From Prolixibacteraceae bacterium (GTDB lineage: Bacteria; Bacteroidota; Bacteroidia; Bacteroidales; Prolixibacteraceae), in NCBI GenBank assembly GCA_025210775.1, contig JAOARB010000018.1, positions 1 to 64,000 on the forward strand: 64,000 bases of DNA, in the 5' to 3' direction. Below the pieces are notes generated by a model. That model saw nothing but the letters and a program-made list of their open reading frames with translations, made no database searches and was not told the origin of the DNA. Below are positions 1-64,000 of the stretch, piece by piece (position 1 is the stretch's first letter; every line of letters starts with the position of its first letter). Both the position numbers and the translations under genes were made by a program.

Positions 1-20
1 GTATAGTTTGACGATATTTC

Positions 21-95
21 GGGAGATTAGCTCAGTTGGTTTAGAGCATCTGCCTTACAAGCAGAGGGTCGCTGGTTCGAATCCAGCATTTCCCA
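21..95 (+). tRNA. tRNA-Val (anticodon TAC), copy 1
   Basis: Full cloverleaf of 75 nt. The acceptor stem pairs GGGAGAT with ATTTCCC (one G-U), and the T arm contains GGTTCGAATCC. The anticodon stem TCTGC/GCAGA encloses loop CTTACAA, so the anticodon is TAC (valine, GUA codons). The discriminator is A and CCA is not encoded. The bases before it match the spacer before copy 2, so the array may extend upstream of the window. Confidence 0.96.
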
Positions 96-144
96 CAGAG
101 TTCTACTTTTACATATTGTACGAAGTATAGTTTGAAGATATTTC

Positions 145-219
145 GGGAGATTAGCTCAGTTGGTTTAGAGCATCTGCCTTACAAGCAGAGGGTCGCTGGT
201 TCGAATCCAGCATTTCCCA
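145..219 (+). tRNA. tRNA-Val (anticodon TAC), copy 2
   Basis: Identical in sequence to the copy at 21-95, with the same loop CTTACAA and anticodon TAC. It lies 49 nt after copy 1, and the intervening spacer ends in the same GTATAGTTTGAnGATATTTC stretch that precedes copy 1. It is probably cotranscribed with its neighbours. Confidence 0.96.
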
Positions 220-274
220 CAAAGAGTTTTTTAACTTTTTTATAATCGTACAAAGTATTGTTTAAGGAAAATCC

Positions 275-349
275 GGGAGATTAGCTCAGTTGGTTTAGAG
301 CATCTGCCTTACAAGCAGAGGGTCGCTGGTTCGAATCCAGCATTTCCCA
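275..349 (+). tRNA. tRNA-Val (anticodon TAC), copy 3
   Basis: Third identical copy (anticodon TAC). The spacer from copy 2 is 55 nt and is a more diverged version of the earlier spacer. A terminator hairpin starts 7 nt after the 3' end, so this is the last gene of the tRNA transcript. Confidence 0.96.
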
Positions 350-355
350 CAGAAA

Positions 356-388
356 AGATAATCATTTTAAATGGTTATCTTTTTTTTT
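356..388 (+). terminator. Rho-independent terminator of the tRNA-Val array
   Basis: A 12-nt inverted repeat (AGATAATCATTT / AAATGGTTATCT, one G-U type mismatch) is followed by nine T residues. Confidence 0.85.
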
Positions 389-653
389 GCCCTTTACTGA
401 AGTGATTATCGATGCAGAAAGAGAATGGATTCGTGTATCTTTTCCTAAATTAGGCAGACTTCTTGGGATCAGATCATGGTAAGAATATAATATTCGCCCT
501 CTCTTTATCTTTATCCCTTTGTTTTACCCTTGTTTTATCTTTCTGGATGGACTTTCTCTTGGATTGTATATGTTAGGATGTTTGTGATGATTATGGATGG
601 TTAATGAGCCTGTTTGGTGTAATGTTATTCTAGGACGAGAGATCTTGGTATAA
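389..653. other. Gene-free stretch after the tRNA array
   Basis: No convincing gene. A plus-frame open stretch ends at 480-482 and could encode about 26 residues ending in RLLGIRSW from a GTG at 402. It has no recognised match and may be chance or a gene remnant. No direct repeat of a tRNA 3' end is visible here, so there is no sign of an integrated element. Confidence 0.4.
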
Positions 654-683
654 AAAAAGGAGCTCCCATTGGGAACCCCTTTT
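654..683 (-). terminator. Terminator of the endonuclease I gene
   Basis: Imperfect hairpin with arms around TCCC-ATT-GGGA, lying 25 nt after the stop codon on the minus strand and followed there by seven T residues. Confidence 0.7.
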
Positions 684-707
684 AAAAAGATATGTGTCTT
701 AAATTAT

Positions 708-2588
708 CTATCTTTTAAGAAATTTCTTCATTACGATATCTCCTTTGGTTGTATAAATCTTCATGATATATACACCAGAAACAAGATCGTTGATAGAAAG
801 ATCTACGCTGTTTGCTCTTGATACAGGTGTTACTTTTTCCATGCTACCCATGATGTTATAGATCTCAACTTTCTCAATCTTGTTTTGCAACATCGTGTTG
901 TTGATTCTAATATATTCAGATGCTGGGTTAGGAAGAACTTGGATGTTTTGAGAAATCTCAAAATCGTTTACTCCTGTAGATGCTGATTTTGCAGTTACTT
1001 CTACTCTGTCTACATCCCACATAGAAGTTTGTCCTTTACCTGTTCCAGAACTTTCATAGTGGAAAGCGATGTAAACAGTTTTGTTATCTTCAACCTTAAT
1101 ATCTCCAGATGTAATGTCTTTAACTAGAGTATTAGAGTTTGCTGCTGGTAGATTTAGGTTCATTTCTGTCCATGTACCAGAAGCAGCAGGATCTCCTGTA
1201 GTATAGTCAAAAGAGTAGTATACTTTGAATGGCTCTGCATTGCCACCATCTGCATATTGTGTCTTTATATCAAGAGATAATGCGAAACTTTTTTGGTCCG
1301 TAACATTTAGTGCTTTAGAAACATACCAGATATTTGCTGCTTCTGATCCACCATAAGCATTAAAACGAACTGTTCCTTTCATGGTAGATAAAGCTTTCGC
1401 TCCTGCGTTCTTGAATGTCTTAAATTGAGTTGATTCTGCACTAAATTCTTCTGTAAGAAGAGCTGTTGGTGCAAGATCCGAATTAACAACTTTCTTTACA
1501 GAAGATGTTGTTGTTTTGTCTTTATTGTCTGTAACAGTAACAGTAAAGAAAACTTGTTCCATTTTAGGATCAACATCAAAAGTATAGTTGTTGTCGCTTT
1601 TTGATGTCAATGCTTTTTTGTTTGAAAGATCGCTTTCAGTAGTTCCCCAATTAACTTCTACTGATTTTACTCCGTTTGGTGCAGTGTAGTCTACGCTAAA
1701 ATGAACTTTGCTGTCAGTAGAAAAAGATTGGTCTTCTACTGTAATGCTGTTGATTGAAGGTGCATCTGTTTTCCAGATAGCTTCAACATATTCTGGATGG
1801 TCAATAAATGGGTTTCTGTTATTTTGAATCTTATAAACTTCATTGTTTCTTTTGATCTCTCTAGGGCTTACAGGATCGTTGTGGTGCCATTTAAGAAGTA
1901 CTTTGATATACCAAGGTTTGAATGAAGGAAATGATTTTCCTGTCATAACTACTGATGCAGTTCCGTTTGCTGCCCATGATGCGACTTGATTATGATAACA
2001 TGTTACCATATATAGGTAGCTACGAGCGATATCTCCTTTGTATTCGTCGATAGGCTCAAAAACAGTTCCTGTATATCCTTCGTCTGCACAGCTACCCAAA
2101 ATTGAACCATTGCTAGTTGGTTTGCTTACTGGTTCCGCTACGTCTCCATGAGGAAAGCTTCCTCTAAGATTGTTTACCCAGCTGTCTGTTGGATATACGT
2201 GAAAAAGGTCACATCTCGGTGTGGATGCTTTTTTAAACCAACTTTGAGGAACGGTATGCTCACGGTTGTAGTTGAATCCTTCAGGTCCACTATTTCCTTT
2301 ATTCTGGTCTGTAAAGAATGTAAATAAATGTGTAGGAGTTCCACCAGGAATGTCAGTATACATATCCAAGACTTTAGTTGGATCGTCTTCACGAGCATCA
2401 GTTTTTTCGTATGCATTCCAAAGACCTGAATAACCAACAGCATGGTGTGTACTAATAATGTTGTAAAGAGCTTCTTTTAACTCTTGTCCATTTTTCCCTT
2501 CTGCATCATTATAGTAACCATCAGGAGCTTGTCCGAAGCTGGCAAATGATAATAATAGGGCAATAAATAAAGTAAAAGTTCTATTCAT
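708..2588 (-). CDS. Secreted endonuclease I family nuclease with T9SS sorting tail
   Basis: Extracellular DNA/RNA-degrading nuclease of the EndA/NucM (endonuclease I) family. The start is the ATG at 2588; the longer frame begins with TTG and adds 20 residues ahead of a clean signal peptide (MNRTFTLFIALLLSFASFGQ). The catalytic block NREHTVPQSWF (His near residue 111) is followed by DLFHVYPTD and NNLRGSFPHGD, which supply the metal-binding Asn and surrounding residues typical of the family. A middle beta-sandwich region follows. The last 75 residues (VLPNPASEYIRI to the end in KKFLKR) match the Por secretion tail, so the protein is expected to leave through the type IX system. It is a single-gene transcript with its own terminator. 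Nutrient scavenging from DNA is inferred. Confidence 0.9.
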   Translation of the reverse strand: MNRTFTLFIALLLSFASFGQAPDGYYNDAEGKNGQELKEALYNIISTHHAVGYSGLWNAYEKTDAREDDPTKVLDMYTDIPGGTPTHLFTFFTDQNKGNSGPEGFNYNREHTVPQSWFKKASTPRCDLFHVYPTDSWVNNLRGSFPHGDVAEPVSKPTSNGSILGSCADEGYTGTVFEPIDEYKGDIARSYLYMVTCYHNQVASWAANGTASVVMTGKSFPSFKPWYIKVLLKWHHNDPVSPREIKRNNEVYKIQNNRNPFIDHPEYVEAIWKTDAPSINSITVEDQSFSTDSKVHFSVDYTAPNGVKSVEVNWGTTESDLSNKKALTSKSDNNYTFDVDPKMEQVFFTVTVTDNKDKTTTSSVKKVVNSDLAPTALLTEEFSAESTQFKTFKNAGAKALSTMKGTVRFNAYGGSEAANIWYVSKALNVTDQKSFALSLDIKTQYADGGNAEPFKVYYSFDYTTGDPAASGTWTEMNLNLPAANSNTLVKDITSGDIKVEDNKTVYIAFHYESSGTGKGQTSMWDVDRVEVTAKSASTGVNDFEISQNIQVLPNPASEYIRINNTMLQNKIEKVEIYNIMGSMEKVTPVSRANSVDLSINDLVSGVYIMKIYTTKGDIVMKKFLKR

Positions 2589-2620
2589 GTGTTTTGATAT
2601 TAAAAATTGAATTTCGTGGG

Positions 2621-2648
2621 CAAAAGTATGTAATAAATTTGCCTTCAA
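2621..2648 (-). promoter_or_regulatory. Candidate promoter of the endonuclease I gene
   Basis: On the minus strand, TACTTTTG (2628-2621) matches the Bacteroidota -7 element TAnnTTTG. A TTG (2648-2646) sits 17 bp upstream, slightly closer than the usual 19-21. The implied leader is about 25 nt. Confidence 0.45.
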
Positions 2649-2993
2649 TGTTTTGTAAATATTAATTAAAATGGTTGGGTTATGTTAGGAAAGACAAACT
2701 TACGTTAACAGTTAGAAATATATGTTGAGTTAAGTCACTATTGATCAGCGAAAGAGCTGTTTACTAACATTATCTAGAGTTGATTTAAATTAAAAATGTT
2801 ATTATGTATTTAAAAACATGTTGTTGTGTGAAACATGTTTAACTTATTGTTGTTCATGTGTTTGTAGAGATGGGTGTGTGTAAATGGATTTAGCGAGAGA
2901 ATTATATTGCACTACGGATTAAAAGATCTTAAGTTCTTTTGTATATATTTGTTTGCATTTTTACACTGATTTAATTCAAAATAGATAGTTCAC
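2649..2993. promoter_or_regulatory. Intergenic region upstream of the cytochrome bd operon
   Basis: No gene. It holds two copies of AAACATGTT (2814-2822, 2831-2839), the second forming the perfect palindrome AAACATGTTT, 17 bp apart. TATATTTG at 2944-2951 fits the -7 element of a Bacteroidota promoter about 43 bp before the first start codon, but no clear -33 TTG lies at the right distance. Confidence 0.4.
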
Positions 2994-3224
2994 ATGAGTT
3001 TATTAAAGAAAGTCTTCCAATTCTATTATCAGGGTTTTAGGTCGATGACCTGGGGTAAGCAGGCATGGGCTGTGATCCTTGTTAAGTTGTTTGTGATGTT
3101 TTTTGTTTTAAAACTGTTTTTCTTTCCCAATAAACTTAGATCTGAGTTTTCGACAGACAAGGAGAGAGGAGCACATGTGATTGAGAATTTGACAAACCTT
3201 CAAACATACGATAATAATGATTGA
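2994..3224 (+). CDS. DUF4492 small membrane protein of the cyd operon
   Basis: A 76-residue protein with one hydrophobic segment at about residues 25-45 (WAVILVKLFVMFFVLKLFFF) and a conserved-looking N-terminus (FYYQGFRSMTWGKQAW). I recognise it as DUF4492, which in Bacteroidota usually sits directly before cydA. Its stop overlaps the cydA start by 8 nt (ATGATTGA), implying translational coupling. The function is unknown; a role in assembling or stabilising cytochrome bd is the natural inference from the fixed neighbourhood. No haem-ligand motif is visible. Confidence 0.85.
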   Translation: MSLLKKVFQFYYQGFRSMTWGKQAWAVILVKLFVMFFVLKLFFFPNKLRSEFSTDKERGAHVIENLTNLQTYDNND

Positions 3225-4776
3225 GAATTTAGATTTATCAACGGTAGACTGGTCTAGAGCCCAGTTTGCGTTAACTGCGATGTATCACTGGTTGTTTGTT
3301 CCATTAACACTTGGGATTACCTTCCTTTTGGCTATCATGGAAACCATCTATTATAAAACTGGTAATCCCGAATGGAAAAGGGTAACCAAGTTTTGGATGA
3401 AACTCTTTGGTATTAATTTCGCTATTGGTGTTTCAACGGGTATCATCCTTGAATTTGAATTTGGAACCAACTGGTCAAACTACTCTTGGTTTGTTGGAGA
3501 TATCTTTGGTGCTCCGTTGGCCATTGAGGGAATCTTGGCCTTCTTTATGGAATCCACTTTTATTGCGGTGATGTTTTTTGGTTGGAATAAAGTGAGTAAA
3601 GGTTTTCACTTGGCATCTACATGGTTGACTGCTATTGGTGCAAATCTATCGGCTTTATGGATTCTTATAGCCAATGCATGGATGCAGAATCCTGTAGGAA
3701 TGACTTTTAATCCAGACACAGCAAGAAATGAGATGATGAATTTCTGGGATGTAGCTCTAAGTCCTATGGCAATAAATAAAGTGATCCATACTATCGGTTC
3801 GGGATTGGTAACAGGAAGTGTTTTCATTTTAGGTATTTCTTGTTGGTTCTTGTTGAAAAATAGAGAGGTTGGATTTGCCAAACGAAGTATTCTGGTTGCC
3901 AGTGTCTTTGGATTAATCAGTTCAGTCTATTTGGCTGCTACAGGCGATGGTTCGGGTCAAATGGTTGCTAAGCATCAGCCAATGAAGTTTGCTGCGATGG
4001 AAGGACTTTATAAAGGTCAAGAGAGAGCTCCTTTGATTGCATTTGGTGTTCTATCGAATGAGAAAGTAAAGGATCATAGTCAAAGAGACCCAGATAAGTT
4101 TGCTTTAAAGGTAGAGATTCCTGCCGCAGGTTCATTATTGGCTTTCCATGATTTTAATGCCTATGTTCCTGGTATCTATGATTTGGTAGATGGTGTTCCT
4201 GAAAGAGGGTTGCTTTCGACCCAAGAGAAAATATATAGAGGTCGCAAAGCGATCACTACTCTTCGTGATTATAAGATTGCAAAGAAAGGAGATGACCCTG
4301 TTAAGACTGAGGCTTTAAGAAAGATGTTTATGAGTGATGATTTCCAAGATAACTACTTTAAGTATTTTGGTTATGGTTATTTTAAGTCTCCAGAAGATGT
4401 TATTCCTAATGTGCCATTGACTTTCTACAGCTTCCATATAATGGTTGTTTTAGGTACATTCTTTATTGCCCTATTTATTTTGTCTCTATATCTTTCGTTA
4501 AGTGGAAAGATCACTAAATATAAATGGTTCTATTATTTGTCTTTATTGGCATTGCCTTTGGTTTATATTGCCAGTGAAGCTGGTTGGGTCGTTGCTGAGG
4601 TTGGACGACAACCTTGGGTGATTCAAGATTTGATGCCTACTGTTGCTGCGGTCACAAATATCGATTCGAGTGCAGTGGTGATTACTTTTTCTCTTTTTGC
4701 ATTGGTGTTTACACTGTTGCTTATAGCAGAAGTGATGATTATGGTGAAACAAATAAAAATTGGCCCTGAAGAGTAG
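3217..4776 (+). CDS. cydA: Cytochrome bd ubiquinol/menaquinol oxidase subunit I
   Basis: Haem-bearing subunit of the cytochrome bd terminal oxidase, which oxidises quinol and reduces oxygen to water at the inner membrane without pumping protons. The 519-residue length is normal. Expected haem ligands are present: His24 in MYHWLFVPLTLG, His191 in NKVIHTIGSG, and Met409 in SFHIMVVLG (E. coli His19, His186, Met393). The quinol-site residues Lys257 and Glu262 fall in MKFAAMEG, and GRQPW occurs at 463-467. The start overlaps the DUF4492 gene; cydB follows after 19 nt. It suggests microaerobic respiration or oxygen scavenging. Confidence 0.97.
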   Translation: MIENLDLSTVDWSRAQFALTAMYHWLFVPLTLGITFLLAIMETIYYKTGNPEWKRVTKFWMKLFGINFAIGVSTGIILEFEFGTNWSNYSWFVGDIFGAPLAIEGILAFFMESTFIAVMFFGWNKVSKGFHLASTWLTAIGANLSALWILIANAWMQNPVGMTFNPDTARNEMMNFWDVALSPMAINKVIHTIGSGLVTGSVFILGISCWFLLKNREVGFAKRSILVASVFGLISSVYLAATGDGSGQMVAKHQPMKFAAMEGLYKGQERAPLIAFGVLSNEKVKDHSQRDPDKFALKVEIPAAGSLLAFHDFNAYVPGIYDLVDGVPERGLLSTQEKIYRGRKAITTLRDYKIAKKGDDPVKTEALRKMFMSDDFQDNYFKYFGYGYFKSPEDVIPNVPLTFYSFHIMVVLGTFFIALFILSLYLSLSGKITKYKWFYYLSLLALPLVYIASEAGWVVAEVGRQPWVIQDLMPTVAAVTNIDSSAVVITFSLFALVFTLLLIAEVMIMVKQIKIGPEE

Positions 4777-4795
4777 TAGGCGCATTTAAAAATGA

Positions 4796-5941
4796 ATGAT
4801 TATGTTAGGATTCTTATCTTATAGTTTTTTACAGCATTATTGGTGGGCTATTATTTCTTTATTAGCCAGTTTGTTGGTTTTTCTTCTTTTTGTTCAAGGA
4901 GGGCAGACTTTACTGTTTTCGTTTGCAAAAAAAGAAGTAGAAAAAACCATGTTAGTGAATGCCCTTGGTCGTAAATGGGAATTTACTTTTACAACCTTGG
5001 TTACTTTTGGAGGTGCTTTCTTTGCCTCTTTCCCTTTGTTCTATTCTACTAGTTTTGGAGGTGCTTATTGGGCATGGATGGCATTGTTGTTTTGTTTTAT
5101 TATTCAGGCGGTATCGTATGAATTTAGGAAACGTCCAAATAACTTCTTGGGTAGTCGTACCTTTGAGATCTTCCTTTTTGTAAATGGTTTTTTAGGAACG
5201 ATATTAATTGGTACGGTTGTAGGTACATTCTTTACTGGGGCTAATTTTATCGTAGATGATTTTAATTTCTCCAAATGGCAACATCCTCTTGGAGGGCTGG
5301 AAGCCGTATTTAATTATATAAATGTTTCTCTTGGTTTGGCGGTATTCTTTTTGGCAAGAGTATTGGCTTTACACTATTTTATGAATAGTATTAGTTATCA
5401 TGGTTTTATTGAAAGATATCGCAAAACAATCGGGCTAAATGCAATCCTGTTTTTGGTGTTCTTTTTAATATTCTTGGTTTCTATTCTTTTTATTGATGGA
5501 AGAAGTTATGATCCAACTACAGGTGTCGTTTCTTTAGAATCGTATAAATATTTGCATAATATATTAGAGATGCCAGTAAATACAGTGGTGCTTTTAGCAG
5601 GGGTTGTATTGGTGCTTTATGGAATATTCTATTCACTTAAATCTCCAGAAAAGAAGAGAGCGATCTGGTTTTCTGGCCCAGGAACTGTGTTGACTGTTTT
5701 TGCGTTGTTTATTCTAGCTGGATATAACAACACCTGTTATTATCCTTCAAATGCAGATATGCAATCGTCTTTGAATATTGTCAATAGTAGTTCTTCAGAA
5801 TATACTTTAACTGCAATGAGTTATGTTTCTCTAATGGTACCATTTGTTGTTCTGTATATTTTCTATGCTTGGAGGGCAATCAATAAGGAAGATATTACAG
5901 AAGCGGAGGTAACAGAACATGGCGATACGCATATTTATTAA
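4796..5941 (+). CDS. cydB: Cytochrome bd oxidase subunit II
   Basis: Second core subunit of cytochrome bd, 381 residues with about eight to nine predicted membrane segments. The N-terminal part (LQHYWWAIISLLASLLVFLLFVQGGQTLL) is the usual CydB opening. The ATG at 4796 is used; another ATG at 4802 in the same frame is equally possible. It is the third gene of the cyd operon and is followed after 15 nt by a 37-codon ORF. It carries no haem and dimerises with CydA. Confidence 0.95.
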   Translation: MIMLGFLSYSFLQHYWWAIISLLASLLVFLLFVQGGQTLLFSFAKKEVEKTMLVNALGRKWEFTFTTLVTFGGAFFASFPLFYSTSFGGAYWAWMALLFCFIIQAVSYEFRKRPNNFLGSRTFEIFLFVNGFLGTILIGTVVGTFFTGANFIVDDFNFSKWQHPLGGLEAVFNYINVSLGLAVFFLARVLALHYFMNSISYHGFIERYRKTIGLNAILFLVFFLIFLVSILFIDGRSYDPTTGVVSLESYKYLHNILEMPVNTVVLLAGVVLVLYGIFYSLKSPEKKRAIWFSGPGTVLTVFALFILAGYNNTCYYPSNADMQSSLNIVNSSSSEYTLTAMSYVSLMVPFVVLYIFYAWRAINKEDITEAEVTEHGDTHIY

Positions 5942-5956
5942 CTATAAACTAATTCA

Positions 5957-6070
5957 ATGATGTATTTAGAATCGATTTTATGGCTTTTATCTATGCCAGT
6001 GGTGGTAATCGTTGCTTACCAAATTATTAAACGACTTTGTATCAAAAACGAAAATAAATTTACAGACTAA
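5957..6070 (+). CDS. Putative CydX-like small subunit of cytochrome bd
   Basis: A 37-codon ORF starting with two consecutive Met codons, 15 nt after cydB and just before the operon terminator. It begins MMYLESILWLLSMPVVVIVA, a single membrane-spanning helix of about residues 5-22, followed by a basic then polar tail (KRLCIKNENKFTD). E. coli CydX is also 37 residues, begins MWYF, has one transmembrane helix and a polar C-terminus, and is encoded directly after cydB. The sequence identity is weak, so the assignment rests on length, topology and position. It is too short for ordinary ORF calling and has no obvious Shine-Dalgarno, which is common in this phylum. Confidence 0.6.
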   Translation: MMYLESILWLLSMPVVVIVAYQIIKRLCIKNENKFTD

Positions 6071-6074
6071 AAAT

Positions 6075-6105
6075 AGAGGATGTCCTTCATAGGGCATCCT
6101 CTTTT
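6075..6105. terminator. Bidirectional terminator, cyd operon / yhhQ
   Basis: An 11-bp inverted repeat (AGAGGATGTCC / GGGCATCCTCT) is flanked by TTTT on the plus side and by T-rich sequence on the minus side, so it can end both converging transcripts. Confidence 0.85.
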
Positions 6106-6136
6106 GGTTTAATATGACCGAGTTCAATATAGCTCT

Positions 6137-6853
6137 TTATCGAAGTGTTTCGTCGTAGATAAAACTGTTTTTCTTTTTTATTCTTCTAGCTAGGTACACA
6201 AAGGGTGTATCTGCTGCAGCTACGACCCATTTAAGAATATATGTTGAGGCAAAGATCTGGATAAGATCGTTGTTTGAGAATACACCGTAAAAGGCAGCTA
6301 TCGTAAAGAAACCGCTATCGATAAGTTGTGATACCATGGTAGAGAGATTATTTCGAATCCATAGTTGACTATCTTTAGGGAAGTAGTTTTTCCAGAAATG
6401 AAAGGCCCAAACGTCATGTTTTTGTGATATGACATAAGAGATCAAACTTGCGATGGCGATTCTTGGCATTAGCTTAAATATCATCGATAGTGATTCGTGG
6501 GTCTTGTTGGACATGATATCTTCTGGTATCGGAGCAAAATAGAGTGCCATATTCATTAGAATAACCATGGATATAAGACTAAAGAATCCTATCCATACTG
6601 CTTGGTTGGCATCTCTCTTTCCATAATTCTCAGAAAGGATATCGGTGACTAAAAAGGACGAAGCATAAACGATATTACCAAGGGTAGCAACCATCCCAAA
6701 AAGATGGACTGTTTGTATGACTTGTACGTTGGCAATGATGGTTGATATTGGTATCCATACCAGTAGTCCTCTTCTTCCAAATATTTTGTAGGCAAGAACG
6801 ATTAAAATAAAATTGGTCATTAGCATGACCAACCACATAATAGCATTATTCAT
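6137..6853 (-). CDS. yhhQ: Queuosine precursor transporter (YhhQ/Vut_1 family)
   Basis: An inner-membrane protein of 238 residues with about six transmembrane segments. It contains the family signature around residues 60-85 (GNIVYASSFLVTDILSENYGK). YhhQ-type carriers import queuine or preQ0/preQ1 for the tRNA queuosine modification at position 34. Other queuosine genes are not in the window, so the exact substrate is unknown. The region upstream (6854-6960 on the minus strand) shows no preQ1 riboswitch that I can recognise. Confidence 0.85.
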   Translation of the reverse strand: MNNAIMWLVMLMTNFILIVLAYKIFGRRGLLVWIPISTIIANVQVIQTVHLFGMVATLGNIVYASSFLVTDILSENYGKRDANQAVWIGFFSLISMVILMNMALYFAPIPEDIMSNKTHESLSMIFKLMPRIAIASLISYVISQKHDVWAFHFWKNYFPKDSQLWIRNNLSTMVSQLIDSGFFTIAAFYGVFSNNDLIQIFASTYILKWVVAAADTPFVYLARRIKKKNSFIYDETLR

Positions 6854-7036
6854 CTTTAATCTTAGATTTCACACCTTCGTTGAAACAAGGGTGCTTGTTT
6901 GTGGGTGCAAATTTGGTAAAGATTTTACGATTTTCAATATTAAACCTTTTTCTTTGTAGTACGATTGGCTCATGGATATATTACGTTAATGATTTGTTAG
7001 AATGTACTTTTTATAATTTAATCCGTACGTTTTTGT

Positions 7037-7044
7037 TATATTTG
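7037..7044 (+). promoter_or_regulatory. -7 promoter element of the Bax inhibitor-1 gene
   Basis: TATATTTG matches TAnnTTTG, 46 bp before the start codon. No good -33 TTG is seen 19-21 bp upstream. Confidence 0.35.
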
Positions 7045-7089
7045 AGTTTGAACCAATCAAACCATTAATTTAAATAAGAAAGAATTACG

Positions 7090-7782
7090 ATGGAAAATCA
7101 ATGGATGCAGCGTGAAGCCTCAGAGGCTAAAGTCGCTTTTATGCAAAAGGTATATGCTTGGATGTGTTCCGCTTTGTTGATAACAGCTGGTGTCGCTTAT
7201 GCTAGTTCGACTTCTGCTACAATTATTAATTTAGTCTTTAGTACAGGATTTGGCATACTACCTTTGATTATCGTAGAATTTGGATTAGTATATTATCTGT
7301 CTAGATCGATAGACACTATGTCATCACAAACAGCGAAATTAATGTTCTACATCTATTCTGCTTTAAATGGGGTGACCATGGCAATCATATTTTTGGCTTA
7401 TACTCAAGCTTCGATTGTTTCTACTTTTTTGATTACTGCTTCGATGTTTGGGGTGATGAGTCTTTATGGTATGTACACTAAAAAAGACCTTTCATCGATC
7501 GGTAGCATTGCATATATGGCTATTATCGGTTTAGTGATTGCATCAGTAGTAAACATCTTTTTAGGTAGTAGTATGCTTTACTGGATTATCAGTTATGCTG
7601 GAGTTATTCTATTTACTGGATTGACGGCTTACGATACACAGAAGATTCAACGCATGTATAGTGTGATGGCTTATGATGAAGAGACTGCCAATAAGGTAGC
7701 TATTCTTGGAGCTTTATCTTTATACCTAGATTTTATTAACCTATTCTTGTTCTTGCTACGTTTCTTTGGAAGAAGGAACTAA
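7090..7782 (+). CDS. Bax inhibitor-1 / YccA family membrane protein
   Basis: A 230-residue, roughly seven-helix integral membrane protein. It shows the family end signature (VILFTGLTAYDTQKIQRMY near residues 175-195) and a hydrophobic C-terminus with a positive tail (FFGRRN). Bacterial homologues include YccA, which modulates FtsH proteolysis, and BsYetJ, a pH-sensitive calcium leak channel. Which of these applies cannot be read from the sequence. It is a single-gene unit with its own terminator. Confidence 0.9.
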   Translation: MENQWMQREASEAKVAFMQKVYAWMCSALLITAGVAYASSTSATIINLVFSTGFGILPLIIVEFGLVYYLSRSIDTMSSQTAKLMFYIYSALNGVTMAIIFLAYTQASIVSTFLITASMFGVMSLYGMYTKKDLSSIGSIAYMAIIGLVIASVVNIFLGSSMLYWIISYAGVILFTGLTAYDTQKIQRMYSVMAYDEETANKVAILGALSLYLDFINLFLFLLRFFGRRN

Positions 7783-7807
7783 GATATAATAGGTCAAAAT
7801 ATTTATT

Positions 7808-7845
7808 ATCCTTCTAGATATTTCCCATCTAGAAGGATTTTTTTT
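7808..7845 (+). terminator. Terminator of the Bax inhibitor-1 gene
   Basis: A perfect 12-bp inverted repeat (ATCCTTCTAGAT / ATCTAGAAGGAT) is followed by a run of T residues. Confidence 0.9.
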
Positions 7846-7867
7846 ACAACAATTATCAGAAGAAAGA

Positions 7868-8380
7868 ATGAGTAAACGAGAGCTTAAGAAGTATCTAGGG
7901 GAACTGGAAAAGGAGCAACTTCAAGAACAGATTATCGATCTGTATGATCGTTTTAAAGAGGTCAAAGAGTTCTATAAGTTCTTCTTTAATCCCAATGAGG
8001 AGAAGCTTATTGAAGAAGCAAAGGTTGCGATAACAAAAGAGTTTTATCCTGCTAGATCTAGAAGACCTAAGATGAGACCAACGACCTTTAAAAAGCATCT
8101 TAAGCAACTTCATACATTGGAGGTTTCAACTGATAAGATTATCGATTTTACTTTTTTCTATATACAAACTGCAATAGATTTCAGAAAGAGTAGAAATATA
8201 CGTAAAGCAAACTTCCATCAGAGTATCTTTAAGAGTTTTGAAGAGGTGGTTGCTCTTATATTTAAAGAGAATCTTTTACCTATATATTCATCTCAACTAG
8301 AGAAGATTATTGATGATGTCTGGAAGAAAGATTGGCCTAATAAATCTAGCTTCGATAAGTTGCTAGACCTCTATGCTTAA
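7868..8380 (+). CDS. DUF6155 family protein
   Basis: A 170-residue soluble, mostly helical and highly charged protein without signal peptide or membrane segment. The N-terminal stretch (KRELKKYLGELEKEQLQEQI) and the FFNPNEEKLIEEAK block match what I remember of DUF6155, a Bacteroidota family of unknown function. It starts only 23 nt after the preceding terminator, so it may rely on read-through or on a promoter inside that region. No catalytic motif is seen. Confidence 0.75.
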   Translation: MSKRELKKYLGELEKEQLQEQIIDLYDRFKEVKEFYKFFFNPNEEKLIEEAKVAITKEFYPARSRRPKMRPTTFKKHLKQLHTLEVSTDKIIDFTFFYIQTAIDFRKSRNIRKANFHQSIFKSFEEVVALIFKENLLPIYSSQLEKIIDDVWKKDWPNKSSFDKLLDLYA

Positions 8381-8466
8381 TAAATTAAGTTCTTCTCAAT
8401 TCATTAATCTAGTGTTGTATATAAACTAAAAATAATATTCCAATATAGTTGGATTTAGTACAAAAA

Positions 8467-8500
8467 GAAGGGGTATCCGTTATTGGACACCCCTTCCTTT
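8467..8500. terminator. Bidirectional terminator, DUF6155 gene / mfd
   Basis: Twelve-nt arms (GAAGGGGTATCC / GGACACCCCTTC, one mismatch) are flanked by A-rich sequence on the left and CTTTT on the right, between convergent genes. Confidence 0.8.
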
Positions 8501-8521
8501 TAGTTGTTATCGTTTTGATGA

Positions 8522-11500
8522 CTACTTTTCTGTTACCAGTGATTTCATCGCATCTAAGGCATCTTTAACATCAAAGATCTTAATAAAAGTCAGTCTTATC
8601 TTGTCTTTTTCTTGTTTCATTCCTGCTTTACCAGGATTCTTCTGTAACCAGTTAAGAACATTGGTAAATTCTTTCGAACTATAGAATGGAGATTGTGGAT
8701 CGGAAATAAAATCAAGTACCATCCTTTTCTTTTTAAGTCGTACTTTTTCAATCCCATTTCTTTGTGCGATCCATCTAAGTTCAACGATCTTGGTAAGCTC
8801 TTTCGCTTCATCAGGCATCTTCCCAAATCGGTCTTCTGTATTCTTTACAAAGAGCGCAAGGTCTTCTGCATTGTCAATGTTGTCAAGCTCATTATATAGC
8901 ATCATTCTTTCTGCCGTATTCTCAATATAATCTTGAGGGAAAAGAAGCTCCATATCGGTCTCTATTTGACAATCTTGGACATATGAGATGTTCATAAAGG
9001 CCTTACGTGCTTCTTGATCGTTCTCTTTTTCATCTGCAAATATATCTTTGAACTCTTCTGTCTTTAATTCATGAATGGCTTCATTTAGAATTCTTTGGTA
9101 AGTCTCGAATCCGATATCTGCGATAAATCCACTTTGTTCTCCTCCTAGCATGTTACCAGCTCCTCGTATATCAAGGTCCTGCATGGCTATATTGAAACCG
9201 CTACCCAATTCAGAGAACTCTTCAATGGCTTCGAGCCTTCTTCTTGATTCTGATGGGAGAGAGGACATCGGTGGAGCCAGGAGATAACAGAATGCTTTTT
9301 TATTGGAACGCCCTACACGCCCTCTTAGTTGGTGCAATTCACTTAGTCCAAATTGATGGGCATGATTAATAATGATTGTATTGGCATTAGGAATATCTAG
9401 TCCCGACTCAATGATGGTTGTAGCTATAAGCACGTCGTATTCTCCTGCAACAAAAGAGAGCATCACCTTTTCTAGTGATGGTCCATCCATTTGTCCATGT
9501 CCTACGATGGTTCTTACTCCAGGACATACCCTTTGTATCATGGCCTCAATCTCATAGATGTTTTGTACACGATTATTGATAAAAAAGACCTGTCCTCCTC
9601 GTTCTAACTCATATTCTATGGATTCTTTGATGATCTCTTCGTTAAATCCATGAACCTCCGTTTGAATAGGGTATCTGTTGGGTGGAGGGGTGTTGATAAC
9701 AGACAAGTCTCTGGCTCCCATTAAAGAGAACTGAAGAGTTCTCGGAATAGGAGTAGCTGTTAGAGTTAAAGTGTCCACATTTACTTTTAATTTCTTTAGT
9801 TTTTCTTTAACGGCAACACCAAATTTCTGTTCCTCGTCAATGATTAATAACCCTAGATCTTTAAACTCAATATTCTTGCCTACCAGCTTATGGGTACCAA
9901 TAACAATATCGACTTTTCCCTCTTTCATCTCTTGTAAGACTCTCTTTACCTCTTTCGGTTTTCTCATGCGAGAGATATATTCAATGTTACAAGGGAAATC
10001 CTCTAAACGTTTCAAAAAGGTCTTATAATGCTGGAAAGCAAGGATGGTGGTAGGAACCAATATGGCAACTTGTTTACTGTCGCATACAGCTTTAAATGCT
10101 GCCCTGATAGCAACTTCTGTTTTACCGAACCCTACATCTCCACACACCAATCTATCCATAGGGATCTCCTTTTCCATATCTTGTTTTACGGATAAGGTAG
10201 CCTTATTTTGATCTGGTGTGTCTTCATAGATAAACGATGCTTCTAACTCCTGTTGAAGGTAACTATCCTCACTAAAAGAGAAGCCTTTCTCTTGTTTTCT
10301 TTTGGCGTAAAGAGCGATAAGATCTTTGGCAATATCTTTAACCTTTGCTTTGGTCTTACTCTTCATCTTTTGCCATGCAGAGGTACCAAGCTTATTTAGT
10401 TTGGGCTCTGTTCCGTCTTTATCCTTATATTTAGAAATACGGTGAAGGGCATGGATATTCACAAGCAAAGAGTCGTTGCCTTTAAATACAAGTCGTAGCG
10501 ACTCTTGTATCTTTCCATTCTCTTGGGTTCGAACCAATCCTGCAAATTGACCTACACCATGGTCAATATGCACAACATAGTCTCCTGGATGTAGCTTTTG
10601 TATCTCTTTAAGCGTAATGGCTAGTCGAGATGACTTCTTCGATTTTAATCTAAATCGATGATAACGTTCAAAGATCTGGTGGTCTGTGTAGATGCATTTT
10701 TTTAGATCATGATCAACAAACCCCTCACTAATCGAAGCAACTACTCCTTTGAAATTCTCTTCGTAACCTTTATCGTGAAAAATAGATTTTATTCTATTTA
10801 ATTGCTTCTCATTTGAAGATAAGATAAGATTCTGGTATCCCTCTTTTTGATGGTTCTGGAGATCTTCGGATAATAGATCAAAGTTTTTATGAAAAAGAGG
10901 CTGGTTGGTTTGTTTAAAATTGTAAGCCTTGGATTGTTCATAATACCCTTTATGACCAAATTCAATAAGAGGTACTTGTTCTATTGCTGTTCTAAAATGA
11001 TCTTTTCGAATTAACTCTTCTGAGAGGTCAATCTCTTTTTCATTACGCTCTAGGTAGTTTTTTGAATGATCGTAGAATTGTTCAATACGATCTTCTATAA
11101 ACGTGACATCCTGAAGTGCTACGATGCTTTTCTGAGAGATAAATTCAAACAAAGAACATTTCTCGATTTCTTGATCACTTCCTTGGATATTAGGAATAAT
11201 AGATATCTTATCAATAACTTTCTTTGATATCTGACTCTCAATATCAAAGATCCTTATAGAATCAATGTCGTCACCAAAGAAGTCTATTCGGTAAGGATCT
11301 TCATTGGCAAAAGAGTAGATGTCTACGATAGACCCTCTTATCGAGAATTGTCCGGGCTCATATACAAAATCTACGAGTTCAAATCCATAGCTTTCGAGTG
11401 TCTCTCTTAAGAAACTACTCTCAATATTTTCTCCTACAGTAATGTGAAGTGTTAAATCTTGAAGTGTCTTCTTTGCTACGATCTTTTCAGCTATAGCTTC

Positions 11501-11866
11501 TGGATAGGTGACAATAATATTATTCTCTTTCTGACTAATCACATTGAGAATATCTGTTCTTTCAATAATATTTTCACTTTCTATCCTATCAAGATCAATA
11601 TATCTACGATGTGAAGATGGAAAGAAATGTAGATTTTGTGGATCATACATTCTTATAATATCATCATAAAAGTATGCAGCACTTTCTCTGTCGTTTGCTA
11701 TGATGATTGCAGTTCCTTGATATTCTGATAAGGAAGCCCAAAGATACAATGGGGCAGAGGAGCCTTTGAGTCCTATGCATCTAAATCTTTCACTTGTTTC
11801 ATTATGAATATCTTGTTTTAAAGCTTTTACTTGTGGATGTGTATAAAAGCTTTCTAATATCTTCAT
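8522..11866 (-). CDS. mfd: Transcription-repair coupling factor
   Basis: ATP-driven DNA translocase that removes RNA polymerase stalled at lesions and recruits UvrA. The 1114-residue length is full. The start is the ATG at 11866 (MKILESFY); a TTG three codons upstream is less likely. Domain order is a UvrB-like N-terminus, a CarD-like RNA polymerase interaction domain starting LHPGDYVVHIDHGVG near residue 425, then the RecG-like motor: Walker A GDVGFGKTE near 577, DEEQ near 675, TATPIPRTLQ near 702, and QLRGRVGRS in motif VI. A C-terminal regulatory TRCF domain ends the protein. ispE lies 38 nt upstream and probably shares a transcript. Confidence 0.97.
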   Translation of the reverse strand: MKILESFYTHPQVKALKQDIHNETSERFRCIGLKGSSAPLYLWASLSEYQGTAIIIANDRESAAYFYDDIIRMYDPQNLHFFPSSHRRYIDLDRIESENIIERTDILNVISQKENNIIVTYPEAIAEKIVAKKTLQDLTLHITVGENIESSFLRETLESYGFELVDFVYEPGQFSIRGSIVDIYSFANEDPYRIDFFGDDIDSIRIFDIESQISKKVIDKISIIPNIQGSDQEIEKCSLFEFISQKSIVALQDVTFIEDRIEQFYDHSKNYLERNEKEIDLSEELIRKDHFRTAIEQVPLIEFGHKGYYEQSKAYNFKQTNQPLFHKNFDLLSEDLQNHQKEGYQNLILSSNEKQLNRIKSIFHDKGYEENFKGVVASISEGFVDHDLKKCIYTDHQIFERYHRFRLKSKKSSRLAITLKEIQKLHPGDYVVHIDHGVGQFAGLVRTQENGKIQESLRLVFKGNDSLLVNIHALHRISKYKDKDGTEPKLNKLGTSAWQKMKSKTKAKVKDIAKDLIALYAKRKQEKGFSFSEDSYLQQELEASFIYEDTPDQNKATLSVKQDMEKEIPMDRLVCGDVGFGKTEVAIRAAFKAVCDSKQVAILVPTTILAFQHYKTFLKRLEDFPCNIEYISRMRKPKEVKRVLQEMKEGKVDIVIGTHKLVGKNIEFKDLGLLIIDEEQKFGVAVKEKLKKLKVNVDTLTLTATPIPRTLQFSLMGARDLSVINTPPPNRYPIQTEVHGFNEEIIKESIEYELERGGQVFFINNRVQNIYEIEAMIQRVCPGVRTIVGHGQMDGPSLEKVMLSFVAGEYDVLIATTIIESGLDIPNANTIIINHAHQFGLSELHQLRGRVGRSNKKAFCYLLAPPMSSLPSESRRRLEAIEEFSELGSGFNIAMQDLDIRGAGNMLGGEQSGFIADIGFETYQRILNEAIHELKTEEFKDIFADEKENDQEARKAFMNISYVQDCQIETDMELLFPQDYIENTAERMMLYNELDNIDNAEDLALFVKNTEDRFGKMPDEAKELTKIVELRWIAQRNGIEKVRLKKKRMVLDFISDPQSPFYSSKEFTNVLNWLQKNPGKAGMKQEKDKIRLTFIKIFDVKDALDAMKSLVTEK

Positions 11867-11904
11867 CGTACTCAATTCACTATCTTTTACTGTGTTCTAA
11901 TATC

Positions 11905-12726
11905 TTATTTGATTATCTCTTCCCAGATGAAATAACTAGGATCAATCTTTTCTTTATTCCAATTTACCTCTTCTTTGAATAGGGCAAATACCGAAGAGCC
12001 ACTTCCACTCATAGATACATATGAAGCACCTAGTTTATATAGGTCTTCTTTTAGTCTTGCTATCTCTGGGTACTGTTTGAATACACTGACTTCAAAATCA
12101 TTGACAACTACACCATCCCATTTTTCTACAGGTAGCTTTAATGCTTCTAATAGAGGAGTATCAGGTTGTTTGGGTTTAATGTATTTAAAAGCTTCAGGTG
12201 TTGGCACTAATATGTTAGGATTAACTAAAACCAAACGATAACCAGACAAGTCTAGTGGTGTTGGCGTTAATATCTCTCCTCTACCAGTAGCATAAGCAGG
12301 GGTATTCATAATAAAGAATGGGCAATCACTACCTAACTTTGCAGCCATAGATAATAATTCGTCCTCCTCTATCTTTAGATCAAATAATTCATTTAATCCT
12401 TTTAAGACAAAAGAAGCATCTGCAGATCCTCCTCCAAGCCCTGCACCAAATGGTATCTTTTTATGAAGATGAAGATCTAATGAGGGTATTTTATATTTCT
12501 CTTTAATAAGCTCATAGGCTTTATATACCAAATTATTCAGGGGATCACCGTCAATAACAATACCAGAGGTGGTCAATGTTGTTTGGTCTTTATTGTTCTC
12601 TACAATCTCTAAACCATCACATAGTTGAAGTGGATAAAACAGTGTGGTAAGATTATGAAACCCGTCCTCTCTTTTTGAAGTTATATTTAGTCCAATATTA
12701 ATTTTCGCATTCGGAAAATAAAGCAT
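11905..12726 (-). CDS. ispE: 4-diphosphocytidyl-2-C-methyl-D-erythritol kinase
   Basis: GHMP kinase of the non-mevalonate isoprenoid pathway; it phosphorylates CDP-ME at the 2-hydroxyl. The ATG at 12726 (MLYFPNAKINIGLNI) is chosen because it places the conserved PNAKINIGL motif at the N-terminus, giving the usual 273 residues; the open frame runs 36 codons further upstream without resembling the family. The ATP-binding motif PFGAGLGGGSADAS and a late SMSGSGSSVFALF block confirm the family. It precedes mfd on the same strand. TATTTTTG at 12763-12756 (minus) may be its -7 element. Confidence 0.95.
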   Translation of the reverse strand: MLYFPNAKINIGLNITSKREDGFHNLTTLFYPLQLCDGLEIVENNKDQTTLTTSGIVIDGDPLNNLVYKAYELIKEKYKIPSLDLHLHKKIPFGAGLGGGSADASFVLKGLNELFDLKIEEDELLSMAAKLGSDCPFFIMNTPAYATGRGEILTPTPLDLSGYRLVLVNPNILVPTPEAFKYIKPKQPDTPLLEALKLPVEKWDGVVVNDFEVSVFKQYPEIARLKEDLYKLGASYVSMSGSGSSVFALFKEEVNWNKEKIDPSYFIWEEIIK

Positions 12727-12952
12727 ACTCCTTATATTTTTTGTTGATAAATGTACAAAAATATATTTTATTATTCTGTATTTGTTACCCACATGCAAAT
12801 GCTTAATTACTAGACTTTTTTCTCTCTTTTTCATGCTTTTAAGTGGTTTAAAAGTGAAAAAAACTTATTTATTAAACTTAAAATTGTTTTTTATGTATTT
12901 AATATTTTAATTGCGAAAATTAACATAATTAATGCACGACAAATTTGACTAT

Positions 12953-13624
12953 ATGAAATTCTTTTTATTTCAATTACTTTTATTTTTTACCATTTTCACT
13001 TCATTTGCCAATGATAATAATGTGAGTGATAGAAGGTCTACAATAATGATTCAGAAGTCTCGATATGTTCTGATTAAAAGTCGTGACTCAATTGCTAAAC
13101 AGCATGCTTTGGAAACATTGAACCAGTATGCTGAAGAAGGAAATGGGTTTGCTCTGAATATTCTAGGTATTTTCCATCTTAGAGGAAGAGGTGGTCTTGA
13201 AAAAGACACAGTTAAAGCTTGCGAACTATTTAGAAAATCAGCGGATGCAGGTACTGTAGATGCGATGTGTAATGCAGCCAAGCTTTATCGTTTAGGAAAA
13301 GGGGGTGTGGCAAAAGATTACGATCAAGCATATAAATATTATCGTATGGCAGCGGATAACAATCATAAGATTGGGATCTTTTGGGTTGGCAGATGTTATT
13401 ATAAAGGTTTTGGCGTTAAAAAAGATTTTAAGAAAGCCTATGAGCATTTTGTAATAAGTGATAAGAATAACTTAGTCATTGCAAAATACCTTTTAGGGGT
13501 TCTAACCTTCAAAGGATGGGGAACAGAAGTAAATACCGAAGAAGGGGCTAAATTAGTAAAAGAGGCTCTTGCTTTAGGGTATAAACCTGCTCAGAAGTTT
13601 ATGGATAGAAACAATATCAAATAG
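12953..13624 (+). CDS. Exported Sel1-repeat protein
   Basis: A 223-residue protein with an N-terminal signal peptide (MKFFLFQLLLFFTIFTSFA). The ATG at 12953 is preferred over one seven codons earlier because it gives a standard signal. Four Sel1-like (TPR-related) repeats follow from about residue 55, each with an ALGxxxxxGxGVxKDxxKAxxxxxxAA-type pattern (LGIFHLRGRGG, AAKLYRLGKGG, VGRCYYKGFGV, LGVLTFKGWGT). Such repeats mediate protein-protein contacts; the partner is unknown. It is monocistronic and convergent with der. Confidence 0.85.
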   Translation: MKFFLFQLLLFFTIFTSFANDNNVSDRRSTIMIQKSRYVLIKSRDSIAKQHALETLNQYAEEGNGFALNILGIFHLRGRGGLEKDTVKACELFRKSADAGTVDAMCNAAKLYRLGKGGVAKDYDQAYKYYRMAADNNHKIGIFWVGRCYYKGFGVKKDFKKAYEHFVISDKNNLVIAKYLLGVLTFKGWGTEVNTEEGAKLVKEALALGYKPAQKFMDRNNIK

Positions 13625-13650
13625 ATCTATCGATATATAATATTAAACAA

Positions 13651-13680
13651 AAAAGGCCGACATTAATTTGTCGGCCTTTT
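13651..13680. terminator. Bidirectional terminator, Sel1 gene / der
   Basis: A perfect 12-bp inverted repeat (AAAAGGCCGACA / TGTCGGCCTTTT) with a 6-nt loop lies between convergent genes. Confidence 0.92.
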
Positions 13681-13682
13681 GT

Positions 13683-14990
13683 TTATTTCTTACGGAAGAA
13701 AATTTGAATAGGAACACCTGTTAATTCAAAATTCTCTCTAAACTTATTCTCGATATATCGTTTATATGGATCTTTAATATACTGAGGTAAGTTACAATAG
13801 AATGCAAATGTAGGAGCATGTGTTGGCAACTGCATTGCATATTTAATTTTGATATACTTTCCTTTGTATGCTGGTGGAGGATAAGCCTCAATAAGAGGTA
13901 ACATCACATCATTGATAGTAGATGTTTGGATACGTGTTGTTCTTCTCTCATACACGTCCATAGCCTCTTCTAGCACCTTGATAATACGTTGCTTTGTAAT
14001 AGCAGATGTAAAGATGATAGGGATGTCAACAAATGGAGCAAATTTACGATAGATTTTCTCCTTAAATTCATTGATTGTATTGGTATCCTTATCTTCGATC
14101 AAGTCCCATTTATTCACCATAACAACGATTCCTTTACGGTTACGTTGGATAAGGTTGAAAATAGAAACATCCTGAGCTTCTACACCACGAGTAGCATCAA
14201 GAATAAGAATACATACATCAGAATTCTCAATAGTACGAACAGAACGTAGGGTAGAATAGAACTCGACATCTTCGTTTACGTTTCTTTTCTTACGTAGTCC
14301 TGCGGTATCCACCATCATGAAATCGTGTCCAAATTTAGAGAAACGAGTAGAGATAGAGTCTCTTGTTGTTCCTGCTAGATCGGTTACGATATTTCTATTC
14401 TCGTCAAGTAAAACATTTACTGTAGATGATTTACCAACATTTGGTCTTCCGACAAATGCCAATCTTGGTAGATCTTCTTCCTCTTGTTCTACTTCTTCTG
14501 GAAGTTTTATCACTACTTCATCCAGTAGATCTCCTGTTCCACTACCATTGATAGAAGAGATACTGTAATATTCTCCAAGTCCTAAAGAGTAGAATTCTGT
14601 AGCATCTAACTCACGCTTGTTGTTATCCACTTTATTAACAACGAGAATAAACTCTTTATTTGATTTGCGTAAAAGTTCAGCTACACCATTATCTAATTCA
14701 GTGATACCATCTTCAACATTTACAACAAACAAGATAACATCTGCTTCTTCGATAGCCAAATGTACTTGTCTTCTAATTTCGTCTTCAAAGATATCTTCTG
14801 ATCCTTCTACGTATCCTCCTGTATCGATGATTGAGAACTCTCTTCCGTTCCATTCTACTTTACCGTAGTTACGATCACGTGTTACACCAGCCACATCATT
14901 AACGATGGCCTTACGCGATTCTGTAAAACGGTTAAAAAGAGTAGATTTCCCAACGTTAGGGCGTCCTACAACTGCTACTATACCACTCAT
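13683..14990 (-). CDS. der: Ribosome assembly GTPase Der (EngA)
   Basis: Tandem-GTPase factor for 50S subunit maturation, 435 residues. The first G domain has GRPNVGKST at 9-17 and DTGG near 56-59; the second has GRPNVGKSS at 181-189 and DTAGLRKK later. A C-terminal KH-like domain follows. An acidic EEVEQEEED linker separates the two G domains. The gene begins 18 nt after era ends, so era-der form an operon, two GTPases acting on the small and large subunits respectively. Confidence 0.98.
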
Positions 14991-15008
14991 GTTTATATCG
15001 TTGTTATT

Positions 15009-15890
15009 TTAATCGTTGTATCCGAAGTTCCTTAATTGATTGTCTTTATCTCTCCAGTCCTTATTGACTTTCACAAAAGTTTTTAAGAAGATCTTTTTAC
15101 CAAAGAACTCTTCCATATCTTTTCTTGCTTCTGTTCCTACACGTCTTAGACCAAGTCCTTGGTGACCAATGATGATCCCTTTCTGACTTGAACGCACCAC
15201 GTGGATAACTGCACGAATGTGAATAATATTCTCTTCTTCTTTAAACTCTTCTACTTCAATCTCTACAGAGTAAGGGATTTCCTTCTTATAGTGAACAAGA
15301 ATTTTTTCTCTAATGATTTCTTGAACAAAGAATCTCTCACTCTTATCCGTTAATTGGTCTTTTTCGAAGTAAGGTGGCGCAGCTGGAAGATGTTCCACAA
15401 TACGGTCAAAAATGTAGTTAAGATTAAACTTTCTTAAAGCTGAAATAACAATAATCTCTGCTTTAGGAAGGCGTTCTTGCCAATCTTTAATAAGTTGATT
15501 CACTGTCTCCTGATCTGAGATATCAATTTTGTTGATAACCAAAAGAATAGGAGTATTTGTATCTTGAAGTTTTTTTAGATATTCTTCGTTTTTATCCCAT
15601 CTCTCAAATACATCTGTTACATACAAGATTACGTCGGCATCTACCAATGCAGAGTCTACGAATTTAAGCATCGACTCCTGTAATTTGTAGTTTGGTTTCA
15701 AGATACCTGGAGTATCTGAATAGATAATTTGAAAGTCATCGCCATTAACAATCCCCTTAATGCGGTGACGCGTTGTTTGCATTTTACTTGTGATGATAGA
15801 GAGTTTCTCTCCTACAAGTCCATTCATCAATGTTGATTTCCCAACGTTGGGATTCCCAACAATACTGACAAAGCCTGATTTGTGCTTCAT
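15009..15890 (-). CDS. era: Ribosome assembly GTPase Era
   Basis: Essential GTPase that binds 16S rRNA near its 3' end during 30S maturation. The 293-residue length is standard. G1 is GNPNVGKST at 12-20, G3 is DTPG, G4 is NKID, and a C-terminal KH domain carries the GIIIGHQG RNA-binding loop near residue 235. It is followed by der on the same transcript. CAAAGATA on the plus strand at 15916-15923 gives a minus-strand TATCTTTG that fits a -7 promoter element. Confidence 0.97.
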   Translation of the reverse strand: MKHKSGFVSIVGNPNVGKSTLMNGLVGEKLSIITSKMQTTRHRIKGIVNGDDFQIIYSDTPGILKPNYKLQESMLKFVDSALVDADVILYVTDVFERWDKNEEYLKKLQDTNTPILLVINKIDISDQETVNQLIKDWQERLPKAEIIVISALRKFNLNYIFDRIVEHLPAAPPYFEKDQLTDKSERFFVQEIIREKILVHYKKEIPYSVEIEVEEFKEEENIIHIRAVIHVVRSSQKGIIIGHQGLGLRRVGTEARKDMEEFFGKKIFLKTFVKVNKDWRDKDNQLRNFGYND

Positions 15891-15986
15891 TATGATTTTT
15901 TATATGTATTTGCTGCAAAGATAAAAATAAATCTAACGTTTTGATACATTTATCTTTAATGCCACGATTTTATCTTTTTTTTGTAG

Positions 15987-17813
15987 TTATCTCTCTGTGT
16001 TCCATATTTTCATGAAACAATTTTTACAATCAAATTCCAGACGATATTCATGATGTTCATCCTTTAACATCAGAGGTTGTGAAATCTTATTTCCTTTTTT
16101 AAGGCACATTCCCAACTCGTTTAGAATACAATATCTTGTATGCATTAATACTGAAGGGCTCTCTTTTTTCGATAATTCGAAAGCCATCTCCGTTACTTTT
16201 GTCTGATGTCTTTGATAGAACTGAACGGCAAGTTTATTGGCCACATTCCCTCTATAATCTATCGTCTCCTCTATATATGGAACATCATTAGGTGTGATCT
16301 TCTCTGCTTCTTTTCGTCTAGATTCCAATTTCTCTATTAATTCCACAACCAACTCTCTTCTTGTTTGCGTAAGCAGTTTGTTTGGAATAAATGGGGTAGA
16401 AGTAATTTGAAATTCAAACTGACCAATATAGAAAGGAGAGTCTCCTAGCTTGGACAGTTGTTTCTGAATATTCTCTTTCGATCTTTCTATATTTTGTGCT
16501 TCATCGAAAGTCTCATTAAAAGTATGAACAACAGAGATATCCGTATTTGGTACAGATAATTGAATAGAGAAAGAGCTATCTTCTTCTGAAACGATAGCAT
16601 CTATTGCTCTTTTTCTTGTCGTACGACTCTTATCAAGTGTTTGTAAGAAAAGGTGGTTATAATTACGATAGACTTTAGACCCTTTGTGTAATTTAGGCAT
16701 ACGTTGAGGGAATACTTTCCCGTTCTCTACAGTATTAACCTTAAATCCTTCGGTCTCTTTTTTATCGGTTACTGCCACCAATCCATCGTTATTGGCAAGC
16801 AGGTTACTATTCTCTATCTCTAGATGTTTCTTGCCAATATGAGTAATCTCTCCAATATATTCTCCCATCGATTTAGGGGTCTCTAGATTGGCAATGCTTT
16901 CTTGCTTTCCTTGAAGGAAATAAGACGTAAAATCTCTTGAGAAACTCTTCTTCGGATCAGGCGCAAAATCGAATATTGTCTTCCCTGCAGAAGATCTTTT
17001 AAGGTTACTATCTCCATCAAGGATGGCATCGATCTCTTTACGATAGTGTCCAACAGAATTCTTAAGGTAAGTGATATCTTTTAATCGGCCTTCAATTTTT
17101 AATGATTGTACCCCAGAATGGACCATCTGTTCTATTGAAGGAGTCTGGTTCATATCTTTTAAAGACAAAAGATACTTATTGTCTATCCACTGCTTTCCTT
17201 CTGCATCGAATAGAGAATAGGTCTTTCTACACGATTGAACGCAAGCTCCTCTATTGGCACTTCTGGTACCATTAAAAGCACTCATATAGCATTGGCCACT
17301 AAGACTAACACATAGTGCACCATGAATAAATGCTTCCAGTTCAACCTTTGTGTTTTTGGCAATATGATTAATCTCCTCAATGGTTAGCTCTCTAGCTAAA
17401 ACCACACGATCGAAACCAACATTCTCAAGAAACTGAACCTTCTCAAGAGAGAAATTATTTGTTTGGGTACTTGCATGAAGAAAGATAGGTGGTAAGTCCA
17501 TCTCCAGAATTCCCATATCCTGTACAATCAAGGCATCCACCCCTGCATCATAAGCATCCCAGATAATACGGCGAGCTTCTTCTAGCTCATGATCATAAAG
17601 GATCGTATTTATAGCCATGAATACTTCACCATCAAAACGATGGGCATATCGAACCAATTCACCAATATCGCTCATGCTATTGCCTGCGTTGGCTCTTGCT
17701 CCAAAAGAGGGGCCCCCTATATATATGGCATCTGCTCCATAATCGAAGGCAGCTTTCCCATATTCAAGATTCTTTGCAGGGGCTAATAGTTCAATATATT
17801 CTCTTGTATTCAT
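15987..17813 (-). CDS. Peptidase U32 family protein, RlhA-like, with DUF3656 domain
   Basis: A 608-residue protein. The N-terminal third is the U32 TIM-barrel-like core (ELLAPAKNLEYGKAAFDYGADAIYIGG) with the signature EAFIHGALCVSLSGQCYMS near 170-190 and cysteines (RGACVQSCR) that in this family coordinate an iron-sulfur cluster. The middle, from about residue 300, fits the DUF3656/collagenase-like region. Family members of this length include E. coli RlhA, which is needed for 5-hydroxycytidine in 23S rRNA; shorter relatives hydroxylate tRNA uridine. An RNA-hydroxylation role is therefore likelier than proteolysis, but the target base is not visible here. A C-terminal CKNCFMKIW segment adds two cysteines. 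Confidence 0.85.
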   Translation of the reverse strand: MNTREYIELLAPAKNLEYGKAAFDYGADAIYIGGPSFGARANAGNSMSDIGELVRYAHRFDGEVFMAINTILYDHELEEARRIIWDAYDAGVDALIVQDMGILEMDLPPIFLHASTQTNNFSLEKVQFLENVGFDRVVLARELTIEEINHIAKNTKVELEAFIHGALCVSLSGQCYMSAFNGTRSANRGACVQSCRKTYSLFDAEGKQWIDNKYLLSLKDMNQTPSIEQMVHSGVQSLKIEGRLKDITYLKNSVGHYRKEIDAILDGDSNLKRSSAGKTIFDFAPDPKKSFSRDFTSYFLQGKQESIANLETPKSMGEYIGEITHIGKKHLEIENSNLLANNDGLVAVTDKKETEGFKVNTVENGKVFPQRMPKLHKGSKVYRNYNHLFLQTLDKSRTTRKRAIDAIVSEEDSSFSIQLSVPNTDISVVHTFNETFDEAQNIERSKENIQKQLSKLGDSPFYIGQFEFQITSTPFIPNKLLTQTRRELVVELIEKLESRRKEAEKITPNDVPYIEETIDYRGNVANKLAVQFYQRHQTKVTEMAFELSKKESPSVLMHTRYCILNELGMCLKKGNKISQPLMLKDEHHEYRLEFDCKNCFMKIWNTER

Positions 17814-18012
17814 ATCTGTAAGTAACTATGGTATTCTTTTCTTTCGTACAAAGAAATAGGTTTTTAGTTATATTATCTATTTCTCGAAGTAGTTTTATTT
17901 ATGCTTCTTTTGAAGTGTACCATCTAAACCATTCTTATAACTTCTCTTTCTTCAGTGCGCTTTTATACGTAGCGTGATGGTATCGATAGGGGATTGCATG
18001 TTTGGGGTGAAA

Positions 18013-18046
18013 ATAAAAAAGAAGCTGTCTAAGAAAGACAGCCTCT
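18013..18046 (-). terminator. Terminator of gpmI
   Basis: The hairpin GCTGTCT / AGACAGC is followed on the minus strand by TTCTTTTTTATTTT, 36 nt after the gpmI stop. Confidence 0.8.
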
Positions 18047-18081
18047 TATCTATATTATTTAGCGAAATATTTAAGAATAAA

Positions 18082-19614
18082 TTACTCTTTAATTAGTACG
18101 CTACCAGTCATAGCTGCTGGAATCTCAAGACCCATGATCTTAAGAATAGTTGGAGCTACGTCTGCAAGAATACCAGACTTCACTTCTTTATCTTTGTCTT
18201 CTGTTACCCAAATAAAAGGTACTGGATTCAAAGAGTGTGCAGTATTTACAGATCCATCTTCGTTCAATGCGTTATCTGCATTACCGTGGTCTGCAATAAT
18301 TACAACATCATATCCATTTGCTTGTGCTGTCTCTACAACTTGTTTTGCACAGTTATCAACAGCTGCAATTGCTTTCTCGATTGCTTGGTAATCCCCAGTG
18401 TGACCTACCATATCACCGTTAGCAAAGTTCAAACAAACGAAATCAGCTGATTGTGCTTCTAGTTCTGGTAACAATTTCTCTGTTACGATAGGAGCAGACA
18501 TCTCTGGTTGTAGATCGTATGTTGCTACTTTTGGTGAAGGAACCAAGATACGACGCTCTCCATCGAATTCTGATTCACGACCTCCTGAGAAGAAGAATGT
18601 TACGTGAGCAAATTTCTCTGTCTCTGCTGTACGAATCTGTTTCAAACCAGCATTCTGAACTACCTCTCCTAGAGTCTCAGTAATGTTTGCTTTGTCAAAG
18701 ATAATGTTGATTCCTTTGAAGCTCTCGTTATAACAAGTCATGGTGTACCATTCTACATCCATCATTGTCATTCCTGCATCAGAGTGATCTTCTTGTGTGA
18801 ATACACGAGTCAACTGACGTAGACGGTCTGTACGGTAGTTGTAACAAATTACAACGTCTCCCTCTTGGATTGTTGCCAATGGGTTTCCTTCTTCGTCTAC
18901 TGCTACTACTGGTTTTAGGAATTCATCGTATACACCTGCTTCGTAAGAAGCTTCGATAGATGCCAATAGATCTGTTGATTTTTCTCCCTCACCTTTAGTG
19001 ATTAGATCATACATCAACTTCACACGTTCCCAGTTCTCATCACGGTCCATACCATAATAACGTCCTACAAGAGAAGCGAATTTAGCAGGTGTTCCTTCTA
19101 GTGATTCGATAGCCTCTTTTACGTAACCATATGCCGATTTAGGGTCTGTATCACGACCGTCAGTTAAACCGTGAACAAACACGTTTTTCAATCCTGTGCG
19201 TCCTGCTACTTCTGCAAGTGCAGTCATATGCTTTGTTAAAGCGTGAACACCACCAGGACCAACAAGACCAATTAAGTGTACGTTTTTGTTGTTCTCTTTC
19301 GCGTAATTATATGCTTTTTGGATTTGCTCGTTGTCCTTAAGCGTATCCTCTTTAATCGCTTTATTGATCTTTACAAGGTCTTGATATACTACTCGACCTG
19401 CTCCAATGTTCAAGTGCCCTACTTCAGAGTTACCCATCTGTCCGTCAGGAAGACCTACGTTCTCTCCAGAAGTTAATAGTTCACTATTTGGATAGTTCTC
19501 AATTAATGAATCAATAAATGGAGTAGGAGTGTTGAAGATTGCGTCTGATTTCGATTTGTTGCCAATACCCCAACCGTCCAGGATCATAAGTAAGGCTTTC
19601 TTTGTATTTGCCAT
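18082..19614 (-). CDS. gpmI: 2,3-bisphosphoglycerate-independent phosphoglycerate mutase
   Basis: Interconverts 3- and 2-phosphoglycerate in glycolysis and gluconeogenesis using two metal ions. The 510-residue length is typical. The alkaline-phosphatase-like fold shows the metal ligand Asp13 in ILDGWG, the catalytic Ser63 in GNSEVGHLNIGAGR, HGLTDGRD with conserved His and Asp, and the C-terminal IADHGNADN and NTAHSLNPVPF metal sites. It is transcribed alone from a strong consensus promoter and ended by its own hairpin. Confidence 0.97.
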   Translation of the reverse strand: MANTKKALLMILDGWGIGNKSKSDAIFNTPTPFIDSLIENYPNSELLTSGENVGLPDGQMGNSEVGHLNIGAGRVVYQDLVKINKAIKEDTLKDNEQIQKAYNYAKENNKNVHLIGLVGPGGVHALTKHMTALAEVAGRTGLKNVFVHGLTDGRDTDPKSAYGYVKEAIESLEGTPAKFASLVGRYYGMDRDENWERVKLMYDLITKGEGEKSTDLLASIEASYEAGVYDEFLKPVVAVDEEGNPLATIQEGDVVICYNYRTDRLRQLTRVFTQEDHSDAGMTMMDVEWYTMTCYNESFKGINIIFDKANITETLGEVVQNAGLKQIRTAETEKFAHVTFFFSGGRESEFDGERRILVPSPKVATYDLQPEMSAPIVTEKLLPELEAQSADFVCLNFANGDMVGHTGDYQAIEKAIAAVDNCAKQVVETAQANGYDVVIIADHGNADNALNEDGSVNTAHSLNPVPFIWVTEDKDKEVKSGILADVAPTILKIMGLEIPAAMTGSVLIKE

Positions 19615-19653
19615 CTTTAATTATTTTGATCAATTCTAAATTAAAATGCAGGG

Positions 19654-19685
19654 CAAAAGTACCTAAAAAACCATTTATAATCAAA
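19654..19685 (-). promoter_or_regulatory. Consensus Bacteroidota promoter of gpmI
   Basis: On the minus strand, TTTG (19685-19682) and TACTTTTG (19661-19654) are separated by 20 bp, matching the -33/-7 consensus of the phylum's primary sigma factor. The predicted leader is about 35 nt. Confidence 0.65.
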
Positions 19686-19961
19686 TAGTTTACGAGAACT
19701 TAACAGTAAAAATGTCTATTTGTAAAAAAAAGTGCCATTTATGGAACTTTGTGTTTTATAAACTCTTGTGTAATATCTTTCCTTGTTTGGGATAGAAATC
19801 ATTGTATAGCAAACCACTTTTTCTTATGTAGCATGACATGTTATTCTTTTTCTCTAATGTAGTGCTATTAGGTTATACTGCTCTATCCTCTTTGATCTTC
19901 GAAGACTTTTTTTCGATTAAGACAAAAGAGGATAGAGGTATTTGTCAGACGATGATGGGAG
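19662..19961. repeat. Intergenic region with a 13-bp inverted repeat downstream of murF-alr
   Basis: No gene. At 19881-19893 and 19925-19937, CTCTATCCTCTTT and AAAGAGGATAGAG form perfect arms around a 31-nt interior that contains the palindrome TCTTCGAAGA. It begins 24 nt past the murF-alr stop. It has no T tract on either strand, so it is not a standard terminator; an RNA-stabilising hairpin is possible. Confidence 0.5.
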
Positions 19962-22445
19962 TTATCTTTCTGAGATATAGATTTTTTTCACTCTTTCGCC
20001 AATTCCTGTCATCACCTCGTAAGGAATCGTTTCAAGCGCATCGGATATATGTCTTACACCATGTTCTGGACCAAAGATGGTTACCATATCTCCAATTTTA
20101 ACATCCGGAATATCTGTGATATCCACCATACACATATCCATGCATATATTTCCAATGGTTGGAGCGAGATGTGCTTTGATCATCACACTGTGGTGTCCAT
20201 TACCTAACTTACGATTATAACCATCTGCATATCCAATAGGTAGAATGGCGATCTTTCCTCCATCGGCTCTTTTCCCATGTCTACCGTAACCAACCGTATC
20301 CTCTTTGTTGATCACTTTGATTTGTGATATCTGTGTCTTTAGTGTCATCACCTCAGTAAGATGATCTTGTTTAAAGAAACTTACTCCATATAATCCTAAG
20401 CCTAGACGCACCATATCGTGTTGGTGTTCCGTAAAACGCTCCATCCCTGCTGTATTAAGTGCATGCTTTAGAATCTTGTATTCCAACTCTTCTTCCAAAA
20501 GAGAGGCAAAGCTAGAGAACTTATCTAGTTGATGGAACGTAAACTCTTCCTCTCCAGGAGTGTCGCTTACAGCCAAATGAGTAAAACAGCTTCTAACAGT
20601 TAGTCTATTGTAGTTTTTAATTCTACTAGCCAACTGTAGAATCTCTTCTTTACAGTCAAAACCTAACCTACGCATACCCGTATCGAGTTTGATATGAATA
20701 GGGATATTGTATTTGTCATTTTTCTCTGCAGCCAGAGCAAAGTCTTCTAAAAGAGTAAAATCATAAATATTAGGTTCCAATTGATATTCAATCATCAGAT
20801 CAAAGGCATGTTTCTCTGGGTTCATCACCACAATAGGGGTACGGATATTGGCTTTACGAAGCTCTATCCCTTCGTCAGCAATAGCTACTGCTAGATAGTC
20901 GATACCACTATTTTGTAGTAGATGTGCCACTTCGATGCTCCCCGTTCCATATGACGATGCTTTGACCATTGCCATCATCTTTGTTGAGGAAGAAAGCAAC
21001 GATCTATAATAAAGTAAATTCTCCCTCATGGCATCCAAGTTAATCTCTAAAGAAGTCTGATGGGTCTTTGCCTGTATTTGATAAGAGAACTCCTCTAAAC
21101 GAAAGCTACGGGTTCCTTTGATCAGTATATTTTGATGAGCGATTCTTATGTGTGGAATAGCTTGAATCAGCTGCTCTGTTGTCAGATAGAATTTAGCATC
21201 TGCTTGTTTAAAAAGATGTTTGTAATGATACAACCTCGGTCCTACAGCATAGAGTTGATCAATATTGTGTTTCTTTAGTAGTGAGGCTACTTGATGATAG
21301 ATCTCTTCTTCGTTCTCTTTTCTCTGCTCAGAGAGATCGGAAAGAACCACTATTTTTCCTTTTTTCTCTTTGTTGTTCTGTTCTTGGAAATTTAGCGCAA
21401 CGGAAAGAGAAAGCAAGTCACTATTGTAGCTGTCATCAATGATGGTCGCATTTTGTAAGCCATCTTTTATTTCCAGTCGAAGGGAGATACGTTCAAGCGA
21501 CTCAAATCGTCTAATCGTATTTTCATTCCATGCTCTTTGAAAAATGACAAAAGCAGCACAAAGGATACTATTTTCTATGGCCGACTCATCTACATAAGGA
21601 ATCGTATAGGTATAGGTCTCCTTTTTATATTCTAAAGAGATCACACTTTGAGACGATTGAACCTCACATTTAAGAATGCGAACATCCGCATCAGGACAAT
21701 CGTAAGAGACAACAAACCTACGGTCTCTTTCGGGAATATTCTTTTCAACAGTCTCTTTAACCCATCCCAATGTGTCGGCATAGATTAACTTATTAACATG
21801 TTGAAAAAGATGTAGTTTCTCTTCTAATAGATGGATGTGATCATGGAAATTACTTACATGGGCATCTCCCATATGTGTAAGAATCCCTATCGTTGGCTGG
21901 ATGATCTTCTCTAGTCGTTCCATCTCTTTTGGAAGAGATATCCCTGCCTCAAAAAGAGCCAAATCATGTCTCTTCTCGATATTCTGTACAGATAGTGGTA
22001 CTCCTATTTGCGAGTTGAAACTGCGAGGACTTTTTATCAGTGTATGTTGTTGATAAAGAAGTTGTGATATCCACTCTTTAACCTGAGTCTTCCCATTTGA
22101 ACCAGTGATCCCAACTACAGGAAGAGAGAACTGTTGACGATGCAATGATGCGATAGACTGCATTGCTTCCAATGGATTTTTGACCACCACAAAACTAATC
22201 TTGTCATACAGCTCTTCAGGAGGAATATAACGAACCACAAACGTTCGAATTCCTTGTTCTATACCTTGCTTGATATAATGGTGCCCATCCGTTTTTGTCC
22301 CATCCAAACAGAAAAACATGGTATGTTCTCCATCCGTGATGGATCGGGTATCAATGGCTAGTTGATGAATAATAGTATCGAATATTTGACTTCTCTCTTT
22401 GTCGTAATCGATAGCTTCTAGCAAGGTATAGAGTGACGAATTCAT
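19962..22445 (-). CDS. murF-alr: Bifunctional MurF ligase / alanine racemase
   Basis: An 827-residue fusion joining two consecutive cell-wall steps. The N-terminal half is a Mur ligase (UDP-MurNAc-tripeptide:D-Ala-D-Ala ligase) with the ATP loop GITGSNGKT near residue 113 and IDDSYNSD later. The C-terminal half is a PLP alanine racemase with its lysine at 495 (VKASSYGTG) and the tyrosine motif GYGRHGK. Such fusions are known in Bacteroidota, so the architecture is normal here. Coupling racemisation to dipeptide addition is plausible but D-Ala-D-Ala ligase must lie elsewhere. The start overlaps the tdk stop by 4 nt (ATGA), indicating coupling. Confidence 0.95.
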
Positions 22446-23032
22446 TTTAGTGATTGTTCTTTATTCATTTTTTGAAAACAGTGTCTACACACTGGTTCGT
22501 ATGCCTCTTTTTCTCCTAAAAGGACTTGATTGTCATCTGTCGTTAGACGGTGACTGTATTGTGCGAGATTTCCACATCTAACACATATGGCATGTACTTT
22601 GGTTACATATTCGGCCTCTGCCATAAGAGAAGGTATTGGCCCAAAAGGAACGCCTTTGAAATCCATATCTAATCCTGCAACAATGACCCTCACACCATTG
22701 TTTGCTAATGTTCTACAAACTTCCACTATAGATTCATCAAAAAATTGTGCTTCATCTATTCCTACCACATCCGTCTCTCCACTTAAAAGCAAAATATTTG
22801 AAGGACTCTCTACTGGGGTAGAGCGTATCTTACTCGCATCATGTGAAACAACTTGATCTTCAGAATATCTTGTGTCTATAGCTGGTTTGAAGATTTCTAC
22901 ATTTTGCTTTGCAATCTGAGCTCGTTTTAAGCGACGAATAAGTTCTTCTGTCTTACCAGAAAACATCGATCCGCAAACGACTTCAATCCAACCTCTTTTT
23001 TGTGCTCCATTAATGGTGGTCTCTAAAAACAT
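22442..23032 (-). CDS. tdk: Thymidine kinase
   Basis: Type II thymidine kinase of the salvage pathway, 196 residues. The Walker A loop [10 protein letters not shown] is at 21-30, the catalytic region [10 protein letters not shown] is near 100, and a C-terminal zinc-binding lasso has CVRCG and CRHC pairs. It leads the tdk/murF-alr operon. On the minus strand TATCTTTG (23080-23073) fits a -7 element about 40 bp upstream of the start; no -33 partner is evident. Confidence 0.96.
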
Positions 23033-23227
23033 ATAAGATAATTAATACAATTGACGTTTATTTTTAAAGAGGCAAAGATAATAGTTCTACGCAAAACGTG
23101 AATGACATTCTTACTAAAGCTATGGCTTTTTCAGCTAGGCCATTCTTTTGTCCTTAAAAACAGGGGCTTTTTTATCCTTGAGAAAGAAAAGAGTCTGAAA
23201 GATTATAATCTTTTGCATGTTTGTTTT

Positions 23228-23235
23228 TACCTTTG
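23228..23235 (+). promoter_or_regulatory. -7 promoter element of the hypothetical/rsmI operon
   Basis: TACCTTTG matches TAnnTTTG and lies 37 bp before the start codon at 23273. A -33 TTG is not found at the normal distance. Confidence 0.4.
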
Positions 23236-23272
23236 ACTCTTATTACGTGAACCCTCTAAACTTTTATGTTTT

Positions 23273-24076
23273 ATGAATAAAGAGCAGATCGAAAAACACT
23301 TGGATTTTGTACGAAAGGATATCGACCATCTTTACTTCCTTTTAGATCATCTGATGAAAGAGAATAAAGTGGTGCCTTCTCGTGTTCATAGTTTGATTAA
23401 CAAGTGTGAAAGTATATCTAATATGTTTGAGATGTTATTGGATTCTTCTGAGATGGAACAGTCTAATACAACAGCGTCTTATGCAAAGGTTGAGCAAGAA
23501 AGAGAACATAAAGATATAGATTCATCTTCTCTTGCCAATGAGACTGTCGAATCTTCGTCTTCTGTCATTATTGAAGCGAATGAGCCTAAGGAGACAAAAG
23601 AAGAGGTGGTACATGTTAGTGAACCTTCTTCTCCTGTTGTCGAAGAAGTGAAACCAACGATTGAAGAAGTCGAACCAACAGTTGTTGAAGAAAAAGTCAT
23701 AGAGAAGCCTGTCACTCCTTTGGTTGCTGAACCAGTACCAGAGAAAGAGATCGCTCCAACGGTCGTTCATCAAGAACAAGTAAAAGAGGTGAGTCGTGTC
23801 AAAAGAATCTATGATAGCATACAACTAGACCCTGCCGTGGTTGCCTATCTTGATCCTAAAGAGAATCGTCGTATCGCATTAAATCTTAATGATCGATTGA
23901 TGTTTGTTAGAGATATCTTCCAAGGAAACATGCAGATGCTAGACCAAACAGTAGAGCAATTAAACAGCTTCCAGTCGGAGCAAGAGGCCCTAGCTTGTCT
24001 ATCTCAGGTCACTGATTGGCAAGACGATCCTGTACACCACGCATTCTTAGAGCAGGTTAAACGTAAATTTATTTAA
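23273..24076 (+). CDS. Conserved-looking hypothetical protein, cotranscribed with rsmI
   Basis: A 267-residue soluble protein with three parts. Residues 1-65 are predicted helical (LDFVRKDIDHLYFLLDHLMKEN). Residues about 70-180 form a disordered linker rich in Glu, Val, Pro and Thr with near-repeats such as EEVKPTIEEVEPTVVEE. Residues about 185-267 form a compact C-terminal unit containing LNDRLMFVRDIFQGNMQMLDQTVEQLN, a pattern I associate with unnamed Bacteroidota hypothetical proteins. There is no signal peptide and no catalytic motif. It ends 9 nt before rsmI, so the two are translated from one mRNA; a functional link is unproven. Confidence 0.75.
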   Translation: MNKEQIEKHLDFVRKDIDHLYFLLDHLMKENKVVPSRVHSLINKCESISNMFEMLLDSSEMEQSNTTASYAKVEQEREHKDIDSSSLANETVESSSSVIIEANEPKETKEEVVHVSEPSSPVVEEVKPTIEEVEPTVVEEKVIEKPVTPLVAEPVPEKEIAPTVVHQEQVKEVSRVKRIYDSIQLDPAVVAYLDPKENRRIALNLNDRLMFVRDIFQGNMQMLDQTVEQLNSFQSEQEALACLSQVTDWQDDPVHHAFLEQVKRKFI

Positions 24077-24085
24077 TCAAAAACA

Positions 24086-24784
24086 ATGTCAAAATTATAT
24101 CTAGTACCTACTCCTGTAGGAAACCTTGAAGATATGACCTTTCGTGCGGTTCGAATACTTAAAGAGGTCGATCTAATCCTTGCTGAGGATACTCGTACTT
24201 CTGGAAAGCTTCTAAAGCATTTCGAAATCGATACACGTTGTGTCTCACACCATAAGTTCAACGAACACAAAACGTCAGAGAAGTTCGCTTTAGAGATTAA
24301 AGCAGGAACAACCATGGCTATCATTACCGATGCTGGTACACCTGCCATCTCTGATCCAGGATTTCTTCTTACCAAAAGTTGTATCGAACATGGGGTGGAA
24401 ATAGAATGTCTTCCTGGTGCTACTGCTTTTGTTCCTGCTTTGGTTAACAGTGGTCTACCTAATGATAAATTCTGTTTCGAAGGTTTCTTGCCACAAAAGA
24501 AAGGTCGTCAAAAGCGCTTGTCTGAATTGGCTGAAGAGGAGAGAACGATTATCTTCTACGAATCTCCTTATCGTGTGGTCAAAACCTTGACCCAGTTTAA
24601 AGAGGTGATGGGCGCAGATCGTAGAGTAAGTGTTAGCCGTGAAATAAGTAAGATGTTCGAAGAGACTGTACGTGGTACAGTGGAAGAGGTGATGGCTCAT
24701 TTTGAAGCTCATCCTCCTAAAGGTGAATTTGTGATGGTGCTTGAAGGTAAAGCCCCTGAAAAGAAGAAAAAAGAACGAAAATAA
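24086..24784 (+). CDS. rsmI: 16S rRNA (cytidine-1402-2'-O)-methyltransferase
   Basis: Tetrapyrrole-methylase-fold enzyme that 2'-O-methylates C1402 in the ribosomal decoding centre using SAM. The 232-residue length is slightly short but complete. Diagnostic motifs are PTPVGNLEDMTFRA at the N-terminus, LAEDTRTSGKLL, and ITDAGTPAISDPG with the SAM-binding glycine loop. The C-terminus is Lys-rich (APEKKKKERK). It is the second gene of a two-gene operon and is ended by a strong hairpin. Confidence 0.96.
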   Translation: MSKLYLVPTPVGNLEDMTFRAVRILKEVDLILAEDTRTSGKLLKHFEIDTRCVSHHKFNEHKTSEKFALEIKAGTTMAIITDAGTPAISDPGFLLTKSCIEHGVEIECLPGATAFVPALVNSGLPNDKFCFEGFLPQKKGRQKRLSELAEEERTIIFYESPYRVVKTLTQFKEVMGADRRVSVSREISKMFEETVRGTVEEVMAHFEAHPPKGEFVMVLEGKAPEKKKKERK

Positions 24785-24810
24785 TTCGTAAGATATTTAT
24801 CTCAAAAGAA

Positions 24811-24851
24811 AAGAGAGAAGGCATTCATTAAAATGCCATTCTCTCTTTTTT
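24811..24851. terminator. Bidirectional terminator, rsmI / lysA
   Basis: Fifteen-nt arms (AAGAGAGAAGGCATT / AATGCCATTCTCTCTT, with one bulged base) are followed by TTTT on the plus strand and flanked by AAAAG for the minus strand. Confidence 0.88.
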
Positions 24852-24854
24852 ATT

Positions 24855-26009
24855 TTATAACTCTTCGGTAGTATATCCTTTAACCAAATCCCTCATGTTA
24901 TAAGAGGAGGCCATCGTCTGACCATATGCCCCTGAGGAATGAATGGCAATGATATCGCCTCTCTGTGCTTTCGGAAGCATAATCCCTTTCGAAAAAACAT
25001 CCGACGATTCACATACTGGACCTACCACATCGTATTTCTCTTTTGGAAGATCGCTTGTCAATACCGAGATCTCATGGTGTGCTCCATATAGTGCAGGACG
25101 GATGAGTTCGGTCATCCCCGCATCTAAAATCATAAACTGAGTCTCTAACCCTTTCTTGACGTAAAGAACTTGAGATATTAAATGTCCACATTGAGCCACT
25201 ACAGAGCGTCCTAGTTCAAAATGTAACTGTTGTCCCTCTTCTAGTATAATATGGTCGTGGAACGCTTTAAAATAGGATTTAAAGTCAGCCACAGGCTCTT
25301 GAATCGGAGCATCATAATTGATCCCAAGACCACCCCCAACATTGATATGATGAAGATGGAAATCGTTCTCTTTAAACCATGAAGCAATCTTGTTAATCTT
25401 TAAACTCAACTGTTCAAACACACCCATATTAGTAATCTGTGACCCTACATGGAAATGTATCCCTGTCAACTCAATGTTGCTTAAAGATTTTAACTTCTGT
25501 GCGACCAAATCAAAGTCCCAGTGGTTAATACCAAATTTATTATCCTTTAGGCCTGTCGTGATATACTCGTGCGTCTCAGGATCTACATCAGGATTGATAC
25601 GTATGGCAATAGGTGCAATCATACCCTCTTGCATCGCAAGCTCGTTGATTACCTCTATCTCTGGAATACTTTCACAATTAAAACTAAAGATCCCTGCTTT
25701 TAGTGCTGTTAGGATTTCACGATCTGTTTTTCCTACTCCTGCAAATGCAATCTTTTTAGATGGAATGCCCATCTTCTTTGCATAGCTCACTTCGTTCCCA
25801 CTAACACAGTCGGCTCCAAAACCAGCAGATACAATCTCTTTCACGACAGCATCATGGGTGTTCGCCTTTAGTGCATAATGAACATGATATCCATATTTAC
25901 TACTCTCGCGTTTTATCTCTTCAACCGTTTGGCGTAAAAGTGCCGTGTCATAGAAATAAAATGGGGTAGCTTTACTAAGAAGCTTTGGTAAAAGATCTTT
26001 TCTTATCAT
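24855..26009 (-). CDS. lysA: Diaminopimelate decarboxylase
   Basis: PLP enzyme for the last step of lysine synthesis, decarboxylating meso-diaminopimelate. The protein is 384 residues, at the shorter end for the family. The PLP lysine is Lys48 in HYALKANTH; the phosphate-binding GGGLG and the substrate-site CESSDVF are present, with a late GAYGQTMASSYN. It starts 13 nt after lysC ends, so the first and last enzymes of the pathway share an operon. Confidence 0.96.
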   Translation of the reverse strand: MIRKDLLPKLLSKATPFYFYDTALLRQTVEEIKRESSKYGYHVHYALKANTHDAVVKEIVSAGFGADCVSGNEVSYAKKMGIPSKKIAFAGVGKTDREILTALKAGIFSFNCESIPEIEVINELAMQEGMIAPIAIRINPDVDPETHEYITTGLKDNKFGINHWDFDLVAQKLKSLSNIELTGIHFHVGSQITNMGVFEQLSLKINKIASWFKENDFHLHHINVGGGLGINYDAPIQEPVADFKSYFKAFHDHIILEEGQQLHFELGRSVVAQCGHLISQVLYVKKGLETQFMILDAGMTELIRPALYGAHHEISVLTSDLPKEKYDVVGPVCESSDVFSKGIMLPKAQRGDIIAIHSSGAYGQTMASSYNMRDLVKGYTTEEL

Positions 26010-26022
26010 GATAATGGTATGC

Positions 26023-27336
26023 CTAATTTAAAAGATTATCTGAAATCGCTTGTAATGCTCTTTTTTTATCTTTGGTGTCGATCAAAATAGATATGTTATG
26101 ATCACTACCACCATATGAGATCATTCTTACAGGAATGTCTCCTAAAGCATCAAATACTTGCATTGCTAGTCCTTTTGAACTTGAAATCATATCTCCAACA
26201 ATACAAACAATAGAGTGGTCTGTGTCGATCTCTACATCTCCATATTCTTTTAACTCCATTACGATAGAATCCAGGTTCTTAGGATTGTCTATCGTTACAG
26301 ATACTGCCACCTCTGAAGTGGTGATCATGTCGATAGGAGTCTTAAAGAACTCAAATATCTCAAATATGTTTTTAAGGAAACCGTAGGCATTAAGCATACG
26401 TCCCGAACGAATTTTTACTGCTGTAATTCCATCTTTGGCAGCCACCGCTTTTAGACCAGCATTGTCTGACTGGCTAGTGATGATCGTTCCTGGATCGTTA
26501 CGATTCATCGTATTTTTTAGCCTTACAGGGATATTGGCCAATTTCGCTGGAAGTACCGTTTGTGGATGCAATATCTTGGCACCAAAATAAGCAAGCTCTG
26601 CCGCTTCATCAAAAGAGAGCATGTCTACTTTCTTGGTGTTTTCAACTACTCTAGGGTCATTGTTATGGAACCCATCGATATCTGTCCATATCTGAATCTC
26701 TTCTGCTTTGATGGCAGCTCCAATAAGCGAAGCCGAATAATCCGATCCTCCTCTTTGAAGGTTGTCGATCTCGTCATCACTGTTTAAACAGATATATCCT
26801 TGTGTAATATAGTAATCAGCCGAGGCATTCTCCTCAAGTAGTTTACCAATGTTTTTCTCAATATAGAATTGGTCCGCCGACTTATCACTGTCGATTTTCA
26901 TAAAATCAAGAGCCGATAGAAGGGTAGACTTATGTCCCTCTTGAATCAATAGCAAGTTGAAAAGATTGGATGAAATAATCTCTCCTTGTGCTAATATATT
27001 TTTCTCTCCATTCTCTGTAAACTCTCCCGAAGTAAAAGATTTGATTGTATCAAAACAATCCTCTACAATCATAAAAGCACGCTCTATGATCTCTTCCGAA
27101 TGGTATAGTTCTCTAATCGTCTGATAGTACTGTTTCTCTAACTTACTGATGACAAAACGTGCAGAATCCTTGTTTTTTTTGGCAAGATAATCTGCAATTT
27201 CCACAAGTGTATTGGTGGTACCAGACATTGCAGAAAGAACTACTAACTTTTTATTTCCATCGGTAACAATATCCATTACCGTCTTCATGTTTTCTACTGA
27301 TCCAACAGAAGTTCCTCCAAATTTCAATACTTTCAT
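26023..27336 (-). CDS. lysC: Aspartate kinase
   Basis: Phosphorylates aspartate, the committed step to lysine, threonine and methionine. The ATG at 27336 is used (MKVLKFGGTSVGS) because the upstream alternative is a TTG three codons earlier. The catalytic domain fills roughly residues 1-285 (RGGSDYSASLIGAA, WTDIDGFHNNDPR), and two ACT regulatory domains follow to residue 437, which in the family mediate amino-acid feedback inhibition. It is the monofunctional form, not fused to homoserine dehydrogenase. I see no lysine riboswitch upstream. Confidence 0.95.
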   Translation of the reverse strand: MKVLKFGGTSVGSVENMKTVMDIVTDGNKKLVVLSAMSGTTNTLVEIADYLAKKNKDSARFVISKLEKQYYQTIRELYHSEEIIERAFMIVEDCFDTIKSFTSGEFTENGEKNILAQGEIISSNLFNLLLIQEGHKSTLLSALDFMKIDSDKSADQFYIEKNIGKLLEENASADYYITQGYICLNSDDEIDNLQRGGSDYSASLIGAAIKAEEIQIWTDIDGFHNNDPRVVENTKKVDMLSFDEAAELAYFGAKILHPQTVLPAKLANIPVRLKNTMNRNDPGTIITSQSDNAGLKAVAAKDGITAVKIRSGRMLNAYGFLKNIFEIFEFFKTPIDMITTSEVAVSVTIDNPKNLDSIVMELKEYGDVEIDTDHSIVCIVGDMISSSKGLAMQVFDALGDIPVRMISYGGSDHNISILIDTKDKKRALQAISDNLLN

Positions 27337-28350
27337 TTGCCTCAAAAGTTATAATTTACAATTACTACCCTCTACCATATTTTGAGATCATAAGTGAGTG
27401 ATAGTTTCTTTACAAATTGGTGATAAATAATCAAATACGATAGTATTTAGACCATAAAATAGAGTGTTGCTTTCAATTTGAAAGTTATTATTAAAACCTC
27501 ATATTTAGGTGTTAATGAGCTACAAAAATAAGAAAATAATGATTTAATGCAGTAAATTTAAATGATAAAATATGGAATATTCTGAAAAATGTAAGCAATA
27601 GAGGGGTAAACTGATTGATTTATTAGTTTTTAACGATTGTGCTTTTGAATTGAAATATATTTGTCCTGATCAGTGGTAATATTTAAATTAAATTTGCTTT
27701 TTGACAGTTTTTTATTGTTTAACGCTCTTTTATGTAAATATTACACTTCTTTTCCCCTCACCGAACTTGTTTTTTGTAGCCCATCGTTATCATAATGATA
27801 ATGAACCGATTCTTTCTGCAAATCTTCTCTTTTTCTTCTTGATAGATCCGATTCTCTCTTAAAAACGGTCCCTAAAAAGCAACAAACAAAGAAGATTCTC
27901 TATTCCTTTCTATTTCGATTATTAAAAACAGCGATATTCCAATGAATGTCAAACTCTAAGAGAATAAAATATAAAGATCGTATTAAGAGGTGCCTCTGAT
28001 TTTATATAAATAAAAGGGGTGAATCGTCATCAGCTTATTCACGTACGATATCTGTATCGATTCCCATAGATCAAATAGGGGGTTCGTCCATGGTTCGTCC
28101 ATGGTTTGTCCATGGTTTGTCCATGGTTTGTCCATGGTTCCTCCATGGTTCCTCCATGGTTTGTCCATCGATTTAGGGGTTTTCGATGGAGGAACCATGG
28201 ACAAACCATGAAGGAACCATGGAGAAAGTACCTTTAATCCCATCTTTTGACTCATTGAATATTGTGGTGGTTTAGGGGATATTAAATGAGGAGACGTTGT
28301 CTAAAAAAGTGTGAAAATGGCTTATTTATCTATTTTGAGAGAAGTAGACA
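27337..28350. other. One-kilobase gene-poor region upstream of lysC
   Basis: This stretch is unusually long for a compact chromosome. I find no convincing gene. A minus-strand open frame at 27983-28255 is made of the translated 11-bp repeats and is not considered real. It contains a 15-bp palindrome-like TTATCATAATGATAA at 27787-27801, a possible -7 element for lysC (CAAAAATA at 27523-27530, plus-strand reading), and the repeat array at 28088-28222. Confidence 0.55.
28088..28222. repeat. Array of 11-bp CCATGG repeats folding back as a hairpin
   Basis: CCATGG (once CCATCG) recurs at 28088, 28099, 28110, 28121, 28132, 28143, 28154 and 28165, an exact 11-bp period. The unit is TCCATGGTTyS, with variants ending TTTG, TTCG or TTCC. 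After a short turn (28171-28183) the units resume in inverted orientation at 28184, 28195, 28206 and 28217, again 11 bp apart. Positions 28132-28170 are nearly the reverse complement of 28184-28222, so either strand can form a stem of about 39 bp with a few mismatches and a 13-nt loop. It is not a CRISPR: there are no spacers. Confidence 0.9.
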
Positions 28351-28393
28351 ATAAAAAAAGCGCTCTCTTTGGTATAAAGAGAGCGCTTTTTTA
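28351..28393 (-). terminator. Terminator of the isochorismatase-like gene
   Basis: A 16-bp perfect inverted repeat (AAAAAAGCGCTCTCTT / AAGAGAGCGCTTTTTT) lies 17 nt after the stop on the minus strand. Confidence 0.9.
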
Positions 28394-28409
28394 TGATGTA
28401 ATAATATTA

Positions 28410-28952
28410 TTATTTGATCAATTTCGAGATGGTTCTAAAAGCAGGATTTTTAGCTGATCCTGTTAGTTCGAAAAGGATAGATTCGTAAGTTGCCAAGGTG
28501 ATTCCTTCTGCTTCGAATCTACGTAGAGCGATCTTTTTGTTTAGTTTGGTTCTAGAGTCAACAGCATCAACAATGATGATTGGATTGTATCCAGCCTCTT
28601 TAAGATCGATGGCTGTTTGAAGAACACAGATATGAGATTCGATACCCGAGATGATGACGTTTTTTACCTGATTTGCATTTAAGAAGCTTTTACACATCTC
28701 GTGACCGAAACAGCTAAATTCTGTCTTATCGAAAGATTGAAAATCATCAACAAGATCTTGTATTTCAGTGATCGTATTTCCTAATCCTTGAGGATATTGT
28801 TGTGAAAAGATTGTAGGAACACCAAGTTCTTTTAATCCAGAGATTAGAATCTTATTGGTGCGGATAACCTCTTCAGTATTGTGCATTACAGGAAGCAATT
28901 TTTCTTGTAGATCAACAATGATTGCCGCCGTATTTTCTTTGGAGATTCTCAT
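28410..28952 (-). CDS. Isochorismatase-like cysteine hydrolase
   Basis: A 180-residue single-domain hydrolase of the isochorismatase superfamily (YcaC/nicotinamidase-like). The probable triad is Asp14 (AAIIVDLQEK), a Lys in FDKTEFSCF near residue 77, and the Cys in SGIESHICVLQTA near residue 109. The characteristic cis-peptide region GIESHICV is intact. The substrate cannot be told from sequence; YcaC-type members remain poorly characterised. It is 24 nt downstream of the SIS isomerase and probably in the same operon. Confidence 0.85.
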   Translation of the reverse strand: MRISKENTAAIIVDLQEKLLPVMHNTEEVIRTNKILISGLKELGVPTIFSQQYPQGLGNTITEIQDLVDDFQSFDKTEFSCFGHEMCKSFLNANQVKNVIISGIESHICVLQTAIDLKEAGYNPIIIVDAVDSRTKLNKKIALRRFEAEGITLATYESILFELTGSAKNPAFRTISKLIK

Positions 28953-28976
28953 ATGAATATGTTTTTTGATTCCTTG

Positions 28977-29585
28977 TTATTGTTTTTTTGCTTGTCTTTT
29001 CGACTTCTCTCCAAGATATCCACCATGATGTCTTTTGGCATATTGCTCATTAGTGAAATTGATCTTTTTCATGGTCAGGTTCACAAGAATATCTCCAATA
29101 ACTGTCATGGTAGTGGTAGATGTGCTTGGTGTTAATCCAAGAGGACATAATTCTTTTGGATCTCCTGTAAGAAGAACAATATCAGCAACATCAGCCAATG
29201 GACTGTCTTTTTTAGATGTGATCACAATAAGAGGAAGACCAGCGTAAAGGTTTTCCGCTAGATGTACTAAATCTACAATCTCGTTGGTACGACCAGAGTT
29301 AGAGATTAATAGAAGCACATCGTTGGGTTGGATGACACCAAGGTCTCCATGTTGTGCTTCACTCGGATGTAGGAAGATGGAAGGGGTTCCTGTTGAAGAA
29401 AAAGTGGTAGATATGTTCAGTGCAATCTGACCAGCTTTTCCCATACCACTAGTGACTAATTTTCCTCCTTTTTTTTGAACATGATTCTCAATGATCTCAA
29501 TTGCTTTTTCAAAATCATTATCTTGAGGTATGTTCAGTACGGCCTGTGCTTCTCTTTGAAGTAGTTCAGAAATTATATTTTTCAC
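28977..29585 (-). CDS. SIS-domain sugar-phosphate isomerase, arabinose-5-phosphate isomerase-like
   Basis: A 202-residue protein consisting of a SIS domain only. The core (GKLVTSGMGKAGQIALNIS, then TGTPSIFLHPSEAQHGDLG and LLISNSGRTNEI) strongly resembles KdsD/GutQ, which convert ribulose-5-phosphate to arabinose-5-phosphate for Kdo synthesis. The two CBS domains that follow the SIS domain in KdsD are missing; short CBS-less enzymes are known. The start is a GTG: the frame reads TAA six bases upstream, and no ATG occurs before the conserved core. The C-terminus is basic (GEKSKRQAKKQ). No kdsA or kdsB is nearby. Confidence 0.8.
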   Translation of the reverse strand: MKNIISELLQREAQAVLNIPQDNDFEKAIEIIENHVQKKGGKLVTSGMGKAGQIALNISTTFSSTGTPSIFLHPSEAQHGDLGVIQPNDVLLLISNSGRTNEIVDLVHLAENLYAGLPLIVITSKKDSPLADVADIVLLTGDPKELCPLGLTPSTSTTTMTVIGDILVNLTMKKINFTNEQYAKRHHGGYLGEKSKRQAKKQ

Positions 29586-29848
29586 TTCTAATTAAGGTAT
29601 TATAATGGGTGACTACGATGATTATTTTAGACGCAAGAAACCATTATTTTTCTTGTTTCTTATAAAGACAAAAGTAAATGAAAAAGGCTGTGTATGAAAA
29701 AGTTTATGTTATAAATTTAAATTTAGAGTAAAATTCACTGCTTTAGAAGATGAAAAGGAGAAGGATTATTTGTATTTTTCACGTTAAATAGTCTCTTTCT
29801 GTTGAGAGAGGAAAATATTTATAAGTACAGAGTTTTAAACTACAATAA

Positions 29849-31774
29849 ATGGCCTTTAGAGAATTAGCTGATTTTGTGGATCTTTTGGATCGAGAAGGAG
29901 AATTAATTAGAGTCAATGAGAAGGTGTCTCCAGATATGGAGATCACTGAGATTGTGGATCGATTTTCTAAAAGTGATCGTGGTGGAAAGGCATTGCTATT
30001 TGAAAATAATGGTACGGAATTTCCAGTGTTGATCAATGCCATGGGGTCAACAAAGCGTATGTCTATGGCTTTAGGCTGTTATACGCTAGATCAGGTTGGA
30101 GAACGTATTGAGAAGGTGTTCTCAGAGTTAACTTCTCCTAAATTGAGTTGGTTTGATAAGTTCAAAATGATTCCTACACTGAAGGGAATTGCTTCATGGA
30201 TGCCTAAACGTTCTAAAGGACGTGGCAGATGTCAAGAGGTAATCTTAAAAGAGGATCAAGTGGATCTATCTAAACTTCCTGTTTTAAGATGTTGGCCTGC
30301 CGATGGTGGTCCTTTTATCACTTTGCCTTGTGTGGTTACGGAAGATCCTGATACCAAGGTGCGAAATGTTGGTATGTATAGAATGCAGGTGTTGGATAAG
30401 AATACTACCGGAATGCATTGGCATAAACATAAGACAGGAGCAAGACATTATAATCGACACAAAGAACTAGGTACACGCATGCCTGTATCGGTTGTTTTAG
30501 GTGGTGATCCTTCTTTAATCTTTTCTGCAACGGCGCCTCTTCCAGATAATATTGATGAATATCTATTGGCTGGCTTTTTACGAGATGAATCTGTTGAGTT
30601 GGTAAAATGTATTACCAATGATCTATATGTTCCAGCTCATGCTGATATCGTTATTGAGGGGTATGTAGATCCTCAAGAAGAGTTGGTTTGGGAAGGACCA
30701 TTTGGTGATCATACAGGTTTCTACTCTTTGGCCGATTGGTATCCTAAATTCCATGTTACTTGTATTACATATAAGAAGAAAGCGATATATCCAGCTACCA
30801 TTGTAGGAATCCCTCCAATGGAAGATGCTTACATTCAAAGGGCATCGGAACGTATCTTTTTATCTCCAATGAAACTGTTAATGGTTCCTGAGATTGTGGA
30901 TATGGACCTTCCCCCTGCAGGTGTCGCTCATAATATTACATTGGCAGAGATTGAGAAAACATTTGCTGGACAGGCTCACAAAGTGGCTTATAGCATGTGG
31001 GGTGCTGGTCAGATGATGTTTAATAAGATCTTAGTGGTGGCCAGTGGTCGTAAAACCAATGTACATAGTTACCGACGTCTTGCAAAATTGATTAGTCGTA
31101 ATGTGGAGGTTTCTCGTGATGTCTTTTTCTCCAAAGGTCCTATGGATGTATTGGATCACTCTTCTGATGCTTTTGCATATGGCTCGAAGATGGGGATTGA
31201 TGCAACAGAAAAACTAACGGAAGAGAAAGGGGAGATAGAAACGAATGTGGTAGGGGCTAAGCCTATCTCTTTTGTCGCTCCATCGTCTTATCCTAGTTTT
31301 ATCTCTTCTGTCAATGGGGATCTATGGGATGAGGAGATTTCTGTTCTAATCATTGCGGTTGATAAAGGGAATGATTTTGATATAAAGAATGTAAATAAAT
31401 ATATTATTGAAGAGAAAGCGTTTGCTGCTGCTAAATTTATCATTGTTGTCGATGCGGGAGTGGATATCACTGATTATGATTTTGTTAGTTGGTATTGTTC
31501 TGGCAATATTGATCCTATAAGAGATTGTAAAATATTTGATGCACTCTATCCTAATGGACCAAGTCGAATGATATTAGACGGCACACGTAAGACTCAACAA
31601 CATGATGCGTTTAAAAGATTGTGGCCCAATCCAGTTCTTTCTGATGAAGAGATGATAATGCAGGTCGATACCCGATGGGAACACCTTGGTTTAGGGGAGT
31701 TTATCTCATCTCCATCAAAGAAATATAAGGAGTTGCAAAGAGGAAATGGTGCGGTGGCCGATGATCTAGATTGA
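29849..31774 (+). CDS. UbiD family decarboxylase (menaquinone-biosynthesis type)
   Basis: A 641-residue member of the UbiD (de)carboxylases, which use prenylated FMN made by UbiX. Typical segments are MAFRELADFVDLLDREGELIRV at the start, PADGGPFITLPCVVTEDPDT, GMYRMQVLDKNTTGMHWHKH, and the catalytic-region EGYVDPQEELVWEGPFGDHTG with conserved Glu residues. It is longer than E. coli UbiD (about 500), with a C-terminal extension common in Bacteroidota homologues. Annotated relatives are called menaquinone biosynthesis decarboxylases, but quinone genes are not adjacent, so the substrate stays open. Confidence 0.85.
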   Translation: MAFRELADFVDLLDREGELIRVNEKVSPDMEITEIVDRFSKSDRGGKALLFENNGTEFPVLINAMGSTKRMSMALGCYTLDQVGERIEKVFSELTSPKLSWFDKFKMIPTLKGIASWMPKRSKGRGRCQEVILKEDQVDLSKLPVLRCWPADGGPFITLPCVVTEDPDTKVRNVGMYRMQVLDKNTTGMHWHKHKTGARHYNRHKELGTRMPVSVVLGGDPSLIFSATAPLPDNIDEYLLAGFLRDESVELVKCITNDLYVPAHADIVIEGYVDPQEELVWEGPFGDHTGFYSLADWYPKFHVTCITYKKKAIYPATIVGIPPMEDAYIQRASERIFLSPMKLLMVPEIVDMDLPPAGVAHNITLAEIEKTFAGQAHKVAYSMWGAGQMMFNKILVVASGRKTNVHSYRRLAKLISRNVEVSRDVFFSKGPMDVLDHSSDAFAYGSKMGIDATEKLTEEKGEIETNVVGAKPISFVAPSSYPSFISSVNGDLWDEEISVLIIAVDKGNDFDIKNVNKYIIEEKAFAAAKFIIVVDAGVDITDYDFVSWYCSGNIDPIRDCKIFDALYPNGPSRMILDGTRKTQQHDAFKRLWPNPVLSDEEMIMQVDTRWEHLGLGEFISSPSKKYKELQRGNGAVADDLD

Positions 31775-31803
31775 TTTAACCTAGGAATCTAAATTCGATA
31801 AAA

Positions 31804-32262
31804 ATGAAGGCTTTTTTTAAAATTAGTGGGAGTTGTCTTTTGGGGGTAATGCTTCTATTTCATGCATTGCAAGCTCTGGGAGATAATCAGAATCAGAAAT
31901 CTCTTTCTAGCATATGGAGTTCTGTGTGGGATGAGACGGTGAGTGATGTGGCGTTTAAAAAAGTAGGGAATAGTGACGTGAAGAGCTATTCGATAGAAGA
32001 GTTGGTGCAAATATTGAATTCGACTCTTTTCTTGGATGTGGAAGTTATAGATCAACAAACAGAAACAATTAAAGTGAGAGTGAACCGATCTGAAGAGCTT
32101 ACAGAACATATGGGTTCTAGTGGGGCTCGAACATGTTTGGGAATTATTACTTTTACATTGACAGAAAACCCAAATGTCAAAAAAGTAGATATGGAGTTTG
32201 AGTGTGGTTCTCACGCTTCTCCAGGAACTTATTCACGGGCCGATTTTATTCAGGCTTTTTAG
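31804..32262 (+). CDS. Small exported protein, possibly GerMN-like
   Basis: A 152-residue protein with a signal peptide (GSCLLGVMLLFHALQALG, cleavage near residue 26). The mature part ends with CLGIITFTLTENPNVKKVDM then FECGSHASPGTYSRADF. The pattern of a helix rich in TLT, followed by N-x-V-x-x-V and a short strand, recalls GerMN domains of exported bacterial proteins; this is pattern recognition and weak. Two cysteines (111 and 134) could form a disulfide after export. It starts 30 nt after the UbiD gene and may be cotranscribed with it. No function is claimed. Confidence 0.6.
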   Translation: MKAFFKISGSCLLGVMLLFHALQALGDNQNQKSLSSIWSSVWDETVSDVAFKKVGNSDVKSYSIEELVQILNSTLFLDVEVIDQQTETIKVRVNRSEELTEHMGSSGARTCLGIITFTLTENPNVKKVDMEFECGSHASPGTYSRADFIQAF

Positions 32263-32264
32263 AT

Positions 32265-32297
32265 AAAAAAGGACATCTCGTTGAGGTGTCCTTTTTT
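32265..32297 (+). terminator. Terminator after the small exported protein gene
   Basis: A 15-bp stem (AAAAAAGGACATCTC / GAGGTGTCCTTTTTT, one G-U) with a 3-nt loop begins at the stop codon. Confidence 0.88.
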
Positions 32298-32417
32298 GTA
32301 TTTCGCTGTTATTATTTGAAATAGTCTTTCTTTGAAATTTCAATTATCCTGTAATTATGCAGTTGTAATTTTGTGTATAAGTGTTAAATTGCATGATAAT
32401 AACTTAAAAATACGATC

Positions 32418-32756
32418 ATGAAGAAAGTTTGCCTATTCCTTATGTTGTTGGCTTGTATTTCGTGTAATAAAGAAGATTATTATACGGCAGGAGAACTGAT
32501 GGGAAATAATTTATCGGAAATTATTTCTGAGAACAAAGTTGATAGAGTAGAGATTTGTAATAGAGATTATTTTAATGTTTACTCTGCTGATCCGAATAAA
32601 TTTGAAATATCAGGAGGATTGATAAATGTAGATGGAAAATGGTACAACCTCGAATATGTTAAGAAATTCGAGATTGAATTTTATGATTACAATGAGTTTA
32701 GTACAGATGATCGTGTTCCTATATTGGTAATATATATGGATGAGATTCAATCATAA
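32418..32756 (+). CDS. Small lipoprotein of unknown function
   Basis: A 112-residue protein with a type II signal peptide: MKKVCLFLMLLACISC, the lipobox LACISC placing the lipidated Cys at 16. The mature protein is acidic with alternating hydrophobic residues (KWYNLEYVKKFEIEFYDYNEF), suggesting a small beta-rich fold anchored to a membrane. I do not recognise a family. It lies alone between two terminators; there is no sign of coexpression with neighbours. Confidence 0.7.
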   Translation: MKKVCLFLMLLACISCNKEDYYTAGELMGNNLSEIISENKVDRVEICNRDYFNVYSADPNKFEISGGLINVDGKWYNLEYVKKFEIEFYDYNEFSTDDRVPILVIYMDEIQS

Positions 32757-32762
32757 AAGAAG

Positions 32763-32795
32763 TCCCCTTGTAATTATATTACAAGGGGATTAATA
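32763..32795. terminator. Bidirectional terminator, lipoprotein / aminotransferase
   Basis: A perfect 12-bp inverted repeat (TCCCCTTGTAAT / ATTACAAGGGGA) with a 3-nt loop lies between convergent genes; the plus side continues TTAATATTATTTT. Confidence 0.82.
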
Positions 32796-33992
32796 TTATT
32801 TTCTTCCAGGGTAGATTTTTAAAGCTTCTTCTAAGCAATCTAATGCTTTTTCTAAGTCTTCGGTATTTAGTACATATGCGATACGCACTTGATCTACTCC
32901 TGCTCCTTCTGTTTTATAGAATCCTGTTGCTGGAGCCAACATCACAGTAGCATTGTTAAAAGAGAACTCTTCTAATAGCCATTGGCAGAATTTATCGCAA
33001 TGATCAATCGGTAGTTTAACGATGGAATAAAATGCACCTTGTGGCATAGGAGCATAGACGCCTTTCATTTGATTTAATCTATCGATACAGTAATTTCTTC
33101 TTTTAAGATATTCTTGATAGACTCCTTCGATATATTCTGGAGGAGAATCGAATGCTGCCTCTGCTACTTCTTGCCCAAGAATAGGAGGACATAGGCGTGC
33201 CATTGCGAATTTTAGTATGGTTGCAATGACTTGTTTGTTAAACGAAACAAGTGAGCCAATACGTACTCCACAAGCACTAAAGTGTTTTGATACGGAGTCA
33301 ATCATGATCACATGTTCTTTGATCTCTTCCAGAGAGAGTACAGAGCAATGTTTTTTCCCATCATAAACGAATTCGTTGTATACTTCATCGGAGATAAGGT
33401 ATAGATCATATTCTTTTACAATAGAAGCTAATGAGTGTAGCTCTTCTTCGCTGTATAAATATCCTGTAGGGTTGCTAGGATTACAGATAAAGATTCCTTT
33501 TGTTTTTTCTGTAATCACCTCACGGAACTTCTCTATAGAAGGAAGTTTAAATCCATCTTCTATTGTTGAAGGAATTGTTTTAATGACAATATCTGATTCT
33601 TGTGCAAAAGAGAGATAATTGGCATAAAAAGGCTCCGGAATGATGATTTCATCTCCTGGATTAAAACATGCTTTAAATGCAAAGCTAATTGCTTCAGAAC
33701 CTCCCGTGGTTACAAGAATATTACTAGCATCTACATGAAGATGGTGTGATTGGTAGTATTTGGCCAGTTTTGTTCGATAGGAAAGGTTCCCGGCGGAGTT
33801 TCCGTAAGGGATAAGTTCAAAATCAAAGTTTTTGATTCTTTCAATGGCATGGGCTGGTGTTTTAATATCAGGTTGTCCGATATTAAGATGAAATACATGT
33901 GTACCTCTCTCTTTTGCTGCGTCGGCAAAAGGCACCAGTTTGCGGATGGAAGATTCTGGTAATTTCTTTCCTCGAATTGATATTTCTGGCAT
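32796..33992 (-). CDS. Class I/II PLP-dependent aminotransferase
   Basis: A 398-residue fold-type I aminotransferase of the AspC subgroup. The PLP-binding lysine is Lys236 in DSVSKHFSACGVRIG; other family motifs are GQPDIKTP near the start, ICNPSNPTG, and ISDEVYNEF with the conserved Asp and Tyr. Substrate specificity cannot be assigned reliably (aspartate, alanine and aromatic acids are all possible). It is divergent from alanine dehydrogenase across a 310-bp region with an operator-like palindrome, which suggests an amino-acid catabolic or nitrogen-balancing role. Confidence 0.88.
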   Translation of the reverse strand: MPEISIRGKKLPESSIRKLVPFADAAKERGTHVFHLNIGQPDIKTPAHAIERIKNFDFELIPYGNSAGNLSYRTKLAKYYQSHHLHVDASNILVTTGGSEAISFAFKACFNPGDEIIIPEPFYANYLSFAQESDIVIKTIPSTIEDGFKLPSIEKFREVITEKTKGIFICNPSNPTGYLYSEEELHSLASIVKEYDLYLISDEVYNEFVYDGKKHCSVLSLEEIKEHVIMIDSVSKHFSACGVRIGSLVSFNKQVIATILKFAMARLCPPILGQEVAEAAFDSPPEYIEGVYQEYLKRRNYCIDRLNQMKGVYAPMPQGAFYSIVKLPIDHCDKFCQWLLEEFSFNNATVMLAPATGFYKTEGAGVDQVRIAYVLNTEDLEKALDCLEEALKIYPGRK

Positions 33993-34075
33993 AGTAAATA
34001 TTAAAAATGATTTTATATCTGTATTTGTCCTCCATTGGGAGGGCTAAAAAACTGTTTTACGACATCTAAGGTAGA

Positions 34076-34106
34076 CAAAGTTAAATTATAATTTAACTAG
34101 ATCAAA
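34076..34106 (-). promoter_or_regulatory. Aminotransferase promoter with embedded 20-bp palindrome
   Basis: On the minus strand TTTG (34106-34103) and TAACTTTG (34083-34076) are 19 bp apart, a full Bacteroidota promoter with a leader of about 75 nt. A perfect 20-bp palindrome (AGTTAAATTATAATTTAACT, 34079-34098) fills the spacer and overlaps the -7 element, the position expected of a repressor site. Confidence 0.6.
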
Positions 34107-34268
34107 TAATAGAATGTTAACAGATGGTAGCTATTGTGTTGTAAATTAGTGTATTTAATAGTTTTTAAGACATTATGGTGTTAAAGTATGAATTAAAGAA
34201 GCGGAATAGGATTTGTATGACTTTTTCGAACACTAATAAAAATCATGTTTTAGCTAGTAAGTGTGCTA

Positions 34269-34276
34269 TACTTTTG
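34269..34276 (+). promoter_or_regulatory. -7 promoter element of ald
   Basis: TACTTTTG matches TAnnTTTG and lies 26 bp before the ald start codon. The region 19-21 bp upstream reads GTTTT, a weak -33 match. Confidence 0.45.
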
Positions 34277-34302
34277 AAGTAGTCGCTTAAAAATATAACG
34301 CT

Positions 34303-35415
34303 ATGATTATAGGAGTACCAAAGGAGATTAAAAATAACGAAAACAGAGTTTCGTTAACCCCAGCAGGGGCTGCAGAGTTGATCAAACATGGTCATACTGT
34401 TTATGTACAGCATACAGCAGGAATGGGAAGCGGTTTCGAAGATAAAGAGTATGTAGATGCTGGCGCAACCATTTTACCTACTATTGAAGAGGTATATGCT
34501 ATTGCTGATATGATTATTAAGGTGAAAGAACCTATTGAGTCTGAATATTCTTTGATTAAAGAAGGTCAGTTGGTTTATACTTATTTCCACTTCGCATCAT
34601 GTGAGCCTCTAACTCAAGCCATGATAAACCAAAAGGGAATTTGTTTGGCTTACGAGACTGTGGAATTAGATGACCGTTCTCTACCTCTATTGGTTCCTAT
34701 GTCAGAAGTGGCTGGACGTATGTCTATCCAAGAAGGAGCTAAATACCTAGAAAAACTATTCGGAGGACGTGGAGTTCTTATGGGTGGTGTTGCAGGTGTT
34801 CCACCAGCAAAAGTATTGGTTATCGGTGGTGGTGTTGTAGGAACAGAAGCTGCTAAGATGGCTGCTGGTCTAGGTGCTGATGTAACTATCATGGACCTTA
34901 ACCTAAAACGTCTTCGTTATTTGGATGATGTAATGCCAGCAAATGTGAAAACCATGATGTCTAACGAATATAATATTCGTGAGATGGTTAAAACACATGA
35001 TGTGATCGTTGGAGCTGTATTGATTCCAGGAGCGGTTGCACCAAATTTGGTGACAAGAGATATGCTACCTACTATGCAAAAAGGAACTGTATTAGTGGAT
35101 GTAGCTATTGACCAAGGTGGATGTATCGAGACTACTCATCCTACAACTCATGATAATCCAGTATTTGAGATTGATGAAGTGATCCACTATTCTGTAGCAA
35201 ACATGCCAGGAGCAGTACCAAGAACATCAACATTAGCATTGACAAATGCAACTCTTCCTTATGCTATCCAGTTGGCAAACAAAGGATGGAAGCAAGCATG
35301 TAAAGATGACAAAGCTTTGAAACTTGGACTTAATATTGTTGAGGGTAAAGTGGTTTATAAAGGAGTATCTGAAGCATTCGGATTGCCTTATCACGAAGTA
35401 GATTCTATGCTTTAA
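34303..35415 (+). CDS. ald: Alanine dehydrogenase
   Basis: NAD-dependent enzyme interconverting L-alanine with pyruvate and ammonia. The 370-residue length is exact for the family. The N-terminus [22 protein letters not shown] carries the substrate-binding Arg; the active-site Lys (IKVKEP near 75) and His (TYFHFAS near 96) are present. The Rossmann motif [22 protein letters not shown] is near residues 170-190. It is monocistronic and divergent from an aminotransferase gene, consistent with joint control of alanine metabolism. Confidence 0.97.
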
Positions 35416-35463
35416 CAGTGGGAAGTTAAACGTTCTAAATTAGCACTAAATATAAATTAAAAG

Positions 35464-35492
35464 GAGCACATCGGAAGATGTGCTCTTTTTTT
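35464..35492. terminator. Terminator between ald and the PlsC gene
   Basis: A 9-bp stem (GAGCACATC / GATGTGCTC) with a GGAA tetraloop is followed by seven T residues; the A-rich left flank allows use from the minus strand too. Confidence 0.88.
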
Positions 35493-35493
35493 A

Positions 35494-36645
35494 TTATAGT
35501 AGATTGAAATCAATTTTGCTTTGTAGCGGATTGGCATACATTTCTAGCCATAGTTGAACCGCTTCTTCTTTATGCTCTTCGATGATTGAAAGGCTCTCTG
35601 TGGTTAGTTTTTCAAATCGATCAATATCGTCTTGGGTATATTGATCTTTAAAACGATCACTTTGGTTTAATTTGTCGTGAGCGATAAAGTTAAATGGCCA
35701 AAGAGTGTAGTTCTCGATAACAGATTTGTCTATGATTTCGGCAACCACTTTTAGTTGCTTATTTTTATTCTTGATCTCTTCTGTTTGAGATAGTACTTCG
35801 TTAATTGGTTTACCATATTTGAAAACAACACGACCTTTAGGTCTGATGATTCCTGCTCCCATACTACGTAGATCTTCTCCTGGGCTTTTTTTGTAGTCTG
35901 GCTCATGTTTCTTACGTAGAAGTTCTAGTACTTTTAATCCTCCACAAGGTTCGATCTCATATGAAAGAGCAAGAGGAACAATGTCTAGATCAAGGAATCC
36001 TTGACGAGTAGAGTCATTAGGATTACTGATGTTAAGCATTTTTAGTAGAGCCACTTGTGTACGGTCGATACCATTTTTAGTACGCCCCTCTTTTTGTGCA
36101 ATCCATACAGAACGATCTCTTTCGATCACACTGTTACGGATATAATGAGAAAGAGTCTCTGAGGCTTCCATCATCTGTTTCACAGGGATGTCTCTTTTAA
36201 CTACAAAGCTTCTGTTAAGTTTTACAAGATCCGTGATCCATTTGTATATAAGCAGGTTGCTTCCGATTGCAATTTCAGTTGCTTTGATGTCTTTGTTTAT
36301 GGCACCTACATTAAGGAAAGCAGGGTCAAGAACGATATCACGGTGGTTAGATATAAAGATATGACTTTTTTGAGTGTCAAAATTTTCTTTTCCAATTAAA
36401 TCAAAAGAGTCTGTAGACATTTGTGATATTCTACCAACAAGAGGTCGAATAATTTTATATTGAAAGTCCACTACATTATCTAGCGTTTTTAGAATGGCAA
36501 TAACCTGTTCGCACTCTTCTTTTTGAGGATAGATCTTATCAAGAATATGCAAGAAGGCATCATCTGCTAGTAATTCAGCGATCACTTTTTTCACTTCGTG
36601 ATCTCTATAGGGTCTTATTTCTTCAAAACGTTTGCTTAATTCCAT
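35494..36645 (-). CDS. PlsC-domain acyltransferase (1-acylglycerol-3-phosphate type)
   Basis: A 383-residue glycerophospholipid acyltransferase. The catalytic His101 lies in ISNHRDIVLDPAFLN; the spacing to the next Asp (103 or 107) differs from the strict HX4D of E. coli PlsC, a form I recall from other Bacteroidota homologues. The later block QKEGRTKNGIDRTQVA corresponds to the EGTRS-type phosphate-binding motif. It is larger than PlsC (about 245), with about 90 extra residues at the N-terminus and a C-terminal extension, and has no clear membrane helix. The acyl acceptor is unknown. Confidence 0.8.
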   Translation of the reverse strand: MELSKRFEEIRPYRDHEVKKVIAELLADDAFLHILDKIYPQKEECEQVIAILKTLDNVVDFQYKIIRPLVGRISQMSTDSFDLIGKENFDTQKSHIFISNHRDIVLDPAFLNVGAINKDIKATEIAIGSNLLIYKWITDLVKLNRSFVVKRDIPVKQMMEASETLSHYIRNSVIERDRSVWIAQKEGRTKNGIDRTQVALLKMLNISNPNDSTRQGFLDLDIVPLALSYEIEPCGGLKVLELLRKKHEPDYKKSPGEDLRSMGAGIIRPKGRVVFKYGKPINEVLSQTEEIKNKNKQLKVVAEIIDKSVIENYTLWPFNFIAHDKLNQSDRFKDQYTQDDIDRFEKLTTESLSIIEEHKEEAVQLWLEMYANPLQSKIDFNLL

Positions 36646-36780
36646 AAAATAAATTGGTATTCAGGGGATAATTCCCCAAAAAAAATTTTGACAAAAATAG
36701 TAATAATCCAACTAAGCTTAAGATATTAGAGGAGGATATTTTCCATAAATAAGAGGGAGACAGTAATTTAATCCTCTTTT

Positions 36781-38760
36781 TTACAATTTTAATCGTAACA
36801 TTATTTTAAAACTTGTAGTATGAATTGTTTCTGATGCTTTTGATGTTTCAGATAGTTGGTTGGTCTTGATGAACTGTGTGTATCCGATCTTAGTTGAAAG
36901 AGAACACCATTGTTTTAGCTTAATTCTTTCGAGAAGAAAAAGATGGAATCCCTGACCATAGTAGGAGGGAATAGAGAAATTATATAGAAGATCGTTTTCA
37001 TAGGTGAATATCCTTGAATAAAAAGAGTCGGTATGGAAGAAGGTGGTTTGTAGATAGGTTGTGCTTATGGATGCTAAATTTAGTTTTCCATATATCATCC
37101 CTAGCATTCCCTTTTCGTTTTTCCCTTTGTGGTGTACTTTACTATACTGAAATTCTGTTTTGACTTCAAAAAGAGAGGACAACTGCTTTGTTCCTTGAAG
37201 ACGAAAGTTCTGATAGTTATAATCGTAGGGATAACATCGTTGGTTCTTTTGGAATGATTTATTTGATGATTTGAACTGATATTTGACTTGAAAAGCGGTG
37301 CTGCTTGATTTTATGTAGTTTATTGTAGTGTTTACTTTATAAGCCTCTTTTGAAATAAAAGATTTCGTTCCAATGCGTTGATCTTCGCTAAAATAGGATA
37401 GTGAATTGAGGAATGATATTTTCTTTGAAACTTCGAATCTTTGTAATAAAAAGGGACCTTGTTCATTTTTACAGCTAGAATGGATAGCGTAACTATTACC
37501 GTAGGGCATATAATATTCTTGTGGATAATATCGATATCCAAGTGTGACTCTGTAGAAGGGCAAGATGAGTCCATATATTCCATGAAGATGGCCTATCTGA
37601 TTAAATGGATCTGATGCAATTTCTCCAAATAGATGGAATCTGGAAAGGTAGATATGGTAACTCAATCCAAAATAATGTTGACGGGCTATTGGTGAGAAAT
37701 ACTCTCCTGTGATGGTGTTTCTTTTTAGTAGAGGTAGAGCGTAGTTGGCTTGATGGGCATAGCCAATGACTTTAAATCTTTTGTCTCTGTATTCAAGAGC
37801 ACCACCATAACTCTCCTCTTTCAATGCATCTTTTTTTTTCTTCTGCGTTTCACTGATGTGTATCCCATCGTTGAGTAGTGAGTTGAAATAGGATAAGGTG
37901 TCGTTGTTTTTTATAGATGCATCTCTGCGATGATTAGAGTAGTATCCGAAAATACGAAAACGGTGTAGCCCTTTTTCTATTGCTATTCCTCTTAAGTAGT
38001 GGTTTTCGTCTGATTGTGCATAACCTTTTATTCGATTATAATTATTGATTATCTCTGATGGTGAATTGTTTGAAAAGAAGGAGGAAGAGGAGAAAGTGAC
38101 TCCTTGTCCATAAGATGGTTTGTAGTCACCAATAATTATCTTTAGATTGGTTCTTTGGTATTGGATATAGCCACTTAGGTGATCATAAAATGAGCGTGAT
38201 TCTCCATAGTCCGATTCCCCAATCGCTTTGCTACTAAAATAACCTTTGTCTAATGATAGACGAATTTGTTTTTTATATTGTTTGAATCCTCTCTTCTTTT
38301 GGGTACTGTCACTTTTTTTATTTGACAGTTGTGTGATCATATATCCTTTGGTCTTATTGTTTGCTGTTTGGGTGTTGTCAAATTGTAATAAGTAGGAGAG
38401 TAGGTCGGATGTGATCCTGTCTAAAGAGAGGATAATCTCGATCTCGTTGATGGTATATATGTTACCGTGTTTTAGACGATATTCAATAATCTTTTCTATA
38501 TCGATGGCAGAGAGCAGTGGAAGAGATTCCAATTCTTCTTTGGTCGCTTCGTTGATTTTTATGGGATTGTCAATAAAATGTTGGAGAGAAAGGTGAGACA
38601 ATGGATCGTCTGGTGAGAGGTGTTGATTCTCTAGATGGAACATTACAAATTTCTCGTATACAGAAATGAAATTCTGTTTTGGCTCTATGTTATTTTGAGA
38701 AAATGCAAGGTTACATGTAATGGTAATAAAAAATAGAAATGTGAAAAAAAGTACCTTCAT
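36781..38760 (-). CDS. Helix-hairpin-helix / outer-membrane beta-barrel protein
   Basis: A 659-residue protein with a signal peptide (MKVLFFTFLFFITITCNLAFS). Residues about 70-130 hold ComEA-like helix-hairpin-helix motifs (INEATKEELESLPLLSAIDIEKIIEYR, then TINEIEIIL). From about residue 165 to the end the sequence is a run of amphipathic, aromatic-rich strands with polar loops, ending LKIMLRLKL, as in an outer-membrane barrel. An HhH DNA-binding unit fused to a barrel suggests contact with extracellular or periplasmic DNA, such as uptake; that is inference. Such proteins occur elsewhere in Bacteroidota, usually unannotated beyond the HhH domain. It is upstream of no competence gene in this window. 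Confidence 0.7.
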   Translation of the reverse strand: MKVLFFTFLFFITITCNLAFSQNNIEPKQNFISVYEKFVMFHLENQHLSPDDPLSHLSLQHFIDNPIKINEATKEELESLPLLSAIDIEKIIEYRLKHGNIYTINEIEIILSLDRITSDLLSYLLQFDNTQTANNKTKGYMITQLSNKKSDSTQKKRGFKQYKKQIRLSLDKGYFSSKAIGESDYGESRSFYDHLSGYIQYQRTNLKIIIGDYKPSYGQGVTFSSSSFFSNNSPSEIINNYNRIKGYAQSDENHYLRGIAIEKGLHRFRIFGYYSNHRRDASIKNNDTLSYFNSLLNDGIHISETQKKKKDALKEESYGGALEYRDKRFKVIGYAHQANYALPLLKRNTITGEYFSPIARQHYFGLSYHIYLSRFHLFGEIASDPFNQIGHLHGIYGLILPFYRVTLGYRYYPQEYYMPYGNSYAIHSSCKNEQGPFLLQRFEVSKKISFLNSLSYFSEDQRIGTKSFISKEAYKVNTTINYIKSSSTAFQVKYQFKSSNKSFQKNQRCYPYDYNYQNFRLQGTKQLSSLFEVKTEFQYSKVHHKGKNEKGMLGMIYGKLNLASISTTYLQTTFFHTDSFYSRIFTYENDLLYNFSIPSYYGQGFHLFLLERIKLKQWCSLSTKIGYTQFIKTNQLSETSKASETIHTTSFKIMLRLKL

Positions 38761-38830
38761 TCCAACCTGTTACTCTGAATTATGCATTCATTAAAACAGT
38801 TGAGTTGGAATGAAGGTTTATTTTAGAATT

Positions 38831-39337
38831 TTAGTTTGTCTTAAACTTAAATTCAATTGTTTTTAATTCTTCGTTTGCTTTTACAATCTTGCTCTTAAGA
38901 GATTCTTTGTATGCTTCCATCTTGGTTGCAATAGTTTCGTCTCCATTGGCCATAATCTGAATAGCTAAAATACCAGCATTCATAGCTCCGTTGATTGCAA
39001 CTGTTGCAACAGGGATGCCTGGTGGCATTTGGGCAATAGCGAGTAGTGCATCCATTCCATCTAAACTGGCTTTGATTGGCACACCAATTACTGGAAGAGG
39101 TGTCATTGCAGCAATAACACCTGGAAGGTGTGCTGCCATACCTGCTGCAGCAATGATAACTTCAATGCCTCTTTGTTTTGCATTTTTGGCAAATTTCTCC
39201 ACTTCTTCGGGTGTACGGTGAGCAGAAAGTGCATGAATTTCGAATGGAACTTCAAATTCATCTAATAGTTTTGCTGCTTTTTCCATCACTGGCAGATCTG
39301 ATGTGCTGCCCATAATAATACTAACTCTTGGTTTCAT
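38831..39337 (-). CDS. purE: N5-carboxyaminoimidazole ribonucleotide mutase
   Basis: Class I PurE, converting N5-CAIR to CAIR in purine synthesis. The 168-residue length is normal. The family motifs IMGSTSDLPVM at 8-18 and HALSAHRTPEEVEKF near 36-50 (catalytic His and the nucleotide loop) are clear, as is AAAGMAAHLPGVIA. purK is not adjacent. The gene is divergent from hpt, so de novo and salvage purine genes share this intergenic region. Confidence 0.97.
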   Translation of the reverse strand: MKPRVSIIMGSTSDLPVMEKAAKLLDEFEVPFEIHALSAHRTPEEVEKFAKNAKQRGIEVIIAAAGMAAHLPGVIAAMTPLPVIGVPIKASLDGMDALLAIAQMPPGIPVATVAINGAMNAGILAIQIMANGDETIATKMEAYKESLKSKIVKANEELKTIEFKFKTN

Positions 39338-39596
39338 AACTTAATTAACTAAGTGACTGTTTTGGGTTTATAATGGTAAAAGGTACAAAAGGTGAAACAA
39401 GAAAAAAAAGATTTTTTGTCAAAAAAAAGCCTAATGTTTTTTTTTGAACCGGATATGTTTCGTTAATTTGCGCCCTTTCTCCTACAAATCTATTTAGATT
39501 AATAAATGTGACTATATAGATAGAGAAGATTCGGGGAGTTAATGATGAAAATTTAAAGATTATCTATCAAACGTTAGTCGTAAAACAATTTCAGAG

Positions 39597-40136
39597 ATGA
39601 AAAGAGTAAAGCTTTGGGACAAAGAATTTGAGATTTCTTATCCAAATGAGCAGATTGTTGCTGCTGTAAAAGAGATGGCAGTACAGATGAAAGAAGATCT
39701 TAAAGGGAAAGAACCACTATTTTTATGTGTCCTAAATGGTTGTTTCATGTTCGCAGCCGATCTATTAAAAGAAGTCGAATTGTCTGATGCCGAAGTTTCT
39801 TTTGTGAAATTGGCTTCTTACGAAGGTACACAAACTACTGAGAATATCAAACAATTAATAGGACTAAATGGAGACATCACTGGTCGTACTGTAGTTATTG
39901 TTGAGGATATTGTAGATTCAGGGTTTACTATTGCAAACTTGATTAATCAAGTTGAAGAAAGAGGTGCTGGTGATATTAAAGTGGCTACGCTACTTTTCAA
40001 ACCTGAGGCATTGAAGAAAAATGTAAAAGTAGACTACGTTGGACTAGAGATCCCTAATGACTTTATTGTAGGATATGGATTGGACTACGATGGAAGAGGT
40101 CGTAATTTGAAAGATATTTATACACTAGTACAATAA
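39597..40136 (+). CDS. hpt: Hypoxanthine phosphoribosyltransferase
   Basis: Purine salvage enzyme joining hypoxanthine or guanine to PRPP. It is 179 residues with the PRPP-binding loop VVIVEDIVDSGFTI near residues 100-113, and the purine-contact segment near VDYVGLEIPNDFIVGYGLDYDGRGRNL at the end. It is followed after 21 nt by adk, so nucleotide salvage and adenylate balancing share a transcript. Confidence 0.95.
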   Translation: MKRVKLWDKEFEISYPNEQIVAAVKEMAVQMKEDLKGKEPLFLCVLNGCFMFAADLLKEVELSDAEVSFVKLASYEGTQTTENIKQLIGLNGDITGRTVVIVEDIVDSGFTIANLINQVEERGAGDIKVATLLFKPEALKKNVKVDYVGLEIPNDFIVGYGLDYDGRGRNLKDIYTLVQ

Positions 40137-40157
40137 TTTTTTAAGAATATATATACA

Positions 40158-40730
40158 ATGTTGAATCTAGTATTATTCGGGCCTCCGGGAGCCGGAAAGG
40201 GAACTCAAGCAGAATACCTAATTAAAGATTTTGATTTGAATCATGTTTCAACAGGAGATCTTCTTCGTAGTGAGATCGCTGCAGAAACAGAACTTGGTTT
40301 GAAAGCGAAAGCTTTTATGGATAATGGAGACTTAGTTCCTGATGAAGTTGTGATTGGAATGATTGGTTCTAAGTTGGAGGCGAATAAAGATGCTAAAGGA
40401 TTTATTTTTGATGGTTTCCCAAGAACTGTAGCACAAGCACAAGCTTTGGATCAGCTTTTGACTGACCACAGCACTTCTGTTGCAGCAATGTTATCATTAG
40501 AGGTAGAGAAAGAAGAGTTGATGAAACGTCTTTTGAATAGAGGATTGACTTCAGGTCGTTCTGATGATCAAGATAGCTCTATTATTGAGAATAGAATCAA
40601 TAACTATAATGAAAAGACTGCTCCACTAAAAGATTTTTATGGTGCACAATCAAAACTTCATAGCATTGAAGGACAAGGAAGTATTGAGGAAATCGCAAAA
40701 CGCTTAAACGACGCAGTTAAAAGCTTGTAA
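40158..40730 (+). CDS. adk: Adenylate kinase
   Basis: Catalyses ATP + AMP = 2 ADP. The P-loop GPPGAGKGTQAEYL is at residues 7-20, the AMP-binding FDGFPRT is near 82-88, and a short LID (NRGLTSGRSDDQDSS) lacks the four zinc-binding cysteines. The 190-residue length is that of the short-lid form. It ends the hpt-adk operon, closed by a strong hairpin. Confidence 0.97.
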   Translation: MLNLVLFGPPGAGKGTQAEYLIKDFDLNHVSTGDLLRSEIAAETELGLKAKAFMDNGDLVPDEVVIGMIGSKLEANKDAKGFIFDGFPRTVAQAQALDQLLTDHSTSVAAMLSLEVEKEELMKRLLNRGLTSGRSDDQDSSIIENRINNYNEKTAPLKDFYGAQSKLHSIEGQGSIEEIAKRLNDAVKSL

Positions 40731-40750
40731 TTTTTTTAATAGCATAAATT

Positions 40751-40787
40751 AAATGACAGATGGCGTGTGCCATCTGTCATTTTTTTT
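40751..40787 (+). terminator. Terminator of the hpt-adk operon
   Basis: A perfect 14-bp stem (AAATGACAGATGGC / GCCATCTGTCATTT) is followed by T residues. Directly overlapping its end, TAACTTTG at 40787-40794 fits a -7 element for obgE. Confidence 0.92.
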
Positions 40788-40869
40788 AACTTTGTACGGG
40801 CAAAAGTCTCATTAAATGGATGTTGAATGTTTCAACGTTGGTTTCTGTTTGATTTAAACAAAAAAATTA

Positions 40870-41859
40870 ATGTCAGGTTCTAATTTCGTAGATTACGTAA
40901 AAATATACTGTCGCTCTGGTAAAGGGGGTCCTGGATCTCGCCATATGCGTCGAGAAAAATATATTCCCAAAGGGGGTCCCGATGGGGGAGATGGTGGTCG
41001 AGGAGGCCATGTTATTGTTAGAGGAAATTGTCAAATGTGGACCCTTCTACATTTGAAATTCCGTAAGCACATCTTTGCTGGTCATGGTGCATCTGGTTCA
41101 GGCCAATGTTCTACTGGTAAAGATGGAGAGGATGTTTATATCGATGTACCTCTAGGAACGATTGCTAAGGATGGTGAGACTGGCGAAGTTTTGTTTGAAA
41201 TAACAGATGACGGACAGGAAGCTTATCTAGCACAAGGAGGAAAAGGTGGTTTAGGTAATACTCACTTTAAATCGTCTACGAATCAGACACCTCAATATGC
41301 TCAACCTGGTCAGGATGGTGCAGAAGGTTGGAAAATCTTAGAACTAAAAGTCTTGGCTGATGTAGGATTGGTTGGATTTCCTAGTGCTGGAAAATCGACA
41401 CTTCTATCTGTTGTGTCTGCTGCCAAACCAAAGATTGCAGAATATCACTTTACTACGCTTGTTCCGAATTTGGGAATTGTAGGTTATAGAGATGATCGTT
41501 CATTTGTAATGGCAGATATTCCAGGAATTATTGAAGGAGCTCATGAAGGGAAAGGTTTAGGCCATCGATTTCTTCGTCATATTGAGCGTAATTCGATGCT
41601 TCTTTTTATGATCCCAGCAGATAGTGATGATTATTTGAAAGAGTACCAAATTCTGATTAATGAGCTAGTGATGTATAATCCAGAATTGTTGGATAAAGAG
41701 CGTTTCTTAGCGATCACTAAATCTGATATGTTGGATGAAGATCTCATTGCAGAGATTGAAGAAGAGTTGAAGGATCTACCACATATATTTATCTCTTCGG
41801 TGACAGGATCTAATATCCCGCAACTGAAAGATGAGATCTGGAAACGTCTTAATAAATAG
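40870..41859 (+). CDS. obgE: GTPase ObgE/CgtA
   Basis: Conserved GTPase in 50S assembly and stress control, 329 residues. The N-terminal glycine-rich Obg fold ([32 protein letters not shown]) fills residues 1-160. The G domain begins with GFPSAGKST at 169 and includes [16 protein letters not shown]. It lacks the C-terminal OCT domain of some Gram-positive forms, as is usual outside that group. A putative -7 promoter element lies inside the end of the preceding terminator. Confidence 0.97.
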
Positions 41860-41870
41860 ATAATTTTAAG

Positions 41871-41901
41871 AAGCACAGCATTTATTTGTTTGTGCTTTTT
41901 A
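41871..41901 (+). terminator. Weak terminator after obgE
   Basis: A 7-bp stem (AAGCACA / TGTGCTT) with a 13-nt loop is followed by TTTATTTCTTTT. Confidence 0.6.
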
Positions 41902-41932
41902 TTTCTTTTAAAATATTAGTAACTTAAGTGCA

Positions 41933-42625
41933 ATGGGGATTTTTGAAATTATTAAGGATTTTGATTCGCAGTTATTGTTGTATATCAATGGCAATCATTC
42001 GACTTTATGGGATTATGTAATGTTTACCTATACCTATAAGCTTACATGGGTTGTGTTCTATGCAATTTTGTTTTATCATCTATATAAGTTTTATGGTAAG
42101 AAGATGCTTCTTATTATTCCAATGATTGCATTGACTATCTTGGTTACCGATCAGATGTGTAATCTGATCAAGTATAGTGTTGCTCGCCCACGTCCTGGTC
42201 ATGATCCTGTTATCGGATCTTTGGTTAATATCTTTTATAAAAAAGGAGGACGTTTTGGTTTTGTGAGTGCTCATGCTGCCAACTCTTTTGCATTGGCTAT
42301 CTTGATCTATAAGTATGTAAAGAATAAAACTTTTCTTTACTATATGTCTTTATGGGCAATGATTGTTGGTTTCTCAAGAATATATCTCGGTGTTCATTAT
42401 CCTGGAGATGTTTTATGTGGTAGTATTCTAGGTATTGGGATCGGCTTTTTAATGTATCGACTTTCTATATATCTTGAAAAATATGTACCTATGACAGGAA
42501 GCCAAAGTTTAGAGAAGTCAAGGATGAGTAATCATCAACTGAATGGGGTTTTCTCATCCCTTCGATGGATGCTTGGTTTGCCTATATTTATTGTCTTTTG
42601 CTATGTAATGAAGGATTTGTTGTAG
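41933..42625 (+). CDS. PAP2 family membrane phosphatase
   Basis: A 230-residue integral membrane phosphatase of the PAP2 superfamily with about five to six membrane segments. All three catalytic motifs are present: KYSVARPRPGHDP, the phosphate-binding FVSAHAANSFA with the proton-donor His, and SRIYLGVHYPGD with the nucleophile His. Likely substrates are undecaprenyl pyrophosphate or phosphatidate/lipid A phosphates; sequence alone does not decide. It sits between obgE and parE without tight coupling to either. Confidence 0.9.
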   Translation: MGIFEIIKDFDSQLLLYINGNHSTLWDYVMFTYTYKLTWVVFYAILFYHLYKFYGKKMLLIIPMIALTILVTDQMCNLIKYSVARPRPGHDPVIGSLVNIFYKKGGRFGFVSAHAANSFALAILIYKYVKNKTFLYYMSLWAMIVGFSRIYLGVHYPGDVLCGSILGIGIGFLMYRLSIYLEKYVPMTGSQSLEKSRMSNHQLNGVFSSLRWMLGLPIFIVFCYVMKDLL

Positions 42626-42736
42626 ATTTCTTAGGATTCAACATATTTCATTATATAAAATATTCAACTTTTTTGTAAGTTAGGAGTTTCCAAACTTATT
42701 TTAATAATATTAATTTTTGTTCAACCGCTAATTGCC

Positions 42737-44572
42737 ATGTCACAAGTTTATTCTGAAGATTCAATACGGACCTTAGATTGGAAAGAGCATATCCGTAAAC
42801 GCCCAGGAATGTATATTGGGAAGTTGGGAGATGGAACTTCTCCTGATGATGGAATTTATGTACTTCTTAAGGAAGTTGTAGATAATTCTATTGATGAATT
42901 TATGATGGGCTATGGTAATAAGATTGAGATTAATGTTAGTGACGAGCTTGTTTCTGTAAGAGACTATGGTCGTGGTATTCCTTTAGGAAAAGTAAAGGAT
43001 GTGGTTTCTCGAATGAATACAGGAGCAAAGTATGATTCCAAAGTCTTTAAGAAATCAGTAGGTCTGAATGGGGTTGGTGTTAAAGCTGTAAATGCCCTAT
43101 CTACTTCTTTTACTGTACAAGCTTTTAGAGATGGAGAACGTAAAGAAGTGCGTTTTGCTCAAGGAAATGTGGAGTTTGAATCGGAAATTGAACCTACTGA
43201 AGAAGGGAATGGTTCTTGGGTTAGCTTTAAGCCAGATGTTACGATCTTTAAGAATTACCACTACATAAGTGAATTTGTGGAGAACTTGATTAAGAACTAC
43301 TGTTATCTTAATTCAGGTTTGACAATAGTATATAATGGGGAGAAATTTCAATCCAAACATGGTCTTCTGGATCTTTTGAATGATAGTTTGGATACCCCAT
43401 GCTTATATCCACCAATCCATGTGACGGATGGAGATATTGAGATTGCTTTAACTCATACGAATCAGTATGGAGAAGATTATTTCTCGTTTGTTAATGGGCA
43501 GCATACGACTCATGGTGGTACCCACCTGACAGCATATAAAGAGTCGATAGTTAAGACTTTAAGAGAGTTCTATAAAAAGGACTTTGATGCTTCTGATATC
43601 CGTGCGAGTATTGTTGCAGCAATATCTATTAAAGTAGAAGAACCAATCTTTGAATCTCAAACAAAAACAAAACTTGGTTCTAAAGATGTTGGACCTGAAG
43701 GTCCTTCGGTACGTAATTTTGTGGTTAACTTCGTTAATAAGGAGTTGGATAACTATCTACATAAACATGCCGATGTTGCTGAAGTTCTATTAAGAAGAAT
43801 TCAAGAATCAGAGAGAGAACGAAAAGCGATCTCTGGAATAAAAAAATTGGCTAAGCAGCGTGCAAAGAAAGTGAGTTTGCATAATAAAAAGCTTAGAGAT
43901 TGTCGTGTGCATCTCAATTCGACAAAAAAAGATGCTAGTGAGTCTTCAATATTTATTACCGAGGGAGACTCTGCAAGTGGTTCAATAACCAAATCACGTA
44001 ATGTAAACACACAAGCTGTTTTTAGTTTGAGAGGTAAACCATTGAACTCTTTTGGTTTAACCAAGAAGGTGGTTTATGAGAATGAGGAGTTTAACTTATT
44101 GCAGGCTGCCCTGAATATAGAAAATGGGATAGAGGAATTAAGATATAATAAGGTGATTATCGCTACCGATGCCGATGTGGATGGTATGCATATTCGTTTG
44201 TTATTGATTACTTTTTTCTTGCAGTTCTTCCCAGAACTAATCAAACAAGGACACCTATATATATTACAAACCCCTTTGTTTAGGGTTAGAAATAAAAAGA
44301 AGACATTTTATTGCTATAGTGATGAGGAACGCCTAGATGCAATAAAGGAAATAGGAAAATCTCCTGAGATTACTCGTTTTAAGGGATTGGGAGAGATCTC
44401 TCCAGATGAGTTTAAAAACTTTATTGGTGATCAGATGCGATTAGATCCAGTGATTCTTAAGAAGGCTGAGTCTATACGTGAGCTATTAAGCTTCTATATG
44501 GGAAAGAATACTCCCGATCGCCAACAGTTTATTATAGAAAACTTGTATGTTGAAAAAGATGAGATTGAGTAA
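42737..44572 (+). CDS. parE: DNA topoisomerase IV subunit B
   Basis: ATPase subunit of the type IIA topoisomerase that decatenates daughter chromosomes. It has 611 residues. The GHKL ATP-binding motif ([13 protein letters not shown]) is near residues 40-52, with GRGIPLGK, and the TOPRIM domain shows [12 protein letters not shown] and [11 protein letters not shown]. It is closer to ParE than to GyrB because it lacks the GyrB insertion and because parC follows after 18 nt. Bacteroidota genomes usually encode gyrase separately. Confidence 0.93.
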
Positions 44573-44590
44573 TCGCTAAAAAGCTAAATC

Positions 44591-47197
44591 ATGGATCCAA
44601 AAGAATTAGATACACATTTAGAAGAAGGTCAGAATGATGAAAATGTAGACGGTTCATCTGATAAACTACATCATGCTAAGTATATTTCAGGAATGTATAA
44701 GGATTGGTTCTTGGATTATGCATCCTATGTTATTCTTGAGAGAGCTGTTCCTTATGTAAATGATGGTTTAAAACCTGTTCAACGTCGTATATTGCATGCC
44801 ATGCGATCGATGGATGATGGGCGTTATAATAAGGTGGCCAACATTATTGGACAAACGATGATGTATCACCCTCATGGAGATGCTTCTATTGGAGATGCCT
44901 TGGTTCAATTGGGACAGAAAAACCTATTGGTGGATACCCAAGGAAACTGGGGTAATATCTTGACAGGTGACTCTGCCGCTGCCCCACGTTATATTGAAGC
45001 TCGTCTTTCTAAATTTGCTTTGGAGGTTGTTTTTAATCCTAAGACTACCGACTGGCAATTGTCTTATGATGGTAGGAATAAAGAGCCTTTAACATTACCC
45101 GTTAAATATCCATTGCTTCTTGCTCAAGGAGTGGAAGGTATTGCTGTTGGTTTGGCTTCAAAGATTCTTCCTCATAATTTCAATGAATTGATTGATGCTT
45201 CTGTCTCTTATTTGAAAGGTAAAGATTTTAATTTATATCCAGATTTTCCTACTGGAGGATATATTGATGTCTTAAAATATAATCATGGTTTAAGAGGTGG
45301 GTCAGTAAGAGTTCGTGCCAACATTGAAAAGAAGGATTCTAAGACTTTAGTGATTACGCAGATTCCTTATGGTAAAACCACTTCATCTGTAATTGAGTCA
45401 ATAATAAAGGCCAATGATAAAGGAAAAATCAAGGTCAAGAAGATTGATGATAATACTGCAGCTAATGTGGAGATCTTGGTTCATCTTGGACAAGGGGTGA
45501 GCTCTGATCAGATGATTGATGCCTTGTATGCATTTACGGATTGTGAAATCTCTATATCTCCCAATTCATGTATTATTGATGGTGATAAGCCCGTATTCTT
45601 AGATGTAAAAACAATCTTAAAGCGATCTACTGATAATACACTAGAACTGCTTAAAAAGGAACTAGAGATACGTAAGGCAGAATTAGAATCACAGTGGCAT
45701 TATTGCTCTCTTGAAAGAATCTTTATTCAAGAGCGTATGTATAAGGATGCTGAATTCGAGAATGCTAAATCTATTGATGAGGTTGTAGCTCATATCGACA
45801 ATAGGTTCCTTCCATGGAAAAAAGAGCTAAAAAGAGAGATTGAACGTAATGATATAACGAAGCTATTAGAGATTAAGATGGCTAGGATATTGAAATTTAA
45901 TCTCCAAAAAGCAGTTGATTTTATTGTCTCTATTGAAGAAGAAATAGCGATTATTGATAACCATCTTTCTCAGATGGTCAAATATACGATTGATTATTTT
46001 AGACGAATAAAGAAAAAATACGGTAAGGATAAAGAGCGTAAGACGGAGATTCGTAGTTTCGAAAATATTGAAGCCGCAAAGGTGGTTGTCGCAAATGAGA
46101 AACTATATATTGATCGTAAAGAAGGCTTTGTTGGTACCTCTCTGAAGAAAGATGAATTCCTTTTCGAATGTTCTGATATTGATGATATTATCATTTTTAG
46201 AAAGAATGGAACTTATTTCGTGACGAAGGTGAGTGACAAAGCTTTTATAGGAAAGAATGTTATCCACATTGCTGTATTTAAAAAGAATGATAAAAGAACG
46301 GTTTATAATGCCGTGTATAGAGAAGGTCGTCAAGGAACGACTTATATGAAGAGATTCTTTGTGACGGGAGTAACTCGTGATAGAGAATACAATTTAATGG
46401 GAGATAAACCAGGATCAAGATTATATTGGTTTAGTGCAAATCCTAATGGGGAAGCTGAAAGATTAAAGGTGACGTTAAAACCTAAATTAAGACTTAAACG
46501 ATTAATCTTTGAAGTGGATCTAGGTGTTCTTGCCATTAAAGGACGTACTTCTAAAGGAAATACTGTTACCAAGAATGAAGTACTTAAAATTACTCTTAAA
46601 GAGAAAGGTGCTTCGACTTTAGGTGGTCGCAAGATATATTTCGATAATGATATTTGTCGATTGAATTGTGACGAACGAGGACAGTTCTTGGGTGAGTTTA
46701 GTGGAGAAGATAAGGTGTTGTCGATTAGTAAAATGGGAGATTGTACTGTGCATAGCTATGATCTAAGTAATCACTTTAGCCCAGATATTTACAAGATCCA
46801 AAAACTAAATTCCGAAAGTGTATTTGTTGTTGTCTATTGGGATAATACACAACAGTACTATTATATTAAGAGATTCCAGATCGATCCTACACAAAAAGAT
46901 ACAATCTCTTTTATTGGAGATAATCCGAAGAATAAGATGATGTTGATTAGTGACAATCCTGAGGCTATCATTAAGATTCACTTTTCTGGAAGAAATGAAA
47001 ATCGTCCTACGGATGAGGTGAATGCTCATGATGCGATTGCAGTAAAATCGATTAAGGCTAAAGGAAAACGACTTACAACTTTTGAGGTTGGAAATATTGA
47101 ACTTATAGAACCAGAGATTGTCGTTGAAGATTCTGATGTAGAAGAGGCGGAAGTTGCTCATAAAATAGATGATGAAGATCAAATGAGATTATTCTAG
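44591..47197 (+). CDS. parC: DNA topoisomerase IV subunit A
   Basis: DNA-cleaving subunit, 868 residues. The catalytic tyrosine is Tyr134 in SAAAPRYIEARLSKFA; upstream, RRILHAM and HPHGDASIGDALVQL form the breakage-reunion winged helix. Long helical coils span about residues 360-480, and the C-terminal beta-pinwheel occupies the rest, ending with an acidic tail (EDSDVEEAEVAHKIDDEDQ). The N-terminal 20 residues are also acidic. aroK follows after 12 nt and is probably cotranscribed. Confidence 0.94.
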   Translation: MDPKELDTHLEEGQNDENVDGSSDKLHHAKYISGMYKDWFLDYASYVILERAVPYVNDGLKPVQRRILHAMRSMDDGRYNKVANIIGQTMMYHPHGDASIGDALVQLGQKNLLVDTQGNWGNILTGDSAAAPRYIEARLSKFALEVVFNPKTTDWQLSYDGRNKEPLTLPVKYPLLLAQGVEGIAVGLASKILPHNFNELIDASVSYLKGKDFNLYPDFPTGGYIDVLKYNHGLRGGSVRVRANIEKKDSKTLVITQIPYGKTTSSVIESIIKANDKGKIKVKKIDDNTAANVEILVHLGQGVSSDQMIDALYAFTDCEISISPNSCIIDGDKPVFLDVKTILKRSTDNTLELLKKELEIRKAELESQWHYCSLERIFIQERMYKDAEFENAKSIDEVVAHIDNRFLPWKKELKREIERNDITKLLEIKMARILKFNLQKAVDFIVSIEEEIAIIDNHLSQMVKYTIDYFRRIKKKYGKDKERKTEIRSFENIEAAKVVVANEKLYIDRKEGFVGTSLKKDEFLFECSDIDDIIIFRKNGTYFVTKVSDKAFIGKNVIHIAVFKKNDKRTVYNAVYREGRQGTTYMKRFFVTGVTRDREYNLMGDKPGSRLYWFSANPNGEAERLKVTLKPKLRLKRLIFEVDLGVLAIKGRTSKGNTVTKNEVLKITLKEKGASTLGGRKIYFDNDICRLNCDERGQFLGEFSGEDKVLSISKMGDCTVHSYDLSNHFSPDIYKIQKLNSESVFVVVYWDNTQQYYYIKRFQIDPTQKDTISFIGDNPKNKMMLISDNPEAIIKIHFSGRNENRPTDEVNAHDAIAVKSIKAKGKRLTTFEVGNIELIEPEIVVEDSDVEEAEVAHKIDDEDQMRLF

Positions 47198-47209
47198 ATT
47201 GGTTTAGAT

Positions 47210-47731
47210 ATGAAATATAAGAGAGTTTATTTAAATGGATATATGGCTGCAGGTAAATCGACAATAGGTGCGAGACTTGCAGAAAAATTAGGGTTTTCGT
47301 TTATTGATATCGATAAATATATCGAAGAAAAATATTTCATGTCTATTCCTTCAATCTTTGCAAATGAAGGAGAAGCGTCTTTTCGTAATAAGGAGAAACA
47401 GGCTCTTAAGGAATTATCTGATTTTGAAAATGTAGTAATTGCTACAGGTGGGGGAACACCATGTTTCTTTGATAATATGGAAGTGATATTATCCACAGGC
47501 CTTTCTATCTATTTGAAGACTCCGAAAGAATTACTGATAAAACGTTTGCTTCAAAATAATAGTCAGCGTCCCATCGTTAAGGGTAAGTCTAGAGATGAAT
47601 TATCTGATTTTATTGATAAAGCAATGAGTCAGAGAGAACCATTCTATTTAAGATCTAATATTGTATGTGTTTCTGATGATGATTTGACTGCAGATATGTT
47701 GATTCAAAAATTGAATAATTATTCAGTTTAG
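47210..47731 (+). CDS. aroK: Shikimate kinase
   Basis: Phosphorylates shikimate in aromatic amino acid synthesis. It has 173 residues with the P-loop GYMAAGKSTIG near 10-20, the shikimate-binding DIDKYIE and the RNKEKQALKEL region, ATGGGTPCF, and the lid Arg in NNSQRPIVKGK. It is the last gene of a parE-parC-aroK run, a pairing without obvious metabolic logic, probably operon convenience. Confidence 0.95.
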   Translation: MKYKRVYLNGYMAAGKSTIGARLAEKLGFSFIDIDKYIEEKYFMSIPSIFANEGEASFRNKEKQALKELSDFENVVIATGGGTPCFFDNMEVILSTGLSIYLKTPKELLIKRLLQNNSQRPIVKGKSRDELSDFIDKAMSQREPFYLRSNIVCVSDDDLTADMLIQKLNNYSV

Positions 47732-47774
47732 GAGGCTTGTATATATGATGTGTCTCTTTTTATATAATTATTGA

Positions 47775-47782
47775 TACTTTTG
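47775..47782 (+). promoter_or_regulatory. -7 promoter element of the LytTR regulator gene
   Basis: TACTTTTG matches TAnnTTTG, 61 bp before the start codon; no -33 TTG is found at 19-21 bp. Confidence 0.4.
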
Positions 47783-47842
47783 CTTGAATATTGTAATAAA
47801 ATAACAATATTTGTTGGTGAATAATTATTCTAAACACATTTC

Positions 47843-48592
47843 ATGAAAGTACTGATTATTGAGGATGAAGAGTTGTTGTGTGACGAATTAGAGCAGAATC
47901 TACTAGAAATTGATCCTGATATAGAAATCTGTGGAAAGCTAGATACGGTAAAAGAGAGTATTGAATGGTTTCGTACGAATGAGTGTCATCTTATCTTTAT
48001 GGATGTACATTTAGGTGATGGTTCATGTTTCGATATTTTTAAGGAGGTAAATATCTCTACTCCAGTTATTTTCTTGACAGCTTATGAGCAGTATTTACAG
48101 ACGGCTTTTGATATTAACAGTATTGCCTATATTTTAAAACCATATGATAAAGATAATATCATTAAGGCCTTAGAGAAGTATCATAATATTAACACGTATT
48201 ATTCTGCAGTATCTTTGGAGGATCAAAAAGTCATCAAGGATAAGAATTCAGAATATGTTCATAGAATGATGCTTCGTTTGGGGCGTGTATATAAGCCAAT
48301 AAATGTATCACATATTGCATATTTTATTGCAGAAGATAAATATCTGTATGCGATTACTCAAGATGGACGTAAGTTCTACTATGATTCAACCTTAAAAGAG
48401 TTACAAGAGAAATTGGACCCTAGAATGTTTTTTAGAATTAATAGATCTTATATTGTAAATAAGAAATCTGTTAATGAACTTGTATTATATTCAAATAGCA
48501 GATATAAATTAAATTTAACTCCTGAAACAGAAGAATTAGTCTTATTAAGCTCAACAAAGGTTTTGAGTTTTAAAAATTGGCTTTTATCATGA
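47843..48592 (+). CDS. LytTR family response regulator
   Basis: A 249-residue two-component regulator. The receiver domain has the acidic pocket EDEE at 7-10, the phosphoacceptor Asp54 (IFMDVHLGDG), and the switch Lys in ILKPYD. The C-terminal LytTR DNA-binding domain (from about residue 150) includes MFFRINRSYIVNKKSVNEL near 196-214. LytTR proteins bind direct repeats about 21 bp apart; a repeat with that period lies at 50101-50163. The stop overlaps the kinase start (ATGA), so regulator and kinase are translated together. Confidence 0.94.
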   Translation: MKVLIIEDEELLCDELEQNLLEIDPDIEICGKLDTVKESIEWFRTNECHLIFMDVHLGDGSCFDIFKEVNISTPVIFLTAYEQYLQTAFDINSIAYILKPYDKDNIIKALEKYHNINTYYSAVSLEDQKVIKDKNSEYVHRMMLRLGRVYKPINVSHIAYFIAEDKYLYAITQDGRKFYYDSTLKELQEKLDPRMFFRINRSYIVNKKSVNELVLYSNSRYKLNLTPETEELVLLSSTKVLSFKNWLLS

Positions 48593-50097
48593 ATATTCCA
48601 ACTAAAGTAAGAGTCTACTTAGCTATTGCATTAAGTATAGTAATAGTAAGTGTGTATTATTTGTCTTCATTAAGAGATTCGATATATTCGAAGGCTCAAG
48701 ATGAGGGAAATCGTTTTAATTTAATAGCAGCTTCAGAAAATCTAGAGTTGATAAAAAGCTATTTCCTTGATTATGAGAAATCGGTAATGTATTTTGTGAA
48801 TTACCCCCACAGAAAGAGGGAATTCCCTGATATGCTAGCGACTTTTGTGAAGTCTGATTCTACGGTAGTGGATGGATGGTATAATACACTTTCAGAACAC
48901 TCTACGCTTTGGAAAAATCTTAAAAATAGATCTTATAGTAGAGGTGGAAGTTATATAATGGGACCATATCGTAAAGGAGATACTTTCCTTCTGGATATTG
49001 GTTATGTTTCATATGAAAAAAGTGATCCTTATATTTTAGGTATTACGATTGACCTAAAACGTTTTCATCAAAAAGTAACCCAACTAGATATTCGTTCATC
49101 AAACTATATTGAGATAATTGATGAGAATGCCCGCTATATCTATCATCCTGAAGAGAAGCTGATAGGGCAACTGTCTCCTAGTCAAATTGATCGTAGTTTA
49201 GCTAAAAAACATTCAAGTTCTTTATTTAGTAAGTATAGATCTGTCTTTTCTGGATTTCTACAAACAGAAGTTTTACGTTCTTATAGGGTCCTTAATGTAG
49301 GTGCACATAGTTGGCTTATAATTGGTAATACTCCAAAGTTCAACTATACAGAGTTCTTAAAAGCTATTGAGAAGAACTTGGTTCTAATATTAATTATATT
49401 CTTGGTTTGTGTTCTATCTATTGTGCTTGTTTCTTGGTTTTTCTCGGATAGAGAACATAGATTGAGACTTAAAGCAGAAGAGAGTCTTTTTCATACTAAG
49501 ATAAGAGAGGAGCGCAAAAGTAAGGAGCTTGCAATGACTGAACTCCAATTACTAAAGTCTGGCTTGGATCCTCATTTTATCTTTAATTCACTTAGCTCTT
49601 TGATGGTTTTGATACCTAAAAAGCCTTCTGATGCGTGTTTATTTGCAAAACGTCTGTCTAATTTATTTCGTTTCCAACTCTCTTCTCAGATGAAAGAGTT
49701 GGTTTCACTAGAGTCTGAATTGTCTTTTACAAAGGATTATTTTGCTATTCAGAAACTACGATTTGGAGATAGAGTTACTTTTGATGTTAATCTAGATGAT
49801 ACGATTTTAGATGTGAAGATTCCTCCTGCATCATTACAATTATTAGTTGAAAATGCTTTAAAGCATAATGTTGCAACAAAAAATGAACCTTTAAAAATTG
49901 AAATATATTTAGAAAAGGATTACATTGTCGTTCGTAATAATCTGAATGTACGAAAGCAGAGTGGCTTCTCGATGAATCTAGGCCATCGTTTAATGAGACT
50001 TCGTTATAAGACTTTCACACTAAAATCATGTCATTTTTACAGTGATGGAGATAATTATTATTCAGAACTTCCAATAATTTACGATTTAGAGAGATAA
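48589..50097 (+). CDS. LytS-type sensor histidine kinase with extracytoplasmic sensor
   Basis: A 502-residue membrane kinase. The ATG at 48589 overlaps the regulator's stop and removes four spurious residues. A first membrane helix spans about 8-28, an extracytoplasmic region of about 230 residues with features of a Cache sensor (YIEIIDENARYIYHPEEKLIG) follows, then a second helix near 267-290 and a coiled linker. The His_kinase domain has its phosphoacceptor His329 in LDPHFIFNSLSSL and the N box LVENALKHNV. The C-terminal glycine box is weak (SGFSMNLGHRLMRLRY), so nucleotide binding may be altered. The ligand is unknown. Confidence 0.9.
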   Translation: MNIPTKVRVYLAIALSIVIVSVYYLSSLRDSIYSKAQDEGNRFNLIAASENLELIKSYFLDYEKSVMYFVNYPHRKREFPDMLATFVKSDSTVVDGWYNTLSEHSTLWKNLKNRSYSRGGSYIMGPYRKGDTFLLDIGYVSYEKSDPYILGITIDLKRFHQKVTQLDIRSSNYIEIIDENARYIYHPEEKLIGQLSPSQIDRSLAKKHSSSLFSKYRSVFSGFLQTEVLRSYRVLNVGAHSWLIIGNTPKFNYTEFLKAIEKNLVLILIIFLVCVLSIVLVSWFFSDREHRLRLKAEESLFHTKIREERKSKELAMTELQLLKSGLDPHFIFNSLSSLMVLIPKKPSDACLFAKRLSNLFRFQLSSQMKELVSLESELSFTKDYFAIQKLRFGDRVTFDVNLDDTILDVKIPPASLQLLVENALKHNVATKNEPLKIEIYLEKDYIVVRNNLNVRKQSGFSMNLGHRLMRLRYKTFTLKSCHFYSDGDNYYSELPIIYDLER

Positions 50098-50100
50098 TTA

Positions 50101-50163
50101 TTCACTCCTTAAATTCACTACTTGACTCCTTTAATTTCATAGTTCATCCTTTGTCTTTTCACT
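50101..50163. promoter_or_regulatory. Three direct repeats with 21-bp period, candidate LytTR binding site
   Basis: Consecutive 21-bp units begin TTCACTCCTT (50101), TTGACTCCTTT (50122) and TTCATCCTTT (50143). The first two agree at about 15 of 21 positions; the third has a one-base deletion. The spacing equals the two-helical-turn period of LytTR sites. It lies 170-235 bp before the metalloprotease start. Confidence 0.45.
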
Positions 50164-50335
50164 ATGAGGTAAAACTTCTATTGTTTTACATATAGTATAT
50201 AGGATAGGGGAATGGACTGAGTATCTGTTGTATTTACGATATGTGGTTGCATTAAATTGTAATTTATTATCTCGTAGTTATAATAGATCGTAATTTTTGT
50301 TTCCCTTCACTATTAATAAAGGAAAAGAAGAGTAT

Positions 50336-52894
50336 ATGTATAGAGTATTAGTTGTTCTCGTGTTCTTCCTAGCCTCTTTATCGGCTCAGGATTCTATGGC
50401 ACAATTTAAGTGGCTAAGAAAGAAGAAGAATCAAAAAGCGCAAGAAGAGAAAGTCGAAAAGACGCATTATGAAAAAGAATTTCTGAAAGCGAAATGTGAT
50501 TCAGGATTCATTAATGTCTTGTGTAAAGATAGTAATGCTTACTATTTCGAAATCCCAAAGCGCATGATGGATAGAGATTTATTGGTAGTCAATAAATTAT
50601 CTAAAGTTCCTGCAAAACTGAATGATGCTGGAATCAATCAAGGAATTGAATTTGAAAGCTTGGTGGTTCAATTTCATTTGAATGAGAAGGAAAAGAAAGT
50701 TTTTGTAATGAACTATGATCCATTTGTAGATTCTCCTGAAGATGCAAATATTACCAAAAGTGTAAAGCGAAATTTCACTAAATCTATTTTAGAGAATTTT
50801 AAAGTGGAAGCTTATAATAAGGATTCTTCTGCTGTCGTAATCAAGGTAAACAAGATATATGATGGTAGTGAGAAGAGCTTTATAAATGTATTTGGTTCTA
50901 TTGGTATGGGAACGAGCCCATCTAAGAGTTATGGATATATAGGAAAAATAAAAGCATTTCCAGAGAACATTCTAGTAAAAACAATGCAAACTTCGAAGAT
51001 TCCAGGAATGGAATCAGAAGCAAGAATTTCTGTTGAAGTTACTTCTAACCTTGTATTATTACCAGAAGAGCCTATGACTCCTCGTTTTTATGATGAGAGA
51101 GTTGGATACTTTAAGAAAGATAGATGGTACTTTAGTGATGAACAACAAGAGGTAGACAAACGTAAAATTATCACTCGTTGGAGATTAGAGCCTAAAGATC
51201 CAGAGGCATATGCTAGAGGTGAATTGGTAGAACCAAAGAAGCAGATCGTTTATTATGTGGATCCAGCAACACCTAAGCAATGGCAACAGCCAATTATTGA
51301 TGGTGTGAACGATTGGAATGTTGCTTTTGAGAAAGCAGGATTTAAAAATGCCATTACATGTAAATTGGTTACAGAAGAAGATAAAGATTTCGATATTGAC
51401 GATGTTCGTTATTCTGTAATTACTTATGCTGCCTCAGATCAATCTAATGCGATGGGACCAAGTGTAGTCGATCCTCGTTCAGGTGAGATTATAGAAGCTG
51501 ATGTAATTTGGTGGCATAATGTACTTGTCGCTGTTCAAGATTGGATGCGCGTTCAAACGGGTATTATTGATCCAAAATCACGAGATAATGTATTTAGTGA
51601 TGCTCATATGGGAGATGCTGTACGTTTTGTTTCTTCTCATGAGATTGGGCATACGCTAGGTTTGGCTCACAATATGGGTGCTTCTTTTACTTATGATATA
51701 GATTCGTTAAGAAGTAGGACTTTCACAAAGGATGCTGCAACAGCACCATCTATTATGGATTATGCTCGTTTTAATTATGTTGCTCAAGAAAAAGATCAAT
51801 TGACACATATTACTCCTAAAATAGGGGTTTATGATCGATTTGCTATTGCTTGGGGATATCATTTTACTGGAGCGAAAGATGCACATGACGAGAAAGTTTG
51901 GTCAAGCAAGACAATTCGTGATGCATATAAGGATAAAAGATGTCATTTCTTACCACAACAAGGAATGCGTGATGCTGTAGATCCAAGAGCTCAGATTGAA
52001 GACCTTGGTGATGATGCAATGAAAGCTAGTGAACTTGGACTTATCAATCTAAAGAAGACCATGCCTCGTATTGAATCATGGACTACAAAAGAGGGCGATA
52101 ATTATATTTCTGCAGGGCGTCTACTAAATGGCGTTATTGGACAATGGCATCGTTACACATATCATGTGCTTGCTAATGTAGGTGGGGTATACCAGAATAA
52201 CATTGTAAAAGGAGATAAAGAAAATGCCTATCAATATGTTCCTGGCAATATCCAGAAGAATGCTGTAAATTATCTTAAGAAGAATGTTTTCACTTGTCCT
52301 CAATGGCTTTTTGGAGCAGATATTTTTAGCAGAGTATATCCTATTCGTATTTCTCCTATTGGTTATAACGAATACGAACCTACTTCTTCTTATTATGGCG
52401 CTTTGTCGTATGTAATGTGGGACCTATTAGACGATACTCGTTTACATCGTATGACTTTGGCAAAAGTGAAAGAGGGAAGAAAAGGATATGGTCCTGATCA
52501 GATGCTTTCCGATTTGTATAAACATATCTTTAAAAAGACTATCTCTGGTCAATCTCTATCTTTTGACGATCGTATGATTGAAAAGACTTTCGTTGATGCT
52601 TTGATTATTTCTTCCGATCGTAATTCATCGAAAGTAAAAAGCAAGAAACTTCATAATGAGGTAGTGGAAAGTTGGTTAAAAATAGAGATGCCTTGTTTCC
52701 ATGAGGATTGTGCTCTGCATTCAACGAAGAAGTTTAAGACAGGAGTTAGAGTAGATGATATTGTAAGTTGTAAAAGAGGAACTTTAATGCGAATTGAACG
52801 ACTTCTTAAATCAAAACGAAGAAGTGGAGACATTGCAACACAAAATCACTATGAAGATCTGTTACTGAGAATTAATCAATCCCTAAGACAATAA
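50336..52894 (+). CDS. Exported zinc-dependent metalloprotease
   Basis: An 852-residue secreted or periplasmic metalloprotease of a large Bacteroidota family (DUF5117/DUF5118-containing). The ATG at 50336 gives a signal peptide (MYRVLVVLVFFLASLSAQDSMA); an upstream in-frame start adds 13 charged residues. The zinc site HEIGHTLGLAHNMG has His435, Glu436, His439 and His445, the metzincin-type HExxHxxGxxH pattern, followed by a Met-containing PSIMDYARFN turn. The N-terminal third carries the family's beta-rich domains. No T9SS tail is seen. It lies directly before SusC/SusD pair 1 in the same direction, suggesting it supplies peptides to that importer. Confidence 0.88.
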   Translation: MYRVLVVLVFFLASLSAQDSMAQFKWLRKKKNQKAQEEKVEKTHYEKEFLKAKCDSGFINVLCKDSNAYYFEIPKRMMDRDLLVVNKLSKVPAKLNDAGINQGIEFESLVVQFHLNEKEKKVFVMNYDPFVDSPEDANITKSVKRNFTKSILENFKVEAYNKDSSAVVIKVNKIYDGSEKSFINVFGSIGMGTSPSKSYGYIGKIKAFPENILVKTMQTSKIPGMESEARISVEVTSNLVLLPEEPMTPRFYDERVGYFKKDRWYFSDEQQEVDKRKIITRWRLEPKDPEAYARGELVEPKKQIVYYVDPATPKQWQQPIIDGVNDWNVAFEKAGFKNAITCKLVTEEDKDFDIDDVRYSVITYAASDQSNAMGPSVVDPRSGEIIEADVIWWHNVLVAVQDWMRVQTGIIDPKSRDNVFSDAHMGDAVRFVSSHEIGHTLGLAHNMGASFTYDIDSLRSRTFTKDAATAPSIMDYARFNYVAQEKDQLTHITPKIGVYDRFAIAWGYHFTGAKDAHDEKVWSSKTIRDAYKDKRCHFLPQQGMRDAVDPRAQIEDLGDDAMKASELGLINLKKTMPRIESWTTKEGDNYISAGRLLNGVIGQWHRYTYHVLANVGGVYQNNIVKGDKENAYQYVPGNIQKNAVNYLKKNVFTCPQWLFGADIFSRVYPIRISPIGYNEYEPTSSYYGALSYVMWDLLDDTRLHRMTLAKVKEGRKGYGPDQMLSDLYKHIFKKTISGQSLSFDDRMIEKTFVDALIISSDRNSSKVKSKKLHNEVVESWLKIEMPCFHEDCALHSTKKFKTGVRVDDIVSCKRGTLMRIERLLKSKRRSGDIATQNHYEDLLLRINQSLRQ

Positions 52895-52900
52895 CACTAT

Positions 52901-52935
52901 TTTCTCTCCCTATTTAAAAACCGTAGGGAGAGAAA
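52901..52935 (+). other. Hairpin between metalloprotease and SusC genes
   Basis: A perfect 12-bp inverted repeat (TTTCTCTCCCTA / TAGGGAGAGAAA) with an 11-nt loop begins 6 nt after the protease stop. No T tract follows, so it may be an mRNA processing or stability element rather than a terminator. Confidence 0.5.
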
Positions 52936-52994
52936 ACTACAATATTATTCTAATCATTTATTTTATATCAATCTTTGTAAATCAACTATTTAAG

Positions 52995-55900
52995 ATGAAG
53001 AAACACTATTCCTTAGTACTTCTATTACTCTTGTTGGTTAGCTCTTGGAAACTTAGTGCACAAGAGATGAAAACCATACATGGAGTTGTAATGGATGCTA
53101 CTACTAATGAAACACTACCTGGTGCATCCGTTTTCCTAGACAACACAACTATAGGTGTTGGTGATGCTGCTGGTAAAAACACTGTACTTAATTATAATCA
53201 AGGAACAGTAACCAATTTTGAAGGTGCTTTTACTTTAAAGGTTCCTGTTGATGCTCAACAAATCTCTTGTAGTTTTGTTGGATTCACAACAAAAAAAGTA
53301 AATATCCCTGCAAGTGGAAAGGTGATGATTCATCTTCAACCAGATGTATCTTCTTTGGAAGAGATTGTGGTGACGGGATATCAAAATATTAAAGAGCGTA
53401 AGCTGACTGCTTCTGTTGTAAAACTTAAGACAGAAGATGTAATCCAAGCTAGTGTTCCTAGTATCGACCAGATGTTAGCAGGTCAACTTGCTGGAGTCCA
53501 GACAATAGTCTCTTCTGGTGCTCCAGGTGCACCTGCAAAGATCCGTATTCGTGGTAATGCTTCTTTGAGTGGTTCACAAGATCCTCTATGGGTTGTGGAT
53601 GGTGTGCCATTGACCAATACTGATGTTCCAAACCTTGATGGGAAAGATGTCAGTGATCTTACTAACAGTAGTATTGCGGGATTGAACCCTAATGATATCG
53701 AAGATATTACTGTCTTAAAAGATGCTGCAGCAACGGCTATCTACGGAGCAAGAGCTTCTAATGGTGTAATTGTTGTAACAACTAAAAAAGGTAAAAAAGG
53801 TAAAGTTAGCGTTAATATTAACTCAAACATCTCTTTTGTACAACGTCCTAATATGGATAAATTGAACCTTCTTAATGCAGATGAGAAGGTGAACCTAGAG
53901 CTTCAAATGGCTAAAAGAACTGATTTAATGACATATCCTGCGTTCAATCCTAATGGAGGTGAGGTTATGCGTATTCTAAATGCCTCAGGGGAGTTAGCCG
54001 ATTACCAAGGTGGTACATTTGAAGATTTATCTGTAGGAACACAGAATAAAATCAATGCTTTGAGATCGTCAGGTGCAGATTGGGATAAAGAGATTTATCG
54101 CTCTGCGGTTAATCAGAATCATAATGTTAGCGTTTCTGGTGGTAGTGATGTTGCTACCTATTATGTTTCGATGGGATATTATGATGAGAAAGGTACAACT
54201 ATTGGAACTGGTATGAATAGAACCAGTATTACTATGCGTACTGATTTCAATGTAACTGACAATTTTAAAGTAGGATTGAAGGTTTTTGCGAATCGTAGAA
54301 AAAATAGTTCTTTTTTACAAGGAACAGAAAACTATACGAATCCTAACAGATATTCTAGAAATGTGAATCCATACTTGAATATTTATAATGAAGATGGTTC
54401 ATATGTTTATGATAGAGATACTCAAACCAATGGTAATGAATATATTCCATTTAATTTCGTAGAAGAGAGAGAAGGTACCATGAATGACCTTACTTCTATG
54501 AGTTATATGGCTCAATTTGATATAGATTGGAAGATCTTAAAAGATTTGACTTTTAGAACTACAGTTGGTTATCAGTATGATCAATCTCTTGCAGAGAAAC
54601 GTGCCAATTGGGAAACTTTCTATTCTCGTTATAAGTATAAGAAATCAGAATATACTGATGATGATGGAGAAAAACAACATTTCCTTCCTAGTGGTCAAAT
54701 AAGAGACAATTTAGATCGTCGTATTAATCAATGGAATGTAAAAAATATTCTAGAATATAATACATCTTTCAATGACAAGCATGAATTGGATGTGATGTTA
54801 GGAGATGAGATTCGTCACGATGATCTCGCACAAAGACATTCTTGGGTATATGGTTTGAATCCTGTAACCTTAACATCAAAACCTCTTGTTTATCACAGAG
54901 AGAGTGATGTAACAGCATTCCCTACTTACAAAGAAGCATCTGATGAGAATGCATTTGTATCTTATTTCGGAACATTCAATTATAGTTATGACCGCCGATA
55001 TTCTGTTTTTGGTAGTTTACGTACTGATGCGTCTAATATCTTTGGTAAAAAGACCAATGAATTATTTGTTCCATTATGGGCAGTAGGTGCTGCTTGGAAT
55101 ATCGATGAAGAAGCTTTCTATAATTTGGAATTTATGAATAAAGCCAAAATGCGTTTCTCATATGGTCTTCAAGGAAATATTGATAAATCGACTGCACCTT
55201 CTTTGGTTGGTGCTTGGAACCGTCATAATATCTTAGGTGGGCAGAGTGAAAATGCCATTTATGTTACAGGTGCTCCTAATCCAAACTTACAATGGGAAAA
55301 GACTTCAAACTATGATGTTGGACTTGAATTAGGTTTCTTTAAAAATAGACTACAATTTACAGCAGATCTTTATTCAAGATATTCTTATGATTTGATTGGA
55401 ACCAAAGAGTTGGCTCACGAAACAGGTTTCTATACTTCTTCAGTTAACTGGGCAGAAGTAAGTAATAAAGGTTATGAGCTTAGTATTTCTGCACAAATCA
55501 TTAGAAAGAGAGATTTGCAATGGAATATGACATTTAACTGGTCTCACAATAAAGACATTATTGAGAAGATCCATATGAATGACAACCAAGTATTACCTTC
55601 TAGAGAAGGATTACCTGTAAATTCTATGTTTGGTTTTAAAACTGTAGGTTTAAATGATGCTGGATTACCTCTTTATAATTTAGATGGAAAATCTGTTTCT
55701 GCTACAGAGTATTTTGATCTTGAAGCAAAATGGGGATATGCGCCTTTGACTGCTTCAAATTTATCTCCAGAGGAGATCCGAAGCCGATACTCTTATATGG
55801 GAACAACTGATCCTAAGTTTACAGGAGGTCTAGTGAATAGTATTACTTTCAAGAATTTTAATCTGTATGTTGCTGCAAACTTCTTCTTGAAGGGAATGAA

Positions 55901-56342
55901 AAGAGAAACACCTTTCTATAGTATGGCTCAATTTGATCGTTCACGAAATTATACTGATAATGTGAATAAGGTTTGGTCTGTTGATAATAAGAGTGGTAAG
56001 TATCCAGCAGTTATTTCTCCTGATTCGGATCCAGAACACCCTCTTGAATTTTATGCTTATGATGGTGATGGTCTTGGATCATTTAAACCATTTAATGATT
56101 TAGATATGTGGTTTAAAGAGGTGAACTATGTGAGAATTTCGAACATTCGTTTGACATACAATCTACCTAAAACTTTTGTTAATTCTTTAGGTTTAGGATC
56201 GGCATCTGTTAAAGCTGAAGCTTTAAACCCATTTGTGTTTGGTACAGATTATAGTGGGTATTTTGATCCTGAGACTTATGGTAGTATTTATTCACAGCCT
56301 ATTGCAAAGTCTTTCTCTTTAGGACTTAATTTAACTTTTTAA
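52995..56342 (+). CDS. SusC/RagA family TonB-linked outer membrane transporter (pair 1)
   Basis: A 1115-residue outer-membrane importer. Signal peptide is MKKHYSLVLLLLLLVSSWKLSA. A carboxypeptidase-D-regulatory-like domain follows (residues about 28-118). It has an insertion of about 18 residues between GASVFLDNTTIG and GTVTNFEGAF that the second SusC here lacks. The plug begins EEIVVTGYQNIKERKLTASV and includes DVIQASVPSIDQMLAGQLAGVQ and the ITVLKDAAATAIYGARASNGVIVVTTKKG signature; the barrel fills the rest and ends GLNLTF. It pairs with the SusD 18 nt downstream to form a pedal-bin transporter. The substrate is not deducible; the adjacent protease points to peptides. Confidence 0.95.
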   Translation: MKKHYSLVLLLLLLVSSWKLSAQEMKTIHGVVMDATTNETLPGASVFLDNTTIGVGDAAGKNTVLNYNQGTVTNFEGAFTLKVPVDAQQISCSFVGFTTKKVNIPASGKVMIHLQPDVSSLEEIVVTGYQNIKERKLTASVVKLKTEDVIQASVPSIDQMLAGQLAGVQTIVSSGAPGAPAKIRIRGNASLSGSQDPLWVVDGVPLTNTDVPNLDGKDVSDLTNSSIAGLNPNDIEDITVLKDAAATAIYGARASNGVIVVTTKKGKKGKVSVNINSNISFVQRPNMDKLNLLNADEKVNLELQMAKRTDLMTYPAFNPNGGEVMRILNASGELADYQGGTFEDLSVGTQNKINALRSSGADWDKEIYRSAVNQNHNVSVSGGSDVATYYVSMGYYDEKGTTIGTGMNRTSITMRTDFNVTDNFKVGLKVFANRRKNSSFLQGTENYTNPNRYSRNVNPYLNIYNEDGSYVYDRDTQTNGNEYIPFNFVEEREGTMNDLTSMSYMAQFDIDWKILKDLTFRTTVGYQYDQSLAEKRANWETFYSRYKYKKSEYTDDDGEKQHFLPSGQIRDNLDRRINQWNVKNILEYNTSFNDKHELDVMLGDEIRHDDLAQRHSWVYGLNPVTLTSKPLVYHRESDVTAFPTYKEASDENAFVSYFGTFNYSYDRRYSVFGSLRTDASNIFGKKTNELFVPLWAVGAAWNIDEEAFYNLEFMNKAKMRFSYGLQGNIDKSTAPSLVGAWNRHNILGGQSENAIYVTGAPNPNLQWEKTSNYDVGLELGFFKNRLQFTADLYSRYSYDLIGTKELAHETGFYTSSVNWAEVSNKGYELSISAQIIRKRDLQWNMTFNWSHNKDIIEKIHMNDNQVLPSREGLPVNSMFGFKTVGLNDAGLPLYNLDGKSVSATEYFDLEAKWGYAPLTASNLSPEEIRSRYSYMGTTDPKFTGGLVNSITFKNFNLYVAANFFLKGMKRETPFYSMAQFDRSRNYTDNVNKVWSVDNKSGKYPAVISPDSDPEHPLEFYAYDGDGLGSFKPFNDLDMWFKEVNYVRISNIRLTYNLPKTFVNSLGLGSASVKAEALNPFVFGTDYSGYFDPETYGSIYSQPIAKSFSLGLNLTF

Positions 56343-56360
56343 TCTACAAGTAGACGTAAC

Positions 56361-57704
56361 ATGAAAAGAATATATTTAGCAATCATGATGTTAGCTACAA
56401 TTGCACTGTCTAGTTGTAGCGACTTTTTAGATATTACTCCTGTTGGTAAGGTTCTCCCAACAACAGTGGAAGATTATAGAGCTCTTCTGACAGACGGATA
56501 TGCTCAAACAAATAATGGATATGCATTAGCTGGTTTCAGAACAGACGATTATACGTTTGTTGGTGGAGATGATGAAGCAATATATGTTGAACATTTTTTC
56601 TGGAACGAGAATAATGGAGATGTTAACACTGCACTTTATTCTTATAAGAATTTATACAAGGTTATCTTTACATGTAATCAAGTAATTGCTGCCAATGGAA
56701 AGATGACTCAGGGGACTAAAGATCTGGAAGAGCAATTGGTCGCTGAGGCATATGCTCTTAGAGCTTCAACTTATTTAGACTTAATGAATATCTATTCAGA
56801 TATTTATTCTAAAGCAGATGCTGCAACTAAATTAGCTGTACCTGTTGTAACAGAGCCTGAGATTGACTTAGAAGTAGCTCTTGATAAATCTAGTATTGAA
56901 GCTGTTTTTGCTCTGATTCAGTCTGATATTTCATCAGCTAAGAGTCTTATGAAAGTAAATAAACAAGAGGAGCAAGCATTAACTTATCGATTTAGTAAAA
57001 TATCATTATATGCTCTTTCATCAAGAGTCAATTTATTGATGAACAATTGGGGTGAATGTATTGCAGATGCCAATAAAGTTCTAGAAGTAAAGTCTGATCT
57101 TCAGGATCTAAACTCATCAGATGAAGATTTCTTGACATATAAATCAGTCGAAAATATTTTAGCAATTCATCGTATTGTTACGACCTATTCTCAGAGAAAT
57201 TCATTTAAGGTTGGTGTCGAATTAGGTGGTATGTTATCTGAGGATGGTTGTCTACGTAAAGCTGCAATGACCTTCGATGATGGTAAAACTGTCGTTAAAA
57301 GTAATAGTGAATACAAAACAACTTTTAGAGTTCCTGAAGTTTTACTAATGCTTGCTGAAGCTTCTCTTCGTCTTGATACTCCTGATGCTGCAACTGCTAA
57401 AACACAATTAAAAAAATTGGTTGAAGCAAGATATACAACTGATGCAGCTACAAAACTAAAAGGTAGTATCGATGCAATGGATAATGCACAACTTCTTAAA
57501 GAAGTATTGCGTCAACGTCGTATGGAACTTGCTTTTCAAGGAAAAAGATGGACAGACCTTAAGCGTTTAGGAAAGCCTTCGATTGTACATGAATATGGTA
57601 CAGGAGATAGTAAACGTGTAGAAACATTACAAGAAAATGATTCTCGTTATGTGATTAAATTCCCTACTGAAGCAGTTCGTTTGAATCCAAACTTATTGAA
57701 ATAA
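56361..57704 (+). CDS. SusD/RagB family surface lipoprotein (pair 1)
   Basis: A 447-residue substrate-binding lid for SusC pair 1. A lipoprotein signal ends LATIALSSC, giving a lipidated Cys19 followed by SDFLDITPVGK, the usual SusD opening. TPR-like helices and the RagB C-terminal pattern (VLRQRRMELAFQGKRWTDLKRLG) are present. It is somewhat shorter than typical SusD (about 500-550). A terminator hairpin follows, ending the first transporter operon. Confidence 0.93.
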   Translation: MKRIYLAIMMLATIALSSCSDFLDITPVGKVLPTTVEDYRALLTDGYAQTNNGYALAGFRTDDYTFVGGDDEAIYVEHFFWNENNGDVNTALYSYKNLYKVIFTCNQVIAANGKMTQGTKDLEEQLVAEAYALRASTYLDLMNIYSDIYSKADAATKLAVPVVTEPEIDLEVALDKSSIEAVFALIQSDISSAKSLMKVNKQEEQALTYRFSKISLYALSSRVNLLMNNWGECIADANKVLEVKSDLQDLNSSDEDFLTYKSVENILAIHRIVTTYSQRNSFKVGVELGGMLSEDGCLRKAAMTFDDGKTVVKSNSEYKTTFRVPEVLLMLAEASLRLDTPDAATAKTQLKKLVEARYTTDAATKLKGSIDAMDNAQLLKEVLRQRRMELAFQGKRWTDLKRLGKPSIVHEYGTGDSKRVETLQENDSRYVIKFPTEAVRLNPNLLK

Positions 57705-57731
57705 GGTAGATCATTTTTCTACTGAACATAT

Positions 57732-57763
57732 AAGGCTACCCATAAAAATGGGTAGCCTTTTTT
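57732..57763 (+). terminator. Terminator of SusC/SusD operon 1
   Basis: An 11-bp perfect stem (AAGGCTACCCA / TGGGTAGCCTT) is followed by five or more T residues. Confidence 0.9.
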
Positions 57764-58459
57764 GATTAATACATATCCCAAAACATAGATCCTTATACTC
57801 TATTATGAAATAGATTTTCCCTATTTCTATATTCTTGCCTTTCGGTCCTTATCTTGATAATATTAAGGTTCCCTTTTATTTTAACGAATACATCAGATTC
57901 AATTCACTTCCGTTATACTTATTAATATTGATTCTTTATTGTAGCCCCCCTTTTGTTTTTATGCTTGGTGTAGAAAAAAGTGTTTTTTCTTAGTTAGTAC
58001 CCTCTTTTTAGATGGTTGTGATAGTTTGAAACTAATGATTTTAAATATTTAACAAATATAAACTTAACATCCTTTTCTCCTTTGAGTTTAACATTCACTT
58101 AACTTTTAAATCAATACTGATCCTCTTAAATAGCTGTTTTTCAAAGGTTAAATGTTGTTTGGTGTAAATTAACTATAATTAACACCGTGTTGTATGTGCT
58201 TAGAGATTGTAAGTAGAATCTAGTGTCTGGCTTACAGTTTATTTTAAAGAGTCGCTTATAGTCTATATATTTGTCATCGTTGAAAATGTTGTGTAGCGTG
58301 TCTAAGACTAAAAATATTGTATGAATTATAGTCTTACTTCAGTCAACTTCTTTTTGTTAACCCTTTGTTAGTCTAAAAAGTGAAAACCCAGATCCCAGGT
58401 TATCTGACCAAAATCATGCTACATAATTAAAGAACGATAAAATCAAATATTTTAAGTCT
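57764..58459 (+). promoter_or_regulatory. Long regulatory gap before SusC/SusD pair 2
   Basis: No gene is seen. TTAAC boxes occur at 58049, 58064, 58088 and 58099. A dyad with 11-bp arms and one mismatch (GGTGTAAATTA / TAATTAACACC) spans 58161-58186. TATATTTG at 58266-58273 fits a -7 element with TTTA near the -33 position, which would give an mRNA leader of about 180 nt. The region is very AT-rich. Confidence 0.45.
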
Positions 58460-61400
58460 ATGAGAAAACAAGTGTTAATTTGGGCCTTTTTGGTATTGGT
58501 AGGATTACAATCTGCCTTTGCTCAGACTCGTGTAATAACAGGTAATGTTATTTCAGCATCTGATCAACTACCAATTCCAGGAGCTTCGGTAGTTGTTACT
58601 TCTACTACTGTGGGTACTGTTACTGATTTTGATGGTAACTTTTCATTAAAAGTACCTAATGATGCAGCTTCTGTTTCTGTAAGTTTTATGGGAATGAAAA
58701 CACAATTAGTGACCCTTTCTGATCAAAAAACATATCGTATTGTTCTTGAAGAAGATCGTGTAGCTGTGGATGAAGTTGTAGTTACTGCATTAGGTATTTC
58801 ACGAGATAAAAAGGCTCTAGGTTATTCTGTTCAGAATGTTGGAGGTGAGGAGCTAAATCAAACAAAACAGAGTAATGTCGTTTCTGCTTTGTCTGGTAAA
58901 GTTTCTGGAGTACAAGTTTCTGGTGCTTCCGGTTCTATGGGAGGATCAAGCCGTATCCTTATTCGTGGTGCGAGCTCTATTACAGGAAACAATCAGCCTC
59001 TATTTGTAGTGGATGGTGTACCTATCGATAATTCTGACTTTAATAGTGCCGAAGGTGCTCGTGGTGCTGGAGGATATGACTATGGTAACATGGCCCAAGA
59101 TATCAATCCTGAAGATATTGAATCCATGTCTGTTCTTAAAGGACCTTCTGCTGCTGCACTTTACGGTTCTCGTGCTGCCAATGGTGTAATTATGATTACA
59201 ACTAAAAAAGGTGGTAAGAAGAGTAAAGGTTTAGGTGTTAGTGTGAATACTGGTGTTTCTATCGAAAAAGTTAATCGTCTTCCTGATTACCAAAGATCTT
59301 ATGGTGGTGGACTTGGTGGTTTTGACCAAGTGACATTTAATGGGAAAGAATATACTGCTGTAGATTATGATGTAGATGAGAGTTGGGGACCAAAATATGA
59401 TCCGAATAAACAACTACTTCACTGGGATGCTTTCAACGAAAATGATCCTTCATCATACCTAGTTACTCGTCCTTGGGTAGCTCCAGCAAATGATGTAGAA
59501 GATTTCTTTGAAACAGGAGTAACCTATAACAACTCTGTTTCTTTCTCTGGTGCTGATGATAAAGGACAATTTAGAATGTCATTATCTAGTGTTAATACAG
59601 ATGGGTACATGCCTAATTCATCACTGGATAAATATACTGTTAGCTTTAGTGGTTCTAAGAAATTGACAGATAAATTTACGGTGAATGCAGGTATTTCATA
59701 CGTAAATACTGCTGCGGTTGGTCGTCCAGAGACTGGATATGGAGATAATAATGTGATGGTCCAGTTTACACAATGGGGACAACGCCAATTGGATATGGAG
59801 CGTCTGAAGAACTATAAGAATGCAGATGGTTCACAAAGAGGATGGAATAGAACTTCTGCCTATGATCCTACTTTGGCATTTTCTGAAAATCCATATTGGA
59901 TTCGTAACGAGAATTTTACTGAAGATGAAAGAAATCGTTATATCGGGAATATTGGTTTGACTTATGATATATCTAAGGCGTTAAAAGTAAGTGCAAAAGC
60001 TTACCATGATTCATATGTTTTCCGTAATTCAGAAAGAACAGCTATTGGATCTCAAGAAATGTCTGGATACTCTGAAATGGTTCGTCAGTCTAGAGAGAAC
60101 AACTATGAGATGATGTTGAACTACAATAAGCATATCACTGAAGATCTTAGTTTAACAGCAATGGCTGGTGGTAATATTCGTCAGAATGATTACTTCTCGA
60201 ATTATGCAACTACTCAAGGTGGTTTGGTATTGCCAGGTCTTTTCACAACAAAGAACTCTAAAGATCCATCAAAAGTGGACGATTACGAAGAGCACAAAAT
60301 TGTTTATAGTGCTTATGGAAACTTTAGTTTAGGATATAAGAATACTTATTATTTTGATGCTACTTTCCGTAATGACTGGTCTTCATCTTTACCTGAAGCA
60401 CACCGTTCTTTCTTCTATCCATCGTTTACTGCAAGTGTGGTATTGTCTGAAATGAATGGTTTGAAAGATCTTTCTTGGTTGTCGTTCGGCAAGATTCGTG
60501 CAGGATGGGCAATGGTAGGTAATGATACAGATCCTTATTCTTTGAAAGAGACATTCACTAACTATCAGCCAAACTTTGATGGTACACCAAGATATAGTAC
60601 ACCAAATACATTACCTAATTCGGATTTAAAACCTGAAACGACCTACTCATGGGAAATTGGAGGTGAGTTTAAATTCTTTAATAATCGTCTAGGATTGGAT
60701 GCGACTTACTATTCAAACAGAACAGAAGATTTGATTACCAATGTTGCATTATCAGGTTCAACAGGTTACTTATATAAAACCATGAATGCTGGTGTGATGA
60801 CCAACAAAGGGGTGGAGTTGATGCTTACAGGTACGCCAATCCAAACAAGAGATTTCTCTTGGGATGTTGCAGTGAACTTTGCGAAGAATGCCAATAAACT
60901 AGTTGAGTTGACTGAAGGTATTGACAACTATCAAATGGCTAAAGCTCCATTTAATGCTACTGTAAATGCTTTTGTAGGTGAGTCTTATGGTGCAATCATG
61001 GGATACAACTATGTTTATGATGACAATGGAAATAAAGTAGTTGGAACGAATGGTCGTTACTTGAAATCTAAAGAGCCAGAAGTTCTAGGTTCTATCCTTC
61101 CTGATTTCAATATGGGATTAAGCAACTCTTTCCGTTATAAGAATTTAACTGTTACAGCACTTATTGATATTCAACAAGGTGGAAACTATTTCTCTACTTC
61201 AAACATGTGGGGTATGTACTCAGGTATGTTACAAGAGACAGTAACTCAAAATGGGGTAGATATTCGTGAAAATGGAATGGTTATCGATGGTGTTTATGGT
61301 AAGCTAGATTCTAATGGTAAAGTCGTTTATCTAGATAAATTAGGTAATGCTTCAGGTAATGCTGTTTCAAACGAAACATCTATTTCAGCTCAAAGATATG

Positions 61401-61684
61401 CTGCCGATTTCTATTCAGGTCCTGCTGCTCAAAACGTGTTTGATGCTTCTTATATCAAATTACGTGAAGTGACAATAGGTTATTCTGTGCCAAGTAAATA
61501 TACTGGACCGATCAAGAATGTGAATATTGCATTATATGGAAGAAACCTTGCTACATGGGGATTAGATAATCCTGATTTCGATCCTGAATCAGCAGTTACC
61601 TCTTCAGGAAACGTTCAAGGTATTGAAGGTGCTGCCCTTCCAGCAACTGCAAACTATGGTATTAACCTAAAGTTTAGTTTCTAA
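58460..61684 (+). CDS. SusC/RagA family TonB-linked outer membrane transporter (pair 2)
   Basis: A 1074-residue outer-membrane importer. Signal peptide is MRKQVLIWAFLVLVGLQSAFA. The carboxypeptidase-D-regulatory-like domain (residues about 24-98, VTDFDGNFSLKVP) leads into the plug at VDEVVVTALGISRDKKALGYSV. The signature SMSVLKGPSAAALYGSRAANGVIMITTKKG is present and the barrel ends GINLKFSF. It resembles the ALGISRxxKALGY subgroup that often pairs with SusD-like_2 proteins, as it does here. It has its own upstream regulatory region, so its expression may be independent of pair 1. Confidence 0.95.
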   Translation: MRKQVLIWAFLVLVGLQSAFAQTRVITGNVISASDQLPIPGASVVVTSTTVGTVTDFDGNFSLKVPNDAASVSVSFMGMKTQLVTLSDQKTYRIVLEEDRVAVDEVVVTALGISRDKKALGYSVQNVGGEELNQTKQSNVVSALSGKVSGVQVSGASGSMGGSSRILIRGASSITGNNQPLFVVDGVPIDNSDFNSAEGARGAGGYDYGNMAQDINPEDIESMSVLKGPSAAALYGSRAANGVIMITTKKGGKKSKGLGVSVNTGVSIEKVNRLPDYQRSYGGGLGGFDQVTFNGKEYTAVDYDVDESWGPKYDPNKQLLHWDAFNENDPSSYLVTRPWVAPANDVEDFFETGVTYNNSVSFSGADDKGQFRMSLSSVNTDGYMPNSSLDKYTVSFSGSKKLTDKFTVNAGISYVNTAAVGRPETGYGDNNVMVQFTQWGQRQLDMERLKNYKNADGSQRGWNRTSAYDPTLAFSENPYWIRNENFTEDERNRYIGNIGLTYDISKALKVSAKAYHDSYVFRNSERTAIGSQEMSGYSEMVRQSRENNYEMMLNYNKHITEDLSLTAMAGGNIRQNDYFSNYATTQGGLVLPGLFTTKNSKDPSKVDDYEEHKIVYSAYGNFSLGYKNTYYFDATFRNDWSSSLPEAHRSFFYPSFTASVVLSEMNGLKDLSWLSFGKIRAGWAMVGNDTDPYSLKETFTNYQPNFDGTPRYSTPNTLPNSDLKPETTYSWEIGGEFKFFNNRLGLDATYYSNRTEDLITNVALSGSTGYLYKTMNAGVMTNKGVELMLTGTPIQTRDFSWDVAVNFAKNANKLVELTEGIDNYQMAKAPFNATVNAFVGESYGAIMGYNYVYDDNGNKVVGTNGRYLKSKEPEVLGSILPDFNMGLSNSFRYKNLTVTALIDIQQGGNYFSTSNMWGMYSGMLQETVTQNGVDIRENGMVIDGVYGKLDSNGKVVYLDKLGNASGNAVSNETSISAQRYAADFYSGPAAQNVFDASYIKLREVTIGYSVPSKYTGPIKNVNIALYGRNLATWGLDNPDFDPESAVTSSGNVQGIEGAALPATANYGINLKFSF

Positions 61685-61725
61685 TTACAGCGTTTGTAAC
61701 GAAGTTGAAATTTAAAAACCATTGA

Positions 61726-63378
61726 ATGATGATAAAGAAATTAAAATATACAGCTTTTGCAGCCTCGTTATTTTTTGCGAGCTGTTCTGAAAAGTTGACT
61801 GAAACAAATCTGAACCCTAATAGTCCAACTATTGTTCCAACACCAACGCTTCTAGTGAATGCCCAATATCGTCTAGTTGCTGATATTAGAGATCAGTGGT
61901 ATTCTGGTCGTATGGCATTAACATGGTCACAGTATTGGTCACAGGCCAATTACACTGAAGAAGATAGATATCAATATCGTGAGAACTCGAATTCTAGTTC
62001 TTGGAAGAAGATATATACTGATTTGATGGATTTGAAAACCATCACAGAATTAAATACAGATCCTGCTACTAAAGGTTCGATGTCTGCTTATGGTAAGAAT
62101 GAAAACCAAATCGCAGTAGCACGTATCTTGAAATCATGGACTTTCATGCTTCTTACGGAAACATATGGTCCTATTCCTTACGATTCATTTGGTTCAGATA
62201 GTCCTGAATTCCAAGCATTGAAAGCAAAGAATGGGATTCTAAACCCTGCTTATGCTGATCCTAAAGATGTTTATATAGACATCCTAAAGGAACTTAGAGA
62301 GGCTGCGGATATGATTGATGAGTCTGCTAAGGCATTTACTGAAGGAGATGTGATCTACAAAGGAGATGCTGCTAAATGGAAAAAACTTGCCAACTCTCTT
62401 ATTCTTAGAGGAGCATTACGTATTAAGGCTGCTGCACCAGATATCGCAAATCCAGCAATAACTGCAGCTTTGGCTAGTGGTGTAATGACAAGTACTGATG
62501 ATGATGCACTTTTCCATAATGAAGCTACTGCTGCAAATGCTTCTCCATTTTACGTTGCATTTGCTGTAGATAATCGTACGGACTTTACGGTTTCGAAACC
62601 TTTTGTAGATCTACTAAAAGGAGCGGTTGGACCGTTTAATGGTGTAGACCCTCGTCTTTACTATTTCGCAGCTCCTTATGATGCATCAGCTATTGCAGCT
62701 ACAGGACCAGCGATCTCAAAAGGAGATTATTTGCCTTCTGCTAGTGATGTGTTAGGTACAGGAAAATATGATCCAGCTAATTATAAAGGAATGCCTTATG
62801 GTCTAGAGAGTGAGTATACTTCAAAGATTGGGCCTACAAGTGTTTCATTACCAAATGCTCCTATACAAGCAACTTTTGGTAATCCATTTATGGATTATGC
62901 TGAAGTTTGTTTTATCCTTTCAGAGCTTAATGGGTGGGATCAAACTTACTATGAGAATGGAGTTCGTGCTTCTATGGCTCGTTGGGGTGTACAAACTGCT
63001 GCAGCGGATGCATATGTTGCAACATTGCCTGCTGCAAGTCAAGAAGTTGTGTTGACTCAAAAATATATCGCTCTTTATATGCAACCATATAATGCATGGG
63101 CTGAATATAGAAGAACAGGGTATCCTAAGACATTGATTAAACCAGGTGATGTTTCTTTTGTTGATGCAGAAGGAATCCTTAATAAAGAAGGGGATACTGA
63201 ACTAGGTAAGGAATATATTTTCACTTCTCTTGTAAGTGATGTTACAGATGATCTTCCTAACAGAGTGAAATTCGCTAATGATGAACCACTTCTTAACCCT
63301 TCTGGATATAAGAGTGGACTAAAAGAACTTGAAGGTGAGGATAAGATGAGCACGAAACTTTGGTGGGATGTAAATTAA
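61726..63378 (+). CDS. SusD-like_2 family surface lipoprotein (pair 2)
   Basis: A 550-residue lipoprotein with signal ending FAASLFFASC (lipidated Cys20), then SEKLTETNLNPNSPT. The conserved TYGPIPYDSFGS and the C-terminal NAWAEYRRTGYPKTL segments match the SusD-like_2 group rather than classical SusD. It starts 41 nt after SusC 2 and completes the second transporter pair. The substrate is unknown. Confidence 0.92.
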   Translation: MMIKKLKYTAFAASLFFASCSEKLTETNLNPNSPTIVPTPTLLVNAQYRLVADIRDQWYSGRMALTWSQYWSQANYTEEDRYQYRENSNSSSWKKIYTDLMDLKTITELNTDPATKGSMSAYGKNENQIAVARILKSWTFMLLTETYGPIPYDSFGSDSPEFQALKAKNGILNPAYADPKDVYIDILKELREAADMIDESAKAFTEGDVIYKGDAAKWKKLANSLILRGALRIKAAAPDIANPAITAALASGVMTSTDDDALFHNEATAANASPFYVAFAVDNRTDFTVSKPFVDLLKGAVGPFNGVDPRLYYFAAPYDASAIAATGPAISKGDYLPSASDVLGTGKYDPANYKGMPYGLESEYTSKIGPTSVSLPNAPIQATFGNPFMDYAEVCFILSELNGWDQTYYENGVRASMARWGVQTAAADAYVATLPAASQEVVLTQKYIALYMQPYNAWAEYRRTGYPKTLIKPGDVSFVDAEGILNKEGDTELGKEYIFTSLVSDVTDDLPNRVKFANDEPLLNPSGYKSGLKELEGEDKMSTKLWWDVN

Positions 63379-63403
63379 TTATTTTCATAGATTACATATT
63401 GTT

Positions 63404-63438
63404 GAGAGATAATGTCTATAAAGGCATTATCTCTCTTT
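63404..63438 (+). terminator. Terminator of SusC/SusD operon 2
   Basis: An 11-bp perfect stem (GAGAGATAATG / CATTATCTCTC) with a 10-nt loop is followed by TTTGTG, a short T run. Confidence 0.7.
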
Positions 63439-63571
63439 GTGTATATAAAAATCCTATCAAAATATATACAAAATAGTTATATCTCTGATCATTAGTATGT
63501 TAGTCAGTTTGTGCAACTTCTTAATTCTGTGTTTAATTGTTATTTTTAGAAAGATTAAACGAATAATTATC

Positions 63572-64000
63572 ATGAAGATACACACCAAACTGCTGTGGTT
63601 GACATTCTTGCTTGCAATATTATCAAGCTGTAGTTCCACAAATTCATATCCAGAAATCTACCAAAAAGATCTAAATCGCGCATTTGCCCAAGCGGGTGAA
63701 AACAGGATTGAACTTGAAAAAGCTTTGGCTCAAACCCCCAAAGATAAGATGGAGGCAATGGCATTCTTAATTGCCTATATGCCAGAGATGGATCTACCTT
63801 CGATCACTTCTGGATATCTTTTGAATAATCTCACTTTAGCATATCAAGCCAAAGAGAAATATCAGTGGGCTGAATCTATTCCTGATTCAATATTCTTTAA
63901 CGATGTCCTTCCTTATGCTTCTATTAATGAACATAGAGATGATTGGAGAAAGGATTTTATGGATCGTTTCTCTAAGTTTATTACACCTCAGATGAACATG
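63572..64000 (+). CDS. Lipoprotein resembling transglutaminase-domain proteins (3' end outside window)
   Basis: The first 143 codons of an open frame that runs off the window. A lipoprotein signal ends LTFLLAILSSC (Cys20). The visible mature part (MEAMAFLIAYMPEMDLPSITSGYL, then SIFFNDVLPYASINEHRDDWRKDFMDRF) matches the N-terminal segment I associate with large Bacteroidota transglutaminase-like lipoproteins; the catalytic Cys-His-Asp region would lie downstream. If so, it could act on peptides or proteins at the cell surface, in keeping with the upstream protease and transporters. The family call is tentative because the diagnostic part is missing. Confidence 0.6.
   Translation, partial: MKIHTKLLWLTFLLAILSSCSSTNSYPEIYQKDLNRAFAQAGENRIELEKALAQTPKDKMEAMAFLIAYMPEMDLPSITSGYLLNNLTLAYQAKEKYQWAESIPDSIFFNDVLPYASINEHRDDWRKDFMDRFSKFITPQMNM

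Follow-up and report, generated by a model that had tools for sequence, protein, structure and literature searches.

The array of 11-bp CCATGG units that we studied in the window (the whole analysed stretch of 64,000 nt from a Prolixibacteraceae bacterium) is one member of a dispersed family of short, non-coding hairpins, with at least 53 copies in the genome to which the window belongs (G000; 3.75 Mb, 32 contigs), intergenic, in either orientation and in every kind of gene context. The reading that we favour, with a probability of about 0.65, is that the element is a non-coding, genus-specific, dispersed palindrome of MITE type with minisatellite arms, spread by copies, with a left arm that slips and with interrupted palindromes that survive. 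The family had been missed in the preliminary description because only one window was seen, and it emerged from the search of the genome and its relatives for the unit that this description itself had proposed.

Organization of the window copy

The left array of the window copy has a period of 11 with 8.0 copies and 93% matches by TRF (Table 1). Seven of its units carry CCATGG at exact 11-bp spacing (starts at 28088, 28099, 28110, 28121, 28132, 28143 and 28154) and the eighth, at 28165, reads CCATCG, in agreement with the strict period of the eight units reported earlier. The four inverted units described after the turn are present (in order CGATGG, CCATGG, CCATGA and CCATGG, ending at 28223). 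The predicted giant hairpin is supported as well, with an 11-nt turn instead of 13 nt and with arms of 45 nt at 87% complementarity (28127-28171 and 28183-28227) instead of a stem of about 39 bp. The RNA fold of this copy has an energy of -98.3 kcal/mol compared to -62.9±4.2 for shuffled sequences (z -8.4; z -9.3 on the other strand), and the DNA fold, which adopts one slip with a small side hairpin, is likewise far from its shuffles (z -10.5).

The copy sits in an intergenic gap of about 1.06 kb, from an aspartokinase gene (26023-27345, minus strand) to an isochorismatase-like gene (28410-28952, minus strand), both named from sequence. The possibility that the array is an ordinary coding repeat, raised by the preliminary description, is ruled out, as an 11-nt unit shifts the frame at every unit and the array is intergenic; no ORF of at least 150 aa overlaps any array of the family, by crude ORF calls. 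A search of the window (1-64,000) against Rfam gave no match for the array and three tRNAs only. Three near-identical tRNA-Val(tac) genes stand in tandem at 1-353, with a period of about 130 bp.

Table 1. Features of the hairpin copy and its immediate surroundings in the window
Feature	Position	Strand	Basis
Conserved flank on the left side, consensus ..ATTCCATAGGTCAAATAGGGG	28060..28080	+	Position-by-position conservation, 53 copies
Expandable minisatellite forming the left arm, eight units of 11 bp, GGTTNNTCCAT	28081..28168	+	TRF; 0-8 units across copies
Core TCCATCGATTTAGGGGTTTTCGATGGA, covering the loop of 11 nt and the stem pairs closest to it	28164..28190	+	51 genome-wide matches, 47 exact to pattern
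Right arm, three inverted units past the core, stable arm	28191..28223	-	3 units in 42/53 copies
Right conserved flank, consensus GGAAGTACCTTTNAATCC	28224..28241	+	Conservation across copies
Degenerate IS-end-like motif, consensus ACACACTTTTTCGGACAGTGTC, reverse complement here	28293..28313	-	8/8 near matches inverted around copies
Intrinsic terminator of the isochorismatase-like gene, separate from the element	28354..28392	-	Terminator search

A dispersed family within one genus

A two-unit pattern gave 140 exact matches in G000 and none for the reversed-pattern control, which rules out chance. The core is nearly invariant among copies (TCCATCGATTT[A/G]GGGGTTTTCGATGGA) and its matches are divided between the strands (25 on plus and 26 on minus). 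We oriented 53 cored copies, using fetched stretches of at most 12 kb that contain them; at least two further arrays are devoid of a recognisable core (C14:114120 and C15:127477). Three left and three right units lie beyond the core in 26 of the 53 copies, and conserved flanks reach about 40 bp to the left and 50 bp to the right. In three copies, core and flank are oppositely oriented, and the inner blocks have therefore been inverted. Another AT-rich repeat family (..TAATTATGTCTTCTATA..) was observed in both orientations beside two hairpin copies (L083 and L072).

Among 140 genomes of the family Prolixibacteraceae, representing 23 genera, the two-unit pattern is present in four, all of one genus. 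About 38 copies were found in G076, a single contig in the fetched data, and at least 12 in G074. When about 85,000 species genomes were scanned with a 20-mer, it matched the Prolixibacteraceae isolate AH-541-J21 and contigs of two MAGs, whose copies are 90-98% identical to those of G000; two other loci (L174 and L176) look like chance 20-mer matches, standing alone with no array. One contig found in this way (JAOARM010000030.1, locus L177) is labelled as a Vallitalea MAG and is 97.6% identical to G000 over 547 bp, and is probably a contaminant of that MAG, judging by its sequence. Viral contigs gave no match to the repeat, and a phage origin was rejected on this ground.

Comparison of the 12-kb surroundings indicated that hairpin sites are mostly unshared between species; of 20 copies in G076, no more than one adjoins the same gene as a G000 copy. 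Occupied and empty versions of the same site exist: the genes flanking one G000 copy (L066) are only 107 bp apart in G076, and the aspartokinase gene of G074 is 92% identical to that of the window with no array in its 700 bp upstream. The corresponding stretch upstream of the aspartokinase gene in G076 carries a different hairpin (L209, CTTACCCTTAAGTTACCTTTCCCTTACC...GGTAAGGGAAGGGTAACTTAAGGGTAAG), which points to another hairpin family within the genus. Movement is not fast, since the near relatives G075 and G076 share at least one copy whose flanks identify it as orthologous (L107 and L185).

Unit turnover and periodic mismatches in the arms

Between close relatives, the left arm changes its number of units and the right arm is stable. 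More specifically, the L172/L182 copy is orthologous to L073 of G000 (94% over 624 bp, one gap) with one additional unit in its left array, L173 is orthologous to L072 of G000 with two additional units, and L177 differs from its ortholog L092 (97.6%) in one unit, TTCC to TTCG. These whole-unit differences bear out the replication slippage that had been suggested for the array, slippage being presumably the cause of a gain and loss that is itself seen, and the shuffling of variant units between the arms found support too. In G074, left-arm units are nearly all TTTGT while the right arm has diverged, a pattern that points to homogenisation of one arm.

With each unit written as GGTT x1 x2 TCCAT, arms in register are paired at 9 of its 11 bp and mismatched at the 2-nt centre; in the 26 copies with 3+3 units, paired runs are broken by 2-nt mismatches at positions 1-2, 12-13, 23-24 and 34-35. 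In-register units are identical in 18 of 202 cases, compared to 48±5 after shuffling of units within copies, and in 159 of 202 one arm has G at x2 where the other has C (114±6 expected from the shuffling). When right arms were swapped among the 22 copies with 4+4 units, register 1 excluded, this opposition was found in 53 of 66 own pairs versus 36±3, and when the 19 distinct 4+4-unit types were counted once, in 44 of 57 versus 29±3 (0 of 3000). Consistent with this, G000 arms are less complementary to their own partner than to the arms of other copies (z -5.7), and own arms fold worse than swapped ones (-62.9 vs -67.9 kcal/mol). Arms slipped by one unit match better, because G-class and C-class units alternate along the arm. 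Watson-Crick covariation within subfamilies was not found, and G000 shows the reverse. In G076, mismatches fall at the same phase with different letters, and the two outer-stem subfamilies (TTAATCCGTCC and TTCTCCTACC types) each stay self-complementary (own vs other, z +4).

We consider as tentative, and on balance rather doubtful, the idea that a helix with regular interruptions is preserved in the hairpin, in which selection would keep a 2-nt centre mismatch in every unit (mostly G-G or C-C at one of its two positions) by inverse covariation, a change of class in one arm being followed by a change in the other, and the structure being recognised, or tolerated, only if interrupted once per turn. 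Selection is not proven by these counts, because inversions preserve the opposition and copies are related, and the signal could come from few founders or from the inversions themselves. Structure searches look for compensatory pairing; if the mismatch rule were selected, anti-covariation would be a signal that they miss.

Insertion sequences, alternative explanations and known systems

Several copies are accompanied by ends of insertion sequences. In G000, a motif here named TIRa (GGACTTGTTCATAA) is inverted on the two sides of copies in 13 of 14 near matches, and five copies have it at -88/-89 relative to the left arm, oriented as in an IS; it is found on both sides of L063, L077 and, weakly, L103, and most copies are devoid of it. 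TIRa also heads sequences with ISAs1-like reading frames elsewhere in G000, which look decayed; the assignment to ISAs1 is tentative, as the DDE_Tnp_1_assoc match of one such ORF is below threshold (20.3 bits, cut-off 32.3). Solo TIRa sites in this genome (e.g., L219 and L220) are sequences of about 90-110 bp with TIRa in inverted orientation at the two ends; they probably derive, in miniature form, from an ISAs1-like element. Within the fetched G000 loci, the motif ACACACTTTTTCGGACAGTGTC adjoins a copy eight times and lies elsewhere once, and all four genome-wide matches to a stricter pattern adjoin arrays. G076 carries an IS256-type element (gene at 4370642-4371739), and 18 of 36 places with its ends are within 350 bp of a hairpin (0.18 expected); the outer end faces the hairpin in 14 of 17 cases, so that these ends look like neighbours and not like hairpin termini.

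Recognisable IS-type ends belong to only about 10 of the 53 copies. No clean TIR pair with a target-site duplication was found among the copies, and copies with TIRa on either side showed none of these duplications when inspected; direct repeats between a copy's own flanks are slightly above those with the flanks of other copies (32.1 vs 29.3±0.8). The assignment to the MITEs is provisional, the TIR and target-site features of that class being only partly present. A search for an intact mobilising transposase identified none, and neither a PF00872 nor a PF01797 gene turned up in G000, the latter (Y1 transposase) being found in G074 and G076 only; IS256 was accordingly discarded as mobiliser of the G000 copies.

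Under the favoured MITE-type reading, copies spread to new intergenic sites, as shown by their number, their mostly non-orthologous sites and the empty orthologous site, presumably by transposition in trans by an insertion-sequence transposase, which for some copies may be of ISAs1 type. Each copy would form one long imperfect hairpin, as the predicted fold indicates, whose left arm behaves as a minisatellite gaining and losing whole 11-bp units, presumably via slippage, and whose blocks can flip relative to the flanks, as in three copies. Long perfect palindromes may be purged by hairpin nucleases or by replication failure, leaving the interrupted ones. Hairpin neighbourhoods also gather insertion sequences; the hairpins may attract them, or survive together with them, as REPs do (PMC1525189).

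Other explanations were weighed against this one. Transcribed hairpins might act as terminators, mRNA stabilisers or dsRNA processed by RNase III. Eleven base pairs are one turn of A-form RNA, and mismatches spaced every 11 bp would then fall on one face of a fold that is predicted to be very stable on either strand; stable stem-loops are a known feature of MITE transcripts (PMC10969869). Such a role at the RNA level is nevertheless unlikely considering the gene context: gaps with a hairpin are same-strand in 20 cases, convergent in 7 and divergent in 12, compared to 34, 17 and 29 among other long gaps (p 0.67), by a crude ORF caller in which 11 copies "inside an ORF" probably reflect imperfect minus-strand masking. 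There is thus no bias to convergent or downstream positions, and both orientations relative to genes are equally used. This absence of preference disfavours a dedicated terminator role, and the isochorismatase-like gene has its own intrinsic terminator, a separate stem that is the only terminator-like match in 27300-28450. The Rfam search speaks against an RNA-level role as well.

An array bound by a host protein on each CCATGG palindrome, once per helical turn, organising the chromosome or regulating neighbours, would agree with the strict 11-bp phase and with the near invariance of CCATGG and its flanking bases, variation being mainly in the two centre bases. We regard it as improbable, given a distribution in one genus at mostly unshared positions, arrays that vary from 0 to 8 units, the same lack of gene-context preference and a spacing on the G076 chromosome that is not clearly regular (gap CV 0.80 vs 0.96±0.14 at random). 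About equally improbable is a role as a folded single strand on which a recombinase or an HUH-type enzyme would act, with the mismatched centres as recognition features. attC sites and REP hairpins are substrates of this kind, and the periodic mismatches with their phase conserved in two species with different letters, the opposition at x2 and the three core/flank inversions would suit it, yet no Y1 transposase was detected in G000, and instead of forming cassette arrays the copies are scattered. Draft assemblies can go wrong at repeats, and the preliminary description had named an artefact as an alternative; an error of assembly or binning, of which no positive sign was seen, is here next to inconceivable, given the many independent copies, the dozen to dozens of copies in two single-contig congeners and the orthologous copies in independent assemblies.

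With about 100 related palindromes spread over several related genomes, the family is a natural series in which units are gained and lost, inversions occur and mismatches follow a periodic rule; it would allow tests on how bacteria tolerate long palindromes and on the combination of minisatellite and mobile element.

As for known systems, the element shares with REP/REPIN sequences that they are dispersed extragenic palindromes whose surroundings are targeted by IS elements (PMC1525189), but REPs are 20-40 bp long (PMC3733652), while the hairpin here is about 150 bp with tandem units. Membership of the REPIN/RAYT system is not supported, no Y1 transposase having been detected in G000. QMITE2, Chunjie and Correia/NEMIS are likewise short, non-coding, intergenic and palindromic, with IS-like ends on some copies here; unlike in them, a complete TIR with target-site duplication is not demonstrated in our element. 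To our knowledge, minisatellite arms with periodic mismatches do not figure in their descriptions.

The statement of the preliminary description that the array matches no standard repeat class was too strong, as a MITE or palindromic interspersed repeat with a minisatellite is a kind known in Porphyromonas gingivalis, where the BrickBuilt MITE carries a minisatellite inside a dispersed non-coding element (PMC4596501). BrickBuilt is the nearest described case among open-access papers, the other repeat classes having been compared partly from general knowledge. Both elements belong to Bacteroidota, combine a tandem minisatellite with a dispersed non-coding element in tens of copies that are always intergenic, and have a limited host range, a strain-variable number of units and predicted long stem-loops (PMC4596501). 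The repeats of BrickBuilt are direct and 23 nt long, with no second array in inverted orientation, and its leader and tail contain short TIRs of IS5 type, GAGACC.. (PMC4596501), whereas the element described here has 11-nt units, unrelated in sequence by eye, in two inverted arms around a conserved core.
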